Below, one piece after another: positions 1 through 64,000 of a stretch of DNA of 64,000 bases; within the stretch, counting starts at the first letter, position 1, and every line of letters starts with the position of its first letter. This DNA is from Kineococcus sp. NBC_00420. GTDB lineage: Bacteria; Actinomycetota; Actinomycetes; Actinomycetales; Kineococcaceae. The stretch is from assembly GCF_036021035.1 (NCBI RefSeq), contig NZ_CP107930.1, positions 3,720,001 through 3,784,000 of the forward strand, written 5' to 3'. Both the position numbers and the translations under genes were made by a program. The notes beneath the pieces were generated by a model. The model worked only from the letters and a program-made list of their open reading frames with translations, made no database searches and was not told the origin of the DNA.

Positions 1-65
1 GCCCGGAGCACCCGCACGCGGCTCAGCAGCCCGTGCCGTACACGATCCACCAGGTCGCGCAGTGA
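1..65 (+). CDS. rplM: 50S ribosomal protein L13, C-terminal end (partial)
   Basis: Only the last 20 codons are inside the window. They read PEHPHAAQQPVPYTIHQVAQ and end at TGA 63-65. The HPHAAQ-QP ending is typical of actinobacterial L13 of the large ribosomal subunit. The next gene is rpsI (S9) after 50 bases, the classic rplM-rpsI operon, which supports the call more than the short peptide does. Confidence 0.85.
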   Translation, partial: PEHPHAAQQPVPYTIHQVAQ

Positions 66-115
66 GCCGCGGCAGTCACACCGCCGCACACCCGGCAAAC
101 TGAGCGAGGAGCATC

Positions 116-616
116 GTGAGCACCGATTTCACCCCTGAGGTCGTCGAGGACATCACCGAGTCCGACGAGTTCACCGGCACGTACACCTCCGAGTCGTCCA
201 CCCCGGCGACCGGCGGCAACAGCATCATCGCTCCCGGCGGGGCCACCGGCCGCCGCAAGGAAGCCGTCGCCCGCGTCCGCATCGTGCCGGGTACCGGCAA
301 GTGGACGATCAACGGTCGTGAGCTGGACAACTACTTCCCGAACAAGGTGCACCAGCAGCTCGTCAACGAGCCTTTCCGCGTCACCGCGCTCGAGGGGTCG
401 TTCGACGTCATCGCCCGCATCCACGGTGGTGGCTCCTCCGGTCAGGCCGGCGCGCTGCGTCTCGGTGTCGCCCGCGCGCTGAACGCGATCGACCTCGAGG
501 CCAACCGCCCGTCCCTGAAGAAGGCCGGGTTCCTGACCCGCGACCCGCGCGCCATCGAGCGCAAGAAGGCCGGGCTGAAGAAGGCCCGCAAGGCGCCGCA
601 GTTCAGCAAGCGCTGA
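116..616 (+). CDS. rpsI: 30S ribosomal protein S9
   Basis: Structural protein of the small ribosomal subunit; its C-terminal tail reaches the P-site tRNA. The product has 166 residues. The conserved S9 core begins near residue 42 ([17 protein letters not shown]) and the basic tail ends [12 protein letters not shown], as in the family. The first 40 residues are an acidic Ser/Thr-rich extension, common in actinobacterial S9. The GTG start has a purine-rich site (GCGAGGAGC) a few bases upstream. It follows rplM closely and ends just before a strong hairpin, so the two form a short operon. Confidence 0.97.
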
Positions 617-638
617 TCCAGCGCTCAGCGAGTACCGT

Positions 639-674
639 CACGACGGCCCCGGGAGTCCTCCCGGGGCCGTCGTG
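639..674 (+). terminator. terminator-like hairpin after rpsI
   Basis: A 17-bp perfect stem (639-655 with 658-674) with a 2-base loop. No U-tract follows, as is common in high-GC actinobacteria. A possible GTG start for glmM at 672 lies inside the stem, which argues against using it. Confidence 0.75.
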
Positions 675-716
675 TCACGTCCGGCCGGTGTCGGCCGTGT
701 GGGGGAGGAACAGAGG

Positions 717-2081
717 GTGGCGCGGCTCTTCGGGACCGATGGTGTGCGGGGGCTGGCGAACGTCGACCTCACCGCCGACATGGCGCTGGGACTGGCGGTC
801 GCCGCGGCGACCGTCCTGGTCGAACCGGGTGGCAGCGCGCACCCGCGGGCGCTCGTGGCCCGCGACCCCCGCGCGTCGGGGGAGTTCCTCTCCGCCGCGG
901 TCGTGGCCGGTCTGGCGAGCGCCGGGGTCGATGTCCTCGACGTCGGTGTCGTGCCGACGCCGGCGCTGGCCCACCTGGTGGACACCTCCGGCGCCGACTT
1001 CGGCGTGATGCTGTCCGCCTCGCACAACCCCATGCCCGACAACGGGTTGAAGATCTTCGCCCGCGGCGGGGTGAAGCTCCCCGACGACGTCGAGGACGCC
1101 GTGGAGCGCGCATACCGCGAGGGCGGCGGGCGTCGTCCGACGGGGGCCGCCGTGGGCCGGGTCCACGCGGGACCGGACGTGGAGCAGGACGCGCAGGACA
1201 CCTACGTCGCGCACCTGCTCTCCACCCTGCCGGGCGGACCGGGGTCGCTCGCCGGGCTGCACGTGGTCGTCGACTGCGCCAACGGCGCCGCCAGCGCGAT
1301 CTCCCCGCGGGTGCTGGCCGAGGCCGGCGCCACGGTGACGACGCTGTACGCCGCGCCCGACGGGCTGAACATCAACGACGGCTGCGGCTCCACGCACCTC
1401 GAACCCCTCACCGAGGCCGTCCTGGCCCACGGTGCGGACATCGGCCTGGCCCACGACGGCGACGCCGACCGCTGCCTGGCCGTGGACGCCGCCGGTCACA
1501 CGATCGACGGCGATCAGATCATGGCCGTCCTGACCCTGGCCCTGCGCGACCGCGGGCAGCTCGTCGAGGACACCCTCGTCGCCACCGTCATGAGCAACCT
1601 CGGTCTGCGCCTCGCGATGCAGCGCGAGGGCGTCACGATGATCGAGACCGGCGTCGGCGACCGCTACGTCCTGGAGGCCCTGAGCGCGGGGAAGTGGAGC
1701 ATCGGCGGCGAGCAGAGCGGCCACGTCGTCCTGCCCGAGCACGCGACGACGGGTGACGGCGTCCTCACCGGTCTGCACCTGCTGGCGCGGATGGCCGAGA
1801 CCGGCCGCACCCTGGAGGACCTCGCCGGTGTCGTCCAGCGGTTGCCGCAGGTCCTCATCAACGTCCGGGGGGTGGACAAGTCCCGCGCCGGCAGCGACGC
1901 GGAACTGCTCGCGGCCGTCGGCGACGCCGAACGCGAACTCGGCGAGACCGGCCGGGTGCTGCTGCGCCCCAGCGGGACCGAACCCCTCGTGCGGGTCATG
2001 GTCGAGGCCGCGCACACCGAGCACGCCCAGGACGTCGCCGGTCGCCTGGCCGAGGTCGTCCGGAAACGACTCGCGCTCTGA
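717..2081 (+). CDS. glmM: phosphoglucosamine mutase
   Basis: Converts glucosamine-6-phosphate to glucosamine-1-phosphate, the step after GlmS towards UDP-GlcNAc and peptidoglycan. The product has 454 residues and starts [12 protein letters not shown], the family's usual N-terminus. The active-site serine is S102 in SASHNP, the Mg-binding loop DGDADR is at 247-252, and the phosphate-binding RPSGTEP loop is near the C-terminus. GTG 717 was chosen because GGGAGGAA lies 8 bases upstream and because longer forms start inside the rpsI hairpin. glmS lies 2 kb downstream, so both GlcN-P enzymes share this locus. Confidence 0.96.
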
Positions 2082-2107
2082 ACCTCCGGTCTGGCTGACT
2101 GGACCGC

Positions 2108-3196
2108 GTGGAGCTCACCTCGACGACGAACGCCGCCCCCGACCGCGCCACGTGGGCGGCGGAGCACTTCGACGACTGGTACGACGTCCTGGCCGCGGCC
2201 GAGGCGCAGGACCGCCCCGATCCCTCGACCTGGCGGCGCGGTGAGCTCCGGGCCGAGCTGGAGCGGGGGAGCACGGAGGAGGAGGTCCACCTCGTGCTGG
2301 CCCGCGAGGGCGGTGTCCCCGTCGGCGTCGCCGAGGTGCGCTTCACCCTGCTGGACAACACCCGCACCGCCTGGGTCCAGGTCGGCGTCGTGGCGGACCA
2401 GCGGCGACGCGGGGTCGGTACCGCGCTGCTGGAGCACGCCCTCGATCTCGCCGAGGCCGCCGGCCGCAGCACGGTGCGGATCTCCGTCGACCGTCCGGTG
2501 ACCCACCCCGAGGAAACCTGGCCGGGGTCACGCGCCGCGCGGGCCTGGGGTTTCACCCGCGGTCAGCTCGAAGCCCGTCGCCAGCTCCCGCTGCCGGTGC
2601 CGCCGGAGCGACTGGTGGCGTTGGCGGCCGCGGCCCGTCCGCACGCGTCGGGGTACCGGTTGCGCAGCTTCGCCGGCTGGGTTCCCGAGGCGGACCTCGA
2701 CGTGATGGCCGCCCTCACCGCGCGGATGAGCACCGACGCCCCGATGGGCGACCTCGAGGTCGAACCCGAGGTGTGGGACGGTGACCGGATCCGCGAGGTC
2801 GAGGCCGCCCGGGCGGCGCAGGGCCGGCACCAGTGGGTGGCGGTGGCCGAGGACCCGGGCGGTGCGGCCGTCGGCTACAGCGTCCTGGTGCGCTCCGACC
2901 ACGAACCGGAGCGGCTCATCCAGCTGGACACCCTGGTGCTGCGCGAACACCGCGGACACCGGCTGGGGATGCTGCTGAAACTCGAGTGCCTGCGCACCGC
3001 CGTGGTGGACAATCCTGTCGCGCAACGGGTCTCGACGTGGAACGCGGTGTCGAACACGCCGATGATCGCGGTCAACGAGCAGCTCGGTTTCGTCCTCGAC
3101 GAACTGATCGAGGAACTCGAGGCGCCCGTGGCCGAGATCCGTCACACCCTGCGGGATCACACCCTGCGGGATCAGACTTTGCGCAACCGCACCTGA
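2108..3196 (+). CDS. tandem-domain GNAT N-acetyltransferase
   Basis: Predicted acyl-CoA-dependent acetyltransferase with unknown substrate. The 362-residue product has two GNAT folds. The first has its acetyl-CoA loop at [11 protein letters not shown] (about residues 98-108) and the second at [12 protein letters not shown] (about 280-291), followed by the typical Asn-rich strand before ENEQLGF-like sequence. Other tandem GNAT proteins such as mycothiol synthase are possible relatives, but I see no MshD-specific signature. The last residues are a short repeat ([15 protein letters not shown]) made by a 15-bp tandem duplication. The end overlaps the convergent coaA gene by 25 bases. Confidence 0.85.
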
Positions 3197-4152
3197 CGCA
3201 CCGAGTGGTCGGGCCCCTTCTGCAGCACGCAGGTGGCCCGGCCCCGGGTAGGCAGGACGTTCTCGGCGAGGTTCGGGCCGTTGATGTCGTTCCAGATCCG
3301 GCGGGCGCGTTCCACGGCCTCGTCGTCGGTGAGCGAGGCGTAGCGGTGGAAGTAGGACTGCGGCTTCGAGAACGCCGTCCGCCGCAGTTCCAGGAACCGG
3401 TCGACGTACCAGTTCCGCACGTCCTCGCTGCGGGCGTCGACGTAGAGCGAGAAGTCGAAGTAGTCGCTGACCGCGACGCCCTGCGTCCCGTCGTCGCGGA
3501 CCCGGGCCGGTTGCAGGACGTTCAGGCCCTCGACGATGAGCACGTCGGGGCGGCGCACGACGACCTCCTCGCCGGGGACGATGTCGTACACGAGGTGGGA
3601 GTAGACCGGGGCCCGGACCTCGGGGACCCCGGACTTCACCGCCGCGACGAAGCGGAGCAGCGCCCGCCGGTCGTAGCTCTCGGGGAACCCCTTGCGGTGC
3701 AGGATCCCGCGGCGTTCCAGCTCGGCGTTGGGCAGCAGGAACCCGTCGGTGGTGATGAGCTCGACCCGGGGGGTCTCGGGCCAGTGCGAGAGCAGTTCGC
3801 GCAGCACGCGGGCCGTCGTGGACTTGCCCACGGCCACCGACCCGGCGATCCCGATGACGAACGGGGTCCGCGCCACGGCCTCGCCCAGGAAGGTCGACGT
3901 CGCGGCGTGCAGGGAACCCGCGGAACGGTCGTAGAGGGTCAGCAGCCGCGACAGCGGGAGGTAGACCTCCTCGACCTCGCGCAGGTCGACCCGGTCGCCG
4001 AGACCGCGCAGCCGGGTGACGTCCTCGGCCGTGAGGGTCAGCGGGGTCGAGGCGCGCAGCGCGCTCCAGTGCTCGCGGTCCAGGACCACGTAGGGGTTGG
4101 CGGAGCTCGGGTGTGAGTTCACGGGGACGTGCGTGGGTGCGCCGGTGCTCAC
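3172..4152 (-). CDS. coaA: type I pantothenate kinase
   Basis: ATP-dependent phosphorylation of pantothenate, the first and regulated step of coenzyme A synthesis. The 326-residue product carries the P-loop GSVAVGKS at 104-111, the TTDGFLLPN and RKGFPESYD motifs, and ends VRLRKV like mycobacterial CoaA (about 312 residues). I chose GTG 4152 because TACCCT lies 7 bases before it, a leaderless arrangement. GTG 4122 would give 317 residues with no better signal. It is divergent from glmS, with 75 bases between the start codons. Confidence 0.95.
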
Positions 4153-4227
4153 CGGCGTGAGGGTACCGGGTGACGCGTCCCGTTCGGGTGACCAGGACTG
4201 CGCCGCCCGGACCGTACCCTCGATCCC
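4153..4227. promoter_or_regulatory. divergent coaA/glmS promoter region
   Basis: Two TACCCT hexamers point outwards. One at 4160-4165 on the minus strand is 7 bases from the coaA GTG. The other at 4215-4220 on the plus strand is 7 bases from the glmS ATG. Neither gene has a Shine-Dalgarno sequence, so both transcripts probably begin at or within a base or two of the start codon. Confidence 0.6.
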
Positions 4228-6084
4228 ATGTGCGGAATCGTCGGGTACGTGGGGGCAGCGCAGCACGGGAGCGAGGTCGTCCTCGAAGGGCTGCGTCGGC
4301 TGGAGTACCGGGGCTACGACTCCGCGGGCATCGCGGTGCTGACCCCCGGTGGTGTGCAGACCCGCAAGAAGGCCGGGAAGCTGGCCAACCTCGTCGAGCT
4401 CCTCGACGCCGACCCGCTGCCCGCGGCGGGCACCGCGATCGGGCACACCCGCTGGGCCACCCACGGCGGCCCCACGGACGGCAACGCCCACCCTCACGTC
4501 GGGCAGGGCGGCCGGCTCGCGCTCATCCACAACGGCATCGTCGAGAACTTCGCGACGCTGCGCACCGAGCTGCTCGGGGCCGGTGTCGAGTTCACCAGCG
4601 AGACCGACACCGAGGTCGTCGCGCACCTGCTCGCCCGGGCCTACGACGCGGACGCCGCGGGGGACCTGACCGCCGCCATGCGGGCCGTCTGCGCCCGCCT
4701 CGAGGGCGCGTTCACGCTGCTCGCGGTGCACGCCGACGAACCCGGCACGATCGTCGGCGCCCGCCGCAACTCCCCGCTGGTGGTGGGGCTCGGTGAGCAC
4801 GCGAACTACCTCGGCTCCGACGTCGCGGCGTTCATCGCCCACACCCGCGAGGCGCTGGAGCTGGGCCAGGACCAGATCGTCACCATCACCCCCGACGACG
4901 TCGTCGTCACCGGCTTCGACGGCTCGCCCAGCCAGGGCCGTCGCTTCCACGTCGACTGGGACGCGGCGGCCGCCGAGAAGGGCGGGTTCCCGTCCTTCAT
5001 GGCCAAGGAGATCCACGACCAGCCGCAGGCCATCGCCGACACCCTGCTCGGGCGGACCGACGCGAACGGCCGGCTGCAGCTGGACGAGATGAAGATCTCC
5101 GAGGCGCAGCTGCGCAGCATCGACAAGATCGTCGTCATCGCCTGCGGGACGGCCGCCTACGCCGGCCAGGTCGCGAAGTACGCCATCGAGCACTGGTGCC
5201 GCATCCCCGTGGAGGTGGAACTCGCCCACGAGTTCCGCTACCGCGACCCCGTCGTGTCCGAGCGCACCCTCGTCGTCGCGATCTCGCAGTCGGGGGAGAC
5301 GATGGACACGATCATGGCCGTCCGCCACGCCCGCGAACAGGGCGCGAAGGTGCTGGCGATCTGCAACACCAACGGCTCGACGATCCCGCGCGAGTCCGAC
5401 GCGGCGCTCTACACCCACGCCGGACCGGAGATCGCGGTCGCTTCGACGAAGGCGTTCCTCGCCCAGATCACCGCCTGCTACCTGCTCGGCCTGTACCTGG
5501 CCCAGTTGCGCGGCAACAAGTTCGCCGACGAGATCGCCCAGGTCCTCGCGGAACTCCAAGAGATCCCGGCCCAGGTCCGCCAGGTCCTCGACGGGCTGGA
5601 ACAGGTCCGCGAGATCGCCCGCTACATGGCCGACACCCGCTCGGTGCTCTTCCTCGGCCGCCACGTCGGCTACCCGGTGGCGATGGAGGGGGCGCTGAAG
5701 CTCAAGGAACTCGCCTACATCCACGCCGAGGGTTTCGCGGCCGGTGAGCTCAAGCACGGGCCGATCGCGCTGGTGGAACCCGGGACCCCCGTGTTCGTCG
5801 TCGTGCCCAGCCCGCGCGGGCGGGACTCCCTGCACGCGAAGGTCGTCTCCAACATCCAGGAGGTCCGGGCCCGCGGCGCGCGCACCCTGGTCATCGCCGA
5901 ACAGGGCGACACCGCCGTGGAACCCTTCGCCGACGTCGTGATCCGCATCCCGCAGACCTCGACGCTGCTGTCCCCGCTGCTGGCCGTGGTGCCGCTGCAG
6001 GTGTTCGCCTGCGAGCTCGCGACCGCCAAGGGCCTCGACGTCGACCAGCCCCGCAACCTCGCGAAGTCCGTCACCGTGGAGTGA
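4228..6084 (+). CDS. glmS: glutamine-fructose-6-phosphate aminotransferase (isomerizing)
   Basis: Makes glucosamine-6-phosphate from fructose-6-phosphate and glutamine, the entry to UDP-GlcNAc synthesis. The 618-residue product starts MCGIVGYVG, so Cys2 is the N-terminal glutaminase nucleophile after Met removal. The Ntn-type glutaminase domain covers about residues 1-220. Two SIS sugar-isomerase domains follow (about 290-430 and 465-600), with SQSGETMDT and the C-terminal [13 protein letters not shown] signature. Full length. It has no ribosome-binding site and an abutting TACCCT promoter. No glmS ribozyme leader is present, as expected outside Firmicutes. Confidence 0.98.
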
Positions 6085-6088
6085 CCCC

Positions 6089-6135
6089 CCGCCGTCGGGC
6101 GTCACCCGCCCTCGTGGGACGGTGACGCCCGGCGG
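6089..6135 (+). terminator. hairpin between glmS and acpS
   Basis: A 10-bp stem (6097-6106 with 6121-6130) is extended by CCGCC/GGCGG arms at 6089-6093 and 6131-6135. The 3' arm includes part of the purine-rich GGCGGAGGGGG stretch that serves as the acpS ribosome-binding site. It may terminate glmS transcripts and also mask acpS translation on read-through mRNA. Confidence 0.5.
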
Positions 6136-6149
6136 AGGGGGATCAACCA

Positions 6150-6503
6150 ATGATCATCGGAGTGGGCATCGACGTCGTCGACGTCGCGCGCTTCAAACGT
6201 CAGGTCGAACGGACACCGTTGCTGCTGGAACGCCTCTTCGGCGACGGCGAGCGGAACCTGCCCGCGGAGTCCCTCGCGGCGCGGTTCGCGGCCAAGGAGG
6301 CCGTGGCGAAGTCGCTCGGCGCGCCCGTCGGGCTCGTGTGGCGCGACGTCGTCGTCGAACGCGAGGACGGCCACCGGCCGGAGATCATGGTCCGCGGGAG
6401 CGCCAAGAAGATCGCCGACGCGGCGGGAGTGTCGGTCTTCCACCTCTCGCTCTCCCACGACGCCGGGATCGCGACGGCCATGGTCGTGGCCGAGAGCCGC
6501 TGA
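6150..6503 (+). CDS. acpS: holo-[acyl-carrier-protein] synthase
   Basis: Transfers 4'-phosphopantetheine from CoA to the serine of acyl carrier protein, activating fatty-acid synthesis. The 117-residue product is the normal AcpS length. It shows the Mg-binding [10 protein letters not shown] motif at residues 5-14 and the [13 protein letters not shown] motif near 48-60. The ATG follows GGAGGGGG by about 10 bases. It is one base from nnr, and the CoA gene coaA is close by, so this locus gathers CoA synthesis and use. Confidence 0.95.
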
Positions 6504-6504
6504 C

Positions 6505-7932
6505 GTGATCGCCGCGCACCGCGTCGCCGACGTCCGCGCTGCCGAGCGGGCGACGATGGTCGGGCTCCCCGGGGGCGCGCTCATGCAGCGGGCCGCGGCG
6601 GCCCTCGACGTCGAGTGCGCGCGGATCCTGCGCGAGGCGACCGGCGGGGTCAGCGGACGCTCGGTGCTCGTCCTCGCGGGCTCCGGCGACAACGGCGGCG
6701 ACGCCCTCTACGCCGCGGCCCGCCTCGCCGCTCGTGGGGTCGGGGTCACCGCGCTCACGACCTCCGACCGCGTCCACGACGACTCGCTGCGCTCGGCCCG
6801 CCGGGCGGGCGTGCGCACCCGGCCGTGGCGAGCGGGCGACGAGGACGTCTGCGCCGCAGCGGACCTGGTCCTCGACGGGATCGCCGGCATCGGCGGTCAC
6901 GGTGGTCTGCGCCCGGACTTCGAGGGGCTCAGCGCCCTCGACGGACCGGTCGTCGTGGCCGTCGACGTCCCCTCCGGTCTCGACGCCGACACCGGCGCGC
7001 TCACCGGCGAGCTGATGGCCGCCGACGTCACCGTCACCTTCGGCACGGCGAAGCCCGCGCACCTGCTGGCCCCGGCTGCGGCCCGCTGCGGCCGGCTCGT
7101 CGTCGTCGACCTCGGCACCTCCCACCACCTCCCGGAACCGGCGGTCCGGCGGGTCGAGCCGCAGGACGTCGCCGCCCGCTGGCGCCGCGCCGCCCCCGGC
7201 GACGACAAGTACTCCCGCGGCGTCGTCGGCGTCGTCGCGGGCGGGCCGGACTACACCGGCGCCGCGGTCCTCGCCGTCGAGGCCGCCGTCCGGGCCGGGG
7301 CCGGGATGGTGCGCTACCTCGGTCCGCGCCACCCCACCGAACTCGTCCGGCAACGGCGTCCCGAGGTCGTCGCGGGTCCGGGCCGGGTCCAGGCCTGGGT
7401 GCTGGGGCCCGGGGTCTCCCCGGACGACCCGGAGCAGCAGGACCGCATCCGCGACGCGCTGGCCTCGGGCGAACCCGCCGTCGTCGACGCCGGCGCCCTC
7501 GGCGGCCTGCCCGACACCCTCGGCCCGCAGCACGTCCTCACCCCCCACGCCGGGGAACTGGCCCGCCTGCTCGGGGCCGAGCGGCGCGACGTCGAGGCCG
7601 ACCCGCTGACCCACGCCCGCCGCGTCCACGAGCGCACCGGGGCCACGGTCCTGCTCAAGGGCTCGGTCACCACCGTCGTCGGCGCGCACGGCGTGTTCAC
7701 CGCCGCGTCCGCGCCGACCTGGCTCGCCACCGCCGGGGCCGGTGACGTCCTCGCCGGGATCCTCGGCGCAGCCCTCGCGGGTCGCCCCGACGAGGACCCC
7801 GCGCAGGTCGCCGCGGACGTCGCGGTGCTGCACGGCCGGGCCGCCGCCCTCGCCTCGGCCGGTGGTCCGCTCGCCGCCCTCGACGTCGCCGACGCCGTCC
7901 CCGCGGCGCTCACCTCCCTGCCTGGCTGGTGA
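6505..7932 (+). CDS. nnr: bifunctional NAD(P)HX epimerase / ADP-dependent dehydratase
   Basis: Repairs hydrated NADH and NADPH: the N-terminal domain epimerises NAD(P)HX and the C-terminal domain dehydrates it using ADP. The 475-residue product has the YjeF_N-type domain (about 1-215) with GSGDNGGDALYAA and the ribokinase-like domain (about 225-475) with LTPHAGELARL and the GAGDVLAGILGA anion-hole motif near 413. Both halves look complete. The GTG start is 1 base after the acpS stop, so the genes are probably translated together. Confidence 0.94.
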   Translation: MIAAHRVADVRAAERATMVGLPGGALMQRAAAALDVECARILREATGGVSGRSVLVLAGSGDNGGDALYAAARLAARGVGVTALTTSDRVHDDSLRSARRAGVRTRPWRAGDEDVCAAADLVLDGIAGIGGHGGLRPDFEGLSALDGPVVVAVDVPSGLDADTGALTGELMAADVTVTFGTAKPAHLLAPAAARCGRLVVVDLGTSHHLPEPAVRRVEPQDVAARWRRAAPGDDKYSRGVVGVVAGGPDYTGAAVLAVEAAVRAGAGMVRYLGPRHPTELVRQRRPEVVAGPGRVQAWVLGPGVSPDDPEQQDRIRDALASGEPAVVDAGALGGLPDTLGPQHVLTPHAGELARLLGAERRDVEADPLTHARRVHERTGATVLLKGSVTTVVGAHGVFTAASAPTWLATAGAGDVLAGILGAALAGRPDEDPAQVAADVAVLHGRAAALASAGGPLAALDVADAVPAALTSLPGW

Positions 7933-7944
7933 ACCGTGGGCGGG

Positions 7945-7950
7945 TACCGT
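7945..7950 (+). promoter_or_regulatory. alr -10 element (TACCGT)
   Basis: TACCGT ends 6 bases before GTG 7957. The arrangement fixes the alr start at 7957 rather than GTG 7936 and gives alr its own promoter inside the gene cluster. Confidence 0.55.
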
Positions 7951-7956
7951 CGAGTC

Positions 7957-9126
7957 GTGCAACCACGACCCGGGGTGCCCGCGGAGGCCGTCGTCGACCT
8001 CGACGCGATCGCGCACAACGTCGCCGTCGTGCGTGAGCAGGTCGGTCGCGTCGAGGTGATGGCCGTCGTGAAGGCCGACGCCTACGGCCACGGGCTCGTC
8101 CCCGTCGCCCGGGCGGCGCTCGCGGGCGGGGCGACGTGGCTGGGGGTGGCCCACGTGCACGAGGCCACGGCCCTGCGCGAGGCGGGCGTCGACGCCGACC
8201 TCCTCGCCTGGATCCTCACTCCCGGAACGGACCTCGTCCCGGCCGTGCGGGCCCGGGTGGACCTCTCGGTGGCCGCGGTGTGGGCGCTGGAGATGGTCGT
8301 TGAGGCGGCCCGCACGACCGGGACGACGACCCGGGTGCACCTCGAGGTCGACACCGGGATGTCGCGCGGGGGAGCCTCCCCGGCCGAGTGGCCCGCGCTG
8401 CTGGACGCCGTGGCCAAGCACGTCGCGGACGGGACCGTCCAGGTCCGCGGGACCTGGGCGCACTTCGCCAGCGCCGACGTCCCCGGTGACCCCTCCGTCC
8501 CCGCCCAGCTCGAGGCCTTCGAGGCGGCGCTGCAGACCGCCCGCGACCACGGGGTCGACCCGGGCCTGCGCCACCACGCGAACTCCGCCGCCGCGATGTT
8601 CGTCCCGGAGTCGCGCTACGACCTCGTCCGCGTCGGACTCGCCGTCTACGGGCTCTCGCCCGCTCCCGAACGAGCCACCGGGGCCGAGCTGGGGCTGGTC
8701 CCCGCCATGACGCTGGCCGCCCGCCTCGCCCACGTCCGCCGCGTCCCCCGCGGGGCCGGTGTCTCCTACGGCCTGACCTACACCGCCGGGGCCGACACCA
8801 CCCTCGGGCTGGTCCCGCTCGGCTACGGCGACGGCGTCCCGCGGCACGCCTCCTGGAACGGTGCCGGGTCGGGGGAGGTCCTCGTGGCCGGCGCCCGGCG
8901 GCGGATCGCGGGCCGGGTCTGCATGGACCAGGTCGTCGTCGACCTCGGCGACGACGTCGCCGCCCCCGGTGACCCCGCGATCGTCTTCGGTCCCGGCCTG
9001 GACGGGGAGGCCACCGCCGACGACTGGGCCCAGGCGGCCGGGACGATCTCCTGGGAGATCGTCACCCGCATCGGCTCCCGCGTCCCGCGCCGCTACACCG
9101 GCCGGCTCGCCGGGGTGCCCGCGTGA
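7957..9126 (+). CDS. alr: alanine racemase
   Basis: PLP-dependent racemisation of L-alanine to D-alanine for peptidoglycan. The product has 389 residues, the usual length. The PLP lysine is K39 in VVKADAYGHG and the catalytic tyrosine is Y271 in GVSYGLTY. The N-terminal TIM barrel and C-terminal beta domain are both present, and the substrate-side CMDQ motif is seen near 310. An upstream in-frame GTG at 7936 would add 7 residues; the promoter position favours 7957. The stop overlaps the start of the next gene (GTGA). Confidence 0.96.
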   Translation: MQPRPGVPAEAVVDLDAIAHNVAVVREQVGRVEVMAVVKADAYGHGLVPVARAALAGGATWLGVAHVHEATALREAGVDADLLAWILTPGTDLVPAVRARVDLSVAAVWALEMVVEAARTTGTTTRVHLEVDTGMSRGGASPAEWPALLDAVAKHVADGTVQVRGTWAHFASADVPGDPSVPAQLEAFEAALQTARDHGVDPGLRHHANSAAAMFVPESRYDLVRVGLAVYGLSPAPERATGAELGLVPAMTLAARLAHVRRVPRGAGVSYGLTYTAGADTTLGLVPLGYGDGVPRHASWNGAGSGEVLVAGARRRIAGRVCMDQVVVDLGDDVAAPGDPAIVFGPGLDGEATADDWAQAAGTISWEIVTRIGSRVPRRYTGRLAGVPA

Positions 9127-10148
9127 GGGCGGCGCTGCGTCCCGCCCGCCGGCACCGCCCCACGGTGCGCGGCGAGGAACTCCAGTCGCTGACCGGCGAA
9201 CCCGTCGAGGTCGAGACCGACGACGGGGTCCGGCTGCACGTCGAGGTCGACCCCGCGGACCGCCCGGACGCGCCCACCGTCGTGTTCCAGCACGGCTACG
9301 CGCTGACCGCGGACAGCTGGCACTTCCAGCGCCTGGCGCTGCGCGGGCGGTACCGCCTCGTGCTGCCGGAACTGCGCGGGCACGGCCGCTCCGCCCGCGG
9401 CCCGGCCGGCCCGGTCACCATCGCCCGCCTCGCCGACGACCTCGGACAGGTCATCGACGCGGTCGCCCCGGACGGGCCCGTCGTGCTCGTCGGGCACTCC
9501 CTCGGCGGGATGACGGTCATGGAGCTGACCGTCCGCCGCCCCGACCTGCTGGACCGCCTCGAGGGGGTCGCCCTCGTCGCCACCAGCGCCGGCGGGATGG
9601 CCGCCGTCGACCACGGACTGCCGATGCTCGGCCACCACCTCGTCCGCTGGGCCGAACTGGCCCTGGAACGCGCCGCGGGCCGGACCGACGTGCTCGAACG
9701 GAGCCGCCGCGTCGGCGGGGACCTCGAGCAACGTCTCGTGCGGCACTGGAACTTCGCCGGACCGGTCACCCCGGAACTCCTGCGGCTCGCGGCCCGGATG
9801 ATGGCCGGGACCCCCGTCGACGTCATCGCGGACCTGCTGCCCGCCTTCGGCACCCTCGACGAACGCGAGGCGCTCGCCAACCTCGCCGGTCGTCCCGTCC
9901 TGGTGCTCGCCGCCGAACGCGACCTGATGACCCCCGCGGCCCACGGCCGGGAGATCGCCGAGGCCGTCCCCGGCGCCGAGCACGTCCTGGTCCGCGGGGC
10001 CGGGCACCTGCTGATGCTCGAGCACCCGAGCGTGGTCACCGCCCGGTTGGAACGGTTGCTGGAGCGCGTCGGGACCCGGCGGGGCCTGCCCGCCGACGAG
10101 GTCGTCGTCCCGGTGCCCGCACCCCGCACCCGCCGGAGGCGACGGTGA
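9123..10148 (+). CDS. alpha/beta-hydrolase fold protein between alr and tsaE
   Basis: Predicted serine hydrolase of unknown substrate, 341 residues. The nucleophile elbow is GHSLGG (about residue 125), the oxyanion strand FQHGYALTADSW lies near 57-68, the acid is probably Asp in LAAERDLMTP and the histidine is in RGAGHLLMLEHP. The C-terminus is basic and proline-rich (PAPRTRRRRR). The GTG overlaps the alr stop by four bases, so the two are likely co-translated. Hydrolases at this place between alr and tsaE are common in actinobacteria, but their role is not known to me. Confidence 0.88.
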   Translation: MRAALRPARRHRPTVRGEELQSLTGEPVEVETDDGVRLHVEVDPADRPDAPTVVFQHGYALTADSWHFQRLALRGRYRLVLPELRGHGRSARGPAGPVTIARLADDLGQVIDAVAPDGPVVLVGHSLGGMTVMELTVRRPDLLDRLEGVALVATSAGGMAAVDHGLPMLGHHLVRWAELALERAAGRTDVLERSRRVGGDLEQRLVRHWNFAGPVTPELLRLAARMMAGTPVDVIADLLPAFGTLDEREALANLAGRPVLVLAAERDLMTPAAHGREIAEAVPGAEHVLVRGAGHLLMLEHPSVVTARLERLLERVGTRRGLPADEVVVPVPAPRTRRRRR

Positions 10149-10155
10149 GCCGGCG

Positions 10156-10647
10156 GTGAGCGACGTGGAACTCGTCCTGGCCGCCCCGGAGGACACCGTC
10201 GCCTTCGGTGCCCGGGTGGGCGGCGCCCTGCGGGCCGGTGACCTCGTCCTGCTCTCCGGGGACCTGGGCGCGGGGAAGACGACGTTCACCCGCGGTCTCG
10301 CCGACGCCCTCGGCGTCCGCGGTCCGGTGACCTCGCCGACGTTCGTCATCGCCCGCGTGCACCCCTCCCTCGTGGGCGGGCCGGAACTCGTCCACGTCGA
10401 CGCCTACCGGCTCGGCTCGCTCGCCGAGGTCGACGACCTCGATCTCGACACCGACGCGCAGGACGCCGTCACGGTGGTCGAGTGGGGCCGCGGGCTCGTC
10501 GAGGGGCTCACCGGCGACCGACTCGAGATCGACCTGCTCCGCCCGCACGGAGGGGTCCCCGGCGTCGAGGGCGAGGAACCCGTCGAACCGCGCCGGGTCC
10601 GCGTCCGGGCCGTCGGTGCCCGCTGGGTCGGGGTGGACCTCACGTGA
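10156..10647 (+). CDS. tsaE: tRNA t6A biosynthesis ATPase TsaE
   Basis: ATPase of the TsaBDE complex that makes N6-threonylcarbamoyladenosine at position 37 of ANN-decoding tRNAs. The 163-residue product has Walker A GDLGAGKT at 35-42 and the HVDAYRL motif typical of the family. A short C-terminal extension after residue 130 is not part of the usual core. Its partner tsaB lies 2 kb downstream; tsaD is not in the window. The start is 7 bases after the preceding stop. Confidence 0.93.
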   Translation: MSDVELVLAAPEDTVAFGARVGGALRAGDLVLLSGDLGAGKTTFTRGLADALGVRGPVTSPTFVIARVHPSLVGGPELVHVDAYRLGSLAEVDDLDLDTDAQDAVTVVEWGRGLVEGLTGDRLEIDLLRPHGGVPGVEGEEPVEPRRVRVRAVGARWVGVDLT

Positions 10648-11408
10648 ACCTCAGCGAGACCACCGACGACGAGCGCGTCCGGGGGTTCTCCCGCCGCCAC
10701 GCCGCACGCCCCCGCGTCGGGGTCCTCGTCGTGCACGGGTTCACGGCGACGCCGCTGACCGTCGCCGGCTGGGCGGAGGAGTTCCACGCGGCCGGGTTCG
10801 ACGTCGAGGTGCCGCTGCTGCCCGGCCACGGCACCACCGCGCACGACTGCGACGCGAGCACCTGGGCCGACTGGCTCGGTGGAACCGCGGCGGCCCTGGC
10901 CCGGCTGGAGAACGAGTCCGTCGTGGTCGCCGGGATCTCGATGGGCGGCGGCCTCGTGCTGCGGTTGGCGCAACTGCACCCCGACCGCGTCCACGCCGTC
11001 GTCCTGGCCAACCCGGCCGTCGGGCTCGACCCGCTGCGGGCGCTCGCCGTCCAGACGCTGGGGCGGGTCCTGCCGACCTGGCCCGCGATCGCGGGGGACC
11101 TCGCGGACCCCTCGGTGCGCGTCCTCGCCTACGACAGCACCCCGTTGCGGGCGTTGGTGTCGCAGGCCGCGGGCTGGCGCGACGTGCGCCGCGACCTGGC
11201 CCGGGTGCGCCAGCCGGTGCTGCTGCTGCGGTCCCGGGTCGACCACGTGGTGCCCGCGTCGTCGTCCCGGACCGTCCTGGCCGGGATCTCCTCCCGCGAC
11301 GTCACCGAGGTGGTCTACGCCAACAGCTTCCACGAACTCACGTCGGACGTGGACTCGCCGTCGGTGTTCGCGGAATCGGTGCGGTTCGCTCGCCGCGTCG
11401 GCGGCTGA
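10644..11408 (+). CDS. carboxylesterase-like alpha/beta hydrolase
   Basis: A 254-residue cytoplasmic hydrolase resembling monoacylglycerol lipase or carboxylesterase of the Est30 type. The serine is in GISMGG (about residue 98), the aspartate in RSRVDHVVP and the histidine in NSFHELTSD. The HGFTATP strand supplies the oxyanion hole. The GTG overlaps the tsaE stop (GTGA), indicating translational coupling. The 3' end overlaps the convergent HTTM gene by 71 bases. Substrate unknown. Confidence 0.87.
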   Translation: MNLSETTDDERVRGFSRRHAARPRVGVLVVHGFTATPLTVAGWAEEFHAAGFDVEVPLLPGHGTTAHDCDASTWADWLGGTAAALARLENESVVVAGISMGGGLVLRLAQLHPDRVHAVVLANPAVGLDPLRALAVQTLGRVLPTWPAIAGDLADPSVRVLAYDSTPLRALVSQAAGWRDVRRDLARVRQPVLLLRSRVDHVVPASSSRTVLAGISSRDVTEVVYANSFHELTSDVDSPSVFAESVRFARRVGG

Positions 11409-12201
11409 GGCGTTCCAGGGGGAGGAACGCGGCCCAGCAGACGACCGTCGGCAGGAAGTGGATGCCGAGGGTCAGGTAGGTCGAGAGGTGGAACACCACC
11501 ACGGCCCCCAGGGCCGCCCAGAGCAGTCGGCGCCGCAGGAAGAGGGCGACCGGGGCAAGGAACTCGCAGCAGAGCACCACCCACTGCACGGCGACGAGGA
11601 ACTGCGGGACCTCCAGCAGCAGGCGCGACACCGCGTTCCCACGGCGGGTCAGTGCCCACACCGTGACGGCGCCGTCGGCCCACGCCGCGGGGGTCCCGCT
11701 GCGGACCCACTTGCTCACCGCGGAACCGGTGTAGGTCATCACCGTGGCGATCTGCACGCACCGCACCGCCCACCCGGCGCTCCGGCTGGGGCGCAGGTCG
11801 TCGGCGTCGGCGCGCCCCACGCTCAGCAGCGCGAACACCGCCACGACGATCGCCATGTGGTCGTGGGCGACGTAGCCGAACCCCATGCTCCAGAACACCC
11901 AGGGCAGGTAACCGACGGCGGTGCAGACCCATCCGATGTGCCCCAGCCGACGGGTGAGGCTCAGGGCGAAACCCGCGGCCATGAGGACGAGGGCGGTCGT
12001 GGCGGTCAGCGACGTCGGCGGCGGCAGGTGCAGGGTGCGCCCGACGATCCCCGGGTGCCAGAACGCGGCGACGTGGACGTGCTGCAGGACGTGGTTCGTG
12101 AGCAGCGTCGCGTCGAGGAGGACGAACCCCGCCAGGATCCGGCGCAACCACGCGACCCGGGCGGCCGGGACGGCCGGGACCAGCCAGTCGAGGACCGTCA
12201 C
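11338..12201 (-). CDS. HTTM-type multi-pass membrane protein
   Basis: A 287-residue integral membrane protein with about seven hydrophobic segments, rich in Trp and His. It resembles HTTM-domain proteins, distantly related to vitamin K-dependent gamma-carboxylase; the family match is from memory of sequence style, not a search. Motifs of note are HDHMAIVV and YTGSAVSKW. The GTG overlaps the stop of the gene at 12198-12650, so they form a two-gene operon. The last 23 codons lie antisense to the end of the esterase gene and look like a poorly conserved basic/proline tail. Confidence 0.75.
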   Translation of the reverse strand: MTVLDWLVPAVPAARVAWLRRILAGFVLLDATLLTNHVLQHVHVAAFWHPGIVGRTLHLPPPTSLTATTALVLMAAGFALSLTRRLGHIGWVCTAVGYLPWVFWSMGFGYVAHDHMAIVVAVFALLSVGRADADDLRPSRSAGWAVRCVQIATVMTYTGSAVSKWVRSGTPAAWADGAVTVWALTRRGNAVSRLLLEVPQFLVAVQWVVLCCEFLAPVALFLRRRLLWAALGAVVVFHLSTYLTLGIHFLPTVVCWAAFLPLERLSRRRGERTAPIPRTPTASPRPT

Positions 12202-12650
12202 CGCGACCACTGCGCCAGGACCGTCAGCTCCGGCGCGCCGGAGGCGGTCGCGTCGCGCAGCCGCTGGGAGGAGCGGACGAGCCGCAGCCCGTCCAGCAGC
12301 GGGGCCGAGGGGTGCAGGGCCGCGCGGGAGCGCGCGAGGTCGCCCAGGAGTTCCGGGTGGTCGATGACGCGCAGCTGCTGGCTCTCCAGTTCGGAACGGG
12401 AGAGCCCGACCGACCCGGGGCTGAGCGCGACCCGCACGACCTCGCCGTCGGCGGTGATGCCCTCGAGGTAGGTGGAGACGACGGTGCCGTCGCTCGCCCG
12501 GGGGGTCGCGTACTGCGACAGCGAACCGAGCGGGAACCAGTCGTTGGTGTCGCGCAGCTGCGCGCCGAGCAGGACGGCGAGGCCGACGACGAGGACGAGC
12601 ACCCGCCACGCCGAACGCGGGACGGACAACCGCGGCGGACCCTCGACCAC
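12198..12650 (-). CDS. single-pass membrane protein paired with HTTM gene
   Basis: A 150-residue protein with one N-terminal transmembrane segment (about residues 14-31) and an external-looking domain that starts FPLGSLSQYATPR. I do not recognise a catalytic motif. It is translationally coupled to the HTTM gene (GTGA overlap), so the two products probably act together at the membrane. An upstream in-frame start near 12700 is possible but has no better signal; the chosen GTG has a G-rich stretch 7 bases ahead. Confidence 0.7.
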   Translation of the reverse strand: MVEGPPRLSVPRSAWRVLVLVVGLAVLLGAQLRDTNDWFPLGSLSQYATPRASDGTVVSTYLEGITADGEVVRVALSPGSVGLSRSELESQQLRVIDHPELLGDLARSRAALHPSAPLLDGLRLVRSSQRLRDATASGAPELTVLAQWSR

Positions 12651-12714
12651 GAAACCCCCTGCTGCTGCGTTCCCGACCGAGTTGCCGACCGAGCGGCCAC
12701 TGTAGTGACCCGGC

Positions 12715-12720
12715 TACCCT
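12715..12720 (+). promoter_or_regulatory. tsaB -10 element (TACCCT)
   Basis: TACCCT lies 6 bases before GTG 12727, with no Shine-Dalgarno sequence between them. The transcript is probably leaderless. It separates tsaB expression from tsaE, which is more than 2 kb upstream. Confidence 0.55.
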
Positions 12721-12726
12721 GCTCGC

Positions 12727-13392
12727 GTGCTCCTGCTCGCGATCGACACGGCCACCGCCGGCGTGGCGGTCGCCGTCCACGACGGCGACCGGGTCCTGGC
12801 CGCCGCCCGCGCGGGGGACGCGCGCCACCACAACGAGGTGCTCGTCCCCACGATCGCCGCCGTCCTCGAGGAGGCCGGCCGGGAGCGGACCGACGTCACC
12901 GACGTCGCGGTGGGGGTCGGTCCCGGCCCCTACACCGGGCTGCGGGTGGGGCTGGCGACGGCGCGCACGCTGGCCCTGGCCTGGGGGGCCCGGATCCACG
13001 GGGTCTGCTCGCTCGACGTGCTGGCCGCGCAGGCCGTCGCCGAGGGATTGACCGGGGAGTTCCTCGTCGCCACCGACGCCCGCCGCCGCGAGGTCCACAC
13101 CGCGCGCTACCTCGCCACGACCGAGGGGGTGCGGCGGACCGCCGGTCCCGACGTCGTCGCCCCGGCGTCGCTGACCCCCGACGTCCCCGTCGTGGGCGCC
13201 GGCACGCGGCTCTACCCCGACGTCCTCGGACCCGCCCGGGCCCCCTTCGACGCCGACGGTGCTGCGCTGGCCCACCTGGTCGTCGACACCCTCGCCGGCC
13301 GGGCGACGTGGGAACTGCTGCCCCCGGAACCGCTGTACCTGCGGCGCCCCGACGCGACCGAGCCGGGAGCGCGCAAGCGCGTCACGGCGTGA
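12727..13392 (+). CDS. tsaB: tRNA t6A biosynthesis protein TsaB
   Basis: Non-catalytic ASKHA-fold partner of TsaD in t6A synthesis. The 221-residue product starts MLLLAIDTATAGVAVAV, the typical TsaB opening, and has the GPGPYTGLRVGLATAR motif near 60-77. It lacks the metal-binding HxxxH of TsaD, so it is TsaB rather than TsaD. In most actinobacteria rimI and tsaD follow directly; here rimI is 4.6 kb away and tsaD is not in the window. Confidence 0.93.
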   Translation: MLLLAIDTATAGVAVAVHDGDRVLAAARAGDARHHNEVLVPTIAAVLEEAGRERTDVTDVAVGVGPGPYTGLRVGLATARTLALAWGARIHGVCSLDVLAAQAVAEGLTGEFLVATDARRREVHTARYLATTEGVRRTAGPDVVAPASLTPDVPVVGAGTRLYPDVLGPARAPFDADGAALAHLVVDTLAGRATWELLPPEPLYLRRPDATEPGARKRVTA

Positions 13393-13455
13393 CGGAGCAC
13401 GACTCGGCGTAGCCTGTCGATCGATACAGCGGGAAGTCTCGACGAGGAGGTCTCC

Positions 13456-14823
13456 ATGCCAGCGACGACGCCGGCCGCACCGTCCGGAACCGTGCTCGCC
13501 TCGGCCGTCAGCCGGGCGACCAGACGGCTGATGCCGATGATCGTGATCCTCTACGTCGTCGCGTTCCTGGACCGCACCAACGTGGGGTTCGCGACGAAGG
13601 GCCTCGAGCTGGACCGCGGCATCTCCACCGCGGCGTACGCGTTCGGGGCCGGGGTGTTCTTCATCGGCTACGCGATCTTCGAGATCCCCAGCAACCTCGC
13701 CCTGCAGCGGTTCGGCGCCAAGCTGTGGCTGGCCCGCATCGCCATCACCTGGGGCCTGGTGTCGGCGTCCTTCGCCTTCGTGCAGGGCGAGAAGTCGTTC
13801 ATCGCCCTGCGTTTCCTGCTCGGGGTGACCGAGGCCGGGTTGTTCCCCGGCATCATCATGTACCTCTCGGAGTGGTTCCCCAACCGCGACCGCGTGCGGT
13901 TGTTCGCCATCTTCTACCTGGCCCAGCCGTTCTCGCAGATCATCGGTTCCCCGCTCTCGGGAGTCCTCATCGACGTGGGGAACGCCTCGGCCGGCGGCGT
14001 CACCGGGTGGCAGCTGATGTTCGCCGTGGAGGGCGCGCTGGCCGTGATCGCCGGCGTGGCCGCGATCTTCCTCCTGGTGGACTCCCCGGAGAAGGCGACG
14101 TTCCTGTCCGCGCCGCAGAAGACGGCCCTGCGCGAGGCGATGGCCGGTGAGGACGAGCTGCGCCGCAGCGACGGGCCCAGCGGGGTGTGGGCGGCCATGC
14201 GCAACGGCCGGGTCTGGTACTTCACCGTCATCTACTTCTGCCTGCAGATCGCGGTGTACGGGGTGACGTTCAACCTGCCGGACCAGGTGTCCAGCCTGGT
14301 GGGCCGCGACGTCGGCTGGCAGGTCGGGCTGATCGCCGCGATCCCGTGGACCGTCGGCATCTTCGCCTGCTACTACGTCGGCAAGAACGCCGTGACCGTG
14401 ACCCGTCGCCGGGTCTGGGGCGCGTGGTTGTTCGCCAGCACCGGGATCTTCGTCTTCGGTTCCGCGTGGGCCGGAGCCAACGGGTACGCGCTGCTGGGCA
14501 TCCTCTTCATCACGATCGCGGTGTCGTCGTTCCTCAGCATCGGCCCCATCGCCTGGTCCTTCCCGACGGCGTTCCTCACCGGACCGGCCGCCGCGGCCGG
14601 CATCGGGCTCATCAACTCCCTGGGCAACCTCGGGGGTTTCGTCGCCCCGAACCTTCGGGAGGGGATCGTCGGCGCCACCGGCTCCGACGCGCTGGGGATC
14701 GCCGCGCTGGGCGTCCTGCCGTTCCTGGCCGCGGTGATGATGCTGGGCACCAAGCGGTTCCGCACGAGTTCCGACCGGTTGCTGGTGGACGTGCGCGGGG
14801 AGCGTGCGGACCGCAAGGCCTGA
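13456..14823 (+). CDS. MFS transporter, anion:cation symporter (ACS) type
   Basis: Inner-membrane transporter of 455 residues with about 12 transmembrane helices. The start DRTNVGFA (about residue 36) and the FEIPSNLALQRFGAKLWLAR loop are characteristic of the ACS branch, which moves organic anions such as phthalate, galactonate or tartrate. The actual substrate cannot be told. The ATG has a strong AGGAGG 6 bases upstream, and TAGCCT at 13410-13415 is a plausible -10 with a leader of about 35 bases carrying a TCGATCGA palindrome. It sits alone between tsaB and an interrupted gene, so it looks like an insertion into the tsaB-rimI backbone. Confidence 0.9.
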   Translation: MPATTPAAPSGTVLASAVSRATRRLMPMIVILYVVAFLDRTNVGFATKGLELDRGISTAAYAFGAGVFFIGYAIFEIPSNLALQRFGAKLWLARIAITWGLVSASFAFVQGEKSFIALRFLLGVTEAGLFPGIIMYLSEWFPNRDRVRLFAIFYLAQPFSQIIGSPLSGVLIDVGNASAGGVTGWQLMFAVEGALAVIAGVAAIFLLVDSPEKATFLSAPQKTALREAMAGEDELRRSDGPSGVWAAMRNGRVWYFTVIYFCLQIAVYGVTFNLPDQVSSLVGRDVGWQVGLIAAIPWTVGIFACYYVGKNAVTVTRRRVWGAWLFASTGIFVFGSAWAGANGYALLGILFITIAVSSFLSIGPIAWSFPTAFLTGPAAAAGIGLINSLGNLGGFVAPNLREGIVGATGSDALGIAALGVLPFLAAVMMLGTKRFRTSSDRLLVDVRGERADRKA

Positions 14824-14832
14824 CCGGGAGGA

Positions 14833-14882
14833 GGGGAACGTTCGGCGGCCCGGACCGCTCCGGGAGCCGCCGAACGTTCCCC
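14833..14882. terminator. bidirectional terminator
   Basis: A 17-bp perfect stem (14833-14849 with 14866-14882) whose loop can fold further through CCGG/CCGG. It lies between the MFS gene and the convergent interrupted gene and can end transcription from both sides. Confidence 0.8.
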
Positions 14883-15419
14883 TTCCCGGGCCGCGTCAGT
14901 GACGCGCGTCCCACCACTGCAGCACCCGGGTCCCGAGGAACGTGAGCCAGCGCGAAGGTTCTCCGACCTCGCCGTCGACCTCGAACCACGACCGCCCGGG
15001 GTGGCGGTGCTCCAGCAACCACGTCCCGTCCTCCCGGCGGTCGGCGCGCACGACCTCGACGGCCTCGGCCAGTCGCGGATCGGGAGGACTCCCGTCGTGC
15101 AGGTTCGCGGCGCGGAAGTGGTCGAGGGCGTTGAGGGCGTTGTACTCCCAGCGCAGCGGGAAGGCGAAGCGGCTCACCCAGGGTCCGACGGGTTCCCCGG
15201 TCGAGAGCCGGTGCAGCAGCCGGCGCTCCAGCAGGTACTCCTCCCCGGCGTGGCGGGCCGAACGCAGTTCCGCGGAACCCCCGGTGGCCCGTTCGTGGGC
15301 CAGCAACCCCTTGAGGGAGTTCAGCGTGGAGTGGAACGAGGAGCGGGTGGAACCGTCCACCCAGGCGCAGTTCCAGCCGCCGTCGGGCAGCCGGTGGTCC
15401 ACGAACCACCGCGCGATCC

Positions 15420-15436
15420 CTGAGCCTGGATCCACC
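15420..15436 (+). repeat. left IS end: target duplication plus inverted repeat
   Basis: CTGAG (15420-15424) is the target-site copy. CCTGGATCCACC (15425-15436) is the left terminal inverted repeat. Confidence 0.92.
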
Positions 15437-15545
15437 GTCCCGTGATGCTGCGGGGGCCAGTACGTGAGGCGGCGGGTGGCTTCTGACCTGCAACGATGGG
15501 ACTTCTCTACGGTTCCAACGCAGCAGCAAGGAAGACACCCGCCAA

Positions 15546-17015
15546 ATGCAAGTCTCGCACGCCCTCCCCACCACCGCGGCGGCGTCCTCGATCACCTTCG
15601 ACGACCCAAACCTCATCGCCCACGCCGGCCTGGCCCCGGCCCTGCAACTGGCCCAGACCGCGGGCCTGCACGACCTGCTCGGCCAGCACCTCACCCTCGC
15701 CGGGCCCGGGTCGGCTAACGCTGCGGCCAAGGCCACCGGCCTGGTCGCCGGGATGTTAGTCGGCGCCGACAGCATCGACGACATGGACGTCCTGCGACAC
15801 GGCGCGAACACGAAACTGTTCGACGACGTCCGCGCCCCCTCGACCTTGGGGACGTTCCTGCGGACCTTCACTCACGGCCACGTCCGCCAACTCGACGCCG
15901 TCGCGGCCCGGTTCCTGACCGGCCTGCAGACCACGACCGCCGCGGTTGGGTCACCGCTACTGGCCGATGCCGACCAGATCCTCTACGTCGATGTCGACGA
16001 CACCATCCGCCAGACCTACGGCTACGCCAAGCAGGGCGCCGGATACGGCTACTCGAAAGTCAAAGGCCTGAACGCGATGCTGGTGACCGCGACCACCCCG
16101 GCCAGCACGCCGGTGATCGTGGGAACCCGCTTGCGAAAGGGATCGGTCGCCAGCGCTAAGGGTGCGCCGAAACTACTGGGCGATGCCCTAGCGACCCTCA
16201 AACGCACCGGCACCGGCACCGGCACCGGTGCTGGTGCTGGTGCGGCTACCGGTGGCGGGTTGGTGATCGTGCGGGCCGATTCGGCCTACTACAACCACGC
16301 CGTGATCGCCGCCGCCCGCCGCGGCCGGGCCCGCTTCTCCCTCACCGCTCGCAGCAATCCCGCTGTCCGGCGGGCGATCGCGGGCATCGCCGACGATGCC
16401 TGGACGCCGATCAAGTACACCGACGCGGTCTGGGATGAAGACGACCGGCGCTGGGTTTCTGATGCCGAGGTCGCCGAGACGACCTACACCGCGTTCACCG
16501 GCCGCAGGAAGGCTGAGCACGTGAGGGCGCGGTTGATCGTCCGCCGCGTCAAACGGTTGAACCCCGCCGCTCTCGGTCGGGGGCAGGGTGAGTTGTTCGA
16601 GACCTATCGCTATCACGCGGTGTTCACCGACTCCCCGCTGCCGATGCTGGTCGCGGAGAAAGATCACCGCGCGCACGCGGTGATCGAGTCGGTGATCGCC
16701 GAGGCCAAGGACGGGCCGTTGGCGCATCTGCCGTCGGGGAAGTTCCAGGCCAACGCTGCCTGGTTGGTGTTGGCCGCGATCACGCACAACCTGACCCGAG
16801 CCATTGCCGCGTTGGCGGGGACGACCCACCGTCGCGAACGTGCTGGGACGATCCGGGGCAAGCTGATCAGCTTGCCGGCGCGGGTCGCGTTCTCGGCTCG
16901 TCGGCTGCGGTTGCACGCCCCGTCCGGCTGGCCCTGGCAGTCCGGCTTGGAGAACGTGTTGGTCGCCATCGTTGAAATCGACCGGCATCAGCCGGTCGTG
17001 ACCCGCCGGATCTGA
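15546..17015 (+). CDS. IS1380-family transposase
   Basis: DDE-type transposase of 489 residues that moves the surrounding element. The N-terminus (SFDDPNLIAHAGL), the GADSIDDMDVLRHG motif and VRAPSTLGTFLR are hallmarks of actinobacterial IS1380 transposases. YVDVDDT (about residue 140) and VRADSAYYN (about 240) hold likely catalytic aspartates. An unusual low-complexity stretch of alternating Thr/Gly and Ala/Gly (about residues 219-235) is encoded by a GGCACC/GGTGCT repeat. The frame is intact, so the enzyme is probably functional. The ATG follows a modest AAGGAAG site. Confidence 0.93.
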   Translation: MQVSHALPTTAAASSITFDDPNLIAHAGLAPALQLAQTAGLHDLLGQHLTLAGPGSANAAAKATGLVAGMLVGADSIDDMDVLRHGANTKLFDDVRAPSTLGTFLRTFTHGHVRQLDAVAARFLTGLQTTTAAVGSPLLADADQILYVDVDDTIRQTYGYAKQGAGYGYSKVKGLNAMLVTATTPASTPVIVGTRLRKGSVASAKGAPKLLGDALATLKRTGTGTGTGAGAGAATGGGLVIVRADSAYYNHAVIAAARRGRARFSLTARSNPAVRRAIAGIADDAWTPIKYTDAVWDEDDRRWVSDAEVAETTYTAFTGRRKAEHVRARLIVRRVKRLNPAALGRGQGELFETYRYHAVFTDSPLPMLVAEKDHRAHAVIESVIAEAKDGPLAHLPSGKFQANAAWLVLAAITHNLTRAIAALAGTTHRRERAGTIRGKLISLPARVAFSARRLRLHAPSGWPWQSGLENVLVAIVEIDRHQPVVTRRI

Positions 17016-17103
17016 GCACTGCCCGACGCCCACCGCCCGAGAGGGCACGACCAGGAATCGCCGTGGAAGAGCCAACACCCGGTCGGCGGCTATCTGATGC
17101 CCT

Positions 17104-17140
17104 GCTCGTGGTGACCTGCCTTCGGCAGGTCACCACGAGC
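17104..17140. terminator. subterminal hairpin inside the IS right end
   Basis: A 17-bp perfect stem (17104-17120 with 17124-17140) with a TTC loop, 17 bases inside the right inverted repeat. It may end transposase transcripts or block transcription entering from the host gene. It could also be read as part of the transposase-binding end. Confidence 0.65.
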
Positions 17141-17156
17141 TCATCGGTCATTCGGT

Positions 17157-17173
17157 GGTGGATCCAGGCTGAG
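17157..17173 (+). repeat. right IS end: inverted repeat plus target duplication
   Basis: GGTGGATCCAGG (17157-17168) is the right terminal repeat. CTGAG (17169-17173) is the second target copy. Confidence 0.92.
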
Positions 17174-17624
17174 ACGTCGGCGCCGAGCCAGGTGCCGTTG
17201 GCCAGCGTCCACGCGTTGACGCAGCAGTCGACCTCGCCGCCCCAGTAGGCCAGGCCCTGGTACTCCCAGCGGGAGTTCTCGGCGAGGGCGTCGGCCGTGC
17301 CGGTCAACGCGGAGGCGTCCACCCCCCACTCGCGCAGGTCGTTCAGCGCCCACGTCGTGGCCGTCCAGGGTTGTCCGTCCTCCGCGGGGCTCGCGTCCGC
17401 CGGGAAGTACGCCCCACCGGCCCACTGCCCGTCGGCGTCCTGCGCGGCCAGCAGGCGCGCGCCGAAACCCTCGGTCGGGACGCGGTCACGGGTGGCCTCC
17501 CAGACCTGCGGTGGAGCGTCGAGCAGGTCGCGTTCGACCTGCCAGCGCAGGGCGGGGTCGGAGTCGAGCAGCCAGTCCAGCGTCGCCCGGGGCAGCACCA
17601 TGCGCCCAGGCTAGTCAGCGGGGC

Positions 17625-17993
17625 TCAGCCGGCGAGGCGACGCGTGGTGGCGAGGTGGAGGGCGCCCATCACGGCGGGGGCCAGCGCCATCCCGGGGTTG
17701 CGCCGCTGGATCCCCAGCAGGGAATCACCGAGCTGCACCGCACCGGCGATCGCCAGCAGGGTCGGGGTGGACCGGTCACCGCGGGCCAACGACACCAGCA
17801 GGGGGACGGCGACGGCCGCGGTGCGGACGGCCGAGGACGCGGCCCAGAACGATGCCAGCGGGTCGGCTGACCTGTTCGGCTGCACGTACTCCGGCCGCAG
17901 CACACCCCGCACGGCGAAGCCCGCGGCCGCGGCAGCACCCATCGCGTTGAGCGCCAGGACCGATCTCCGCACCGAGGACACCCCGGGATCCAA
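17625..17993 (-). CDS. small membrane protein of unknown function
   Basis: About 122 residues with three or four hydrophobic stretches (for example LALNAMGAAAAAGFAVRGV and a long Ala/Val-rich segment near 58-70). No catalytic motif is seen; the layout resembles small DUF4267-like membrane proteins, but that is only a resemblance. The start is uncertain: TTG 17993 gives the length quoted and GTG 17981 gives 118 residues. It is divergent from rimI, whose -10 element begins 6 bases from this start. Confidence 0.6.
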   Translation of the reverse strand: MDPGVSSVRRSVLALNAMGAAAAAGFAVRGVLRPEYVQPNRSADPLASFWAASSAVRTAAVAVPLLVSLARGDRSTPTLLAIAGAVQLGDSLLGIQRRNPGMALAPAVMGALHLATTRRLAG

Positions 17994-17998
17994 CCACC

Positions 17999-18004
17999 TA
18001 CCCT
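17999..18004 (+). promoter_or_regulatory. rimI -10 element (TACCCT)
   Basis: TACCCT followed by 6 bases and then GTG 18011. It gives rimI a private leaderless promoter after its separation from tsaB. Confidence 0.55.
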
Positions 18005-18010
18005 GACCCG

Positions 18011-18472
18011 GTGGGAACCGTCGAACTGCACGAGATGCGCTGGTGGCACGTCGCCGACGTGCACGTCCTCGAACAGGACCTCTTCGGCTCGACGGCCTGG
18101 TCGCTGGAGTCGTTCTGGGGTGAGCTGGCGCAGCCGAACCGGAGCTTCCTCGTCGCCCTCGAGGACGGGCGTGTCGTCGGCTACGGCGGGGTCGTGGTGA
18201 CCGGTGCCGACGCCGACGTGCAGACCCTCGGCGTCGCCCGCGACCAGCAGGGCCGGGGGACCGGCCGGACGCTGCTGCGGGCCCTGCGCGAGGAGGTCGT
18301 CGCCCGGGGTGCGACCCACCTGTTGCTGGAGGTCCGCGCCGACAACACCCCGGCGCAGAACCTCTACCTCAGCGAGGGTTTCGTCCAGATCGCCCGCCGG
18401 GCCCGCTACTACCAGCCCGACGACGTCGACGCGCTGATCCTGCGGGCCGACGTCAGGCGTCCTGGGAACTGA
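18011..18472 (+). CDS. rimI: ribosomal protein S18-alanine N-acetyltransferase-like GNAT
   Basis: Predicted to acetylate the N-terminal alanine of ribosomal protein S18 (and possibly others). The 153-residue product has the GNAT acetyl-CoA loop VARDQQGRGTGRTLL (about 77-91) and LLLEVRADNTPAQNLYLSEGF (about 107-127), the RimI-type substrate strand, with ARYYQPDDVDALIL near the end. Family plus its usual place between tsaB and tsaD support the name, although the neighbours have been moved apart. The 3' end overlaps the convergent CGNR gene by 20 bases. Confidence 0.88.
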   Translation: MGTVELHEMRWWHVADVHVLEQDLFGSTAWSLESFWGELAQPNRSFLVALEDGRVVGYGGVVVTGADADVQTLGVARDQQGRGTGRTLLRALREEVVARGATHLLLEVRADNTPAQNLYLSEGFVQIARRARYYQPDDVDALILRADVRRPGN

Positions 18473-18914
18473 CCCGCGAGTGGTGGCGGCGGGCCTTCAT
18501 CCGGTTGCCGCACACCGCCATCGAGCACCAGCGTCCCGTTCCGGCCCGGGAGCGGTCGACGAAGAACAACCGGCACTCGGAGTTCGCGCAGGGCCGCAAC
18601 CGCCCCGGACGTTCGCGTTCGAGGGTGTCCCAGGCCAGGACGGCGCGCACCACCGACGGGTTCGTGCCGGTCGTCCGCAGGACGCGCTCGATGCCCCGGG
18701 GGCCTACGGAGGCCGTCCAGGTGACGCCGACCAGCAGTTCCTGCAGCAGGGACGCGTCCCCGTCGCCGCGGACCACCGACTGCAGCAGGTCCCGCGCCCG
18801 CACCAGGGCGGGTCGTTCGCCCGCGTCCGTGGTGAGCAGGTCCTGCGGCCGGCCGTCCACCACCGGGGTGCTGTTCAGCAGGCCGAGCAGCAGTTCCTCG
18901 TCCGGATCGGTCAT
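18453..18914 (-). CDS. CGNR zinc-finger (ABATE-type) regulator
   Basis: A 153-residue predicted transcription regulator. The C-terminal zinc finger is clear: CANSECRLFFVDRS then CSMAVCGNRMKARRHH, with the diagnostic CGNR. The N-terminal 100 residues fit the ABATE-type stress-sensing domain. It is divergent from an alpha/beta hydrolase over a 75-base gap holding four CTAACC/GGTTAG copies, so it probably controls itself and that gene. Confidence 0.88.
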   Translation of the reverse strand: MTDPDEELLLGLLNSTPVVDGRPQDLLTTDAGERPALVRARDLLQSVVRGDGDASLLQELLVGVTWTASVGPRGIERVLRTTGTNPSVVRAVLAWDTLERERPGRLRPCANSECRLFFVDRSRAGTGRWCSMAVCGNRMKARRHHSRVSSQDA

Positions 18915-18989
18915 CTAACCTCCCTTATCGACTTGACAGGTTAGCAGTGCTGGGCAACTCTAACCGCTCCAGACCACGAAAGGGGTTAG
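18915..18989. promoter_or_regulatory. operator-like repeats between CGNR regulator and hydrolase
   Basis: Two inverted repeats are nested in the gap. The first is CTAACCT at 18915-18921 with AGGTTAG at 18938-18944. The second is CTAACC at 18960-18965 with GGTTAG at 18984-18989. Each pair ends directly against a start region, so a bound regulator would cover both promoters. The second right arm overlaps the spacer after the hydrolase ribosome-binding site (AAAGGGG). Confidence 0.65.
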
Positions 18990-19853
18990 ATGATGACCAC
19001 GCACCACCGCTACGCCGAGGTCGACGGGTTCCAGCTCTTCTACCGGGAGGCGGGCGCTCCCGACGCGCCCGTGGTCGTGCTGCTGCACGGCTACCCGACG
19101 AGCTCGTTCATGTTCCGCGAGCTGATCCCCCGCCTCGCCGACCGGTACCGGGTCATCGCCCCCGACCTGCTCGGGTTCGGGCTCTCCGACGCCCCCGCGG
19201 TCGAGGAGTTCGACTACTCCTTCGCCGCACTCGCGGACCTCACCGGCCGCCTGCTGGACCGTCTCGGCGTGACCCGGTTCGCGGTCTACGTCCAGGACTA
19301 CGGCGCCCCCGTCGGCTGGCGCCTGCTGCTGGAGCGCCCGGACGCCGTCACGGCCGTCGTCAGCCAGAACGGCAACGGCCACGAGGCGGGATTCGTCGAG
19401 GAGTTCTGGGCGCCGATCTGGGCGCACGGCGAACTCCGGACGCGCGAGACGGAGGAGGCGCTCCGCCCGGCGCTGGGCGTCGACGCGATCCGCTGGCAGT
19501 ACACCCACGGGGTTCCCGACCCGAGCGTGGTGAGCCCGGACACCTGGCACCACGACGCGGCCGCGCTGGCCCGTCCCGGCAACGACCGGGTGCAGTTGGC
19601 GTTGTTCGCCGACTACGCGAGCAACGTCCCCCTCTACCGACACGTCCAGGAACTCCTGCGCGCCCGGGGGATCCCGCTGCTGGCCGTGTGGGGGCGCGAC
19701 GACGAGATCTTCGGGCCGGCCGGGGCCACGGCGCTGGCCGAGGCGGTCGGCGGAGAGGTCCGACTCGTCGACGGCGGGCACTTCCTGCTCGAGAGCGCCC
19801 TCGACGAGGTCACCGACCACGTGCGGGAGTTCCTCGCCCGCGTCACGGGGTGA
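18990..19853 (+). CDS. haloalkane dehalogenase / epoxide hydrolase-like protein
   Basis: A 287-residue alpha/beta hydrolase. The nucleophile is aspartate in VQDYGAP (about residue 102), not serine, which points to the epoxide hydrolase/haloalkane dehalogenase branch. HGYPTSSFMF forms the oxyanion strand, DDEIFGP carries the acid and DGGHFLLES the histidine. The exact substrate is unknown. It is likely controlled by the divergent CGNR regulator. A second ATG three bases later is possible. It overlaps the convergent methyltransferase by 11 bases. Confidence 0.87.
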   Translation: MMTTHHRYAEVDGFQLFYREAGAPDAPVVVLLHGYPTSSFMFRELIPRLADRYRVIAPDLLGFGLSDAPAVEEFDYSFAALADLTGRLLDRLGVTRFAVYVQDYGAPVGWRLLLERPDAVTAVVSQNGNGHEAGFVEEFWAPIWAHGELRTRETEEALRPALGVDAIRWQYTHGVPDPSVVSPDTWHHDAAALARPGNDRVQLALFADYASNVPLYRHVQELLRARGIPLLAVWGRDDEIFGPAGATALAEAVGGEVRLVDGGHFLLESALDEVTDHVREFLARVTG

Positions 19854-21021
19854 CGGGTTCCACCACCAGCACGCTCTGCTTCCCCGCGATCCGGGTCAGC
19901 ACGATCGTCGCGGTGCGCGAGCCCTTGAGCGCCAACTGCCTGCGGAACTGGTCCGGGTCGACGGCCGTCCCGCGCTTCTTCACGGTCAGGGTTCCGACGT
20001 CGAGTTCGCGCAGCCGGGCGCGCAGGGGCTTCAGCCCGAACGGCATGACCTCCAGCACCCGGAACGCCCGGGTGAACGGCGAGGTCCGGGACGAGTCCGT
20101 GCTCACGTAGGCGATCGTCTCGTCGACCAGTCGCCCGTCCAGGTCGGCCGCGACCTTCGCCACCAGCCCCGAACGGATCACCGCCCCGTCGGGTTCGTGC
20201 AGGAACTCACCGACCGGCCCGACCGGGGCCACCGGGAGGTCGACGTCGTCGATCTCGTGGGCGGTGGCACCCCGCACGACGCGGGCGCTGCGCACGAGAC
20301 CCGGCCGGGCCAGCGGTCCGCACCACAGCGCGCACTCGACGACCTCCCCGTCCACCGACGTCCACTGCGCCTCGGCGCCGGCCGGGACCAGCTCGTGCGG
20401 CAGACCGGGGGCGAGCTTCGCACCGGTCGCCGGGACCCGGGCGGCCGTGGCGAGGACGAAGGAGAGCGGGGGAGAGGTCGCCTCGGGGTCGAAGAGGCGC
20501 CGCCCCCCGGAGGTCCGCCGCGCCGGGTCGAACCAGGCGCCGTCCCCGGGACCGAGCTCGTCGACGACCCCGGCCGTGACGTCCGCGCAGCGGACCTCGC
20601 GCCCCAGGTTGTGCGCCGCCACCGCGACCGTCGTGGGGTCGGCGTCGACGGGCAGGACGTCGAGCCCGGCGTCCAGGAACGCCAAGGAGTCCGCGCCGAT
20701 CCCGCAGCCCAGGTCCGCGACCCGGTGCACCCCGGCGGCGGCGAAGCGGCGGGCGTGCTCGGCCGCCACCACGGCACGGGTGGCCTGCTCGGCGCCGGCC
20801 GCCGTGAAGAGCAGCCCGTCCGCTCGGGGCCCGAACTTCGCGGCGGCCTTCGCGCGCAGTCGCGACTGCGTCGTGGCGAGCGCGGCGAGGGCGGGATCGT
20901 GCCCCGCGCGGCGCAACCGGGCGGCCAGCGCGACGGGGTCCTCGCCGGCCGTCCCCGCCAGCTCGGCCAGCAGGGCCCGTCCCTGCGGGGAGGTCAGGGC
21001 GTCGACGTCGGAAACGTTCAC
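19843..21021 (-). CDS. SAM-dependent methyltransferase with THUMP-like C-terminus
   Basis: A 392-residue class I methyltransferase. The SAM motif DLGCGIG is at about 103-109 and an acidic residue ends the next strand (VDADP). WFDPARRTSGGRR resembles the catalytic DPPR-like loop of RNA methyltransferases. The C-terminal third looks like the THUMP-like domain seen in actinobacterial proteins of this type, so an RNA substrate is likely but unproven. GTG 21021 is preferred to GTG 21063, which lies in the first CIRCE element. It is divergent from groES. Confidence 0.82.
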   Translation of the reverse strand: MNVSDVDALTSPQGRALLAELAGTAGEDPVALAARLRRAGHDPALAALATTQSRLRAKAAAKFGPRADGLLFTAAGAEQATRAVVAAEHARRFAAAGVHRVADLGCGIGADSLAFLDAGLDVLPVDADPTTVAVAAHNLGREVRCADVTAGVVDELGPGDGAWFDPARRTSGGRRLFDPEATSPPLSFVLATAARVPATGAKLAPGLPHELVPAGAEAQWTSVDGEVVECALWCGPLARPGLVRSARVVRGATAHEIDDVDLPVAPVGPVGEFLHEPDGAVIRSGLVAKVAADLDGRLVDETIAYVSTDSSRTSPFTRAFRVLEVMPFGLKPLRARLRELDVGTLTVKKRGTAVDPDQFRRQLALKGSRTATIVLTRIAGKQSVLVVEPVTP

Positions 21022-21052
21022 CCGGTCGATGCTGCCAGGAGGGGCACCGGAT

Positions 21053-21079
21053 CTGGCACTCACCCGCCCTGAGTGCTAG
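21053..21079. promoter_or_regulatory. CIRCE element 1 (HrcA operator) upstream of groES
   Basis: CTGGCACTC, 9 bases, GAGTGCTAG. It matches the consensus TTAGCACTC-N9-GAGTGCTAA at 15 of 18 arm positions. TAGCGT at 21077-21082 overlaps its end and is a plausible groES -10, so HrcA binding would block the promoter. It also lies upstream of the divergent methyltransferase. Confidence 0.92.
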
Positions 21080-21096
21080 CGTCTCGCGCAGCGTCG

Positions 21097-21123
21097 GTGG
21101 CACTCCCCCCTGGAGAGTGCCAA
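21097..21123. promoter_or_regulatory. CIRCE element 2 (HrcA operator) upstream of groES
   Basis: GTGGCACTC, 9 bases, GAGTGCCAA, with 8-bp perfect arms TGGCACTC/GAGTGCCA. It lies 18 bases after the first element and probably within the groES 5' leader. Two CIRCE copies are typical for tight HrcA control of actinobacterial groES-groEL. Confidence 0.92.
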
Positions 21124-21222
21124 CCGGGGCAGCGGCCGTCCGGCACCCGCGACGACGGTCGTCCGCTCCCCGAACCGACCGTCCGTGCCAGTTCGCTGAA
21201 GCAGAAGGGGAGGGCCGCACCA

Positions 21223-21519
21223 GTGTCGGTCTCCATCACTCCGCTCGAGGACCGCATCGTCGTCAAGCCGCTCGACGCGGAGCAGACGACCGCATCCGGT
21301 CTCGTCATCCCGGACACCGCCAAGGAGAAGCCCCAGGAGGGCGAAGTCCTGGCTGTCGGTCCGGGCCGCGTCGACGACAACGGCAACCGCGTGCCGATCG
21401 ACGTCGCCGTCGGCGACAAGGTCATCTACTCCAAGTACGGCGGCACCGAGGTCAAGTACGGCGGCGACGAGCTGCTGATCCTCTCGGCGCGCGACGTGCT
21501 CGCCAAGGTCGCCAAGTAA
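21223..21519 (+). CDS. groES: co-chaperonin GroES
   Basis: Heptameric lid of the GroEL folding chamber, 98 residues, full length. It has the N-terminal [13 protein letters not shown], a mobile loop with [19 protein letters not shown] and the C-terminal [19 protein letters not shown] 21223 follows GGGGAGG by about 10 bases; upstream in-frame starts would run through the CIRCE region. It is first in the groES-groEL operon and under HrcA control. Confidence 0.97.
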
Positions 21520-21534
21520 GCGACTGACAGGTCC

Positions 21535-21575
21535 AGACGCCCCGGGCGCCCGCACTCCGGGTGCCCGGGGCGTCT
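21535..21575 (+). terminator. hairpin between groES and groEL
   Basis: A 17-bp stem (21535-21551 with 21559-21575) with one G-T pair and a 7-base loop. It may partly terminate or process the groES-groEL transcript so that groES is made in excess. Confidence 0.65.
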
Positions 21576-21604
21576 CCTGTTCCCGCCCCGAAGCTCGCCA
21601 CTGA

Positions 21605-23245
<1,641 letters not shown>

Positions 23246-23264
23246 CCGATCTCCCTGAACGACG

Positions 23265-23299
23265 AAGGGCCCGGCTCCCCCTCGGGGGGCCGGGCCCTT
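23265..23299 (+). terminator. terminator after groEL
   Basis: AAGGGCCCGG at 23265-23274 pairs with 23290-23299; the loop adds a CCCC/GGGG helix and a short T-run follows. It ends the groES-groEL operon. Confidence 0.85.
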
Positions 23300-23347
23300 T
23301 CACGTTCTCCGCACGCCGCACCACACCGCGCACGGGTGGAGCAGGAG

Positions 23348-23650
23348 TCAGCTGGCGATGCGCAGTCCGCGACGACGTTCGGTCGCGTAGACGGCTTCGC
23401 GGTCGTCCTCGGTGAGGCCACCCCACACGCCGTAGGGCTCACGGACCTTCAGGGCGTGCTTACGGCACATCTCCAGGACGGGGCAGCCACCGCACACGGC
23501 CTGGGCCGCAGCGTCGCGGTTGCGGCGGGCCGGGCCACGCTCACCCTCGGGGTGGAAGAACAGGTTCGGGTCGGCCTCGCGGCAGGCTCCGTCGAGCTGC
23601 CACTCCCAGACGTCGGCGACGGGTCCGGGGAGGCGGGAGATCTCGGCCAT
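23348..23650 (-). CDS. whiB3: WhiB-family iron-sulfur regulator, WhiB3/WhiD type
   Basis: Redox-sensing transcription factor that binds a [4Fe-4S] cluster and works with the principal sigma factor. The 100-residue product has cysteines at 23, 53, 56 and 62 (C-x29-CxxC-x5-C) and the GVWGG turn at 74-78. LPGPVADVWEWQLDGACR and FFHPEGERG closely match the WhiB3/WhiD subgroup. The position next to groEL1 and bldM repeats the Mycobacterium whiB3 and Streptomyces whiD loci. ATG 23650 follows an AGGAG; longer starts are less likely. It is divergent from a MerR gene over a region with TGAACAA repeats. Confidence 0.93.
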   Translation of the reverse strand: MAEISRLPGPVADVWEWQLDGACREADPNLFFHPEGERGPARRNRDAAAQAVCGGCPVLEMCRKHALKVREPYGVWGGLTEDDREAVYATERRRGLRIAS

Positions 23651-23713
23651 GGTGCGCTCCTGGTTCGGGAGGGATCTTGCTGACTGGTCATGAACGTACA
23701 ACCGCGTCAGAAG

Positions 23714-23860
23714 TTGTTCAAGCCCCTGGTCGGAACTTGTTCAACCAATCTGCCCGTGCGGGGGCGACCGGGACGTGGCGCGGGGGTGAACAACCTCTGC
23801 CCAACACGCTGAACAAGGTGCAGATCCCTGGTGCCTCCGCCACCCGAACGCTCTGAACAA
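23714..23860. promoter_or_regulatory. five TGAACAA repeats between whiB3 and merR gene
   Basis: Two copies face whiB3 (TTGTTCA on the plus strand at 23714-23720 and 23737-23743). Three face the MerR gene (TGAACAA at 23787-23793, 23810-23816 and 23854-23860). The two pairs have the same 23-base period. Near-matches TGGACAA and TGACCAA continue to 23880. Such an AT-rich 7-mer is rare in this DNA, so a binding array for one regulator of both genes is likely. Confidence 0.7.
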
Positions 23861-23924
23861 GGCTGGACAACCCTGACCAATGGCGCGAGTGGCGGGCGGC
23901 CCCCGACGTTGGGACACTGCAGCC

Positions 23925-24959
23925 ATGTCCCCCGCCGCACCCTCCCAGGGAGCTGCCGTGCCTCCGGCCCCGCGCATGACGTTGACGGTGGCCGCCGTCG
24001 CGCGCCGCCTCGGGGTGGCCCCGGCCACGCTGCGGACCTGGGACCGGCGGTACGGCCTCGGCCCCTCCGAGCACACCGCGGGCGCGCACCGCCGCTACTC
24101 CTCCTCCGACCTGGCCCGCCTCGTCGTGATGCGCCGGCTGACCCTGGAGGGCGTCGCGCCGTCCGAGGCGGCGCAGCTGGCCGCGACCACCGCCGTCGCC
24201 GACGGGGGTTTCGCGCTGGCGAGCGTCTCGACGATCCCGGCGGCGGTCATCGAGGCCGCCGTGACCGACGCGGTGGCCATCGCCGGCCCCGGTTCCGGGC
24301 TCGACCCGGCCCGCGAGGTCACCACGGCGGAGGAGGCGCCCGCGCTCTCCGGGCCCGACGAGTCCGAGGACGCCGAGAGCCTGCCCGGGCACCACGGACG
24401 ACCCACCGACGCCGTGGACTGGGCCGTCAGCAGCCTCGCCGACCGCTTCGCCGAGGAGATCCGCACCCGGGGGGTCGCGCCGGCCTGGGACGCCGTCCTG
24501 CGTCCCGCGCTCGCCACCCGCGACGCGGCCATGCACGCGGCCGTCGCCCGGGCGCTGGCCGCGCTGCCCGTCGCGACCGGGGACCGCGCGGTCCTGCTGG
24601 CCGCGCTGCACGACCCGGCCGCCCAGGTGGCCCGCGGTCCCGTGCTGCTCGCCGCGGCCGCCGCCCTGGCCGAGGCCGGCTCCGGTGCGCGCAGCGTGGG
24701 GGAGGGGGTCCCCGTGCGGATGCTCGCCGCCGCGGTGCGTCGGGTGCGCCCGCCCGCCCTCCTCCTGCACACCGACGCCGAACCCGCCGCCGACGTCGTC
24801 GAGGACCTGCTGGCCCTGGCCCGGGTCCGTCCCGCGCCGCTGGTCGTCCTCCTGGGGGACGGGTGGACGCCGGCGCTCAAGGACCGGCTGCGCGGCGCCG
24901 AGGTGGCCACGGGGCTCGCCGACGCCGTCGCGAGGTGCGTCGGGGCCTCGACCGCCTGA
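23925..24959 (+). CDS. MerR-family transcription regulator
   Basis: A 344-residue regulator. The N-terminal MerR helix-turn-helix spans about residues 19-85 (VAAVARRLGVAPATLRTWDRRYGLGP, AGAHRRYSSSDLARL). The long C-terminal part (about 160-344) has the size and helix-rich character of B12-binding-type sensor domains of LitR/CarH proteins, but I do not see a clear cobalamin-binding DxHxxG motif. Start choice: ATG 23925 is used; ATG 23880 would add 15 residues that overlap the repeat region. The adjacent repeat array suggests it regulates itself and whiB3. Confidence 0.85.
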   Translation: MSPAAPSQGAAVPPAPRMTLTVAAVARRLGVAPATLRTWDRRYGLGPSEHTAGAHRRYSSSDLARLVVMRRLTLEGVAPSEAAQLAATTAVADGGFALASVSTIPAAVIEAAVTDAVAIAGPGSGLDPAREVTTAEEAPALSGPDESEDAESLPGHHGRPTDAVDWAVSSLADRFAEEIRTRGVAPAWDAVLRPALATRDAAMHAAVARALAALPVATGDRAVLLAALHDPAAQVARGPVLLAAAAALAEAGSGARSVGEGVPVRMLAAAVRRVRPPALLLHTDAEPAADVVEDLLALARVRPAPLVVLLGDGWTPALKDRLRGAEVATGLADAVARCVGASTA

Positions 24960-24986
24960 CCAGCGGGTTCACCGGGACCGCCGTGC

Positions 24987-25002
24987 ACCTGAACGCTCAG
25001 GT
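24987..25002. promoter_or_regulatory. 16-bp dyad upstream of bldM
   Basis: ACCTGA, four bases, TCAGGT, a perfect 6-bp inverted repeat about 104 bases before the bldM start. It is a candidate operator; the regulator is unknown. Confidence 0.4.
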
Positions 25003-25105
25003 CGGCGCTCCCGCGTGCCGACAACTCTTCCTGTGGGGCACCCGACGTGCTTCACGGCGGGGCCACGGACGGCCGCGCTCCACCCACACAGGGAAGAGGT
25101 TTGTG

Positions 25106-25717
25106 GTGGCAACGGTTCTGGTCTGCGATGACCTTCCGCTGGCGCGCGAGGCCATGCGTCGCATGGTGGCTGCCGTCCCCGGCGTCACTCGGGTCGTGGG
25201 TGCGAGCTCGGGCGAAGAAGCGCTCCAGCGCTGGCCCGTCGAACGGCCCTCGCTGGTGATCATGGATGTCCGGATGCCCGGGATCGGCGGTGTCGAAGCA
25301 GCGCGCCGGCTGCTCGCCCGTCACCCCGAGGCGAACGTGCTCATGGCCACGATGGCGGAGGACGGTGACGGAGTGGCCCGCGCGGTCGCGGCCGGAGCCC
25401 GCGGGTACCTCGTCAAGGACGTCTCGCGCGAGGAGCTCGCCACCGCGGTGCTCCAGGCGCTGCAGGACGTCAGCCGTCGTCGTGGCGGCAACCGCACGCG
25501 TGCGGTGCTCACGGGCCGGGCGCCCGTGCTCACCGAGCGGGAGCAGCAGGTGCTCGTCGGCATGAGCCGCGGGCGCAGCAACGCGGAGATCGGGCGCGAG
25601 CTCTTCCTCTCCGAGGACACGGTCAAGACCCACGCTCGTCGGCTGTTCCGCAAGCTCGAGGCGGCCGACCGCGCTCAAGCGGTGGCTGTGGGATTCCGCT
25701 GGGGTCTCGTACGGTAG
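25106..25717 (+). CDS. bldM: BldM-like response regulator
   Basis: NarL/LuxR-type response regulator of 203 residues. The receiver domain (about 1-120) has D8/D9, the phospho-acceptor position D54 in IMDVRMPG and K104. The LuxR helix-turn-helix (about 140-203) has LTEREQQVL and SNAEIGRELFLSEDTVKTHARRLF. The C-terminus FRWGLVR and the gene order whiD-bldM-sigma-guaB match Streptomyces, where BldM acts with WhiI in sporulation. No sensor kinase is adjacent. GTG 25106 is 6 bases after GGAAGAGG; GTG 25103 is too close. Confidence 0.93.
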   Translation: MATVLVCDDLPLAREAMRRMVAAVPGVTRVVGASSGEEALQRWPVERPSLVIMDVRMPGIGGVEAARRLLARHPEANVLMATMAEDGDGVARAVAAGARGYLVKDVSREELATAVLQALQDVSRRRGGNRTRAVLTGRAPVLTEREQQVLVGMSRGRSNAEIGRELFLSEDTVKTHARRLFRKLEAADRAQAVAVGFRWGLVR

Positions 25718-25721
25718 GTGG

Positions 25722-26576
25722 GTGAGCCCCGGGGGCGACGAGTCAGTCGGAGTTGGTGCCGGCGGCCGGCCCGACGCAGACGCCAGCAGGCGTGACGTCG
25801 GTGCTGCCGTCGCTCCCGACGTCCCCCGGGTCCAGTTCTCGGGGGACGACGACGCCGTCGCGCACCCCGGGGCCGGTCCCACCGACCTCCGCACCGATCT
25901 TCCGGGTGACCTCGGCGACGCCGCCGAGGCCCCTGGCGGGGGCGACGGAACCAGGGCGGCGCAGGGTGTAACACCCTCGCGGCCTGCAGCGATGAACAGT
26001 TCGGATGCCGGGGGGCTCCAGGAACTGGCGACGCGCGCGTTGACGGGGGAGCAGGGCGCCGTCGCCGATCTCCTGGCAGCGGTGCGCCGCCTCGTCCACC
26101 GTTACTGCCGGGCCAAGCTCGGGCGACTGCCCGGAGCTGATCACGCCGCAGAAGATGCGGCACAGGAGGTCTGCATCGCCGTGTTGACGGCCCTTCCCCG
26201 CTACAAGGACACCGGACGTCCCTTCGAGGCGTTCGTGTACCGGATCGCGGCCAACAAGGTTGCGGACGCCCAGCGGGCCTCCTACCGCTCCCCGGTCCCG
26301 ACCGAGGACGTCCCGGACGGCGTCAGCGCCGAACCGGGTCCCGAGCAACTCGCTCTCGACGCCTTCGACGCCGAGACCGTCGGCAAGCTGCTCGACACCC
26401 TGCCGCCCAAGCTGCGCGAGATCATCACGCTGCGCGTGGGGGCCGGGATGTCGGCCGAGGAGACCGGACGTGCGTTGGACATGACCGCCGGCGCCGTGCG
26501 CGTCGCCCAGCACCGCGCGATGCAGAAGCTGCGCAAGATCGCCAGCGAGGACCTCACGTTGCGGGTCGCCCCGTGA
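25722..26576 (+). CDS. sigD: ECF sigma factor, SigD-like
   Basis: RNA polymerase sigma factor with region 2 (about residues 120-185: EDAAQEVCIAVLTALPRYKD, FEAFVYRIAANKVADAQR) and region 4 (about 220-275: LPPKLREIITLRVGAGMSAEETGRALDMT). The start is uncertain. GTG 25722 has TACGGT 6 bases upstream and gives 284 residues with an acidic, Gly/Pro-rich N-terminal extension of 90 residues. ATG 25992 gives 194 residues, closer to the usual SigD length. The overlapping downstream gene is its likely anti-sigma factor. The same neighbourhood holds sigD in mycobacteria. Confidence 0.88.
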   Translation: MSPGGDESVGVGAGGRPDADASRRDVGAAVAPDVPRVQFSGDDDAVAHPGAGPTDLRTDLPGDLGDAAEAPGGGDGTRAAQGVTPSRPAAMNSSDAGGLQELATRALTGEQGAVADLLAAVRRLVHRYCRAKLGRLPGADHAAEDAAQEVCIAVLTALPRYKDTGRPFEAFVYRIAANKVADAQRASYRSPVPTEDVPDGVSAEPGPEQLALDAFDAETVGKLLDTLPPKLREIITLRVGAGMSAEETGRALDMTAGAVRVAQHRAMQKLRKIASEDLTLRVAP

Positions 26577-28054
26577 GCGACGACGACCGCCCGGGCCACG
26601 GGCCCGACGACGAGACCACCGCCGGCACCGGCGGGCGGGGACACCTGCGCGACGGTCACCTGCGGGCCGGGCACCTTCGCGGTGTCCGCGGCTCCGCCAC
26701 GAACGACGTGAACAGCCAGGGAGGGGGGGACGTGGACGACGCCTCCGTCTCCGTGCCCGACCTGCTGGCCACGGACGCCCTGCTGGACCGCCTCGGCAGC
26801 CACGACACCACCGACGCCGACCTGCGCGACGCCGTCGCCCGGCTGCTGGACTCCTACGCGCTGCACGCCGATCCCTTGACCGCCGGGGTGCGGCCGGTGC
26901 AGGTGCCCGACCTCGCCCTCGAGGTCGAGGGCCTCCCGGCCCCGGTACCCGCCCCGCGGGTGCTGCTCGCCTCCCGTCGCACCCTGCGCCGGATCGGTCA
27001 CGGCGGTGCCGCCGCGGCCGCCGTCCTCGCCCTGCTCGGCGGTACCGCCGCCGCCGCGGCGACCGGCGCGGGCTCGATCGCGGGCCCGGACGGCCGGACC
27101 GGCAGCTCCGCGGCCGCGCAGCTGCCGGGCTGGTTCCCCGACACGGTGTTCCGCGCCTTCGGCGGCACTCCCACGGACCGGGTCAAGCGCGAACTGGCGC
27201 AGGCGGACATCGAGGTGCAGGCCGGCCACAGCGCGTCGGCCCTCGCGCGGGTCCAGAACCTGGTCCGGCAGATCGACGCCTCCGACGACATCGACGCCAC
27301 GCTGGCCGCGACGGTCACTGCGAAGCTCGACGACCTGCAGTCCGACGTCGACGGCACCGCGGTGGGTCCGACGAGCGCACCCACGCCCTCGTCCGTCTCG
27401 CCCTCGCCCGCCCCGCCCACGCCGACGCCGGCGGGGACCTCGCTGGCTGACGTCGTGAACGCCGCGTCGCCGACGGCTTCGCCGAGCTCCACGCCCTGGG
27501 TCCCGACCCAGACCCCGGTGGCCACCACCGCGCCCACCGGCGCCACCGGGACGGCGACGGGGACCTCGGGCGGCGCTCCCGGGGGCTCCACGTCCTCGCC
27601 GGGCCGGGGTTCCGGTTCCTCCTCGTCCTCTTCGTCGTCCTCGAACCCCGTGGTCCCGCCCTACGTCCCACCCGTCGTCACCGAGGTGCCGTCGGGCAGC
27701 GTCACCACGCCGCCGACGGTCACGCCGCCCCCGACGCAGAGCCCGAGCGATCCCTCGACGGGCTCGCCGAGCGACCCGGGGACGTCGACGGCCCCCACGG
27801 AGACCGCCACCAGCCCGGAGGCACCGCCGTCCACGACGACGGACCCGGTGGTCCCGCCGCCCTCGGACCCGGTGACCGACACCGCCTCGCCCGTGGTGAC
27901 CGATCCGGTCGAGGTCGTGACCCCGACGCTGCCCGTCGTGGTGGAGCCCTCGCCCAGCGCGGGAGCCGAGCCGAGCCCCGGCGTCGTCGATGCCTCGGGG
28001 ACGGCGTCCGAGACGGCGTCCGAGACGGCGTCCGGGACGGCGTCCGCCGGGTCG

Positions 28055-28057
<3 letters not shown>
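26573..28057 (+). CDS. rsdA: RsdA-like membrane anti-sigma factor
   Basis: A 494-residue predicted anti-sigma factor. The cytoplasmic part (1-142) has DLLATDALLDRL at 63-74, the segment by which RsdA-type proteins bind SigD. One transmembrane helix follows at about 143-165. The external region is low-complexity Pro/Ser/Thr-rich (about 280-494), probably spanning the cell wall. The GTG overlaps the sigma stop, so factor and inhibitor are made together. In mycobacteria RsdA is cleaved to free SigD; that route is inferred here. A GHLRD/GHLRA/GHLRG triplet at 23-37 is a small internal repeat. Confidence 0.85.
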
Positions 28058-29605
<1,548 letters not shown>

Positions 29606-29624
29606 CCCGCCCGACCGGCAGGGG

Positions 29625-29649
29625 CCCCGCGGCACGGATCGTCGCGGGG
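29625..29649 (+). terminator. short hairpin between guaB and guaB3
   Basis: CCCCGCG at 29625-29631 pairs with CGCGGGG at 29643-29649. A weak 7-bp stem just before the guaB3 promoter, possibly a partial terminator. Confidence 0.4.
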
Positions 29650-29660
29650 TCTCCAGCGGG

Positions 29661-29666
29661 TAGCCT
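29661..29666 (+). promoter_or_regulatory. guaB3 -10 element (TAGCCT)
   Basis: TAGCCT, 6 bases, GTG 29673; no ribosome-binding site. It gives guaB3 its own leaderless transcript. Confidence 0.55.
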
Positions 29667-29672
29667 TGCCGC

Positions 29673-30794
29673 GTGTCTGAGATCGAGATCGGCCGCGGTA
29701 AGCGGGGGCGTCGCGCCTACAGCTTCGACGACATCGCCGTCGTCCCCAGCCGCCGTACCCGCGACCCCGAAGACGTCTCCACGACGTGGCAGATCGACGC
29801 GTACCACTTCGACATCCCCGTGATGAGCGCGCCGATGGACTCCGTGGCCTCGCCCGCGACGGCCGTCGCCCTCGGCAAGCTCGGGGGCCTCGGCGTCCTC
29901 GACCTCGAGGGCCTCTGGACCCGCTACGAGGACCCGGAACCGCTGCTCGCCGAGATCGCCGCCCTCGACCCCGCCGTCGCGACCCCGCGCATGCAGGAGA
30001 TCTACGCGGAACCGGTGAAGCCGGAACTCATCACCAGCCGGCTCGCCGAGGTCCGCGCCTCCGGGGTCACCGTCGCCGGTGCGCTCTCCCCGCAGCGGAC
30101 GCAGGAGTTCTGGAAGGTCGTCGTCGACGCCGGGGTCGACCTCTTCGTCATCCGCGGCACGACGGTCTCGGCCGAGCACGTCTCGGGCAGCAGCGAACCG
30201 CTGAACCTCAAGCGCTTCATCTACGAGCTCGACGTCCCCGTCGTCGTCGGCGGCGCCGCCGGGTACACCGCGGCGCTGCACCTCATGCGCACCGGTGCGG
30301 CCGGGGTCCTCGTCGGCTTCGGTGGGGGAGCGGCCCACACCACGCGCAAGGCGCTGGGCATCCACGCGCCGATGGCCTCGGCCGTCGCCGACGTCGCCGC
30401 CGCCCGCCGCGACTACATGGACGAGTCCGGTGGCCGCTACGTCCACGTCATCGCCGACGGCGGCGTCGGGACCTCCGGCGACATCGTCAAGGCCATCGCC
30501 TGCGGTGCGGACGCCGTCATGCTCGGCGCGTCGCTGGCCCGGGCCACCGAGGCTCCCGGCCGCGGCTGGCACTGGGGCCCCGAGGCCCACCACGCGGTGC
30601 TGCCCCGCGGTGAGCGCGTCCACGTCGGCACCTCCGCGCCCCTGGCCGAGATCCTCAACGGCCCGGGTCGCGTCGCCGACGGCACGACGAACCTCATGGG
30701 TGCGCTGCGCCGCTCGATGGCCACGACCGGGTACTCCGACCTCAAGGAGTTCCAGCGCATCGAGGTCGTCGTCTCGCCCTACCAGCCTGCCTGA
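29673..30794 (+). CDS. guaB3: GuaB3-family IMP dehydrogenase-related protein
   Basis: A 373-residue TIM-barrel protein of the IMPDH/GMP reductase family without CBS domains. The loop that carries the catalytic cysteine in IMPDH is GGGAAHTTR here (about residues 218-226), so Cys is replaced by His. The nucleotide-binding ADGGVGTSGDI and the SAPMDSVAS motif remain. It is therefore unlikely to be an ordinary IMPDH. The tandem guaB-guaB3 order is conserved in actinobacteria. Its reaction is not settled from sequence. Confidence 0.9.
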   Translation: MSEIEIGRGKRGRRAYSFDDIAVVPSRRTRDPEDVSTTWQIDAYHFDIPVMSAPMDSVASPATAVALGKLGGLGVLDLEGLWTRYEDPEPLLAEIAALDPAVATPRMQEIYAEPVKPELITSRLAEVRASGVTVAGALSPQRTQEFWKVVVDAGVDLFVIRGTTVSAEHVSGSSEPLNLKRFIYELDVPVVVGGAAGYTAALHLMRTGAAGVLVGFGGGAAHTTRKALGIHAPMASAVADVAAARRDYMDESGGRYVHVIADGGVGTSGDIVKAIACGADAVMLGASLARATEAPGRGWHWGPEAHHAVLPRGERVHVGTSAPLAEILNGPGRVADGTTNLMGALRRSMATTGYSDLKEFQRIEVVVSPYQPA

Positions 30795-30823
30795 ACCGAC
30801 CTCCTGACCGAACGGAACCCACT

Positions 30824-31783
30824 GTGCCGCAGCAGGACACCGCCCCCTGGACGCCCGACGCCATCGGCCGGCAGGAGGGGCGGACGGTCCTGGTCACCGG
30901 CGCGAACAGCGGGCTCGGTCTGCAGGTCGCGACGGAGTTCGCCCGCCGAGGCGCCGACGTCCTGCTGGCGTGCCGCAACGCCGAACGCGGTCGGGCGGCG
31001 CTCGCGCAGCTGACCGCCGAGGTCCGCGACTCCGGCGTGGAGCCGACCGTCGAGGTCATCCCGCTCGACGTCGCCGACCTCGCCAGCGTCCGCCGGGCCG
31101 CCAGCGACGTCCTGCACCGCCGATCCAGCATCGACGTCCTGGTCAACAACGCCGGGGTCATGGCGCCGCCGTTCGGGCGGACGGTGGACGGTTTCGAGAC
31201 CCAGGTGGGCACGAACCACCTGGGGCACTTCGCCTTCACCGGCCTGCTGCTGCCCGCGCTGCTCGCGGGCGGCGGGGCCCGGGTCGTCTCCGTCGCGAGC
31301 GTCGCGCACAAGTTCGGCCGGCTGAACCGGAAGAACTTCCAGAGCGAACGCAGCTACCAGAAGTGGTTCGCCTACGGGCAGTCCAAGCTCTCGAACCTGC
31401 TGTTCGGGTTCGAGCTGCAGCGCCGGGCGCTCGCCGTCGACGCCGGCATCGTCTCGGTGGCCGCGCACCCGGGGTTGTCCGACACCAGCCTGTGGAAGAA
31501 CACCCCGCTGGGCGGCAACCGGTTCGGCGAGGCGCTGGGCTCGGTCTTCGGCCGGGCGATCGGGCAGCCGCCGGCGCAGGGGGCGTGGCCGTTGCTGCGC
31601 GCCGCGACCGACCCCGACGTCCTCGGCGGCGAGTACTTCGGCCCGGACGGGCGCAACGAGTGGCGCGGTTTCCCCGTGCTGGTGGCGGCGAGCGCCGCGG
31701 CCTACGACACCGCGGACGCCGCCTGGTTGTGGGCCCGGTCGGTGGAGTGGACCGGCGTCGACTACGCCGAGCTCACCGCCTGA
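30824..31783 (+). CDS. short-chain dehydrogenase/reductase
   Basis: NAD(P)-dependent oxidoreductase, 319 residues, close in layout to protochlorophyllide reductase/retinol dehydrogenase-like SDRs. Cofactor motif TGANSGLG (about 26-33), NNAGVMAPP (about 109-117), catalytic serine in SVASVAHKFG and YGQSK (Tyr and Lys of the active site, about 184-188). The substrate is unknown. It starts 29 bases after guaB3 with only a weak GGAA site. Confidence 0.88.
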   Translation: MPQQDTAPWTPDAIGRQEGRTVLVTGANSGLGLQVATEFARRGADVLLACRNAERGRAALAQLTAEVRDSGVEPTVEVIPLDVADLASVRRAASDVLHRRSSIDVLVNNAGVMAPPFGRTVDGFETQVGTNHLGHFAFTGLLLPALLAGGGARVVSVASVAHKFGRLNRKNFQSERSYQKWFAYGQSKLSNLLFGFELQRRALAVDAGIVSVAAHPGLSDTSLWKNTPLGGNRFGEALGSVFGRAIGQPPAQGAWPLLRAATDPDVLGGEYFGPDGRNEWRGFPVLVAASAAAYDTADAAWLWARSVEWTGVDYAELTA

Positions 31784-31802
31784 CGCGACCTCCCACTTCT
31801 CC

Positions 31803-31863
31803 GCGGAAACAACACTTCCCGCCCTCGAATGCGCTCTGAGAGGGCGGAAAGTGTTGTTTCCGC
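31803..31863. terminator. bidirectional terminator
   Basis: A 24-bp stem (31803-31826 with 31840-31863) with one mismatch, between the convergent dehydrogenase and MFS genes. Its arms include unusually AT-rich AAACAACACTT. Confidence 0.85.
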
Positions 31864-31866
31864 CGG

Positions 31867-33054
31867 TCAGCGGCGGGTCGGGGCGAGCGGGGCCAGCACG
31901 AGCAGCAGCACGGCGGCCGCGGCGACGACGGTGAACCCCCACGCGGGGCCGAACCCCTCGGCGAGCGCGCCGCCCAGCGCTGCGCCGGTGGCGATGCCGA
32001 GCACCACCCCGGAACTGAGCAGGGCCATGAGGAACGCCCCGCGTTCGGCGTCGACGAGCGTGGCGGCGATGGTGTTGACCGTGACCAGCGTCGGCCCGAC
32101 GAAGACGCCCATCACGAGGACGGCGAGGGACAGCGCGCCGAGCGAGTCCGCGGCCAGGGCCATGAGGCCCGCCCCGAGCAGCAGTCCTGCCCCACAGACG
32201 GCCCAGCGTGCGCGCAGGCCGAAGGTCCTGGGCAGCAGGACGAGGCAGACCGTCGTCGCCGTCGACCCGATCGCGGAGAGGGCGTAGACCAGCGAGCCGG
32301 TCGAGGGGGAGCCGACCGCCTCCGCGGCGGCCGTGACCCCGGTCTGGGTCGCGCCGAAGACGGCGCCCATCGCGAGCATCGCGAGCACCGGGACGAGCAC
32401 GACGCCGGGGACCCGCGCGGGTCGGGGACGTCCTGCGCGGCGCACGGGGGCGGTGATCCGGTGGCTGCGGTGGCAGGCGAAGGCCGACACGAAGACGGCG
32501 CTCAGCCCGGCGGTGGCGAGCAGGGCGGCCGTCGGGCTGATCAGCACCCCGATGATCCCGACGAGGGCCGGACCGAGGATGAACGCCGCCTCGTCGACGG
32601 TGCCCTCGAAGGCGAACGCGGTGGAGCGCTCGTCGCCGTCGGCCGTCATCCGCAGCCAGCGGGCGCGGGAGAAACCGCTGACGGAGGGCAGGGTGAGACC
32701 GACGCCGGCCGCGGCCAGGGGCGTCCAGGGGCCGCCGGAGGCCAGGGCGGCGAACAGGCCGCCGAGCGCGAGGAGGTGCAGGGCGACGACGCTCAGCAAC
32801 ACGGCCCGCTGCCCGCGCCGGTCGGCGAGCGCGCCGACGACGGGCACGCCGAGGGCTTCACCGAGGGCGGAGCAGGCGCTGGCGATGCCGCCGACGGCGA
32901 CGGAGCCGCTGGTGGAGGTGACCAGCGCGAGGATCGCGAGGGGGGCCATCGCGACGGGGAGTCGTCCGAGGGCGGTGGTGGCCAGGTAGGTGCGACCGGC
33001 GATCTCGGGCAGTCGCGAGTAGCGCGAGCGCAGGGAGACGGGTGGGCTCGTCAC
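31867..33054 (-). CDS. MFS transporter, drug-efflux type
   Basis: A 395-residue membrane protein with about 12 helices. ALADRRGQRAVLL (loop 2-3) is the classic MFS motif A and the N-terminal half ends in FEGTVDEAAFILGPALVG, usual for actinobacterial efflux proteins. No regulator is adjacent. GTG 33054 has GGAG about 10 bases upstream. It reads in the same direction as the ABC exporter genes, with a 89-base gap. Confidence 0.87.
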   Translation of the reverse strand: MTSPPVSLRSRYSRLPEIAGRTYLATTALGRLPVAMAPLAILALVTSTSGSVAVGGIASACSALGEALGVPVVGALADRRGQRAVLLSVVALHLLALGGLFAALASGGPWTPLAAAGVGLTLPSVSGFSRARWLRMTADGDERSTAFAFEGTVDEAAFILGPALVGIIGVLISPTAALLATAGLSAVFVSAFACHRSHRITAPVRRAGRPRPARVPGVVLVPVLAMLAMGAVFGATQTGVTAAAEAVGSPSTGSLVYALSAIGSTATTVCLVLLPRTFGLRARWAVCGAGLLLGAGLMALAADSLGALSLAVLVMGVFVGPTLVTVNTIAATLVDAERGAFLMALLSSGVVLGIATGAALGGALAEGFGPAWGFTVVAAAAVLLLVLAPLAPTRR

Positions 33055-33143
33055 AGGGCAGGCTCCAGTGGTGCGGGTGCGCCTCCCCACCTCTGACGCA
33101 CCGGAGCCCTGAGAGTGAACGTCCCGATCGTAACGCGGCGGGG

Positions 33144-34928
33144 TCAGGCCTCGCCGTGCCAGGAACGCCACAGGTCGGCGTAGGGACCGCCGGCGTCGAC
33201 CAGTTCGTGGTGGGTGCCGAGCTCGGTGATCCGGCCGCCCTCGACCACCGCGATCCGGTCGGCGTCGTGGGCGGTGTGCAGGCGGTGGGCGATGGCGACG
33301 GTCGTCCGGCCCTCGAGCACCGCGGCGAGGGAGCGCTCGAGGTGGCGGGCGGCGTTGGGGTCGAGCAACGACGTCGCCTCGTCGAGGACGAGGGTGTGCG
33401 GGTCGGCCAGCACCAACCGGGCGAGGGCGACCTGCTGGGCCTGCGCGGCCGACAACGTGAGGCCGTTCTCGCCGACGGGGGTGTCGAGCCCCTCGGGCAG
33501 GGCCTCGACCCAGCCGAGGGCGTCGACCGCCGCGAGCGCCTCGCGGACGACGGCGTCGGAGGACCCCGGGGCGGCGAGGGCGGTGTTGTCGCGCAGGGTC
33601 GCGGCGAACACGTGCCGTTCCTGGGTGACCAGGGCGATCCGCGAGCGCAGTTCGTCCAGCGGCAAGCCGGTGACCTCCGCGCCGCCGACCTGCACCGAAC
33701 CGTGGGTGGGCGGGTTGATCCCGGCCAGCAGGCGGCCCAGCGTGGACTTCCCGGCGCCGGTGGGCCCGACGATGGCGAGCCGTTCGCCCGGTTCCAGCGC
33801 CAGCGAGACTCCGTGCAGCACAGGGCGTCCGGGGCTGTACTCGAACCCGACCGCGTCCGCGGCGATCTCGTCGTGGACGGGGCGGTCGGAGCTCTCGACC
33901 CGGTCGGCGTCGACGGCGCTGAGCCCGACGACCCGGGCGAAGGAGGCCTGCCCGACCTGCAGCTCGTCCCACCAGGCCAGCAGTTCGTTGACGGGGCCGA
34001 CGAGCTGGCGCAGGTAGAGCACGACGGTGGTGACCTGACCGACGCTCTGCAGGTCGTGCCGGACGAGGAAGCCGCCCCAGAGCAGCGCGACGACGACGGG
34101 CAGCAGGTAGGACATCTCGATGCTCGGGAACCACACGGTGCGCAGCGACAGGGTGTAGCGCTCGCGCCGCACGGTGGCGCCGATGACGTCGTCGACGAGG
34201 TGCACGCGGTGGTCGGCGAGGTTCAGCGCCTCGACGGTGCGGACGTTCTCGACGTTCTCGCCGAGCGTGGTGGAGATCCGGCCCCACTCGGCCCGTTCGG
34301 CGGCGTAGCCCTGCGGGGCGCGCTTGAGGTACCAGCGGGTGGCGAACCACAACCCGGGGATGCCGGCGACGATCGCCAGGGCCACCAGCGGTCCGGAGAA
34401 CACGGCGGCGATCACGGTGAGCACCGACGTCACCGACGCGACGAGGATCGCCGGGGCGCCGTAGCGGACGGTGTAGCTCAACGCGTCGACGTCGTTGGTG
34501 GTGCGCGACACCAGGTCCCCGGTGCCGGCCTGTTCCACCACGGACAGCGGCAGCGCCGTGGCGCGGGTCAGGAACTCCTCGCGCAGCTGCGCGAAGACCC
34601 CTTCGGCCAGGACGAGCGAGCGCTTCCGGGCCAGCCGCGCGAGCACGGCCTGCACGACGACGGCACCCACGAGGACCGCCACGGCGGTGTCGATCGTGGA
34701 GGTGACGTCGGCCAGCGGCGTCCGCGCGCCCAGGGCGGTGACGACGTCGTCGACGAGGCGGCCCAGCAGGAACGGCCCGGCCAGGCCGGCCAGCGCGGCG
34801 AGGGCGTGCAGGCCGAGCATCCGCAGGCCCGGCCCGCGGTGCTGGGTCATCAGGCGCTTCACGTCGCGCAGCACCTGCGCGCGATCGGCGACGGGCAGCG
34901 TCGTCGGCTCGGTGGTCGGTTCGCTCAT
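33144..34928 (-). CDS. ABC exporter subunit with intact Walker motifs but degenerate signature
   Basis: A 594-residue half-transporter: six transmembrane helices (about 35-330) then an ATPase domain. Walker A GPTGAGKST (388-396), Q436, Walker B LVLDE (D516, E517) and switch H548 are all intact. The signature is LSAAQ (492-496) instead of LSGGQ. Its partner gene upstream has the opposite pattern, so together they can form one working ATP site. The ATG overlaps the partner's stop (ATGA). Substrate unknown; the fold fits peptide, lipid or drug export. Confidence 0.92.
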   Translation of the reverse strand: MSEPTTEPTTLPVADRAQVLRDVKRLMTQHRGPGLRMLGLHALAALAGLAGPFLLGRLVDDVVTALGARTPLADVTSTIDTAVAVLVGAVVVQAVLARLARKRSLVLAEGVFAQLREEFLTRATALPLSVVEQAGTGDLVSRTTNDVDALSYTVRYGAPAILVASVTSVLTVIAAVFSGPLVALAIVAGIPGLWFATRWYLKRAPQGYAAERAEWGRISTTLGENVENVRTVEALNLADHRVHLVDDVIGATVRRERYTLSLRTVWFPSIEMSYLLPVVVALLWGGFLVRHDLQSVGQVTTVVLYLRQLVGPVNELLAWWDELQVGQASFARVVGLSAVDADRVESSDRPVHDEIAADAVGFEYSPGRPVLHGVSLALEPGERLAIVGPTGAGKSTLGRLLAGINPPTHGSVQVGGAEVTGLPLDELRSRIALVTQERHVFAATLRDNTALAAPGSSDAVVREALAAVDALGWVEALPEGLDTPVGENGLTLSAAQAQQVALARLVLADPHTLVLDEATSLLDPNAARHLERSLAAVLEGRTTVAIAHRLHTAHDADRIAVVEGGRITELGTHHELVDAGGPYADLWRSWHGEA

Positions 34929-36706
34929 GCCATTCCCTCCACGTCGGACGTCGCGCCCCGCGGCACGGGGACACCCGCGTCGCGGGTGACGAAACGCCGG
35001 TACCGGGCGTCGCGGTCGAGCAGTTCGGCGTGCGTCCCGCGGGCGACGACGTGGCCGTCGCGCACCCAGCAGACGCTGTCGACCTGCGGCAGGACGAGCG
35101 GGCTGGCCGTCGCGACGACGGTCGTCCGTCCGGCGCGGGCGGTGCGCAACCGGCCGGCGATCCGGGCCTCGGTGTGCGCGTCGACGGCACTGGTGGGTTC
35201 CACCAGGACCAGGGCCTCCGGTTCGCGCAGCAGCACCCGGGCCAGGGCGAGGCGCTGGCGCTGTCCCCCGGACAGCGAGCGGCCGCGTTCGGTGACGGTT
35301 CCGGCGAGGCCGCCGTCGACGAGGTCGAGGATCTCGACGGCGTCGGCGATCCGCAGGGCGTCGAGCACCTCGGTGTCGGCGTGGACGTCCTCGGGGTCGA
35401 CCTGCTCGCGGATCGTCCCGCTGAAGAGCTGCGCGTCGTCCTCGGCCAGCAGCACGCGCCGGCGGACGTCGGTGACGGGCATGTCGAGCAGGGCCGTCCC
35501 GCCGAAGGTGGCACGGGTGTCGTCGTCGAAGCGGGTGAGGCGGCGGGCCAGGACCGCGGCGTCCTCCGGCGGGTCGCAGACGACGGCGGTGAGGTGACCG
35601 GCGTCGGCGACGACCCCGGACTCGGGATCGGCGAGGTCCCCGCCGGGGCTGACGGCGTGCCCGGTGTCGTGCACCGCGGGCGGGACCTCGAGCAGCGTGA
35701 TGAGGCGCCGGGCCGCGACGAGCGCGCGAGCGTACTTGTCCGCGGCCTCCACCAGCATCCGCAGCGGTGAGGTGAGGAACGCGGCGTAGCCGTAGAGGGC
35801 GACGAGGTCCCCGGGGGTGATCTCGCCCCGGACGGTGGCCCGCGCCCCGGCCCACACGAGCGCGGCGACGAGGAGGCCGGGCACGAGGATCTGCAGCGCC
35901 TCCAGCGCCGACTCCCAGGTCGCGACGCGCACGCCCGCCGCGCGGACCTGCTGGCTCTTGGCCCGGTAGCGGCCGAGGAAGACCTCCTCGCCACCGATCC
36001 CGCGCAGGATCCGCAGACCCCGCACGGTGTCGGTGCCGATCGACGTCAGTTCACCGGACAGCTTGCGGTGCAGTCGTTGCCGGTCCTGCAGCGGCCGCAG
36101 GAGGAGGAGCAGGAACGCCATGATGACGGGCACCCCGACGAGGACGACGAGGCCGAGGGGCACCGAGGTGCGCAGCACCAGGACGGCGACGACGGCGACG
36201 GCCGCGAGCGAGGCGACGGCGCGCTGGGTGACGTCGAAGGCGTCGGCGAGGCGGGGCCCGTCGGAGGCGATGGAGGCGAGCACCTCGCCCTGGGGGAGCT
36301 TCTCCGTGACGGCCGTCCCCGCGTGCGCGGTGTGCCGCCCGACCTGCTGCAGCGTGCGGAAGCAGGCGGTCAGCCAGTTCGTCACGCCGTAGCGGTGGCG
36401 CACGATCGCGGCCGTCGCGGTGACGACGGCGAGGCCCAGGACGACCAGCGCCCACCGGGTGAGCGCGGTGGGGTCACCGGCGACCACGCCCTCGTCGATC
36501 GCCTTGCCGATGGCGGCGGGGAGGACGGCCTGGGAGAGGAGCCACACGGTCCCGACGCCCGAGCCGATCACCATCGGAGCCCACTGCAGCGCCGCGGTGT
36601 GCAGCAGGAAGCGCAGGGGGGAGGTGACGTCGGGGGTTCCGGGATCGCTCAGCGGGAGGGAGCGCACGAGCAACGACGGTAATCGCATTCCCGCACCCGT
36701 GCCCAC
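34925..36706 (-). CDS. ABC exporter subunit with degenerate ATPase but intact LSGGQ
   Basis: A 593-residue half-transporter with six helices (about 38-330). The ATPase domain keeps LSGGQ (478-482) and the catalytic-type E503. The Walker A segment reads [12 protein letters not shown] (375-386), with no lysine; the Walker B aspartate is V502; the Q-loop position is E422; the switch histidine is lost (TASPL). It cannot bind ATP normally by itself and must pair with the next gene. GTG 36706 or ATG 36688 could be the start; neither has a good ribosome-binding site. It is divergent from guaA. Confidence 0.9.
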
Positions 36707-36759
36707 ACGTTAAACCGGCGTCCACGATCGCGGGGGAGGAGCGGGGTCCCGCACGCGGC

Positions 36760-36765
36760 TACCCT
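36760..36765 (+). promoter_or_regulatory. guaA -10 element (TACCCT)
   Basis: TACCCT, 6 bases, GTG 36772. Leaderless arrangement; the divergent ABC operon starts 54-72 bases away on the other strand. Confidence 0.55.
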
Positions 36766-36771
36766 TGGGTC

Positions 36772-38414
<1,643 letters not shown>

Positions 38415-38437
38415 CTCCTGCGGTCCCGGACGTGAGG

Positions 38438-38467
38438 AGGGGCTGACCCCGGGAGGAGTCAGCCCCT
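38438..38467 (+). terminator. terminator after guaA
   Basis: A 10-bp stem (38438-38447 with 38458-38467) between guaA and the convergent csbD-like gene. Confidence 0.75.
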
Positions 38468-38481
38468 GCCGTTCTCGAACG

Positions 38482-38658
38482 TCACTTCTCGTCGAGGGCG
38501 TCCTTGGTCTTCTCGACGTTCTGACGCGCAGCGCCCATCCCCTGGTCCTTGTGGCCCTGCGCCGTCAGCTCCGCGTCGTCGGTCTTCTTCCCGACGGCTT
38601 CCTCGGCCTTGCCGACGGTCTGCTGCACGACGTTCTTGGCCTTGTCCGCGATGGACAT
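38482..38658 (-). CDS. CsbD-family small stress protein
   Basis: A 58-residue hydrophilic protein starting MSIADKAKNVVQQTVGKAEE and ending KTKDALDEK. The Lys/Glu/Gln/Ala-rich helical pattern and GKAEEAVGK repeat are typical of CsbD-like proteins, which are induced in general stress in several bacteria; the molecular role is unknown. The ATG follows AAGGAG by 6 bases, one of the better ribosome-binding sites here, suggesting strong expression. Confidence 0.85.
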   Translation of the reverse strand: MSIADKAKNVVQQTVGKAEEAVGKKTDDAELTAQGHKDQGMGAARQNVEKTKDALDEK

Positions 38659-38754
38659 GTCCGCTCCTTCTCCACGATGGTCACCGGTGGTCCCGGTACC
38701 CCGAACGGTAGGAAGCCCGGCGCCTTCCTGCCCGTTGAAACCGTCAGCCGGCCG

Positions 38755-39549
38755 TCACGGGGTCAGGAACCCGGCGATCGCAGCGGCGAACCGGGGGTCG
38801 GTGAGGGCTGCGCCGTGGTCACCCCGGACCAGCTGGAGCCGGGCTCCCGGGACGGCGGCGACGAGGACCTCCGGGCGCTGCGCGAGGGGGTCGGCGTCGC
38901 CGGCCACCACGAGCGTGGGCGCGGTGATCCGGTCCAGCGCGAGGGGGGAGGCGTGCACGGCGTCGGCCTGGGCGGCCAGGGCCGGCAGGTCGTTGCCGGT
39001 CTGCTCGGCGAACTCGCGGAACCCCCGGACCATCGGGTCGGTGATCGTGGCGGGGTCGGGTGAGCGCAGCGCCTCGGCGAGGCGGGCGGAGGAGAGGGCG
39101 CGGGTGTCCACGCCGCCCACCTCGACGATCCCGGCGCCGACGCCGCCCACGGCGAGGCGGTGGACGCGGTCCGGGTGGGTCGAGGCCACCAGCAGCGAGA
39201 CGACCGACCCCATCGAGTACCCGACCAGGTCGACCTGCGCCAGGTCCAGGGCGTCGAGGACGTCGATCACGTCGGCGGCCATCCGGGCCTCGCCGTAGCG
39301 TGCCGCGTCGTGGGGCTTGTCCGACGCCCCGTGACCGCGGGCGTCCACCGCGACGACCCGGCGCCCGGTGGCGAGCAGGGCGTCCAGGACCCCGGAGCGC
39401 GGCCACTCCACGGACGTGCTGGAACTGAAGCCGTGGTGCAGCAGGACCGGGTGGGCCTGCGCCCCGGCGCCGGAACCGTCCCAGCCGTGGACGGCGAGCG
39501 TGAGCCCGTCGCCGGTGGTGATCCGCCGGGTGTGCCCGGTCGGGGCCAC
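38755..39549 (-). CDS. alpha/beta hydrolase downstream of padC
   Basis: A 264-residue serine hydrolase. HHGFSSST forms the oxyanion region, GYSMGS (about residue 118) the nucleophile elbow, VVAGDADPLA the acid and RGDHGAALT the histidine. It begins one base after the padC stop, so it is in the same operon. An esterase freeing hydroxycinnamic acids would fit the context, but this is inference; generic hydrolases look alike at this level. Confidence 0.87.
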   Translation of the reverse strand: MAPTGHTRRITTGDGLTLAVHGWDGSGAGAQAHPVLLHHGFSSSTSVEWPRSGVLDALLATGRRVVAVDARGHGASDKPHDAARYGEARMAADVIDVLDALDLAQVDLVGYSMGSVVSLLVASTHPDRVHRLAVGGVGAGIVEVGGVDTRALSSARLAEALRSPDPATITDPMVRGFREFAEQTGNDLPALAAQADAVHASPLALDRITAPTLVVAGDADPLAQRPEVLVAAVPGARLQLVRGDHGAALTDPRFAAAIAGFLTP

Positions 39550-39550
39550 C

Positions 39551-40090
39551 TCAGTTCTCCTGCGCGGTGAAGTCGGCGGGCAGGTCGCCGGGGGCGACGG
39601 AGACGACGGTGTCGTCGTCGGTGCCGACGTGCTCGAAGAACGTGATCCGGGCGAACTCGGGGACGACGAGGATCGGGTAGGTGGGCCCGGCGTCGCGGTA
39701 GCGCCGCATCAGGGGCAGGTGGTCGTTCTGGAACAGCACGGTCCTGGACCCGTCCTCCTCCACCCAGCGGGGGAAGAAGATGGTGCCGTGCAGGCGGCGC
39801 CGTCCCGGCATGACGTTGACCACGACCGACGTCCCGGTCGGTTCGTTCCAGGAGAGCTTGAAGCTGTCCTCGTCGAGCTGGACGAGGTCGACCTCCTGGT
39901 CCTTGACCCACCGCCCGCCGACCATCCCGGAGTGGATGCGGTAGTCGATGGTGCGTTCGTTCTTGACGTACATCTCGTACTGCCAGCCGTTGGCGTAGGT
40001 GTAGACGAACCGGTGCCCGACCAGTCCGTCGAGGTCCTGCGGGGGTGTGGGGTCGCTGGGCGTGGGCGTCGGCGCGCGGTGAGTCGTCAC
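39551..40090 (-). CDS. padC: phenolic acid decarboxylase
   Basis: Cofactor-free, non-oxidative decarboxylation of p-coumaric, ferulic and caffeic acids to 4-vinylphenols, a detoxification step. The 179-residue product matches the PadC lipocalin-like core: [46 protein letters not shown] and [10 protein letters not shown]. The N-terminus has an extra 20 Pro/Thr-rich residues. GTG 40090 is used. A divergent MarR regulator and a 14-bp palindrome 7 bases upstream suggest induction by phenolic acids. Confidence 0.93.
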
Positions 40091-40097
40091 GCGATGA

Positions 40098-40111
40098 TTT
40101 TGCGTGCAAAA
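40098..40111. promoter_or_regulatory. 14-bp palindrome in padC/marR intergenic region
   Basis: TTTTGC-GT-GCAAAA, a palindrome with perfect 6-bp arms and strikingly AT-rich. It lies 7 bases upstream of the padC start and 40 bases upstream of the divergent regulator. Size and position fit a MarR-dimer operator that represses padC. Confidence 0.72.
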
Positions 40112-40151
40112 GCAGTTGGGGTCAAGCGGACCGCCGGGGCAGGATGAGGGC

Positions 40152-40640
40152 GTGCGCGACGACACCTCCACCGCGGCCGGTCTCTCGGTCCTGCTGGGAC
40201 CGTTGCGCCGCAGGGTGTTGCGGCGCAGCCGCGAGCTGGCCGACCTGCCGGACCTCCCCGAGGCCCAGGTCGAGCTGCTGCGCGTCCTGACCGACCGTGG
40301 CCCGCTGACCCCGAGCCAGTTGGCCGAGACCCTGCACCTGGCGCGGTCCACGATCAGCAACCTGCTGCGCGTCACGGGGGTCGCCGGTCTCACCGAGCGG
40401 TCCTCCGCCGGCGGTGACCTGCGGGTGGTCAACGTCAGCGCGACGGGTTCCGCGCGGTCGCTGCTGGCCCGTTACGACCGGGCGAGCGCGACGACCCTGG
40501 CCACTGCGGCGAACCGTCTGAGCCCGCAGGACCAGGCGGCACTGCCCGGGGTCGTCGCCGTGCTGGGACGGCTGCTGGCGGCCCTCCAGGACGAGGACGA
40601 GAGCGACGAGGGAGTGACCTCGCCGCCGGTCGCCGGTTAG
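40152..40640 (+). CDS. MarR-family regulator divergent from padC
   Basis: A 162-residue winged-helix regulator. The DNA-binding part is [24 protein letters not shown] (about 54-77) followed by a wing ([20 protein letters not shown]). Helices at both ends would form the dimer. GTG 40152 follows GGATGAGG; GTG 40104 would start inside the palindrome and is unlikely. MarR proteins often release DNA when phenolic ligands bind, which fits the neighbouring phenolic acid decarboxylase. Its stop overlaps that of the convergent chemotaxis gene by three bases. Confidence 0.85.
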
Positions 40641-42247
40641 ACCCGGAAGGTCACGACGAGCGCGGTGAGGTCCCCGGCCGCCCGGGAGACCTCCGCCGCC
40701 GCCGTCGCCGTGGCCCCCGCGCTGTCGGTGGTGCGCGACGCGGCCGCGGCGATGCCGGAGATGTTCGTGGAGATCTCCTGCGACCCGGTCGCGACCTCGT
40801 TGACGTTGCGGACCATCTCCGACGTGGTCGCGGACTGCTCCTCCACGGCGGCGGCGATGGTCGCCTGCAGGCCGTCGATGCGGGCGATGACCTCGGCGAT
40901 CTGCCCGATGACGACCGACGCCGCCTCCGCGTCGGTCTGCGTCGCACCCACCCGGGACACGATCTCCTCCGTCGCCCGCGCCGTCTGCTGCGCGAGTTCC
41001 TTGACCTCGCCGGCGACCACGGCGAAACCCTTGCCCATCTCACCGGCCCGGGCGGCCTCGATGGTCGCGTTCAGGGCGAGGAGGTTCGTCTGCTCGGCGA
41101 TCGAGGTGATGAGCTTGACGACGTCACCGATCTCCCGGCTGGAGGTGCCGAGGCGCTGGATGGTCGCGTTGGCCTCGTCGGCGGAGGCCACGGCGGTGCT
41201 CGCGGTGGAGGACGCCTCGGCGGTGGCGCTGGAGATCTCCCGGATCGCGGACGTCATCTCCTCCCCGGCGGCGGCCACCGTGGCGATGTTGGCGGAGATC
41301 TCCCCGGTGGCGGCGGAGACGACCTGGGCCTGCGCGGCGGACTCCTGCGCCCCGTGGGACAGCTCGCCGGCCACGGACGTCAGCTGCTGCGAGGACCCGG
41401 CCAGGTCGGCCGCCGAGGAGGCCATCCGGGAGACCACGGAACGGATGCCGTCGCGGGCGCGGTTGACCGCCCCGGCCATCGCCCCGAGCTCGTCGGCGGA
41501 GTGGACCTCGGCGGCGACGGTGAGATCGCCCTCGGCGACGGCGTCGAGGGCGGTCGCGACGCTGTCGAGCTGGCGGCGGATCAGCCGCACGACGGCCAGG
41601 CCGATGGCCCCGGAGAGCAGCAGCCCGCCGACCAGCACCGCGAGGACGATCGTCCTGGCCCGGCTGACGGCCTGTTCGGCGGCGGCCCGACCGGCCGCGG
41701 CCTGGCGGGTCTCGTCCGCCTGCAGGGTGGCGATGGCGGCGTTGAAGCCGTTCTCGGCCCCGCCGAAGCGGGCCCCGATCTGATCACCCGCGGGCATCTG
41801 GAAACCGCTGGGCGGCGCTTGCTGCAGCACCAGGACGTCGCGCAACGTGGCGTACTCGCCGTAGGAGGTGCGCAGTTCCGCGACCGCCTTCGACGACGCG
41901 CCGACGGAGCCGCGGGCCTCGTAGCTGTCGAGGGCCTTCGTGAGCGCCGCGTCCGCCTCGTGGGCCGACTGGACGGAGGCCGGGACGTCGGCGCCGGGGA
42001 TGAGGGCCAGGAACTCCGCGCGGTACTGGGCGGCGATCGCGCCGCGCGCGGTGGAGATGTCCGCCATCCCCGCCACGTGCTGGTCGCTGATCTTCGCGAC
42101 CTCGTCCTCGGCGCGCTGCATGCCGACCAGACCCACGGCGCCGACCCCGACGGCCACGGTCGACGCGGCCAGGACGGCGGCGGCGATCTTGGTCGTCATC
42201 GACCGGTCGGCGAGCAGTCGTCGGGTTCCGGGGTTCTGAGCGGGCAC
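40637..42247 (-). CDS. methyl-accepting chemotaxis protein
   Basis: A 536-residue membrane chemoreceptor. Order: TM1 (about 19-42), periplasmic four-helix-type ligand domain (about 43-200), TM2 (about 203-225), HAMP domain (to about 275) and a signalling domain whose hairpin tip reads [31 protein letters not shown], conserved for CheA/CheW contact. The GTG start has AGGAGG 6 bases upstream. No che genes are nearby, so this is an orphan receptor. Its presence implies flagellar or other taxis in the organism. Confidence 0.94.
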
Positions 42248-42329
42248 GGGTTCCTCCTGGGGGTGAACCCTCCGCATCGGCGGCCGAACGGGTGACCTTG
42301 AGCGGGACCGGGCGGGGCATGCTGAGACC

Positions 42330-43112
42330 GTGACGACGCGCCTGACCACCCCGTGGTGGCTGCCCCGGGACCCGGACCCCGCCCGGGAGGCGACGGGGAG
42401 TCGTGAGCCCACCGCCGTCCTCGACCACTCCGCCGAGGCGGTGCGGAACCTCGCGGCGCGGACCCGTGGCGGGGACGAGCGGGAGCGCCTGCGCTCGGCC
42501 CACGCTCTGGTCTCGGTGGCCGTCCGCCCGGTCTACGCCCTCGACGAACTGCAGCCCGCGTCGGTGACCCTGCGCAGGGGCAGGGGATCGTGCAGCCAGC
42601 GGATGGCCGTGCTCGAGGCGACGGCACGCTCCCTCGACGTCGTGACCCGGTGCCGCGGGCTGCTCGTCGACGGGCGGTTCTGGTACCCGAGGTTCCCGCG
42701 CCTGCACCGGTTCGTGCCGGACGTCGTCGTCCTGGCCTGGCCGGAGTTCCGGGTGGAGGGTTCCTGGGTGCCGGCCTCGCACCTCTTCGCACCCCCGGGC
42801 GCCGGGATTGCGGCCTTCACGAACCGGGACGGCGAGACGCTCTTCGAGGCCCTCGCCCGCGGTGCCGTCTCGCTGGAGGACTGCACCGGGGGCTGCGCGC
42901 GCGACGGCCACGACGAGGCCGCCGGGTTGGCCGACCGGGTCGTCGCCGACCTCGGCCGGTTCGACTCCCGCGACGAGTTGTTCGCCACCCACGGCCAGAC
43001 GTTGTGCCCCCTGGTCCGTCGGGTCGTGGACCCCGTCACGAGCCGGTCCTCGGCCAGTCAGAGCTCGCGCTTCATCCCGACGTGCGACGCGACGAAACCC
43101 AGCCGTTCGTAG
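42330..43112 (+). CDS. transglutaminase-like protein
   Basis: A 260-residue protein with a transglutaminase/protease-like core: [22 protein letters not shown] (likely Cys at about residue 89) and later [17 protein letters not shown], where an acidic residue could complete the triad. The catalytic role is inferred. No signal peptide. CATGCT lies 6 bases before the GTG, a one-base variant of the local leaderless promoter. The last 18 codons overlap the convergent acetyltransferase gene. Confidence 0.72.
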
Positions 43113-43561
43113 AACCGGCGGGCGTCGACGCGGCGCGCGTCGCTGGTCAGCTGGACGTGCCCGCACCCGCGTCGGCGGGCCTCCTCGAGCGCCCAGCCGA
43201 TGAACTGCGACCCGAGGCCACCGCCCCGCCGCGCAGAATCGATGCGCACCGCCTCGAGCTGCGCGCGATCCGAGCCGCGCCGGGACAACCCCGGCAGGAC
43301 GTTGAACTGCAGCGTCCCGACGAGCGTGCCGTCGGCGTCGGTCAGGACGAACAGTTCCGAGGACGGGTCGGCCTCGATCCGCGCGAACGCGGCCAGGTAG
43401 ACCGCCTCGTCCTCGGCCTCGTCCCCGGTCTCGCGCACCGAGTCGCGGTCCGCGGCGATCTGGTCGTCGTGCAGCATCGCCACGATCCCCAGGACGTCGC
43501 CCGCCCGCGCGTGGCGCAGTTCGACCGGACCCGTGGGGGTCTCGAAGGTCGCGAGGTTCAC
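43058..43561 (-). CDS. GNAT N-acetyltransferase
   Basis: A 167-residue single-domain acetyltransferase. The acetyl-CoA loop RRGGGLGSQFIGWAL (about 111-125) and [19 protein letters not shown] (about 138-156) are clear. The substrate is unknown. The GTG overlaps the stop of the upstream membrane gene, so it is third in an XRE-membrane-GNAT operon. Confidence 0.88.
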   Translation of the reverse strand: MNLATFETPTGPVELRHARAGDVLGIVAMLHDDQIAADRDSVRETGDEAEDEAVYLAAFARIEADPSSELFVLTDADGTLVGTLQFNVLPGLSRRGSDRAQLEAVRIDSARRGGGLGSQFIGWALEEARRRGCGHVQLTSDARRVDARRFYERLGFVASHVGMKREL

Positions 43562-44061
43562 GCCTGCGCCGTCCGGCGGGAGCGGCGCAGTCCGAGCACA
43601 CCCGCGAGAACACCGACGAGGACACCGAACGTCGCGCCCCAGCCCGTGCTCCCGCTCACGACGCCCGAGTGGAGGACTCCCGCGAAGAACGCGAGCAGCA
43701 GCACCAGGTACGGGACCACGCGCCACCGCGCGATCCGGGTTCCGCTGCCGGCGTGCACCCCCAACCGTGCGGCGTAGAGGAGGACCACCCAGCTGATCGC
43801 GCCGAGCAGCAGCATCAGGGTGAGGGCGTAAGGGAAACCCTGCGCCCCACCGAGCCACACCATGACGGTGGCGGCGGCCATCCCGGCCCACAACGTCAAC
43901 TGCATCCCGACGGCCGAGGCCTCGTTCCACACGTCCCGTTGAGGTTCCTCGCGGTAGAACGGGTTCCCGAGGTCCCCGACACCGGCGGCCAGCCGGACGA
44001 ACACGCTCTCGCGCGGATCCTTCTCGTCGTGCTCGTGGTTCTGGTGGTTCTGGTGGTTCAC
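43558..44061 (-). CDS. multi-pass membrane protein, partner of the XRE regulator
   Basis: A 167-residue protein with a hydrophilic His/Asn-rich N-terminus (NHQNHQNHEHDEKD) and four hydrophobic segments after residue 50. It resembles DUF2178-type membrane proteins often encoded beside small XRE regulators. It overlaps both neighbours by GTGA junctions, so the three proteins are made together. Function unknown; the His-rich start may bind metal, which is speculative. Confidence 0.75.
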   Translation of the reverse strand: MNHQNHQNHEHDEKDPRESVFVRLAAGVGDLGNPFYREEPQRDVWNEASAVGMQLTLWAGMAAATVMVWLGGAQGFPYALTLMLLLGAISWVVLLYAARLGVHAGSGTRIARWRVVPYLVLLLAFFAGVLHSGVVSGSTGWGATFGVLVGVLAGVLGLRRSRRTAQA

Positions 44062-44285
44062 GTCGTCGCCTCCTCCGCGTCGAAGAGTTCTTCGACGCTC
44101 CGTCCCAGGTGCCGTGCGATGTCGAGGGCCAGGTAGACCGACGGGGCGTAGTTCCCCGCCTCGATCGCGACCACCGTCTGCCGCGTCACGTCGGCCGCCG
44201 TCGCGAGTTCCGCCTGCGTCAGTCCGCGGACCGTCCTCGCCGCCCGGACGCGGTTCCCTCGGCCCTGTGCCGATGTCCTGCCCAT
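44058..44285 (-). CDS. small XRE-family regulator
   Basis: A 75-residue helix-turn-helix protein: NRVRAARTVRGLTQAELATAADVTRQTVVAIEAGNYAPSVYLALDIARHL, then VEELFDAEE. This is the YozG-like short XRE form. ATG 44285 is preferred to a longer start within the operator. Inverted and direct repeats just upstream are its probable autoregulatory site. Confidence 0.88.
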   Translation of the reverse strand: MGRTSAQGRGNRVRAARTVRGLTQAELATAADVTRQTVVAIEAGNYAPSVYLALDIARHLGRSVEELFDAEEATT

Positions 44286-44293
44286 GACCACGA

Positions 44294-44322
44294 GTGTCAA
44301 GTAGACCTGACACGATGTCAAG
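44294..44322. promoter_or_regulatory. promoter/operator of the XRE operon
   Basis: Plus-strand GTGTCA (44294-44299) and TGACAC (44308-44313) form an inverted repeat; TGTCAAG recurs at 44295-44301 and 44316-44322. On the minus strand these give TTGACA (-35) and GACACT (-10) spaced 17 bases. The operator overlaps the promoter, as in a self-repressing regulator. Confidence 0.65.
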
Positions 44323-44339
44323 GGAACCGGACACGGACC

Positions 44340-45713
44340 TCAGAGCGAGTCGGCGAGGATCCGCACCGCGGCGTCGATGTGCTGCTCGGGGATCGCGGCG
44401 AAGCAGAGACGGAGGTAGGCGGCGTCCTCCTCGGCCACGACGAAGTGGCGTCCCGGCCCGACGGCGAGACCCCTGGTCAGGGCGCGGCGGGCGAGTTCGA
44501 CGTCGTCGGTGCCGCGCGGCAGGCGCACCCAGGTGGAGAACCCGCCGCGCGGGCGGACGAAGCTCCAGTCGGGCAGTTCGCGGGACAGGGCGGTCGAGAG
44601 CTTCGTGGCCCGCGCGCCGAGGGCGGCCGACAGCGAGCGCAGGTGCGCGTTCCAGCCCGCCCCGGTCACGAGTTCCACCGCGGCCTCCTGCAGCGGCCGG
44701 GACACGATGAGGTGGTCCACCACGGCCAGGCCGGTGATGCGTTGCGCCACCGGGCCTCGCGCGACGATGCACCCCACCCGCAGGCTGGGTCCGGCGGCCT
44801 TGCTGAGCGAGTTCACCGTGATGACCCGGCCGTCGGTGTCGTCGCGCAGCAGGGACGGCGGCGGTGTCGGTCCGTGGCTGAGCCACCGGGCGAAGTCGTC
44901 CTCGACGATGAACGCCCCGGCGCGGGCGGCGATCTCCAGGACGGGGCGGCGGCGTTCCGCGGCCAGGACGTGGCCGTCCGGGTTGGCGTAGGTGGGCTGC
45001 AGGTACAGCACCCGGGAGCCGGTCTGCTCGAAGGCACGTTCCAGCAGTTCGGGGCGGACGCCGTCGGTGTCCGTGGGGACGGGGATCGGGACGAGACCGG
45101 CGCTGCGCAGCAACGCGATCGCCCCCGGGTAGCTCGGGACGGCGACGAGGACGGGACTGCCGGCCGGCACGATCGAACGCAGCACCGTCGAGAGCGCGCC
45201 CTGGCCGCCGGGGCTGACGAGGACGTCGTCGCGGTCGGCGCCGAGCTGCTGGGCGAACCAGGTCCGCAGTTCCGGCATGCCCTGCAGCGGTGGGGTCGTC
45301 CACGCCTCCGGCCGCCGGGCTGCGCGGGCCATGGCCGCCGACAACCTGGACGACGGTTGCAGCGACAGGTCGAGGTAGCCGCGGGACATGTCCAGGACGT
45401 CCTGGGAGGGGATCGCCAGCGAGGCGAGCACCCCCTCGGTCCGGACGGGGGAGGCGCCGAGGGCCACCCGCTGCCAGTCCGTGTCGACGGTCTGGGTCCG
45501 GCTCGCGCGTGCGACGAAGGTGCCCGCGCCCGGCCGGGTGGCGACGGTCCCGTCCGCGACGAGCACGTCGATCGCCCGCTGGACGGTGACCGGCCCGACG
45601 CCGAGGTCGCTCACCAGCCGGCGACTGCTGGGCAGTTTCGTGCCCGCGGGCAGGGTCGCCGCGAGGTCCCGCAGGCTGGCGGTGACGCGCTGCACACTGC
45701 TACCGTGGTCCAT
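44340..45713 (-). CDS. MocR-type GntR/aminotransferase-like regulator
   Basis: A 457-residue fusion of an N-terminal GntR winged helix (about 5-75: LPAGTKLPSSRRLVSDLGVGPVTVQRAIDVL) and a PLP fold type I domain. The PLP lysine is probably in TVNSLSKAAGPSLRVG, and YLQPTYANPDGHVL supplies the Asn/Asp side. Such proteins sense PLP or amino-compounds and often regulate PLP synthesis; no pdx genes are adjacent. TATTCT 8 bases before ATG 45713 suggests a leaderless transcript. It is divergent from a small membrane gene. Confidence 0.92.
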   Translation of the reverse strand: MDHGSSVQRVTASLRDLAATLPAGTKLPSSRRLVSDLGVGPVTVQRAIDVLVADGTVATRPGAGTFVARASRTQTVDTDWQRVALGASPVRTEGVLASLAIPSQDVLDMSRGYLDLSLQPSSRLSAAMARAARRPEAWTTPPLQGMPELRTWFAQQLGADRDDVLVSPGGQGALSTVLRSIVPAGSPVLVAVPSYPGAIALLRSAGLVPIPVPTDTDGVRPELLERAFEQTGSRVLYLQPTYANPDGHVLAAERRRPVLEIAARAGAFIVEDDFARWLSHGPTPPPSLLRDDTDGRVITVNSLSKAAGPSLRVGCIVARGPVAQRITGLAVVDHLIVSRPLQEAAVELVTGAGWNAHLRSLSAALGARATKLSTALSRELPDWSFVRPRGGFSTWVRLPRGTDDVELARRALTRGLAVGPGRHFVVAEEDAAYLRLCFAAIPEQHIDAAVRILADSL

Positions 45714-45767
45714 GAGAAGAGAGAATAGCGCTTTCGTCAGCCAGTCCGGTAGCGGTTCACAGGGCGA

Positions 45768-45971
45768 GTGGTGATCCTGATGGGCGTCCTGATCGTTCTC
45801 TGCGTGCTCCTCGCTCTCGCGCTGACCGCTCCGTTCCTCGGTGCGGACACCCGCTTCGACGGATCCGGTACGCAGCCTGACCGTCCCCGTCGGGGAAAGC
45901 GCTACCAACGCCTCTGGGATTCCGCTATCGCCGAGGAGGTCCATCGGGACCAGTTCGAGCGGACGAGCTGA
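45768..45971 (+). CDS. small single-pass membrane protein
   Basis: A 67-residue protein with one hydrophobic helix (about residues 2-24) and a basic, polar cytoplasmic tail (DRPRRGKRYQRLWDSAIAEEV). No family recognised. GTG 45771 is an alternative start. It lies 34 bases before SURF1 and could be part of that operon, although SURF1 has its own promoter. Confidence 0.6.
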   Translation: MVILMGVLIVLCVLLALALTAPFLGADTRFDGSGTQPDRPRRGKRYQRLWDSAIAEEVHRDQFERTS

Positions 45972-45993
45972 GGGACTTCCCAGGTCCGCCACG

Positions 45994-45999
45994 TAGCCT
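45994..45999 (+). promoter_or_regulatory. SURF1 gene -10 element (TAGCCT)
   Basis: TAGCCT, six G residues, GTG 46006. Leaderless promoter for the SURF1-DUF3817-Nudix operon. Confidence 0.55.
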
Positions 46000-46005
46000 G
46001 GGGGG

Positions 46006-46806
46006 GTGTCAGATCCCCGTCGCGGCCTCAACGGCCGGCTCGCCGGACTCGGCCTGGTGGCCCTGCTCGTCGTGGTCGTCTGCAGCGGCCTCGGGGTCTG
46101 GCAGTGGCACCGCGGGAACGTGGTCGTCACCGAACCCCCTGCGGCCCAGCCGGTCGTCCCGATCTCGACGGTCGTCGACGCCGGGGCCTCGGGTGCCGCG
46201 GCCGTGCTCTCCGGTGACGAGGTCGGCCGCCGCGTCGAGGTCCACGGCACCTTCGACCCGGCCCTGGACCTGCTGGTCCCCGGGCGTGAGCTCGGGGGGA
46301 CCGTCGGGTCCTGGGTCCTCGGCGTCGTCGTGCTGGCGGACGGGTCCGGGGTCCCCGTCGTGCGGGGCTGGGTCCCGCAGGGGCAGGCCGCGCCGCCCCT
46401 GCCGACCGGCGTCGTCGACCTGACCGGGACGCTGCAACCCCCCGAGAGTTCCGACCTCGCACCCTCGACCGCCGTCCTGCCCGAGGGGCAGACGTGGATC
46501 GTCAGCGCCGCGGACCTGATCAACCGCGTGGACTACGGCGTCGCCAACGCCTACGTCACCGACGCCGCGCCGGCCGCCGGGTTGAGCGCCGTCCCGCCCG
46601 CCGATCCCGGGCAGGCCTCGCACCGCCTGGACTGGCGAAACCTCGCCTACGCCGCGCAGTGGTGGGTGTTCGGGTTGTTCGCGATCGTGATCTGGGTGCG
46701 GGTCGTGCGCGACGAGCACGCCGCCGCAGGAGAGGATGACGGCGACGCGAGCTCGGACGAGCACGTCGACGGTCACGGAGGACGAGACATGAGTGGTGCC
46801 CGGTGA
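46006..46806 (+). CDS. SURF1-family cytochrome oxidase assembly protein
   Basis: Membrane protein that helps insert heme into aa3-type cytochrome c oxidase. The 266-residue product has two transmembrane helices, near 14-34 (LAGLGLVALLVVVVCSGLGVWQW) and near 212-232, around an external domain with the family's VRGWVP strand and the final WRNLAYAAQWWVFGLFA. The acidic C-terminal tail is poorly conserved. The stop overlaps the next gene. Confidence 0.9.
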   Translation: MSDPRRGLNGRLAGLGLVALLVVVVCSGLGVWQWHRGNVVVTEPPAAQPVVPISTVVDAGASGAAAVLSGDEVGRRVEVHGTFDPALDLLVPGRELGGTVGSWVLGVVVLADGSGVPVVRGWVPQGQAAPPLPTGVVDLTGTLQPPESSDLAPSTAVLPEGQTWIVSAADLINRVDYGVANAYVTDAAPAAGLSAVPPADPGQASHRLDWRNLAYAAQWWVFGLFAIVIWVRVVRDEHAAAGEDDGDASSDEHVDGHGGRDMSGAR

Positions 46807-47195
46807 GTGCTGAACGAGGTGCGCGAGGTGCGCGAGGTCTGCGTTCGGTCCCCAAGGTCCGGTCCGCGCTGACGCGCTACCGCGTCATGGCCTGGCTGAC
46901 CGGCATCGGTCTGGTCGTCCTGGTGCTGGTCGGCATGCCGCAGAAGTACTTCGGTGCCTTCGGGGGCGGGGACCGCGTGGTCGAGGTCGTCGGTGTCGCC
47001 CACGGCTGGCTCTACGTCGTCCTGCTCATCACGACCTTCGACCTCGGCAACCGGCTCCGGTGGTCCTGGCAGCGGATGGTCCTGACCGCCCTGGCCGGGA
47101 CGATCCCGTTCCTGTCCTTCTACGCCGAGCGCAAGAACGCCCGGTTCGCGCGGACCCACCTCGACGCCCGCCAGGCGCCGCGCGCCACCGCGTGA
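46803..47195 (+). CDS. DUF3817 membrane protein
   Basis: A 130-residue protein with three hydrophobic helices in the DUF3817 layout: YRVMAWLTGIGLVVLVLVGM, HGWLYVVLLITTFDL and MVLTALAGTIPFLSFYAER. In actinobacteria this gene commonly follows SURF1 near guaA, as here. Function unknown, probably linked to respiration by context. The GTG overlaps the SURF1 stop and its own stop overlaps the Nudix gene. Confidence 0.87.
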   Translation: MSAERGARGARGLRSVPKVRSALTRYRVMAWLTGIGLVVLVLVGMPQKYFGAFGGGDRVVEVVGVAHGWLYVVLLITTFDLGNRLRWSWQRMVLTALAGTIPFLSFYAERKNARFARTHLDARQAPRATA

Positions 47196-48031
47196 GGGCG
47201 CTGCAACGCGTCGCGGTCCACGCCGCGGTCGTCGAGGAGGGCGGCGCGGACGACCGGCTGCTGACCCTCGACGGTTCGCTGCCCTGGACGGTCCTCGCCC
47301 ACGGCGAGACCCCGACCGCGGCGCTGCGGCGCGTCCTGGGGGAACACGCCCAGGTCGGGGGACTCCTGGCCGTCCACGACGGTCGCCGCACCCAGGGCGA
47401 CGTCGACCTGCACACCGTGCACCTGGTCCTGGCCGTCTCGGTCGCCGAACCCCCGGCGGGGGAGTGGCGGCCGGTCGGGGCGGAGTGGCCGCTCGTCGCC
47501 GACGCCCTCGTGGCGCTCGAGGAGGCGGAACTGCGGCGCACGGCACCCGCGGAGGACCCCGACGTCCCCGTCGTCCGGCAACGCCTCGCCTGCTACGCCG
47601 TCGTCGTCGCGGACGGGTCCCTGCTGCTGACCCGGCTCAGCACCACCACCCCGAGCCCGGGGCGCTGGACCTTGCCGGGAGGCGGTGTCGACCACGGCGA
47701 ACACCCCATCGCCGCCGTGGTCCGCGAGGTGCACGAGGAGACCGGCATGGACGTCGTCGTGACCGGTCTGGCCGAGATCGGTGCCGAGCACTTCACCGGG
47801 CGCTCGCCGCGGGGGGTCCTGGAGGACTTCCACGCCGTGCGCATCCTGGTGACGGCCGCGCCGGTCGAGGTGAAGGTTCCGCAGGTCCTCGACGTCGGCG
47901 GCAGCACCGATCTCGCGCAGTGGATCCCGTTGTCCGAGGCGGAAGGCGTCGGCCTCGTTGGAGTTGCGCAACGTGGGCTCGCGATCGCTCTCAGTGAGAA
48001 CTCGCCGGGGGCACCGCCCGCCGAAACCTGA
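47192..48031 (+). CDS. Nudix hydrolase with N-terminal extension
   Basis: A 279-residue pyrophosphohydrolase. The Nudix box lies at about 164-186 (GGGVDHGEHP..REVHEETGM), with all metal-binding Glu residues. The first 130 residues are an extra domain that may be a decayed second Nudix fold. Substrate unknown; this family cleaves nucleoside diphosphates linked to other groups. The GTG overlaps the DUF3817 stop, so it is third in the SURF1 operon. Confidence 0.88.
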   Translation: MRALQRVAVHAAVVEEGGADDRLLTLDGSLPWTVLAHGETPTAALRRVLGEHAQVGGLLAVHDGRRTQGDVDLHTVHLVLAVSVAEPPAGEWRPVGAEWPLVADALVALEEAELRRTAPAEDPDVPVVRQRLACYAVVVADGSLLLTRLSTTTPSPGRWTLPGGGVDHGEHPIAAVVREVHEETGMDVVVTGLAEIGAEHFTGRSPRGVLEDFHAVRILVTAAPVEVKVPQVLDVGGSTDLAQWIPLSEAEGVGLVGVAQRGLAIALSENSPGAPPAET

Positions 48032-48073
48032 TGTTCACGTGTGGAGTGACCCAGGGGTTCCCTGGACGTCACT

Positions 48074-48101
48074 GTGACTGGCAGACTCCGGCGCCAGTCA
48101 C
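48074..48101 (+). promoter_or_regulatory. inverted repeat in leader of nucleotidase gene
   Basis: GTGACTGGC at 48074-48082 pairs with GCCAGTCAC at 48093-48101, 9 bp each, 21 bases before the ATG. It overlaps an 11-bp palindrome GTCACTGTGAC at 48068-48078. It may be an operator or an RNA hairpin near the ribosome-binding site. Confidence 0.5.
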
Positions 48102-48122
48102 CCACCTCGTGGAAGCGAGCTC

Positions 48123-50084
48123 ATGCGCACAGGTCGTCCCCTCGTCCGGTTCCTCAGTTCGGGAGCCGTGCTCACGGTCCTGGCGACCCCGCTGCTCGCG
48201 GCTCCCGCCGAGGCGGCCACCCCCGGGCAGATCCCGACGCTGCTGCCCGCCCCCGCACCCGGCCAGACGCAGATCCAGATCGGCGCGTTCAACGACTTCC
48301 ACGGTCGCCTCGAGGCCCCCGACGAGACCGACGACGGACAACCCGTCGGTGGGGCGGCCCAGCTGGCCGGTGCGCTGGACGTCATGCGCGCGCAGAACCC
48401 CAACACCATCGTCGTCTCCGCCGGTGACAACGTCGGAGCCTCGACGTTCACCTCCTTCATCCAGGAGGACGCCCCGACGATCGCCGCGCTGAACCAGATG
48501 GGCGTCGCCGTCTCCGCGGTCGGCAACCACGAGTTCGACCAGGGCTACACCGACCTCACCGACCGCATCGGGGTGACCGGTCGCCAGGGCGCGAACGGTG
48601 CCGACCCGCTGGCGGCGTTCCCCTACCTCGGCGCGAACGTCGTGAAGGCCGACGGGACCCCGGCCCTGCCCGCCTACGCCACCACCGAGGTCGGTGGGAT
48701 CCGCGTCGGGTTCATCGGGGTCGTGACGCAGCAGACGTCGAGCCTCGTCGCCCCGGCCGGCATCGCCGGGTTGCGCTTCACCGACCCCGTCGCCGCCGCG
48801 AACCGGGTCGCCGCGCAGTTGTCGGACGGGAACACCGCCAACGACGAGGCGCAGGTCATCGTCCTGCTCGCCCACGAGGGTTCGTCCGGGACCGACTGCG
48901 CCGCGGTCGGTTCCGAGGGCGCCTTCGGGCAGATCGTGCAGAACTCCTCCCCGCAGATCGACGCCATCGTCTCCGGGCACACGCACATGCTCTACGACTG
49001 CGAGTTCCCGGTCGCGGGCAAGGCCGTCGCCCGTCCCGTCGTCTCCGCCGAGAGCTACTCGGTCGCCGTGGACAACCTCGTGCTGAACGTCGACGACGTC
49101 ACCGGTGACGTCGTCGCCCAGGCCCACCAGGTCGTCCCGGTGGAGGGTTTCACCCCCGACCCGGCCGTCCAGAAGATCGTCGACGACGCGGTGGCCTTCG
49201 CGGACCAGGTCGGCACCACGCCCGTCGGTTCGGTCACGGCCGACATCACCCGCGCGTTCTCCGGCGCCGACGACGACCGTGGGACGCAGTCCCCGCTCGG
49301 GAACCTCATCGCCGACGCGCAGTTGCAGCAGACCGAGGGCGCCGGTGCGCAGATCGCGTTCGAGAACCCCGGCGGCATCCGCGACGACCTCGAGTACGCG
49401 GCCTCGGGCAGCGAGGGTGACGGTGTTGTCACCTACGCCGAAGCCGCTGCGGTGCAGCCGTTCGCGAACTCCGTCGTGACCCTGACCCTCACGGGTGCGC
49501 AGGTCCGCCAGGTGCTCGAGCAGCAGTGGCAGCCCGCGGGTTCCTCGCGGCCGTTCCTGGCCCTCGGGGTGCCGAAGGGATTCTTCTTCACCTACGACGA
49601 CGCGGCCCCGGCCGGACAGCACGTCAAGTCGGTGACCCTCGACGGCGCGGAGCTCGACGCCACCGCGCAGTACCGGGTGACCGTCAACAGCTTCCTGGCC
49701 TCCGGCGGCGACAACTTCACGACCCTGGCGGAGGGGACCGACAGGGTCGAACTCGGGAAGACCGACCTCGAGGCGTTCACGGCCTACCTGGGCCTGCCCG
49801 AGAACGCGCGGCTCGCCCCGGACCAGGAACCCCGTTCCGCCGTCGCGACCGAGATCCCGCCCCCGGTCGTGGAGTCCCCGGCGCCGACGGCGACGCCCAC
49901 GGTCCCCGCCGTGGCCGTCCCGACCCCGTCGGCCACGACCTCGAAGCCGGCCGCCGCGGCGGTCGCCGAGGAGGACCTGGCGACCACCGGCGCGGACATC
50001 GCGCCCTGGATCACCGTCGGTGCGGCGCTCGTCCTGGCCGGTGGTCTGCTGATCACCGCGGCGGCGCGCCGCCGCCACGCCTGA
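48123..50084 (+). CDS. secreted, sortase-anchored 5'-nucleotidase family phosphoesterase
   Basis: A 653-residue extracellular enzyme that probably hydrolyses nucleotides to nucleosides and phosphate. Signal peptide 1-31 (AEA cleavage). The metallophosphatase domain has FNDFHGRLE, SAGDNVGAS, GNHEFDQG and SGHTHML; the C-terminal 5'-nucleotidase domain has NPGGIRDDL and SFLASGGDNF for substrate binding. A Pro/Thr/Ala-rich stalk follows, then LATTG (619-623), a hydrophobic helix and RRRHA, a sortase signal of the LAxTG type used by class E sortases. No sortase gene is in the window. Confidence 0.93.
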   Translation: MRTGRPLVRFLSSGAVLTVLATPLLAAPAEAATPGQIPTLLPAPAPGQTQIQIGAFNDFHGRLEAPDETDDGQPVGGAAQLAGALDVMRAQNPNTIVVSAGDNVGASTFTSFIQEDAPTIAALNQMGVAVSAVGNHEFDQGYTDLTDRIGVTGRQGANGADPLAAFPYLGANVVKADGTPALPAYATTEVGGIRVGFIGVVTQQTSSLVAPAGIAGLRFTDPVAAANRVAAQLSDGNTANDEAQVIVLLAHEGSSGTDCAAVGSEGAFGQIVQNSSPQIDAIVSGHTHMLYDCEFPVAGKAVARPVVSAESYSVAVDNLVLNVDDVTGDVVAQAHQVVPVEGFTPDPAVQKIVDDAVAFADQVGTTPVGSVTADITRAFSGADDDRGTQSPLGNLIADAQLQQTEGAGAQIAFENPGGIRDDLEYAASGSEGDGVVTYAEAAAVQPFANSVVTLTLTGAQVRQVLEQQWQPAGSSRPFLALGVPKGFFFTYDDAAPAGQHVKSVTLDGAELDATAQYRVTVNSFLASGGDNFTTLAEGTDRVELGKTDLEAFTAYLGLPENARLAPDQEPRSAVATEIPPPVVESPAPTATPTVPAVAVPTPSATTSKPAAAAVAEEDLATTGADIAPWITVGAALVLAGGLLITAAARRRHA

Positions 50085-50099
50085 ATCCTCCCCACAACG

Positions 50100-50138
50100 G
50101 AGAACGCGCCCACCGGGAGACCCGGTGGGCGCGTTCTC
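50100..50138. terminator. bidirectional terminator
   Basis: An 18-bp perfect stem (50100-50117 with 50121-50138) with an AGA loop between the convergent nucleotidase and protease genes. Confidence 0.85.
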
Positions 50139-50149
50139 GTCGTGGGGTC

Positions 50150-52192
50150 CTACTTCCCCAGGGTGCTCGCCAGGGTCCTGGCGAACGTCGCGCCGGGACG
50201 CCCGAGACCCGTCACGGGGTCCCAGCCCTTCGCGAGTCCGAGGGTGGAGTCCCGGCCCCAGGTGCGGACGGTGTACGACGTCCCGCCGCTGGGGTCCAGT
50301 CCGTTGACGTAGTTCGCGCGGACCACGCCCTTGACCGTGGAGGCCTGGACGTCGGTGTAGGCGCCGCGGGCGATCGAGTACAACGCGGGGTTCGCGAGTC
50401 CGGCCCGCTTGCCCTTGCGCTGCACGGCTTCCGCGATGGCGCCCGCCGCCAGCGGCGAGGCCAGGCTCGTCCCGCCGATGCGGTACTCGCCGTAGCGGAC
50501 CCCGTCCGGGAAGGTCTGGGTCTGGCCCACGAGCATCCCCGTCTGCGGGTCCGCGACGCTGGCGATGTCCGGCACGGCGCGCCCGGTGGGGGCCGTGTTC
50601 GGCACGGTGCCCGCCTGCCAGGCGGGCCGCGGGAAGAGGGTGGAGTACCCGCCGCCGGCGCCGTAGAGGAACCCGCCGTCGACCCAGTCGGTGCCCTTGT
50701 CGTTCAGGGCGTAGACGCCGGTTCCCCAGCCGGTCTCGGCGACGACGTTGCGCACGCCGTTGCCGAGGCCCGTCGAGGTCCCGCCGACGGAGGTGACGTA
50801 GGGGTCGCTGGTCGGGTAGTCGACCTGCTTGGTGCCGGTCGAGGCGATCTCGTCGCCGTTGTCACCGGAGCTGAAGAGGAACGTCTGTCCCTGCAACGCG
50901 CCCTGCAGGAAGATCTGCTCGTAGGCGAAGACGTCGTCCGCGCCGGTGTCGGTCTCCAGACCGCCCCAGGAGTTCGTGACGACGTCGGCGCGGTTCTCGT
51001 CCACGACGGCCGCGAGGGCGTCGATGAGCCCACCGGCGCAGTTCGAGGCCGCGTAGTAGCGGATGCGGGCCGCGGGACGCATGGCGTGCACGGCCTGCAC
51101 GTCGAGGGTCTGCTCACCCGTCCAGCCCGAGGCGTCGCACGCCTCCTGGTCGGTGAACTTCCCGGCGCTCCAGGTGGAGTACTGGTTGCGGGCGAGGGTG
51201 GGCCAGCCGTAGGCGCTGGAGTAGGTGTTCGTGTCCGCCACGATCGTCGAGGAGTTGTACGCGTCGACGACTCCGACGGTGACACCGCCACCGGAGGTTC
51301 CGGTGTCCCCGCCGAGCCCGTTGAACAACTGCGGGGCGGTGTACCCGCAGAGGGCGTAGGACGGCGTCTGCCCGTGGAAGGCGGGCAGGGGGGTCTTGTA
51401 GTCCGCCTGGTACTTCGCCAGGAGGCCGCCGTAGAACTGGCTGCACGGTCGGCCGACGACCGAGGCGGCCGGCGGTGCGACGACCGGCTGGGCGACCCCG
51501 GCGGCGGACGCGGCGGCCGCGGTGCGGTTCGCGGTGGTGTCCGCGGCCGTGGTGCCCCCGGTCTCGGCGATCCGCTGCGACGTCATGCGTTGCACGCTGG
51601 TGTCGAGGCCGCTGATGGTCATCACGTCGGCCGCCACGTCGGTCGGCAGCGACGCGGCGGTGGTGGGAGCCACGACGTCCGCGCCGTCGTGGGTGAAGGA
51701 GGCCAGCGTGACGCCGAAGGCCCGCTGGAGCTGTTGCCGGGTTCCGGTGGCAGCCACGTAGCGTCGGCTCGCCTCGACGGAGTCGACGTGCAGACCGGCG
51801 GAGGCCAGGTAGTTCGAGACCGTCGTGGCGGCGGCCTCGGTCGGGCCGAAGGCGGCGGCGTACTGCGCTCCGTCGAGGTAGTGCCCGTAGGTGGGGGAGC
51901 CGGGCGTTGAGACGCCGGCGACCGCGGCCTGCAGAGCGCTCAGCCCACCGCGCGGCGCGAGGTAGACGCGGACGGACTGCGGGGTGTCGACCGGGGCCGA
52001 ACGGAGGGCGAGGCGTGCGGCGGTACCGCTCGGCAGCCACCGCGGCAGCGTGCCCGCGATCGTCGTGGTCCGGGCCGGGGCGGCGTGGGCCGCACCGCCG
52101 GTCGCGACGAGGGCGGTGGCACCGACAGCGGCGGTGAGGAGCCTGAATGAGAGTCGTGCGGAAGAATGCTGGGAATTGCTTGAACGCGGCAT
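50150..52192 (-). CDS. secreted S53 (sedolisin) family peptidase
   Basis: Acid-type serine-carboxyl protease, 680 residues. Signal peptide about 1-38 (GGAAHA/AP). An N-terminal activation domain (about 45-200) contains the S53-type pro-kumamolisin sequence (PGSPTYGHYLDGAQYAAAFGP). The catalytic residues are E360 and D364 in GEQTLDVQ, oxyanion D444 in SSGDNG and S576 in GGTSLASP. The C-terminal Ca-site region (GWDPVTGLGRP) is present. Likely autoprocessed after secretion to digest extracellular protein. ATG 52192 follows GGAAAGG. Confidence 0.93.
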   Translation of the reverse strand: MPRSSNSQHSSARLSFRLLTAAVGATALVATGGAAHAAPARTTTIAGTLPRWLPSGTAARLALRSAPVDTPQSVRVYLAPRGGLSALQAAVAGVSTPGSPTYGHYLDGAQYAAAFGPTEAAATTVSNYLASAGLHVDSVEASRRYVAATGTRQQLQRAFGVTLASFTHDGADVVAPTTAASLPTDVAADVMTISGLDTSVQRMTSQRIAETGGTTAADTTANRTAAAASAAGVAQPVVAPPAASVVGRPCSQFYGGLLAKYQADYKTPLPAFHGQTPSYALCGYTAPQLFNGLGGDTGTSGGGVTVGVVDAYNSSTIVADTNTYSSAYGWPTLARNQYSTWSAGKFTDQEACDASGWTGEQTLDVQAVHAMRPAARIRYYAASNCAGGLIDALAAVVDENRADVVTNSWGGLETDTGADDVFAYEQIFLQGALQGQTFLFSSGDNGDEIASTGTKQVDYPTSDPYVTSVGGTSTGLGNGVRNVVAETGWGTGVYALNDKGTDWVDGGFLYGAGGGYSTLFPRPAWQAGTVPNTAPTGRAVPDIASVADPQTGMLVGQTQTFPDGVRYGEYRIGGTSLASPLAAGAIAEAVQRKGKRAGLANPALYSIARGAYTDVQASTVKGVVRANYVNGLDPSGGTSYTVRTWGRDSTLGLAKGWDPVTGLGRPGATFARTLASTLGK

Positions 52193-52262
52193 TCGTGGTC
52201 CTTTCCACGGGGTGGTGCCGCGAACATAGACCTCCGCAAAACCCCCGTGGAAGCACCCCCCC

Positions 52263-52280
52263 GACTCGGTGTCACGAGTC
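52263..52280. promoter_or_regulatory. 18-bp dyad upstream of S53 peptidase
   Basis: GACTCG, six bases, CGAGTC, about 70 bases before the protease start. A candidate operator; TATGTT on the minus strand nearer the gene is a possible -10. Confidence 0.35.
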
Positions 52281-52430
52281 GTCACAGGAAGGGTTGGTGG
52301 TCGCCCCGAGCGTCGCCTCACGGCGAGTGGCCGCTCGTAGCGGCAGGGTTGAGGCCCGGGGACACGTACCGGGGCGACCAGCCATCACAACCATCGGCTG
52401 CCACCGCCCATTCCTGGAGGGGTGCACCCG

Positions 52431-52681
52431 TCACGACCTGCCGTCCTGCCCGACCCGTCCGGGCATCCGAACCGCTACCGCTCCCGCTGGGCCCAGCACG
52501 ATCTCCTCGCCCAGGACGTCCCCTCCGACGTCGTCCAGGTGCGCCAGGACCTGGTGTCGTCGGGGACCAGCCGGGCGCTGGCTCGGCCGGCCACGGTGAT
52601 GGTGACCTCCTCGCCCGCTTCGACGCGGCGGACCAGGTCGGAGGCGTGCTGGCGCAGTTCGCCGAGGCCGACGACGGGCAT
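52431..52681 (-). pseudogene. Phd/YefM-like antitoxin remnant, frameshifted
   Basis: From ATG 52681 the frame reads MPVVGLGELRQHASDLVRRV then EAGEEVTITVAGRASARLVP, the DNA-binding half of Phd/YefM antitoxins. After SWRTW it shifts into an unlikely Ser/Arg/Trp-rich tail ending at 52475. One extra base there would restore RTWDDVGGDVLGEEIVL.. to 52431, closer to a normal antitoxin. No toxin gene follows. It is either a decayed orphan antitoxin or a sequencing error. Confidence 0.6.
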
Positions 52682-52770
52682 GAGGGCGAGGCAGCGCTTG
52701 TGCCACCAGAGGTTCCGGTCCGCGCGACGCTGGATGACGGAGCGGTCGACAGTGCCAGGCCCGCCCCGGG

Positions 52771-53163
52771 CTACGTCTCGGGCAGCTGGTACCGGGCTCG
52801 GCGCTGCTGGCCCCACGCGAAGGCCGTCTCGCAGATCCAGTCCTCCAAGCGGTCGCCCAGGTGAGCGGCGATCTGCGCAGCACTGGTGGGGACCTCGACG
52901 TCGCAGGGGTCCGCTACCCACCACGGCGACAGCAGCAGCTCCTCGTGCCGCTGGTCGGGGACGTCGAGGCGCACCCACACGTCCCCCTCACGACCGTCCA
53001 CACCCCAGTGCACGCTCAGGTGCTCGAGCTCCTCGGTCGTCAGGACGCTGGTCACCACCGGTTCGACGACCCGCCGGCGCAGCCGGGCCAGTCGCTCGTC
53101 GTCGGCGTCGGTGACCGGCCCTGGTCGCGGTGCCCGCTCACCGGGGAGCGCAGTGGTGTTCAC
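52771..53163 (-). CDS. hypothetical protein, 130 residues
   Basis: A soluble acidic protein with many Trp residues (SVHWGVDGREGDVWVRL, LLSPWWVADPCDVEVP, LEDWICETAFAWGQQRR). No membrane segment or known motif is seen. Codon use looks normal and the frame is clean, so I treat it as real. GTG 53163 is chosen as the first start with a coherent sequence. The combination of Trp and acidic residues recalls small immunity-like proteins, but there is no toxin beside it. Confidence 0.6.
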   Translation of the reverse strand: MNTTALPGERAPRPGPVTDADDERLARLRRRVVEPVVTSVLTTEELEHLSVHWGVDGREGDVWVRLDVPDQRHEELLLSPWWVADPCDVEVPTSAAQIAAHLGDRLEDWICETAFAWGQQRRARYQLPET

Positions 53164-53287
53164 CTGGGTCCGCGCGGACGGGTGAGCACGGGGGCGGTAG
53201 CGGCGGTGTCCTTCCACGGGTTCAGGGTGCCTGACGGCCGAAGCCCGCGAAGGCGTGTTGGGTCCGGGGCCTCGCGGTGCAGGTGCC

Positions 53288-53309
53288 CGCGCACGGCGGG
53301 ACGACCGTG
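53288..53309 (-). repeat. dispersed repeat copy 1
   Basis: On the minus strand CACGGTCGTCCC then GCCGTGCGCG, matching the family consensus at 20 of 22 positions. It is the only copy on this strand. Confidence 0.6.
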
Positions 53310-53367
53310 ACGTCGGTGATCGCGGCGAAGGACGTCCCAGGAGGGGGCGCGCGGCCATGATGGTGCG

Positions 53368-53625
53368 GTGAGCTCACCAAGCAGAACCATCCTGCCGCTG
53401 CGCCTGCGCGACCTGGTCGTCGACGCCGGCAACCCGTACCTGCAGATCATGCGGTTCGCGGCGGTGGCCGGTCTGGTGGCCGCCCTCCTGCTGCTGGTCT
53501 CGGGGATGACGACGGGCAGCACACCCCTGCTGGTCCTGGCGGTGGTGGCGTTCCTGTGGACGGCGATGGTGCAGGTGGGGTGGTGGGTCGTCGCCGCGTT
53601 GGTGTGGGAGCGGACTCAGGACTGA
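53368..53625 (+). CDS. small two-helix membrane protein
   Basis: An 85-residue protein with two hydrophobic helices (about 29-46 and 53-78, Trp-rich) and a short cytoplasmic start PLRLRDLVVDAGNPYLQIMR. No family recognised. The start is a GTG without a good ribosome-binding site. Clean codon use supports it. Confidence 0.6.
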   Translation: MSSPSRTILPLRLRDLVVDAGNPYLQIMRFAAVAGLVAALLLLVSGMTTGSTPLLVLAVVAFLWTAMVQVGWWVVAALVWERTQD

Positions 53626-53802
53626 CCCTCCCCGGCCGAGTCATGGCCGATGAGTGCGTCCTGACGCCGGCGCAGCACCGCCACGACCGCACCGGGGACT
53701 GGAGCAGGGGCAGGGTCGAGCCATGGCGGGCAGCTCATCACCTGCGCAGCGACTGCCCCCTCGGCCAGGTCAGCCACTGATGATCTGCGCGGCGCTGGGC
53801 CC

Positions 53803-54040
53803 GTGACGCTGACCGGAGAAGAAGCTCATCGTCGTCCCCCTCTCTGTCAGCCTGGAGGAAGAGCACGCCGAACGCGACGTGCACCCCTCAGACCGCCTCG
53901 ACGTGTTGATCCAGGCCGGCGTCTTCTCCCGCACCGCGGACGTTGCCGATCCCGCCAACGGGGCCGAGGGGACCATCTGGTGTCTCACGCCGTCCACCGG
54001 TGGGGGTCAGCCAGTGGTGGTGGTCAGCTGGAGATGCTGA
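53803..54040 (+). pseudogene. gene fragment without a usable start
   Basis: A frame from 53813 to TGA 54038-54040 encodes KKLIVVPLSVSLEEEHAERD and continues DVHPSDRLDVLIQAGVFSRT to a final VVVVSWRC, a protein-like sequence. It is preceded by an in-frame TGA at 53810 and has no ATG, GTG or TTG at its head. GTG 53803 lies in the next frame and would connect by a one-base change, so a frameshift near 53815-53823 is likely. Family unknown. Confidence 0.45.
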
Positions 54041-54158
54041 CTCGGAGGGGCAACGCTGCATGGCAGCGCCCGCAACGAATGCCGGGAGCCACGTCGGCGA
54101 CCAGGCTTGGATGCGGTCATCCGGCCATCTGAGGACAGCCACGGCGGGTCTGCGACGG

Positions 54159-54180
54159 CACGGTCATCCCGCGGTGCGCG
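54159..54180 (+). repeat. dispersed repeat copy 2
   Basis: CACGGTCATCCC then GCGGTGCGCG, taken as the consensus form. It lies between two decayed genes. Confidence 0.65.
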
Positions 54181-54208
54181 TGACGTTGCCCCACGGCGTA
54201 GGACGGTC

Positions 54209-54574
54209 TCAGTCCGGCTCGGCGGGCTCATCGACATCTCGTCGACGCTCCTGTCCGGTGTCGAAGAACCGGTCCAGGTAGGCCGTCGGAGGAAGATCGC
54301 TCGTCCGCATCAAGCTGAACACCTCCGCCCCGTCCACCGGCTCGTCGAACAGCGCGTAGGCCTGGACGAGCCCCAGGTACTCCGTCACCCGATCCGGCGG
54401 CCAGGTCGTCTCGCTCGCGTATGTCTGCGCCTCCGCCTCAGCCCTCTCGATGGCGCGGTCCATGTCGGCTTACCGCCACAACGTCACACGCTCCTCGTAG
54501 ACGACCTCAGCACCGTGGTGCTCGGCCTGGCTGCGGAAGATGCAGCGGACCGCGACCCACCCGGAGCTCTCCAT
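54209..54574 (-). pseudogene. hypothetical gene interrupted by an in-frame TAA
   Basis: From ATG 54574 the frame gives MESSGWVAVRCIFRSQAEHH then GAEVVYEERVTLWR, hits TAA at 54472-54470, and continues in the same frame ADMDRAIERAEAEAQ... to a stop at 54209. The two parts together form a 121-residue protein of a type I know from actinobacteria (YEERVTLWRA..RAIERAEAEA..VFSLMR.SDL...YLDRFFDTG..R), perhaps DUF4288-related. A single G to T change (GAA to TAA) would explain the stop. ATG 54463 could restart translation of an 84-residue piece. Confidence 0.72.
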
Positions 54575-54615
54575 CCGGGCAGCGTCTCAGGGAGGTCCAC
54601 GGGTTTCGGTGACTT

Positions 54616-54635
54616 CACGGTCATCCCGGTGCGCG
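54616..54635 (+). repeat. dispersed repeat copy 3
   Basis: CACGGTCATCCCGGTGCGCG, the consensus with a 2-base deletion (GC) in the middle. Confidence 0.6.
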
Positions 54636-54849
54636 CGGTCACCCGAGCCGGCGACGTCCGGTCGTGGCGATGGCCACGCGATCGCACCGCACCGTCCCGC
54701 AGGTCCGAAGTGGGGTGCTGCACGCAGGACAGTGCTCCACGACGACTCGTGCGACCGGCACGACCTGGGCTCAGCTTCCAGCGACCACCGCGGAGACAGA
54801 CCCCTACGCTGTCGTGAAGGTTCATCACAGGCGGTGAGGGAGGCGGGCA

Positions 54850-57348
54850 GTGGGGCCCTGGCCGCTGTTCATCGCGCAGATCCTGCTGTACTCCGCGTTC
54901 CCCTTCGCCTTCGCGCTCTTCCGCAAGCCCCTGCGCCTGCTGCTGTCGTACACCTACATCGCCGTGGTGCTCGTCTTCGGGGGCTTCATGGGCTCCATCT
55001 ACGCGCTTCCGCTCGCCGACGGTCTGGTCGTGTCGGCCGGCAGCATCCTGTACGGGGCGCTGGTGCTCGCCAGCCTGCTCGCCGTCGTCACCGCCCGCGA
55101 CAGCCACGTGGTGCGCAACATCATCAAGATCGTGATCGCGGTCAACGTCATCAAGGTCGGGGTCCTGGCGGTCACCGCGGCCGCACTGCGCAACACCGCC
55201 GTGGTCAACCGCTTCGACACCTCACCCGACGTCTTCGACGTGTCCCTGCTCGTCGTGGCTCTCGGCGGCATCCTCATCATCACCGAGCTGGTCCTGCTGC
55301 TCATGACGTTCGAGGCCTTGAAGACGCGCGTGCGCAGCGGCCTCACGTTGGCCCTCGCGTGTGTCGTCTTCTACATCGCGGTGCTCTGCCTCGACGGTGT
55401 CCTGTTCCCGATCCTCGCAGCGCCGACCTCACCTGACCTCTCGCCGGCGATCAGCGCCGGCCTGAAGTCGAAGCTCGTGATCGCCGTCGCGTTCAGCGGG
55501 CCGCTCCTGCTGTACCTGCTCGTCTTCCGGCGCGACATGGCCGCCTACCGCGAGGTACCGCTCCGGCTGCAAGAGCTGTTCCTCGCGCCGCGGACCGACC
55601 TCGTGGAGGAGCTGGAGCGGCAGAGCGAGGTCATCGCCCAGAGCGCCGAGCGCTACCGCCAGCTCGTCGAGTCGACCGCCGACGCGGTGACGTCCATGAC
55701 CGTCGACGGCGTGATCACCGGTTGGAACCGGGCCGCGGCAGAGCTCTACGGCCACCCCACCGAGGGCGCCACGGGCCGCCCGGTCACCGATCTCGTGCCC
55801 GCGGACCGCGCCGAGGAGGTCCTGGGCATCCTCGCCGCCGTCGCCCGCGACGGAGTCGTGCTGTCGTCGGAGTGGACCGCGCAGCGACCGGACGGGTCCA
55901 CCGTCGACGTCGCCCTGACCATCTCGCCCGTCCTCGACCCCCAGGGGCAGGTGGTCGCCGTGTCGACGATCGGTCGCGACGTCAGTGAGCGCCGCCGGTT
56001 CCAGCAGAGGCTCGAACACCAGGCGCTGCACGACTCCCTGACGGGGCTGCCCAACCGAGCGCTGCTGCTCGATCGCCTCCAGCGCCTGGAACACACCTCG
56101 CGGGAGGGGGCAGCGCTCGAACCCGCCGTCGCTGTGCTGTTCGTCGACCTCGACCAGTTCAAGATGGTGAACGACGCCTCGGGCCACCACGCCGGCGACG
56201 TGCTGCTCGTCCAGGTGGCCCGGCGGCTGTCGCAGGTGGTGTCCTCCGGCGACACCGTCGCCCGCTTCGGTGGTGACGAGTTCGTGGTCCTGTGCACCGA
56301 CACCGGCATCGACCAGGCGCTCACCCTCGCCCGCGCCGTGCTCGCCGTGCTGTCCGAGCCGTTCGAGGTCGTGGGTCGTCGCTCGTACGTGTCCGCTTCG
56401 GTGGGGGTGGCGGTGGCGGCGCCGAGCCGCAGCAGCGACCTCATCCGGCAGGCCGACGTCGCGATGTACGAGGCCAAGGTGCGTGGCCGCGGGCGCGTGC
56501 AGCTCTTCGACGACAGCCTGGACGCCCACACGCAGGGGCGGCTCGCGCTGGCGGGCGACCTCCGGGACGCCCTCACCGCCGGTGACCTCGCCTTGCACTA
56601 CCAGCCCGTCGTCGACCTGCGCACCGGGACGGTGCGAGGCGTCGAAGCCCTCATCCGCTGGACTCACCGCGAGCGCGGCACGGTCCCGCCCAACGTCTTC
56701 ATCCCCTTGGCCGAGGACACCGGCCTCATCACCGCCATAGACCAGTGGGCGCTCGTGCGCGGCTGCCGAGACGGTGCACGTCTGCTGTCGACGGGCGTTC
56801 TCCCTGCCGGCGCCCACATCGCCGTCAACCTCTCGGCGCACGACATCGCCGACTCCGCGGTCGAGCTGACGATCGACTCGGCCATCCGCGCCGCCGGCCC
56901 TGCGATGACGCACCGCAACCTCATGGTGGAGGTCACCGAGACGGTCGTGATCCGCGACCTCGCGCACTCGAGGCGCGTCCTGAACGCCATCCGCGCGCTG
57001 GGCTGCGACATCGCCATCGACGACTTCGGGACCGGGCACTCGTCCCTGACCTACCTGCGTCTCTTCCCCGCCCAGCACGTGAAGATCGACCGCAGCTTCA
57101 TCCAGGGCATCGCCGAGAACCCCCAGGACCTGGCCATCGTGAGGTCGGTGGTGCAGCTGGCCCACGCCATCGGCCTGAAGACCATCGCCGAAGGGGTCGA
57201 GACCCAGGAGCAGTGCACCCTGCTGACGCGCCTGGGATGCGACGCAGCGCAGGGTTACCTGTGGAGCCCAGCCCTCCCCATCGACCAGCTCTGCACTCTG
57301 GTGAAAGATCTCCCAGAAGGCCACTTCACCACGGTCGTTGCGAAGTGA
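54850..57348 (+). CDS. membrane PAS-GGDEF-EAL protein (cyclic-di-GMP turnover)
   Basis: An 832-residue signalling protein. About seven transmembrane helices (residues 1-230) are followed by a PAS domain (about 267-378), a diguanylate cyclase domain with intact GGDEF at about 474-478, and a phosphodiesterase domain with intact EAL at about 598-600 plus DDFGTGHSSLTYL and EGVETQEQ. The allosteric I-site has SSGD instead of RxxD, so product inhibition may be lost. Both catalytic domains look active. The membrane part resembles the VUT-like seven-helix fold rather than known MASE domains. GGGAGG precedes GTG 54850. Confidence 0.93.
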   Translation: MGPWPLFIAQILLYSAFPFAFALFRKPLRLLLSYTYIAVVLVFGGFMGSIYALPLADGLVVSAGSILYGALVLASLLAVVTARDSHVVRNIIKIVIAVNVIKVGVLAVTAAALRNTAVVNRFDTSPDVFDVSLLVVALGGILIITELVLLLMTFEALKTRVRSGLTLALACVVFYIAVLCLDGVLFPILAAPTSPDLSPAISAGLKSKLVIAVAFSGPLLLYLLVFRRDMAAYREVPLRLQELFLAPRTDLVEELERQSEVIAQSAERYRQLVESTADAVTSMTVDGVITGWNRAAAELYGHPTEGATGRPVTDLVPADRAEEVLGILAAVARDGVVLSSEWTAQRPDGSTVDVALTISPVLDPQGQVVAVSTIGRDVSERRRFQQRLEHQALHDSLTGLPNRALLLDRLQRLEHTSREGAALEPAVAVLFVDLDQFKMVNDASGHHAGDVLLVQVARRLSQVVSSGDTVARFGGDEFVVLCTDTGIDQALTLARAVLAVLSEPFEVVGRRSYVSASVGVAVAAPSRSSDLIRQADVAMYEAKVRGRGRVQLFDDSLDAHTQGRLALAGDLRDALTAGDLALHYQPVVDLRTGTVRGVEALIRWTHRERGTVPPNVFIPLAEDTGLITAIDQWALVRGCRDGARLLSTGVLPAGAHIAVNLSAHDIADSAVELTIDSAIRAAGPAMTHRNLMVEVTETVVIRDLAHSRRVLNAIRALGCDIAIDDFGTGHSSLTYLRLFPAQHVKIDRSFIQGIAENPQDLAIVRSVVQLAHAIGLKTIAEGVETQEQCTLLTRLGCDAAQGYLWSPALPIDQLCTLVKDLPEGHFTTVVAK

Positions 57349-57946
57349 CCGCTGAAGCAGTCCCAGGCGATGAGGTCCTGACGATCCATGGCCTTCCGCG
57401 CTGCCGTCACCGCCGTCCGAGCGCGGCTGGTGCGTCCCGCGTTCTGCAGAGTCCGACATCTGGAGACTGTGGCCGCTTGCAGACCTGCTCTCACACACCG
57501 AAGGCGACGGCCGACACGTGGTGCAGGAGGTAGCCGAAGCAGCGCGGTACAGGCCTGCGCTGCGCGCGGCGTCGAACGCCGTCGTCCTGCCGCCACAGGT
57601 CAGGGCCCACTGCGCGAGCTCGGCGTGCCGGTGCGGCTGCTGCCCCCGTCGACAGCCCGCACCGGAGCCGAGGCTCATCGACCCGGACAGTCAGCGCCGC
57701 ACGGCCGTCCCGCGGTGCGCTCGGCGCACGCTCATCCCGCGGTGCGCGCGAAGCGCACGGTCATCCCGTGTTGTGCGCGGTCACCCCGGCGTTGGCGACC
57801 GGATCTGTCGATGTCCGCACTGGCGTCCAGCACGCTGACGTGCTCGTGCCCATCAGGTCAGTCCGGCTCTCCGAACGGCTGCGGCATCCAGGTGACGCGG
57901 CGGTTCCTTGCCCCAGCCGGCCGACAGCCTGTGCCACCGTGCGCGG
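57349..57946. other. 598-base non-coding stretch
   Basis: No frame here has protein-like sequence or a credible start. The long plus-strand frame through it simply translates the repeat copies at 57700-57779 and runs on into the PH-domain gene out of frame. The remaining sequence shows no family I recognise. Confidence 0.6.
57700..57779 (+). repeat. three clustered copies of the dispersed repeat (4, 5, 6)
   Basis: Copies at 57700-57720, 57727-57748 and 57756-57779. The cores are CACGGCCGTCCCGCGGTGCGC, CACGCTCATCCC-GCGGTGCGCG and CACGGTCATCCC-GTGTTGTGCGCG. GCGCAC and GTGCGC flank the middle copy and could form a stem around its core. The spacing of about 28 bases suggests local amplification. 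Confidence 0.7.
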
Positions 57947-58393
57947 GTGAACAGCCCGCACGACGAGGCTCCCGACCTCACAGGTCTACAGCCTCGCTAC
58001 ACCTGGACCACCGGTCGCGGTGTCCGGGCACTGCTCTTCGGCAGCATCAGCGTCCAAGCGCTCCTAGCCGTGACCCGGCTCATCGGCGATCCAGACACCT
58101 TCGACGTCGTCTTGGCGATCATTCAGCTGCTGTTCTTCATCGTCTTCCTCGGCGCCTACTTTGTCTGGACCCCCTCGACCACCCTCACCGTCGACGGCGT
58201 CCGCCTGCGGAACGGCTTCCCCAAGACCCGGGTCGTCTCGTGGGCGCAGGTGCGCGACGTGCAGGTGCAGGGCCGCCGGCAGGACGTCAGCCAGCTGCTG
58301 CTCAGCGACGGTCGCAGCGAGCGTCTGATCGGCATGCCCGTCGACGACGCTCAGCGTTTGGCTGATGCCTTGGCTGCCCGGACGGCGCGCTGA
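57947..58393 (+). CDS. bacterial PH-domain membrane protein
   Basis: A 148-residue protein with two transmembrane helices (about 29-46 and 54-72) followed by a small PH-like domain (TLTVDGVRLRNGFPKTRVVSWAQVRDVQVQG..LLLSDGRSERL). Such DUF-type PH proteins are common in actinobacteria and their role is unknown. GTG 57947 was chosen because an earlier GTG lacks the domain's usual start; CACCGT lies 6 bases upstream, a one-base variant of the local promoter pattern. Confidence 0.82.
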   Translation: MNSPHDEAPDLTGLQPRYTWTTGRGVRALLFGSISVQALLAVTRLIGDPDTFDVVLAIIQLLFFIVFLGAYFVWTPSTTLTVDGVRLRNGFPKTRVVSWAQVRDVQVQGRRQDVSQLLLSDGRSERLIGMPVDDAQRLADALAARTAR

Positions 58394-58558
58394 TCAGAAC
58401 GTCTGGGTCGTGGGAGCCGTCAGGCTGCCAGTCCGACCAACCATCCGCTCATACCGCAATGTGTGCGCTGTCGCTGGTGGCCGACGACCTCTCCTGCCGA
58501 TCTGCGTGAACTTCAGCGCACTGTCGAGGTGAGCTGCGCTGTGATCCCCTGACTCGGT

Positions 58559-59191
58559 TCAGCTGACCCTGTGGTCCCCACCGCCACCTCCCAGCCCGCT
58601 CCGCAACGCGCCGAACACCTCATCCAGACGCGCACGGTGGTCCGCACCCACCGCCTCCACCGACTCACCCGCCAGCCGGCGACGGGCGTTGCCCACCAGC
58701 ACGGTGGAGTAGCCGGCGACGACGAGGGCGGCGAACAGCGTCGCGTTCCCCGCGAACCCCTCATCACGCTCCAACTCCTCGACGAGGGTGTCCTGCAGGT
58801 CCGCGGCGATCTCACGGGCCCGGGCGATCAACGCGGGCGAGGACGCCACCGTCCGGAAGAAGGGCGCGGACCGCTCGTCCAAGCCGGCGAGGACGTGGCG
58901 GGCCGCGAGCAGTCCGAGGCTCACCTCGTGCAGGGAGGTCAGCACGTCGGTCCCCGAGGCCCGTTCGCGCACCGCGGTGCGCAGGAGCTCGACCGCGTCG
59001 TCGGCACGGTCGAGGTAGAGGTCCTCCTTGCGCGGGAAGTGCTTGAACACCGTGACGCTGGAGACCCCCGCCTCTCGGGCGACCTCAGCGACGGTCACCG
59101 CGTCGAAACCGCGTTCGGCGAAGAGCCGGGCAGCGACCTCGGCGATCCTGGCGCGGGTCTGCGGCCCGCCGCGCTCACCTGTTCGGGGCAT
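58559..59191 (-). CDS. TetR-family repressor
   Basis: A 210-residue regulator: the N-terminal helix-turn-helix is at about 10-57 (RIAEVAARLFAERGFDAVTVAEVAREAGVSSVTVFKHFPRKEDLYLD), with a variable ligand domain. The Gly/Asp-rich tail is poorly conserved. GTG 59194 immediately before ATG 59191 is an alternative. It is divergent from an MFS exporter over a 51-base gap with an operator-like palindrome, the classic repressor/efflux arrangement. Confidence 0.92.
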   Translation of the reverse strand: MPRTGERGGPQTRARIAEVAARLFAERGFDAVTVAEVAREAGVSSVTVFKHFPRKEDLYLDRADDAVELLRTAVRERASGTDVLTSLHEVSLGLLAARHVLAGLDERSAPFFRTVASSPALIARAREIAADLQDTLVEELERDEGFAGNATLFAALVVAGYSTVLVGNARRRLAGESVEAVGADHRARLDEVFGALRSGLGGGGGDHRVS

Positions 59192-59220
59192 CACGGCCTC
59201 ACTCTCTTGTGTGACTCTGC

Positions 59221-59240
59221 TTAGTCAGTTAACTTAGTTG
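59221..59240. promoter_or_regulatory. TetR operator overlapping the MFS promoter
   Basis: TTAGTCAGTTAACTTAGTTG, AT-rich with a perfect core AGTTAACT at 59227-59234 and repeated TTAGT half-sites. TAACTT at 59230-59235 is a -10 placed 7 bases before the MFS GTG, so repressor binding would cover the promoter. Confidence 0.68.
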
Positions 59241-59242
59241 AT

Positions 59243-60769
59243 GTGACCATCCCCCAGACTGCCATCCGCAGTGAGCCCCGCCCCGCGCCCCGCTCGCTGC
59301 GCGAGGCGTGGATCGCCCTCGCCGGTCTCTCCGCCGTCTTCCTCTTCGAGATGCTCGACAACTCCATCCTCAACGTCGCCCTCCCCACGATCGGGCGCGA
59401 CCTGCACGCCACGACGAGCTCGCTGCAGTGGATCGGCGGGGCCTACTCCGTCCTCTTCGGCGGCGCCATGCTGCTCTTCGGAGCCATCGCCGACCGGTTC
59501 GGGCGACGCCGGGTGATGCTCACCGGACTGGTCCTGCTCGCCGCGGCGAGCCTGGCCACCGCGTTCGTCTCGACCACCGGTGAGCTGATCGCCGTGCGGG
59601 CGGTGATGGGCGTGGCCGCGGCCATGACCACGCCCGGCTCGATGGCCCTGGCCTTCCGGCTCTTCTCCACCGACGACCTGCGCGTGCGGGCCCTCACCGT
59701 CATCTCCACCGCCGGCCTGGTCGGACTCGCCGTGGGCCCCACGGCAGGTGGTCTCGTCCTGACCGTCGCACCCTGGCAGGTGTTGCTGCTGGCCAACGTC
59801 CCCATCGCCGTGCTCGCCCTCGTCGGCATCCGCCTCGGTGTCGCCGCCGACACCGGCGCGGGTGTCGGCGCGGGTGTCGGCGCGGGTGTCGGCGGGGACC
59901 TGCACACGGACCCGATCGACGTCGCCGGCGCTGTGCTGGGCACCGCGACGATCGTCGCGGCCCTGCTCACCCCCACCCTCTTCGTCGCCGACGGCACTCG
60001 CTCGTGGGTGCCGTGGGTGGCCACCGCCCTGACGGTCCTGGCCGCGACCGCCTTCGTCCTGCGTGAACGGACCGCCGCTCACCCGCTGCTGGACCTGGCC
60101 CTGATCGCCCGCCCGCTCGTCGCCAGCGGACTGGCCTACAAGGCCGCCGCCGGCCTCGCCGTCGCCGGCTCGAACTACCTGGTGACGCTGCAGTTGCAGT
60201 TCGCCTGGGGCTGGCCTCCCACGGCCGCGGCGCTGGGGATGCTGCCCCAGGTCGCGGTGCTGCTGGCCGGTGGCCGCTTCGTCGGACCCTTCGTCGCCCG
60301 CGTCGGACTCGAGCGAGCCGCCTGGCTCAGCGCCACCGCCGTCGTCGCCGGCCTGGCCGTCTTCGCCCTCGCCGGCAGCTACGGCTACCCCGTCGTCGTC
60401 GCCGCCCTCGTGCTCGTGGCCGCCGGGATGCGCGTGGTCGGGGTCGTGGCCGGCAACAACGTCCTGCGCGGTCTACCCGCCGATCGGACCTCCGTCGGCG
60501 CGGCCCTGGTCGACACCTCCAGCGAACTCGCCACCGGCATCGGCATCGCCGCCACGGGCACGATCCTCGCCGCGCTGTTCACCGGTTCCCTCACCGCACC
60601 GACCTGGAGCACGACCCAGGTCGGGCAGTTCCAGCAGGCCCTCGAGATCGCCGGGCTCACCCTCACTCTCGCCGCTGCCGCCCTGGTCGCCCTCGGCGTC
60701 CACCGCTCCCGACGCGGCGCCGACAAGACCTCCACCACCCCCTCCGAAGAGAAGAGCGTCCAGTCGTGA
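59243..60769 (+). CDS. MFS multidrug transporter, DHA2 (14-helix) type
   Basis: A 508-residue exporter with about 14 transmembrane helices, of the EmrB/QacA group. FEMLDNSILNVALPTIGRDL is the DHA2 family's helix-1 motif and ADRFGRRRVML is motif A. A 12-base tandem repeat encodes GVGAGVGAGVG (about residues 207-219) in the central loop between helices 6 and 7. Controlled by the divergent TetR and translationally coupled to the following esterase. Confidence 0.92.
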   Translation: MTIPQTAIRSEPRPAPRSLREAWIALAGLSAVFLFEMLDNSILNVALPTIGRDLHATTSSLQWIGGAYSVLFGGAMLLFGAIADRFGRRRVMLTGLVLLAAASLATAFVSTTGELIAVRAVMGVAAAMTTPGSMALAFRLFSTDDLRVRALTVISTAGLVGLAVGPTAGGLVLTVAPWQVLLLANVPIAVLALVGIRLGVAADTGAGVGAGVGAGVGGDLHTDPIDVAGAVLGTATIVAALLTPTLFVADGTRSWVPWVATALTVLAATAFVLRERTAAHPLLDLALIARPLVASGLAYKAAAGLAVAGSNYLVTLQLQFAWGWPPTAAALGMLPQVAVLLAGGRFVGPFVARVGLERAAWLSATAVVAGLAVFALAGSYGYPVVVAALVLVAAGMRVVGVVAGNNVLRGLPADRTSVGAALVDTSSELATGIGIAATGTILAALFTGSLTAPTWSTTQVGQFQQALEIAGLTLTLAAAALVALGVHRSRRGADKTSTTPSEEKSVQS

Positions 60770-61734
60770 CCGCACCCAGCGCCCACCCGCCGTTCGACCC
60801 GGAGCTGGCGGTCTTCCTCACCGCGGTGCAGGCTCGCGGCCCGTTCACCCTCACCACCGAGATGCTTCCCCGGATGCGGGCTCTGGAGATCAGCCAGGAC
60901 CAGCTCGACGCGGACCTGCGAGCCAAGGGCCTGGAGCGGCGCAGCGTCACCGTCCCCGGCCACCTCGGCGAACCCATCGACCTCGCGATCGTCCAGCGCG
61001 CCGGGCGCACCGGAACCGCCCCGTGCTTCTACGCCATCCACGGCGGCGGCATGATGTTCGGTCACCACCTCGGCAACCTCGACTCCTACGACGACTGGCT
61101 GCTCACCCACGACGTCGTCCTGATCAGCGTCGACTACCGCCTCGCCCCCGAACACCCCGACCCCTACCCCGTCGAGGACTGCTACGCCGGACTCGCCTGG
61201 ACCGCAGCCCACGCCGAGGAGCTGGGGATCGACCCCGACCGCATCGTGCTCGTCGGGCAGAGCGCCGGCGGCGGCCTCGCTGCGGGAACCGCCCTGCTGG
61301 CCCGCGACCGCGGCGGCCCCGCGGTCCTGGCCCAGGTCCTGATCTCCCCGATGCTCGACGACAGCGACTCCACCGTCTCCACCCACCAGATCGACGGCGT
61401 CGGCGTCGCCGACCGCGCGATGACCCGCTTCGGGTGGAACGCCTACCTCGGAGAGCGCCGCGGCGGGAACGACGTGTCCGTCTACGCCGCCCCCGCCCGA
61501 GCCGACGACCTGTCCGGCCTGCCCCCGGCCTACCTCGACTGCGGCAGCGCAGAGGTGTTCCGCGACGAGACGGTCGCCTACGCGAGCACGTTGTGGGCCG
61601 CGGGGGTCCAGGCCGAGCTGCACGTCTGGCCCGGCGCCTTCCACGGCTTCACCAGCATGCAGCCGCGTGCCGCGTTGTCCCGGACCGCGGTTGCGGCACT
61701 GGCCACCTGGACCACCCGGCTCCTCGAACGCTGA
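60766..61734 (+). CDS. HSL-family alpha/beta hydrolase (GDXG-type esterase)
   Basis: A 322-residue esterase of the hormone-sensitive-lipase family. The oxyanion motif HGGGMM is at about 92-97, nucleophile in GQSAGG (about 165), Asp in the LDCGSAEVFRDE region and His in GAFHGF (about 293). The GTG overlaps the MFS stop (GTGA), so exporter and esterase are made together and may handle the same toxic ester. Substrate unknown. Confidence 0.9.
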   Translation: MTAPSAHPPFDPELAVFLTAVQARGPFTLTTEMLPRMRALEISQDQLDADLRAKGLERRSVTVPGHLGEPIDLAIVQRAGRTGTAPCFYAIHGGGMMFGHHLGNLDSYDDWLLTHDVVLISVDYRLAPEHPDPYPVEDCYAGLAWTAAHAEELGIDPDRIVLVGQSAGGGLAAGTALLARDRGGPAVLAQVLISPMLDDSDSTVSTHQIDGVGVADRAMTRFGWNAYLGERRGGNDVSVYAAPARADDLSGLPPAYLDCGSAEVFRDETVAYASTLWAAGVQAELHVWPGAFHGFTSMQPRAALSRTAVAALATWTTRLLER

Positions 61735-61750
61735 CGACGCCCGAGAACCT

Positions 61751-61774
61751 CACGGTCATCCCGCGAAGTGCGTG
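61751..61774 (+). repeat. dispersed repeat copy 7
   Basis: CACGGTCATCCC then GCGAAGTGCGTG, consensus with a 2-base insertion. It lies just after the esterase stop. Confidence 0.6.
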
Positions 61775-62001
61775 TCTGGCGAAGAGCGAGCGATGTGCTG
61801 GTGGCGAGCTGGCCGATGGTGATGGGTGGCATAGCCGTCAGCCCGCGGCGCTGCCACGGGGCTACTCGACGCCCAGGCTCACGGCGCTTCGAGCCATCGC
61901 ACGCTCCAGTCCGCGCAGTTCACGACCTGCACACCTTCAGCCGTGATCACGATCAACGTTCTGCCTCCGCGCATCGTCGCCGTACCGCCGACGCGAAGGT
62001 C

Positions 62002-62727
62002 TTAGGGACGTTGCTCCAGAACCTCCCCGTCGTCGCTGAGCCGGATCAGGGAGTTCTTCCCCTCGAAGGTCTCACCGACCGCGACCCAGGTCCCCGTCAC
62101 CGGGTCGTGGAGGACGAGACGGAAGTGCTCAGGCACCCTCGCTCGTTCTCGCCCGTCGGAGTCGAGGATCCGTAGAAACCCGTTGTCGGTGAACGCCAGG
62201 TGCTCCCCGTCGCCAGCCGCGAACCAGACCGGACCCGGTCCGGTCGCGATCCGGGGCCCCAGCGGATCCAGCGAACCGTCCAGCAGGCGGCACCAACCAC
62301 CACCCACTCCCAGCGAGAGGTCCGAAGTCAGCGCGATCACCCTCAACACCCCTCGCAGGGAACGCACCTCCTCCCCGGTGGCTGCCTCCAGCACGCGGGT
62401 GGCCCTGCGGAGGTGAGTGACGACCACACGACCTCCAGCCAGAGCAGTCACGGCCTCCACGTTCGTGCGGCTGCGGTCCTGCCACAGCCGCTGACCCGTC
62501 AGGTCGTAGCCGCACACACCGTGGCGTTCCCAGGCGCCGGCGACCACCACGGGGTGCTCACCGGGTACCAGTGCACCCCGCCAACCGCCGTAGTCCCAGA
62601 TGGTCTCGAACGTGGCGCAGTGCGCGGCACGTTCCAGCGACCAGACGTCCACGAGCCCCTTGTGGCGGGCGGTGACCAGGAGGTCCTCTTCCCACGGCGC
62701 CGCGGCGACCTGGCGCAGGTCGATCAC
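62002..62727 (-). CDS. beta-propeller-like (WD40/PQQ-type) protein
   Basis: A 241-residue soluble protein with repeated blade-like strands: VSVWSLERAAHCATFETIWDYGGW, VVVAGAWERHGVCGYDLTGQRLWQ, VVTHLRRATRVLEAATGEEVRSL, FTDNGFLRILDSDGRERARV. The pattern (V-x-D-x-x-x-G) fits a small beta-propeller; about six blades can be counted. No signal peptide. Function unknown. The GTG overlaps a TGA of a short upstream frame, so a lost or tiny gene may precede it. Confidence 0.72.
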   Translation of the reverse strand: MIDLRQVAAAPWEEDLLVTARHKGLVDVWSLERAAHCATFETIWDYGGWRGALVPGEHPVVVAGAWERHGVCGYDLTGQRLWQDRSRTNVEAVTALAGGRVVVTHLRRATRVLEAATGEEVRSLRGVLRVIALTSDLSLGVGGGWCRLLDGSLDPLGPRIATGPGPVWFAAGDGEHLAFTDNGFLRILDSDGRERARVPEHFRLVLHDPVTGTWVAVGETFEGKNSLIRLSDDGEVLEQRP

Positions 62728-63052
62728 CAGCGTTCACCGTCTGCGAGCCCGTTGAAGATCATGCCAGTGAGTCTGTCCCAGGGGTCCGACAACGAGGTCG
62801 CCGCGGGACTCGAAGCTCTTCCTCGACCGTCGAGGTGCGCCGGCGGGACGGGCCGCGGTTCCACCGAGGCAGCGGACTTCAGGGTCGTTCCGCGGTACGG
62901 GCGGGCGTCGGAGGCCGGGAACCTCGCGCTCACGCCGAGGAGCACGGAATGCGGGTGAGGGAAGCAGTTCCGTCTGCCAGCCTGGTCACCGTGGTCCACG
63001 ACGACGGAGCAGTCCGACCCGCGACCGCAACGGTCGGCCCGGGGCCGCGTGG
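62728..63052. other. 325-base stretch without a confident gene
   Basis: A 91-codon minus-strand frame (62724-62999) ends LTGMIFNGLADGERW and overlaps the propeller gene start by GTGA, which hints at the tail of a real gene. Its remaining sequence is low in hydrophobic pattern and rich in Arg/Ser/Pro, so I do not call it. A weak match to the dispersed repeat (CAGGGTCGTTCCGCGGTACG) is at about 62880-62899. Confidence 0.4.
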
Positions 63053-64000
63053 ATGAGCACCGCCCACGACCTCGGTCCAGTACCGACCCGCCTCAGCGTC
63101 GAGACCGACCTGGTCCACCAGCTCATCGCCGAGCAGTTTCCCCACTGGGCCGACCTGCCGGTGCGCCCGGTGGCCGACGGCGGCTGGGACAACTTCACCT
63201 TCCACCTCGGTTCGGACATGTCGGTGCGCCTGCCCAGTGCCACCGAGTACGCCCTCGCCGTGGACAAGGAGCACCGCTGGTTGCCCCGCCTCGCAACGCA
63301 GCTCCCGTTGCCCATCTCCACTCCGCTGGCACGAGGCCGACCCGGCCACGGCTACCCCTTCGCCTGGTCGGTGTACCGGTGGCTGCCCGGGGACCCGGTG
63401 ACCGCCGACCGCATCGCTGACGGCGGCATCGGCGCTGAGGGCGACCCGGTCCGCTTCGCCCTCGACCTCGCCGACTTCCTCACCGCCTTGCAGCAGATCG
63501 ACCCCACCGACGGGCCGGCTCCCGGCACGCACAACTGGTTCCGCGGCGGCACGCTGCGCACCTACGACGCGACGACCCAGAACGCGCTGCAGACCCTCGA
63601 GGGTCGCCCCGACGTGGACATCGACGTCGAGTTGGCCCGCGCCGTGTGGGCCAGTGCGCTCGACGCACGGTGGAACCGCGTGCCGGTCTGGTTCCACGGC
63701 GACATCGCTGCCGGCAACCTGCTGCTGCGTGAGGGCCGGCTGGGTGCGGTCATCGACTTCGGCACCTGCGGGGTCGGTGACCCCGCCTGCGACCTCGCCG
63801 GGGCGTGGACGTTGCTGGGCACCGCAGCCCGGGTGGCCTTCCGCGACCGGATGGACGTCGACGAAGGTACGTGGGCTCGAGGGCGCGGCTGGGCGCTGTG
63901 GAAGACCCTGGCCACCTACGTCGGAGTCCTCGACGAGGATGCAGGAGCAGCCGCCGGGGCTCAGCGCGTCCTCGACGCGATCCTCACCGAGTACGGGGTC
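63053..64000 (+). CDS. aminoglycoside phosphotransferase-family kinase (partial)
   Basis: The frame runs open to the window edge (316 residues so far). It has the APH/choline kinase fold: an N-lobe with VADGGWDNFTFHL, the catalytic HGDIAAGN (about 215-222) and the Mg-binding VIDFGTCGVGDPACDLAGAW (about 231-250). This family phosphorylates small molecules including antibiotics and macrolides; whether it gives resistance cannot be read from the sequence. The true C-terminus is probably only slightly beyond 64000. Confidence 0.88.
   Translation, partial: MSTAHDLGPVPTRLSVETDLVHQLIAEQFPHWADLPVRPVADGGWDNFTFHLGSDMSVRLPSATEYALAVDKEHRWLPRLATQLPLPISTPLARGRPGHGYPFAWSVYRWLPGDPVTADRIADGGIGAEGDPVRFALDLADFLTALQQIDPTDGPAPGTHNWFRGGTLRTYDATTQNALQTLEGRPDVDIDVELARAVWASALDARWNRVPVWFHGDIAAGNLLLREGRLGAVIDFGTCGVGDPACDLAGAWTLLGTAARVAFRDRMDVDEGTWARGRGWALWKTLATYVGVLDEDAGAAAGAQRVLDAILTEYGV

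Follow-up and report, generated by a model that had tools for sequence, protein, structure and literature searches.

A candidate CarH/LitR-type operator between divergent whiB and merR genes in Kineococcus and related Actinomycetes

The operators of CarH, as set out in a published account (PMC9304148), are 11-bp direct repeats of the form nnnnTnnACAn, three or four in tandem; a repeat includes the −35 in Thermus and overlaps the −35 or −10 in Bacillus, and both CarA and CarH act as repressors. LitR class V, according to its published summary (PMC9758184), occurs mainly in Micrococcales, has no B12-binding domain and is of unknown function. BldC of Streptomyces (PMC5859096) is a 68-residue protein without an effector domain that binds direct repeats of a 9-bp unit, AATTxxxx(C).

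Here we analysed a 64-kb stretch of Kineococcus DNA (the window, meaning the whole stretch), in which the interval between divergent whiB and merR genes carries, on its sequence, the features of a CarH-type operator: direct repeats of TGAACA, which fits the CarH half-site TnnACA, an 11-bp modulus and one repeat on a −35. The likeness to the operators of CarH in Thermus and Bacillus and of CarA/CarH in Myxococcus extends to the binder, a protein with a MerR DNA-binding domain (DBD) and a B12-type domain, here predicted; the target, however, is whiD/whiB3 rather than carotenoid genes, the Kineococcus array is mirror-imaged and gapped (23, 44 bp), and the MerR protein has lost its cobalamin ligands. 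With LitR class V, one of the LitR classes I-V, a clade drawn from C-terminal phylogeny and compared here through its published summary, the protein shares a CarH-like DBD with a diverged C-terminus, and it possibly belongs to the same clade, whereas a target promoter and operator are proposed here. With BldC it shares a MerR-type winged helix, a variable number of direct repeats and developmental genes as targets, but not the repeat unit or the small, effector-less protein. The site thus appears to be of a known kind, a CarH/LitR-type operator, with the whiB target and a genus-specific enlarged layout as its new elements; our literature search, with most subscription papers, including one on LitR classes, outside its reach, turned up no published account of such a protein at whiB.

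The whiB gene (23348..23650, minus strand) encodes a 100-residue protein of the WhiD/WhiB3 type (Pfam WhiB PF02467, E 1.8e-24) whose start, MAEISRLPGP, is conserved in relatives. It is preceded by an open reading frame (21623-23245) that we take to be groEL. On the other side, merR (23925..24959, plus strand) is followed by a response regulator, recognised by Pfam, and then by a sigma factor that passes the NCBIfam ShbA cut-off (246.5 against 209 bits). Between the two genes lie five exact copies of TGAACAA within 147 bases. Two are on the minus strand towards whiB (23714..23720, on the whiB −35, and 23737..23743, 23 bp upstream of it) and three on the plus strand towards merR (23787..23793; 23810..23816, 23 bp on; 23854..23860, a further 44 bp on). 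The copy number, the opposed orientations and the 23-base period on each side had all been proposed in the first-pass annotation, and all hold, both 23-bp spacings being exact. Near-matches do continue in 10-bp steps up to an ATG at 23880, as was also proposed, first TGGACAA (23864..23870, plus strand, 10 bp after the last exact copy and still TnnACA) and then the degenerate TGACCAA (23874..23880, plus strand), which no longer fits TnnACA; the part of that proposal to be corrected is the merR start, for which 23925 is the likelier position (see below). With spacings of 23, 23, 44 and 10, the window array is imperfect as a series of strictly tandem 11-bp neighbours.

The array is real and far beyond chance. 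The window contains six copies of TGAACAA against 0.78 expected, the single one outside the array being at 51322, and none of 100 shuffles of the window reached six. The word itself is common in the 5.43-Mb Kineococcus genome, as there are 209 copies against 62 of the same word read backwards; nevertheless, when 209 sites were placed at random in 20,000 trials, the largest cluster within 147 bp had three members. Within this genome, two copies on one strand at a start-to-start distance of 10-40 bp are found at the present locus and nowhere else (2 of 2).

Conservation in related genomes, the check suggested in the first-pass annotation, bears the array out: each of the 11 genus genomes searched (our own and ten others) carries it, with three to six exact copies, those towards whiB on the minus strand and those towards merR on the plus strand. 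At the level of TGnACA, minus copies precede plus copies in 10 of 11 loci, the exception (L004) having one additional minus match further downstream; a 10-bp plus pair facing merR is found in 11 of 11, and a partner 23 bp from the whiB-proximal copy in 9 of 11. Tandem TGAACAA pairs (10-40 bp, start to start) occur at this locus in 10 of the 11 genomes and elsewhere in the genome in one (G010:C51). Across the 11 loci, 35 same-strand TGnACA pairs lie 7-47 bp apart, and every one falls at 10 bp (11 pairs), 11 (3), 12 (2), 23 (15), 34 (1), 43 (1) or 44 bp (2), against approximately none in shuffled sequence; these spacings are near-multiples of the 11-bp CarH repeat. Since the loci are related, the pairs are not independent, yet the merR-side spacings vary by species (10, 11, 12, 23). 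Stretches longer than the repeat core recur in the genus, so that the reversed control word ACAnnT is enriched there as well (35 against 12.2, 8 of its pairs lying at 23 bp).

Outside the genus, TGnACA remains enriched across 91 regions (104 against 35.5) with mixed pair spacings, and TnnACA pairs also occur at 24-27, 30-32 and 36-38 bp, a less regular pattern. In the sister genus (L008), TGAACAA occurs in three exact copies on the minus strand and in none on the plus strand. What recurs widely across the class is the core of the candidate operator, at the whiB promoter; the arm facing merR, and with it the full mirror-image array, is an elaboration observed in this genus. In two uncultured actinobacteria (L036, L073), plus-strand TGAACAA pairs exactly 11 bp apart were observed in the whiB-merR interval.

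The core of this candidate operator is a 26-bp promoter/operator element, CTTGAACAACTTCTGACGCGGTTGTA (23697..23722, minus strand), conserved upstream of whiB. Its −35 hexamer of sigma-70 type, TTGAAC (23716..23721, minus strand), overlaps the proximal TGAACAA and is separated by a 17-bp spacer from the −10 hexamer, TACGTT (23693..23698, minus strand); of the five copies, that at 23714 alone has a TAnnnT 16-19 bp downstream. Among 130 loci bearing the element, TAnnnT follows the −35 at 17 bp (88 loci) or 18 bp (28 loci), 116 in all. A profile of 73 non-redundant elements from these 130 brings out TTGA, CAA, TG, CG and TT, with the spacer positions TG, CG and T nearly invariant. Counted from the TG of TGAACA, the conserved TG comes 11 bp later, where a second repeat would stand; in most species this repeat is degenerate, keeping the TG and not the ACA. 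At the −35 of three loci (L163-L165), however, a TGCACA stands exactly 11 bp from a TGAACA, which shows that this TG is able to form part of a second direct half-site.

The same spacer holds a partial dyad, AAC-N10-GTT, so a classical MerR mode is conceivable, in which a dimer would sit on this inverted repeat in the middle of the spacer and the other TGAACAA copies would be secondary. The dyad centre does fall mid-spacer, and in the 73 non-redundant elements the AA and TT arms and the central TG are conserved (1.4-1.8, 1.1-1.9 and 1.9-2.0 bits, respectively). MerR-activated promoters, however, have a spacer of 19-20 bp, against 17-18 bp at whiB; the outer pair of the dyad is weak (C 0.95, G 0.51 bits) and the dyad is complete in 48 of 130 elements; moreover, the other copies of the array keep a direct, 11-bp-type spacing, and L163-L165 present two perfect direct half-sites. 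We therefore regard the classical mode as unlikely and favour direct CarH-like half-sites.

The protein encoded by merR is a MerR-family member by Pfam (MerR_1, E 1.9e-14), and Pfam detected no B12 domain in it at E 1. The best PDB sequence matches of its DBD are CarH (5c8d/3whp) and CarA (2jml), at E 1.6e-7 to 4.5e-7, and the RxWERRY recognition motif of CarH reads RTWDRRY here, a change of E to D. In an AlphaFold (AF2) model with a pLDDT of 80.3, the twelve best Foldseek matches were all full-length CarH proteins, Thermus CarH first (best E 1.7e-9), with TM-scores on the query of 0.30-0.38; we attribute these low full-length scores to the two parts being arranged and oriented differently, the match holding domain by domain. 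Accordingly, the C-terminal domain of the model, predicted as four helices plus a Rossmann domain of B12 type, aligns with B12 domains, photocobilin first (Z 15.5), and with the CarH cobalamin-binding domain (CBD) at Z 13.9 and 2.8 A over 166 residues. The AppA SCHIC domain of Rhodobacter, which binds haem instead of cobalamin, shares this B12-type fold (Z 14.0, 3.2 A, 171 residues), but its protein context differs; AppA, photocobilin and methionine synthase are structural neighbours only. Taken together, the DBD sequence and the predicted fold identify the window MerR as a CarH homologue. It scores 22.7 bits against the BldC model NF033787 (cut-off 77) and 45.2 bits against the CarH equivalog NF052513 (cut-off 400), for which five orthologues score 67.7-85.3.

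The residues that distinguish CarH proper, Wx9EH and the axial histidine for adenosylcobalamin (AdoCbl), are absent from the window MerR. Among nine complete proteins of the genus, the EH pair is found in none and the axial histidine is missing from eight, L009 having an aligned histidine. By alignment columns, E, H and the axial H are all kept in 105 of 140 complete orthologues, a proportion that is not a survey because the orthologues were gathered by similarity; of 142 merR proteins found, two (L011, L126) run off their contigs and are left out of the 140, and L010 is too short. On the protein tree, the kept or lost state of these residues changed at least five times, four of the changes being forced by well-supported branches, a count that does not separate gain from loss. 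Among ten relatives scanned for B12 domains at the cut-off, L014 has both, L029, L013, L016, L017 and L019 have one, and L008, L021, L022 and L025 have none; the Kineosporia orthologue L031, which retains the ligand residues, matches CarH more strongly (E 3e-14).

As to the start of merR, the reading frame is also open from the ATG at 23880, but 23925 is the likelier start because the other ten loci of the genus have ATG or GTG there and no Met at 23880. Just upstream of the ATG at 23925, in window positions 23880-23925, lie GAGTGGCG and TTGGGACACT, with similar forms in several members of the genus. They are possibly the merR promoter of a leaderless mRNA, in which case 23880 would be a false start.

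The 26-bp core was scored at 164 loci (138 where merR is adjacent, 26 where it is not) over the 400 bp that precede whiB. At a threshold of 16 of 26 matches, the element is found in 130 of the 138 merR-adjacent loci and in none of the 26 merR-less loci, in a comparison where the core was derived from Kineococcus, the cut-off was set after the scores were known and the merR-less loci are on average more distant than the others. Median scores are 20.5 with merR, 13.5 without it (maximum 15) and 13 in shuffled sequence, and 6 of 164 shuffled upstream regions reach 16. The merR-less set includes loci that we take to be Streptomyces-like (L158-L161) and Mycobacterium-like (L169, L170). The same contrast is seen within families: 19 with merR (L153) against 12-14 without (L154-L157) in f36, 21 and 19 (L014, L029) against 12 (L141) in f15, and 22 (L120) against 13 (L127) in f39, while f17 shows no contrast (14 in L113 with merR, 15 in L115 without). 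The presence of merR changes at least 11 times on the WhiB protein tree; in a tree-corrected test, the element follows merR in 2.7 of three well-supported independent pairs on average and never runs in the opposite direction, which is not significant (p 0.25) because only these three pairs are available. The plain word TGAACAA is a weaker mark, found in the 400 bp upstream in 90 of 138 loci with merR and 3 of 26 without (L115, L142, L143).

A 19-base pattern of the element, TTGAMCAANNTNTGNNNCG, has a single match per genome in 23 of 59 relatives, and in 22 of these the match lies at the whiB locus; its backwards control gave two matches in the 59 genomes. The remaining match, in G046, had no recognised whiB or MerR gene within 2.1 kb around and was taken as chance. 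The Kineococcus genome also provides an internal control, a second whiD-type gene (G000:C1:3152777-3153070, L173) that is 66% identical to the first and has neither TGAACAA nor TGnACA in its 722 bp upstream.

Regarding the loci themselves, the merR search gave a match in 52 of 59 relatives, weak matches being taken for other MerR proteins, and 14 of the 25 relatives with no or a weak match were also without a whiB match at 1e-15. The two genes are divergent in 103 of 110 merR loci and additionally in L018. A whiD-type match was found in 66 of 118 genomes of the class, 50 of which were read. Before counting, L111 and L112 were excluded as duplicates of L001 and L013, as were six merR loci without a parsed whiB (L037, L048, L086, L088, L103, L109), among them L109, with groEL at the place of whiB, and L086, which ends near the gene. 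Six paralogues judged by sequence to be non-whiD (L147-L152) are part of the 26 merR-less loci in the scoring and were left out of the tree test, which used 20. Of eight merR-adjacent loci scoring below 16, L113, L171 and L172 seem truly without the element and the rest resemble diverged forms.

The co-occurrence with merR also bears on whether another regulator, namely WhiB acting on its own gene, BldC or the adjacent BldM-type response regulator, occupies the array. WhiB family proteins act at −35 regions, and the response-regulator gene that follows merR resembles the whiD neighbour of the Streptomyces-like loci: its product shares 67% identity with the regulator encoded divergently from whiD in L158-L161, and 76% and 70% with its counterparts in L141 and L142, respectively. 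However, none of these six loci has merR beside whiB, and with whiB and the response regulator both kept, they lack the element (scores 12-15). BldC does bind direct repeats, but its unit is the 9-bp AATTxxxx(C) and not an 11-bp TnnACA (PMC5859096). Occupation of the array by such a regulator is accordingly quite improbable. Least probable of all is that the element amounts to no more than a strong, conserved sigma-70 promoter for whiB, with the other TGAACAA copies as its duplicates or bystanders. The proximal copy is indeed a −35, followed in 116 of 130 loci by a TAnnnT after 17-18 bp, but a bare promoter needs none of the nearly invariant TG, CG and T of the spacer, no TAnnnT lies 16-19 bp downstream of the remaining four copies in the window, and the element is absent from all 26 merR-less whiD promoters. 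None of these, whether promoter conservation, WhiB acting on its own gene, BldC or the adjacent response regulator, was thus accepted as the sole explanation.

The CarH-like DBD, the fit to TnnACA, the modulus of approximately 11 bp and the promoter element linked to merR support the proposal of the first-pass annotation that MerR itself is the ligand of the array, and we consider it likely, with considerable confidence, that MerR binds the copies as CarH-like half-sites. Each TGAACA would then be one TnnACA half-site read by one winged-helix domain, and MerR oligomers would fill successive half-sites on one face of the helix, approximately 11 bp apart. Since the first repeat includes the −35, bound MerR would be expected to cover it and block RNA polymerase, as CarH and CarA do; MerR probably represses whiB. 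The second set of repeats, facing merR, would in turn be expected to provide merR autoregulation.

On our best reading of the sequences, MerR would be a repressor of the CarH/LitR family, originally B12-based and dedicated to whiD/whiB3 and to itself, and in Kineococcus the operator would have grown into a mirror-image array while the chromophore site decayed. The ancestral signal was probably B12/light, because the protein of most relatives keeps the AdoCbl-binding residues, and we give an even chance to a B12/light input in those relatives. In the genus, where the ligand residues are lost, MerR may act constitutively, be under the control of a partner protein, like CarA, or respond to another ligand. 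A further-reaching reading, to which we give even odds, is that a dedicated, single-target B12 (green-light) repressor of CarH type controls WhiD/WhiB3 directly across much of Actinomycetes; its chromophore would have been lost in Kineococcus and in several further lineages, the protein tree requiring no fewer than four state changes, with the operator kept, and here enlarged, so that a light switch would have passed to another input.

If true, this would link two families that are not linked in the literature searched, the B12-type CarH/LitR sensors and the redox- and NO-sensing WhiB proteins. CarH-like proteins of actinobacteria, among them those of LitR class V with their unknown function, would gain a candidate target promoter and operator, and the finding suggests how whiD/whiB3 transcription is controlled outside Streptomyces and Mycobacterium. 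It predicts one operator per genome, at one promoter, and a response to light or B12 only where the ligand residues are kept. Relative to the first-pass annotation, the coincidence of the proximal copy with the whiB −35, the class-wide element and the kinship of MerR to CarH/LitR are additional features.

Several further observations concern individual loci. In the window, a weak second match to the whiB operator pattern, with three mismatches (37952-37973, minus strand), is probably due to chance. Three more diverged pairs of divergent whiB and MerR genes, L171, L172 and L175, score 13, 14 and 16 of 26, L175 having been scanned over 2 kb, and perhaps have a different operator. The merR-less whiD-type gene L115, in genome G027, has CTTGAACAAG upstream; in this genome another whiB adjoins a merR-like gene (L175), and the product of the latter may possibly regulate the L115 whiB in trans. 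Finally, in two Actinomadura loci (L088, L103), a CarH-like relative of MerR is divergent from another gene instead of whiB, upstream of position 3001; from its motifs we take this gene to be a DNA photolyase, which would place the regulator in a light-linked setting.
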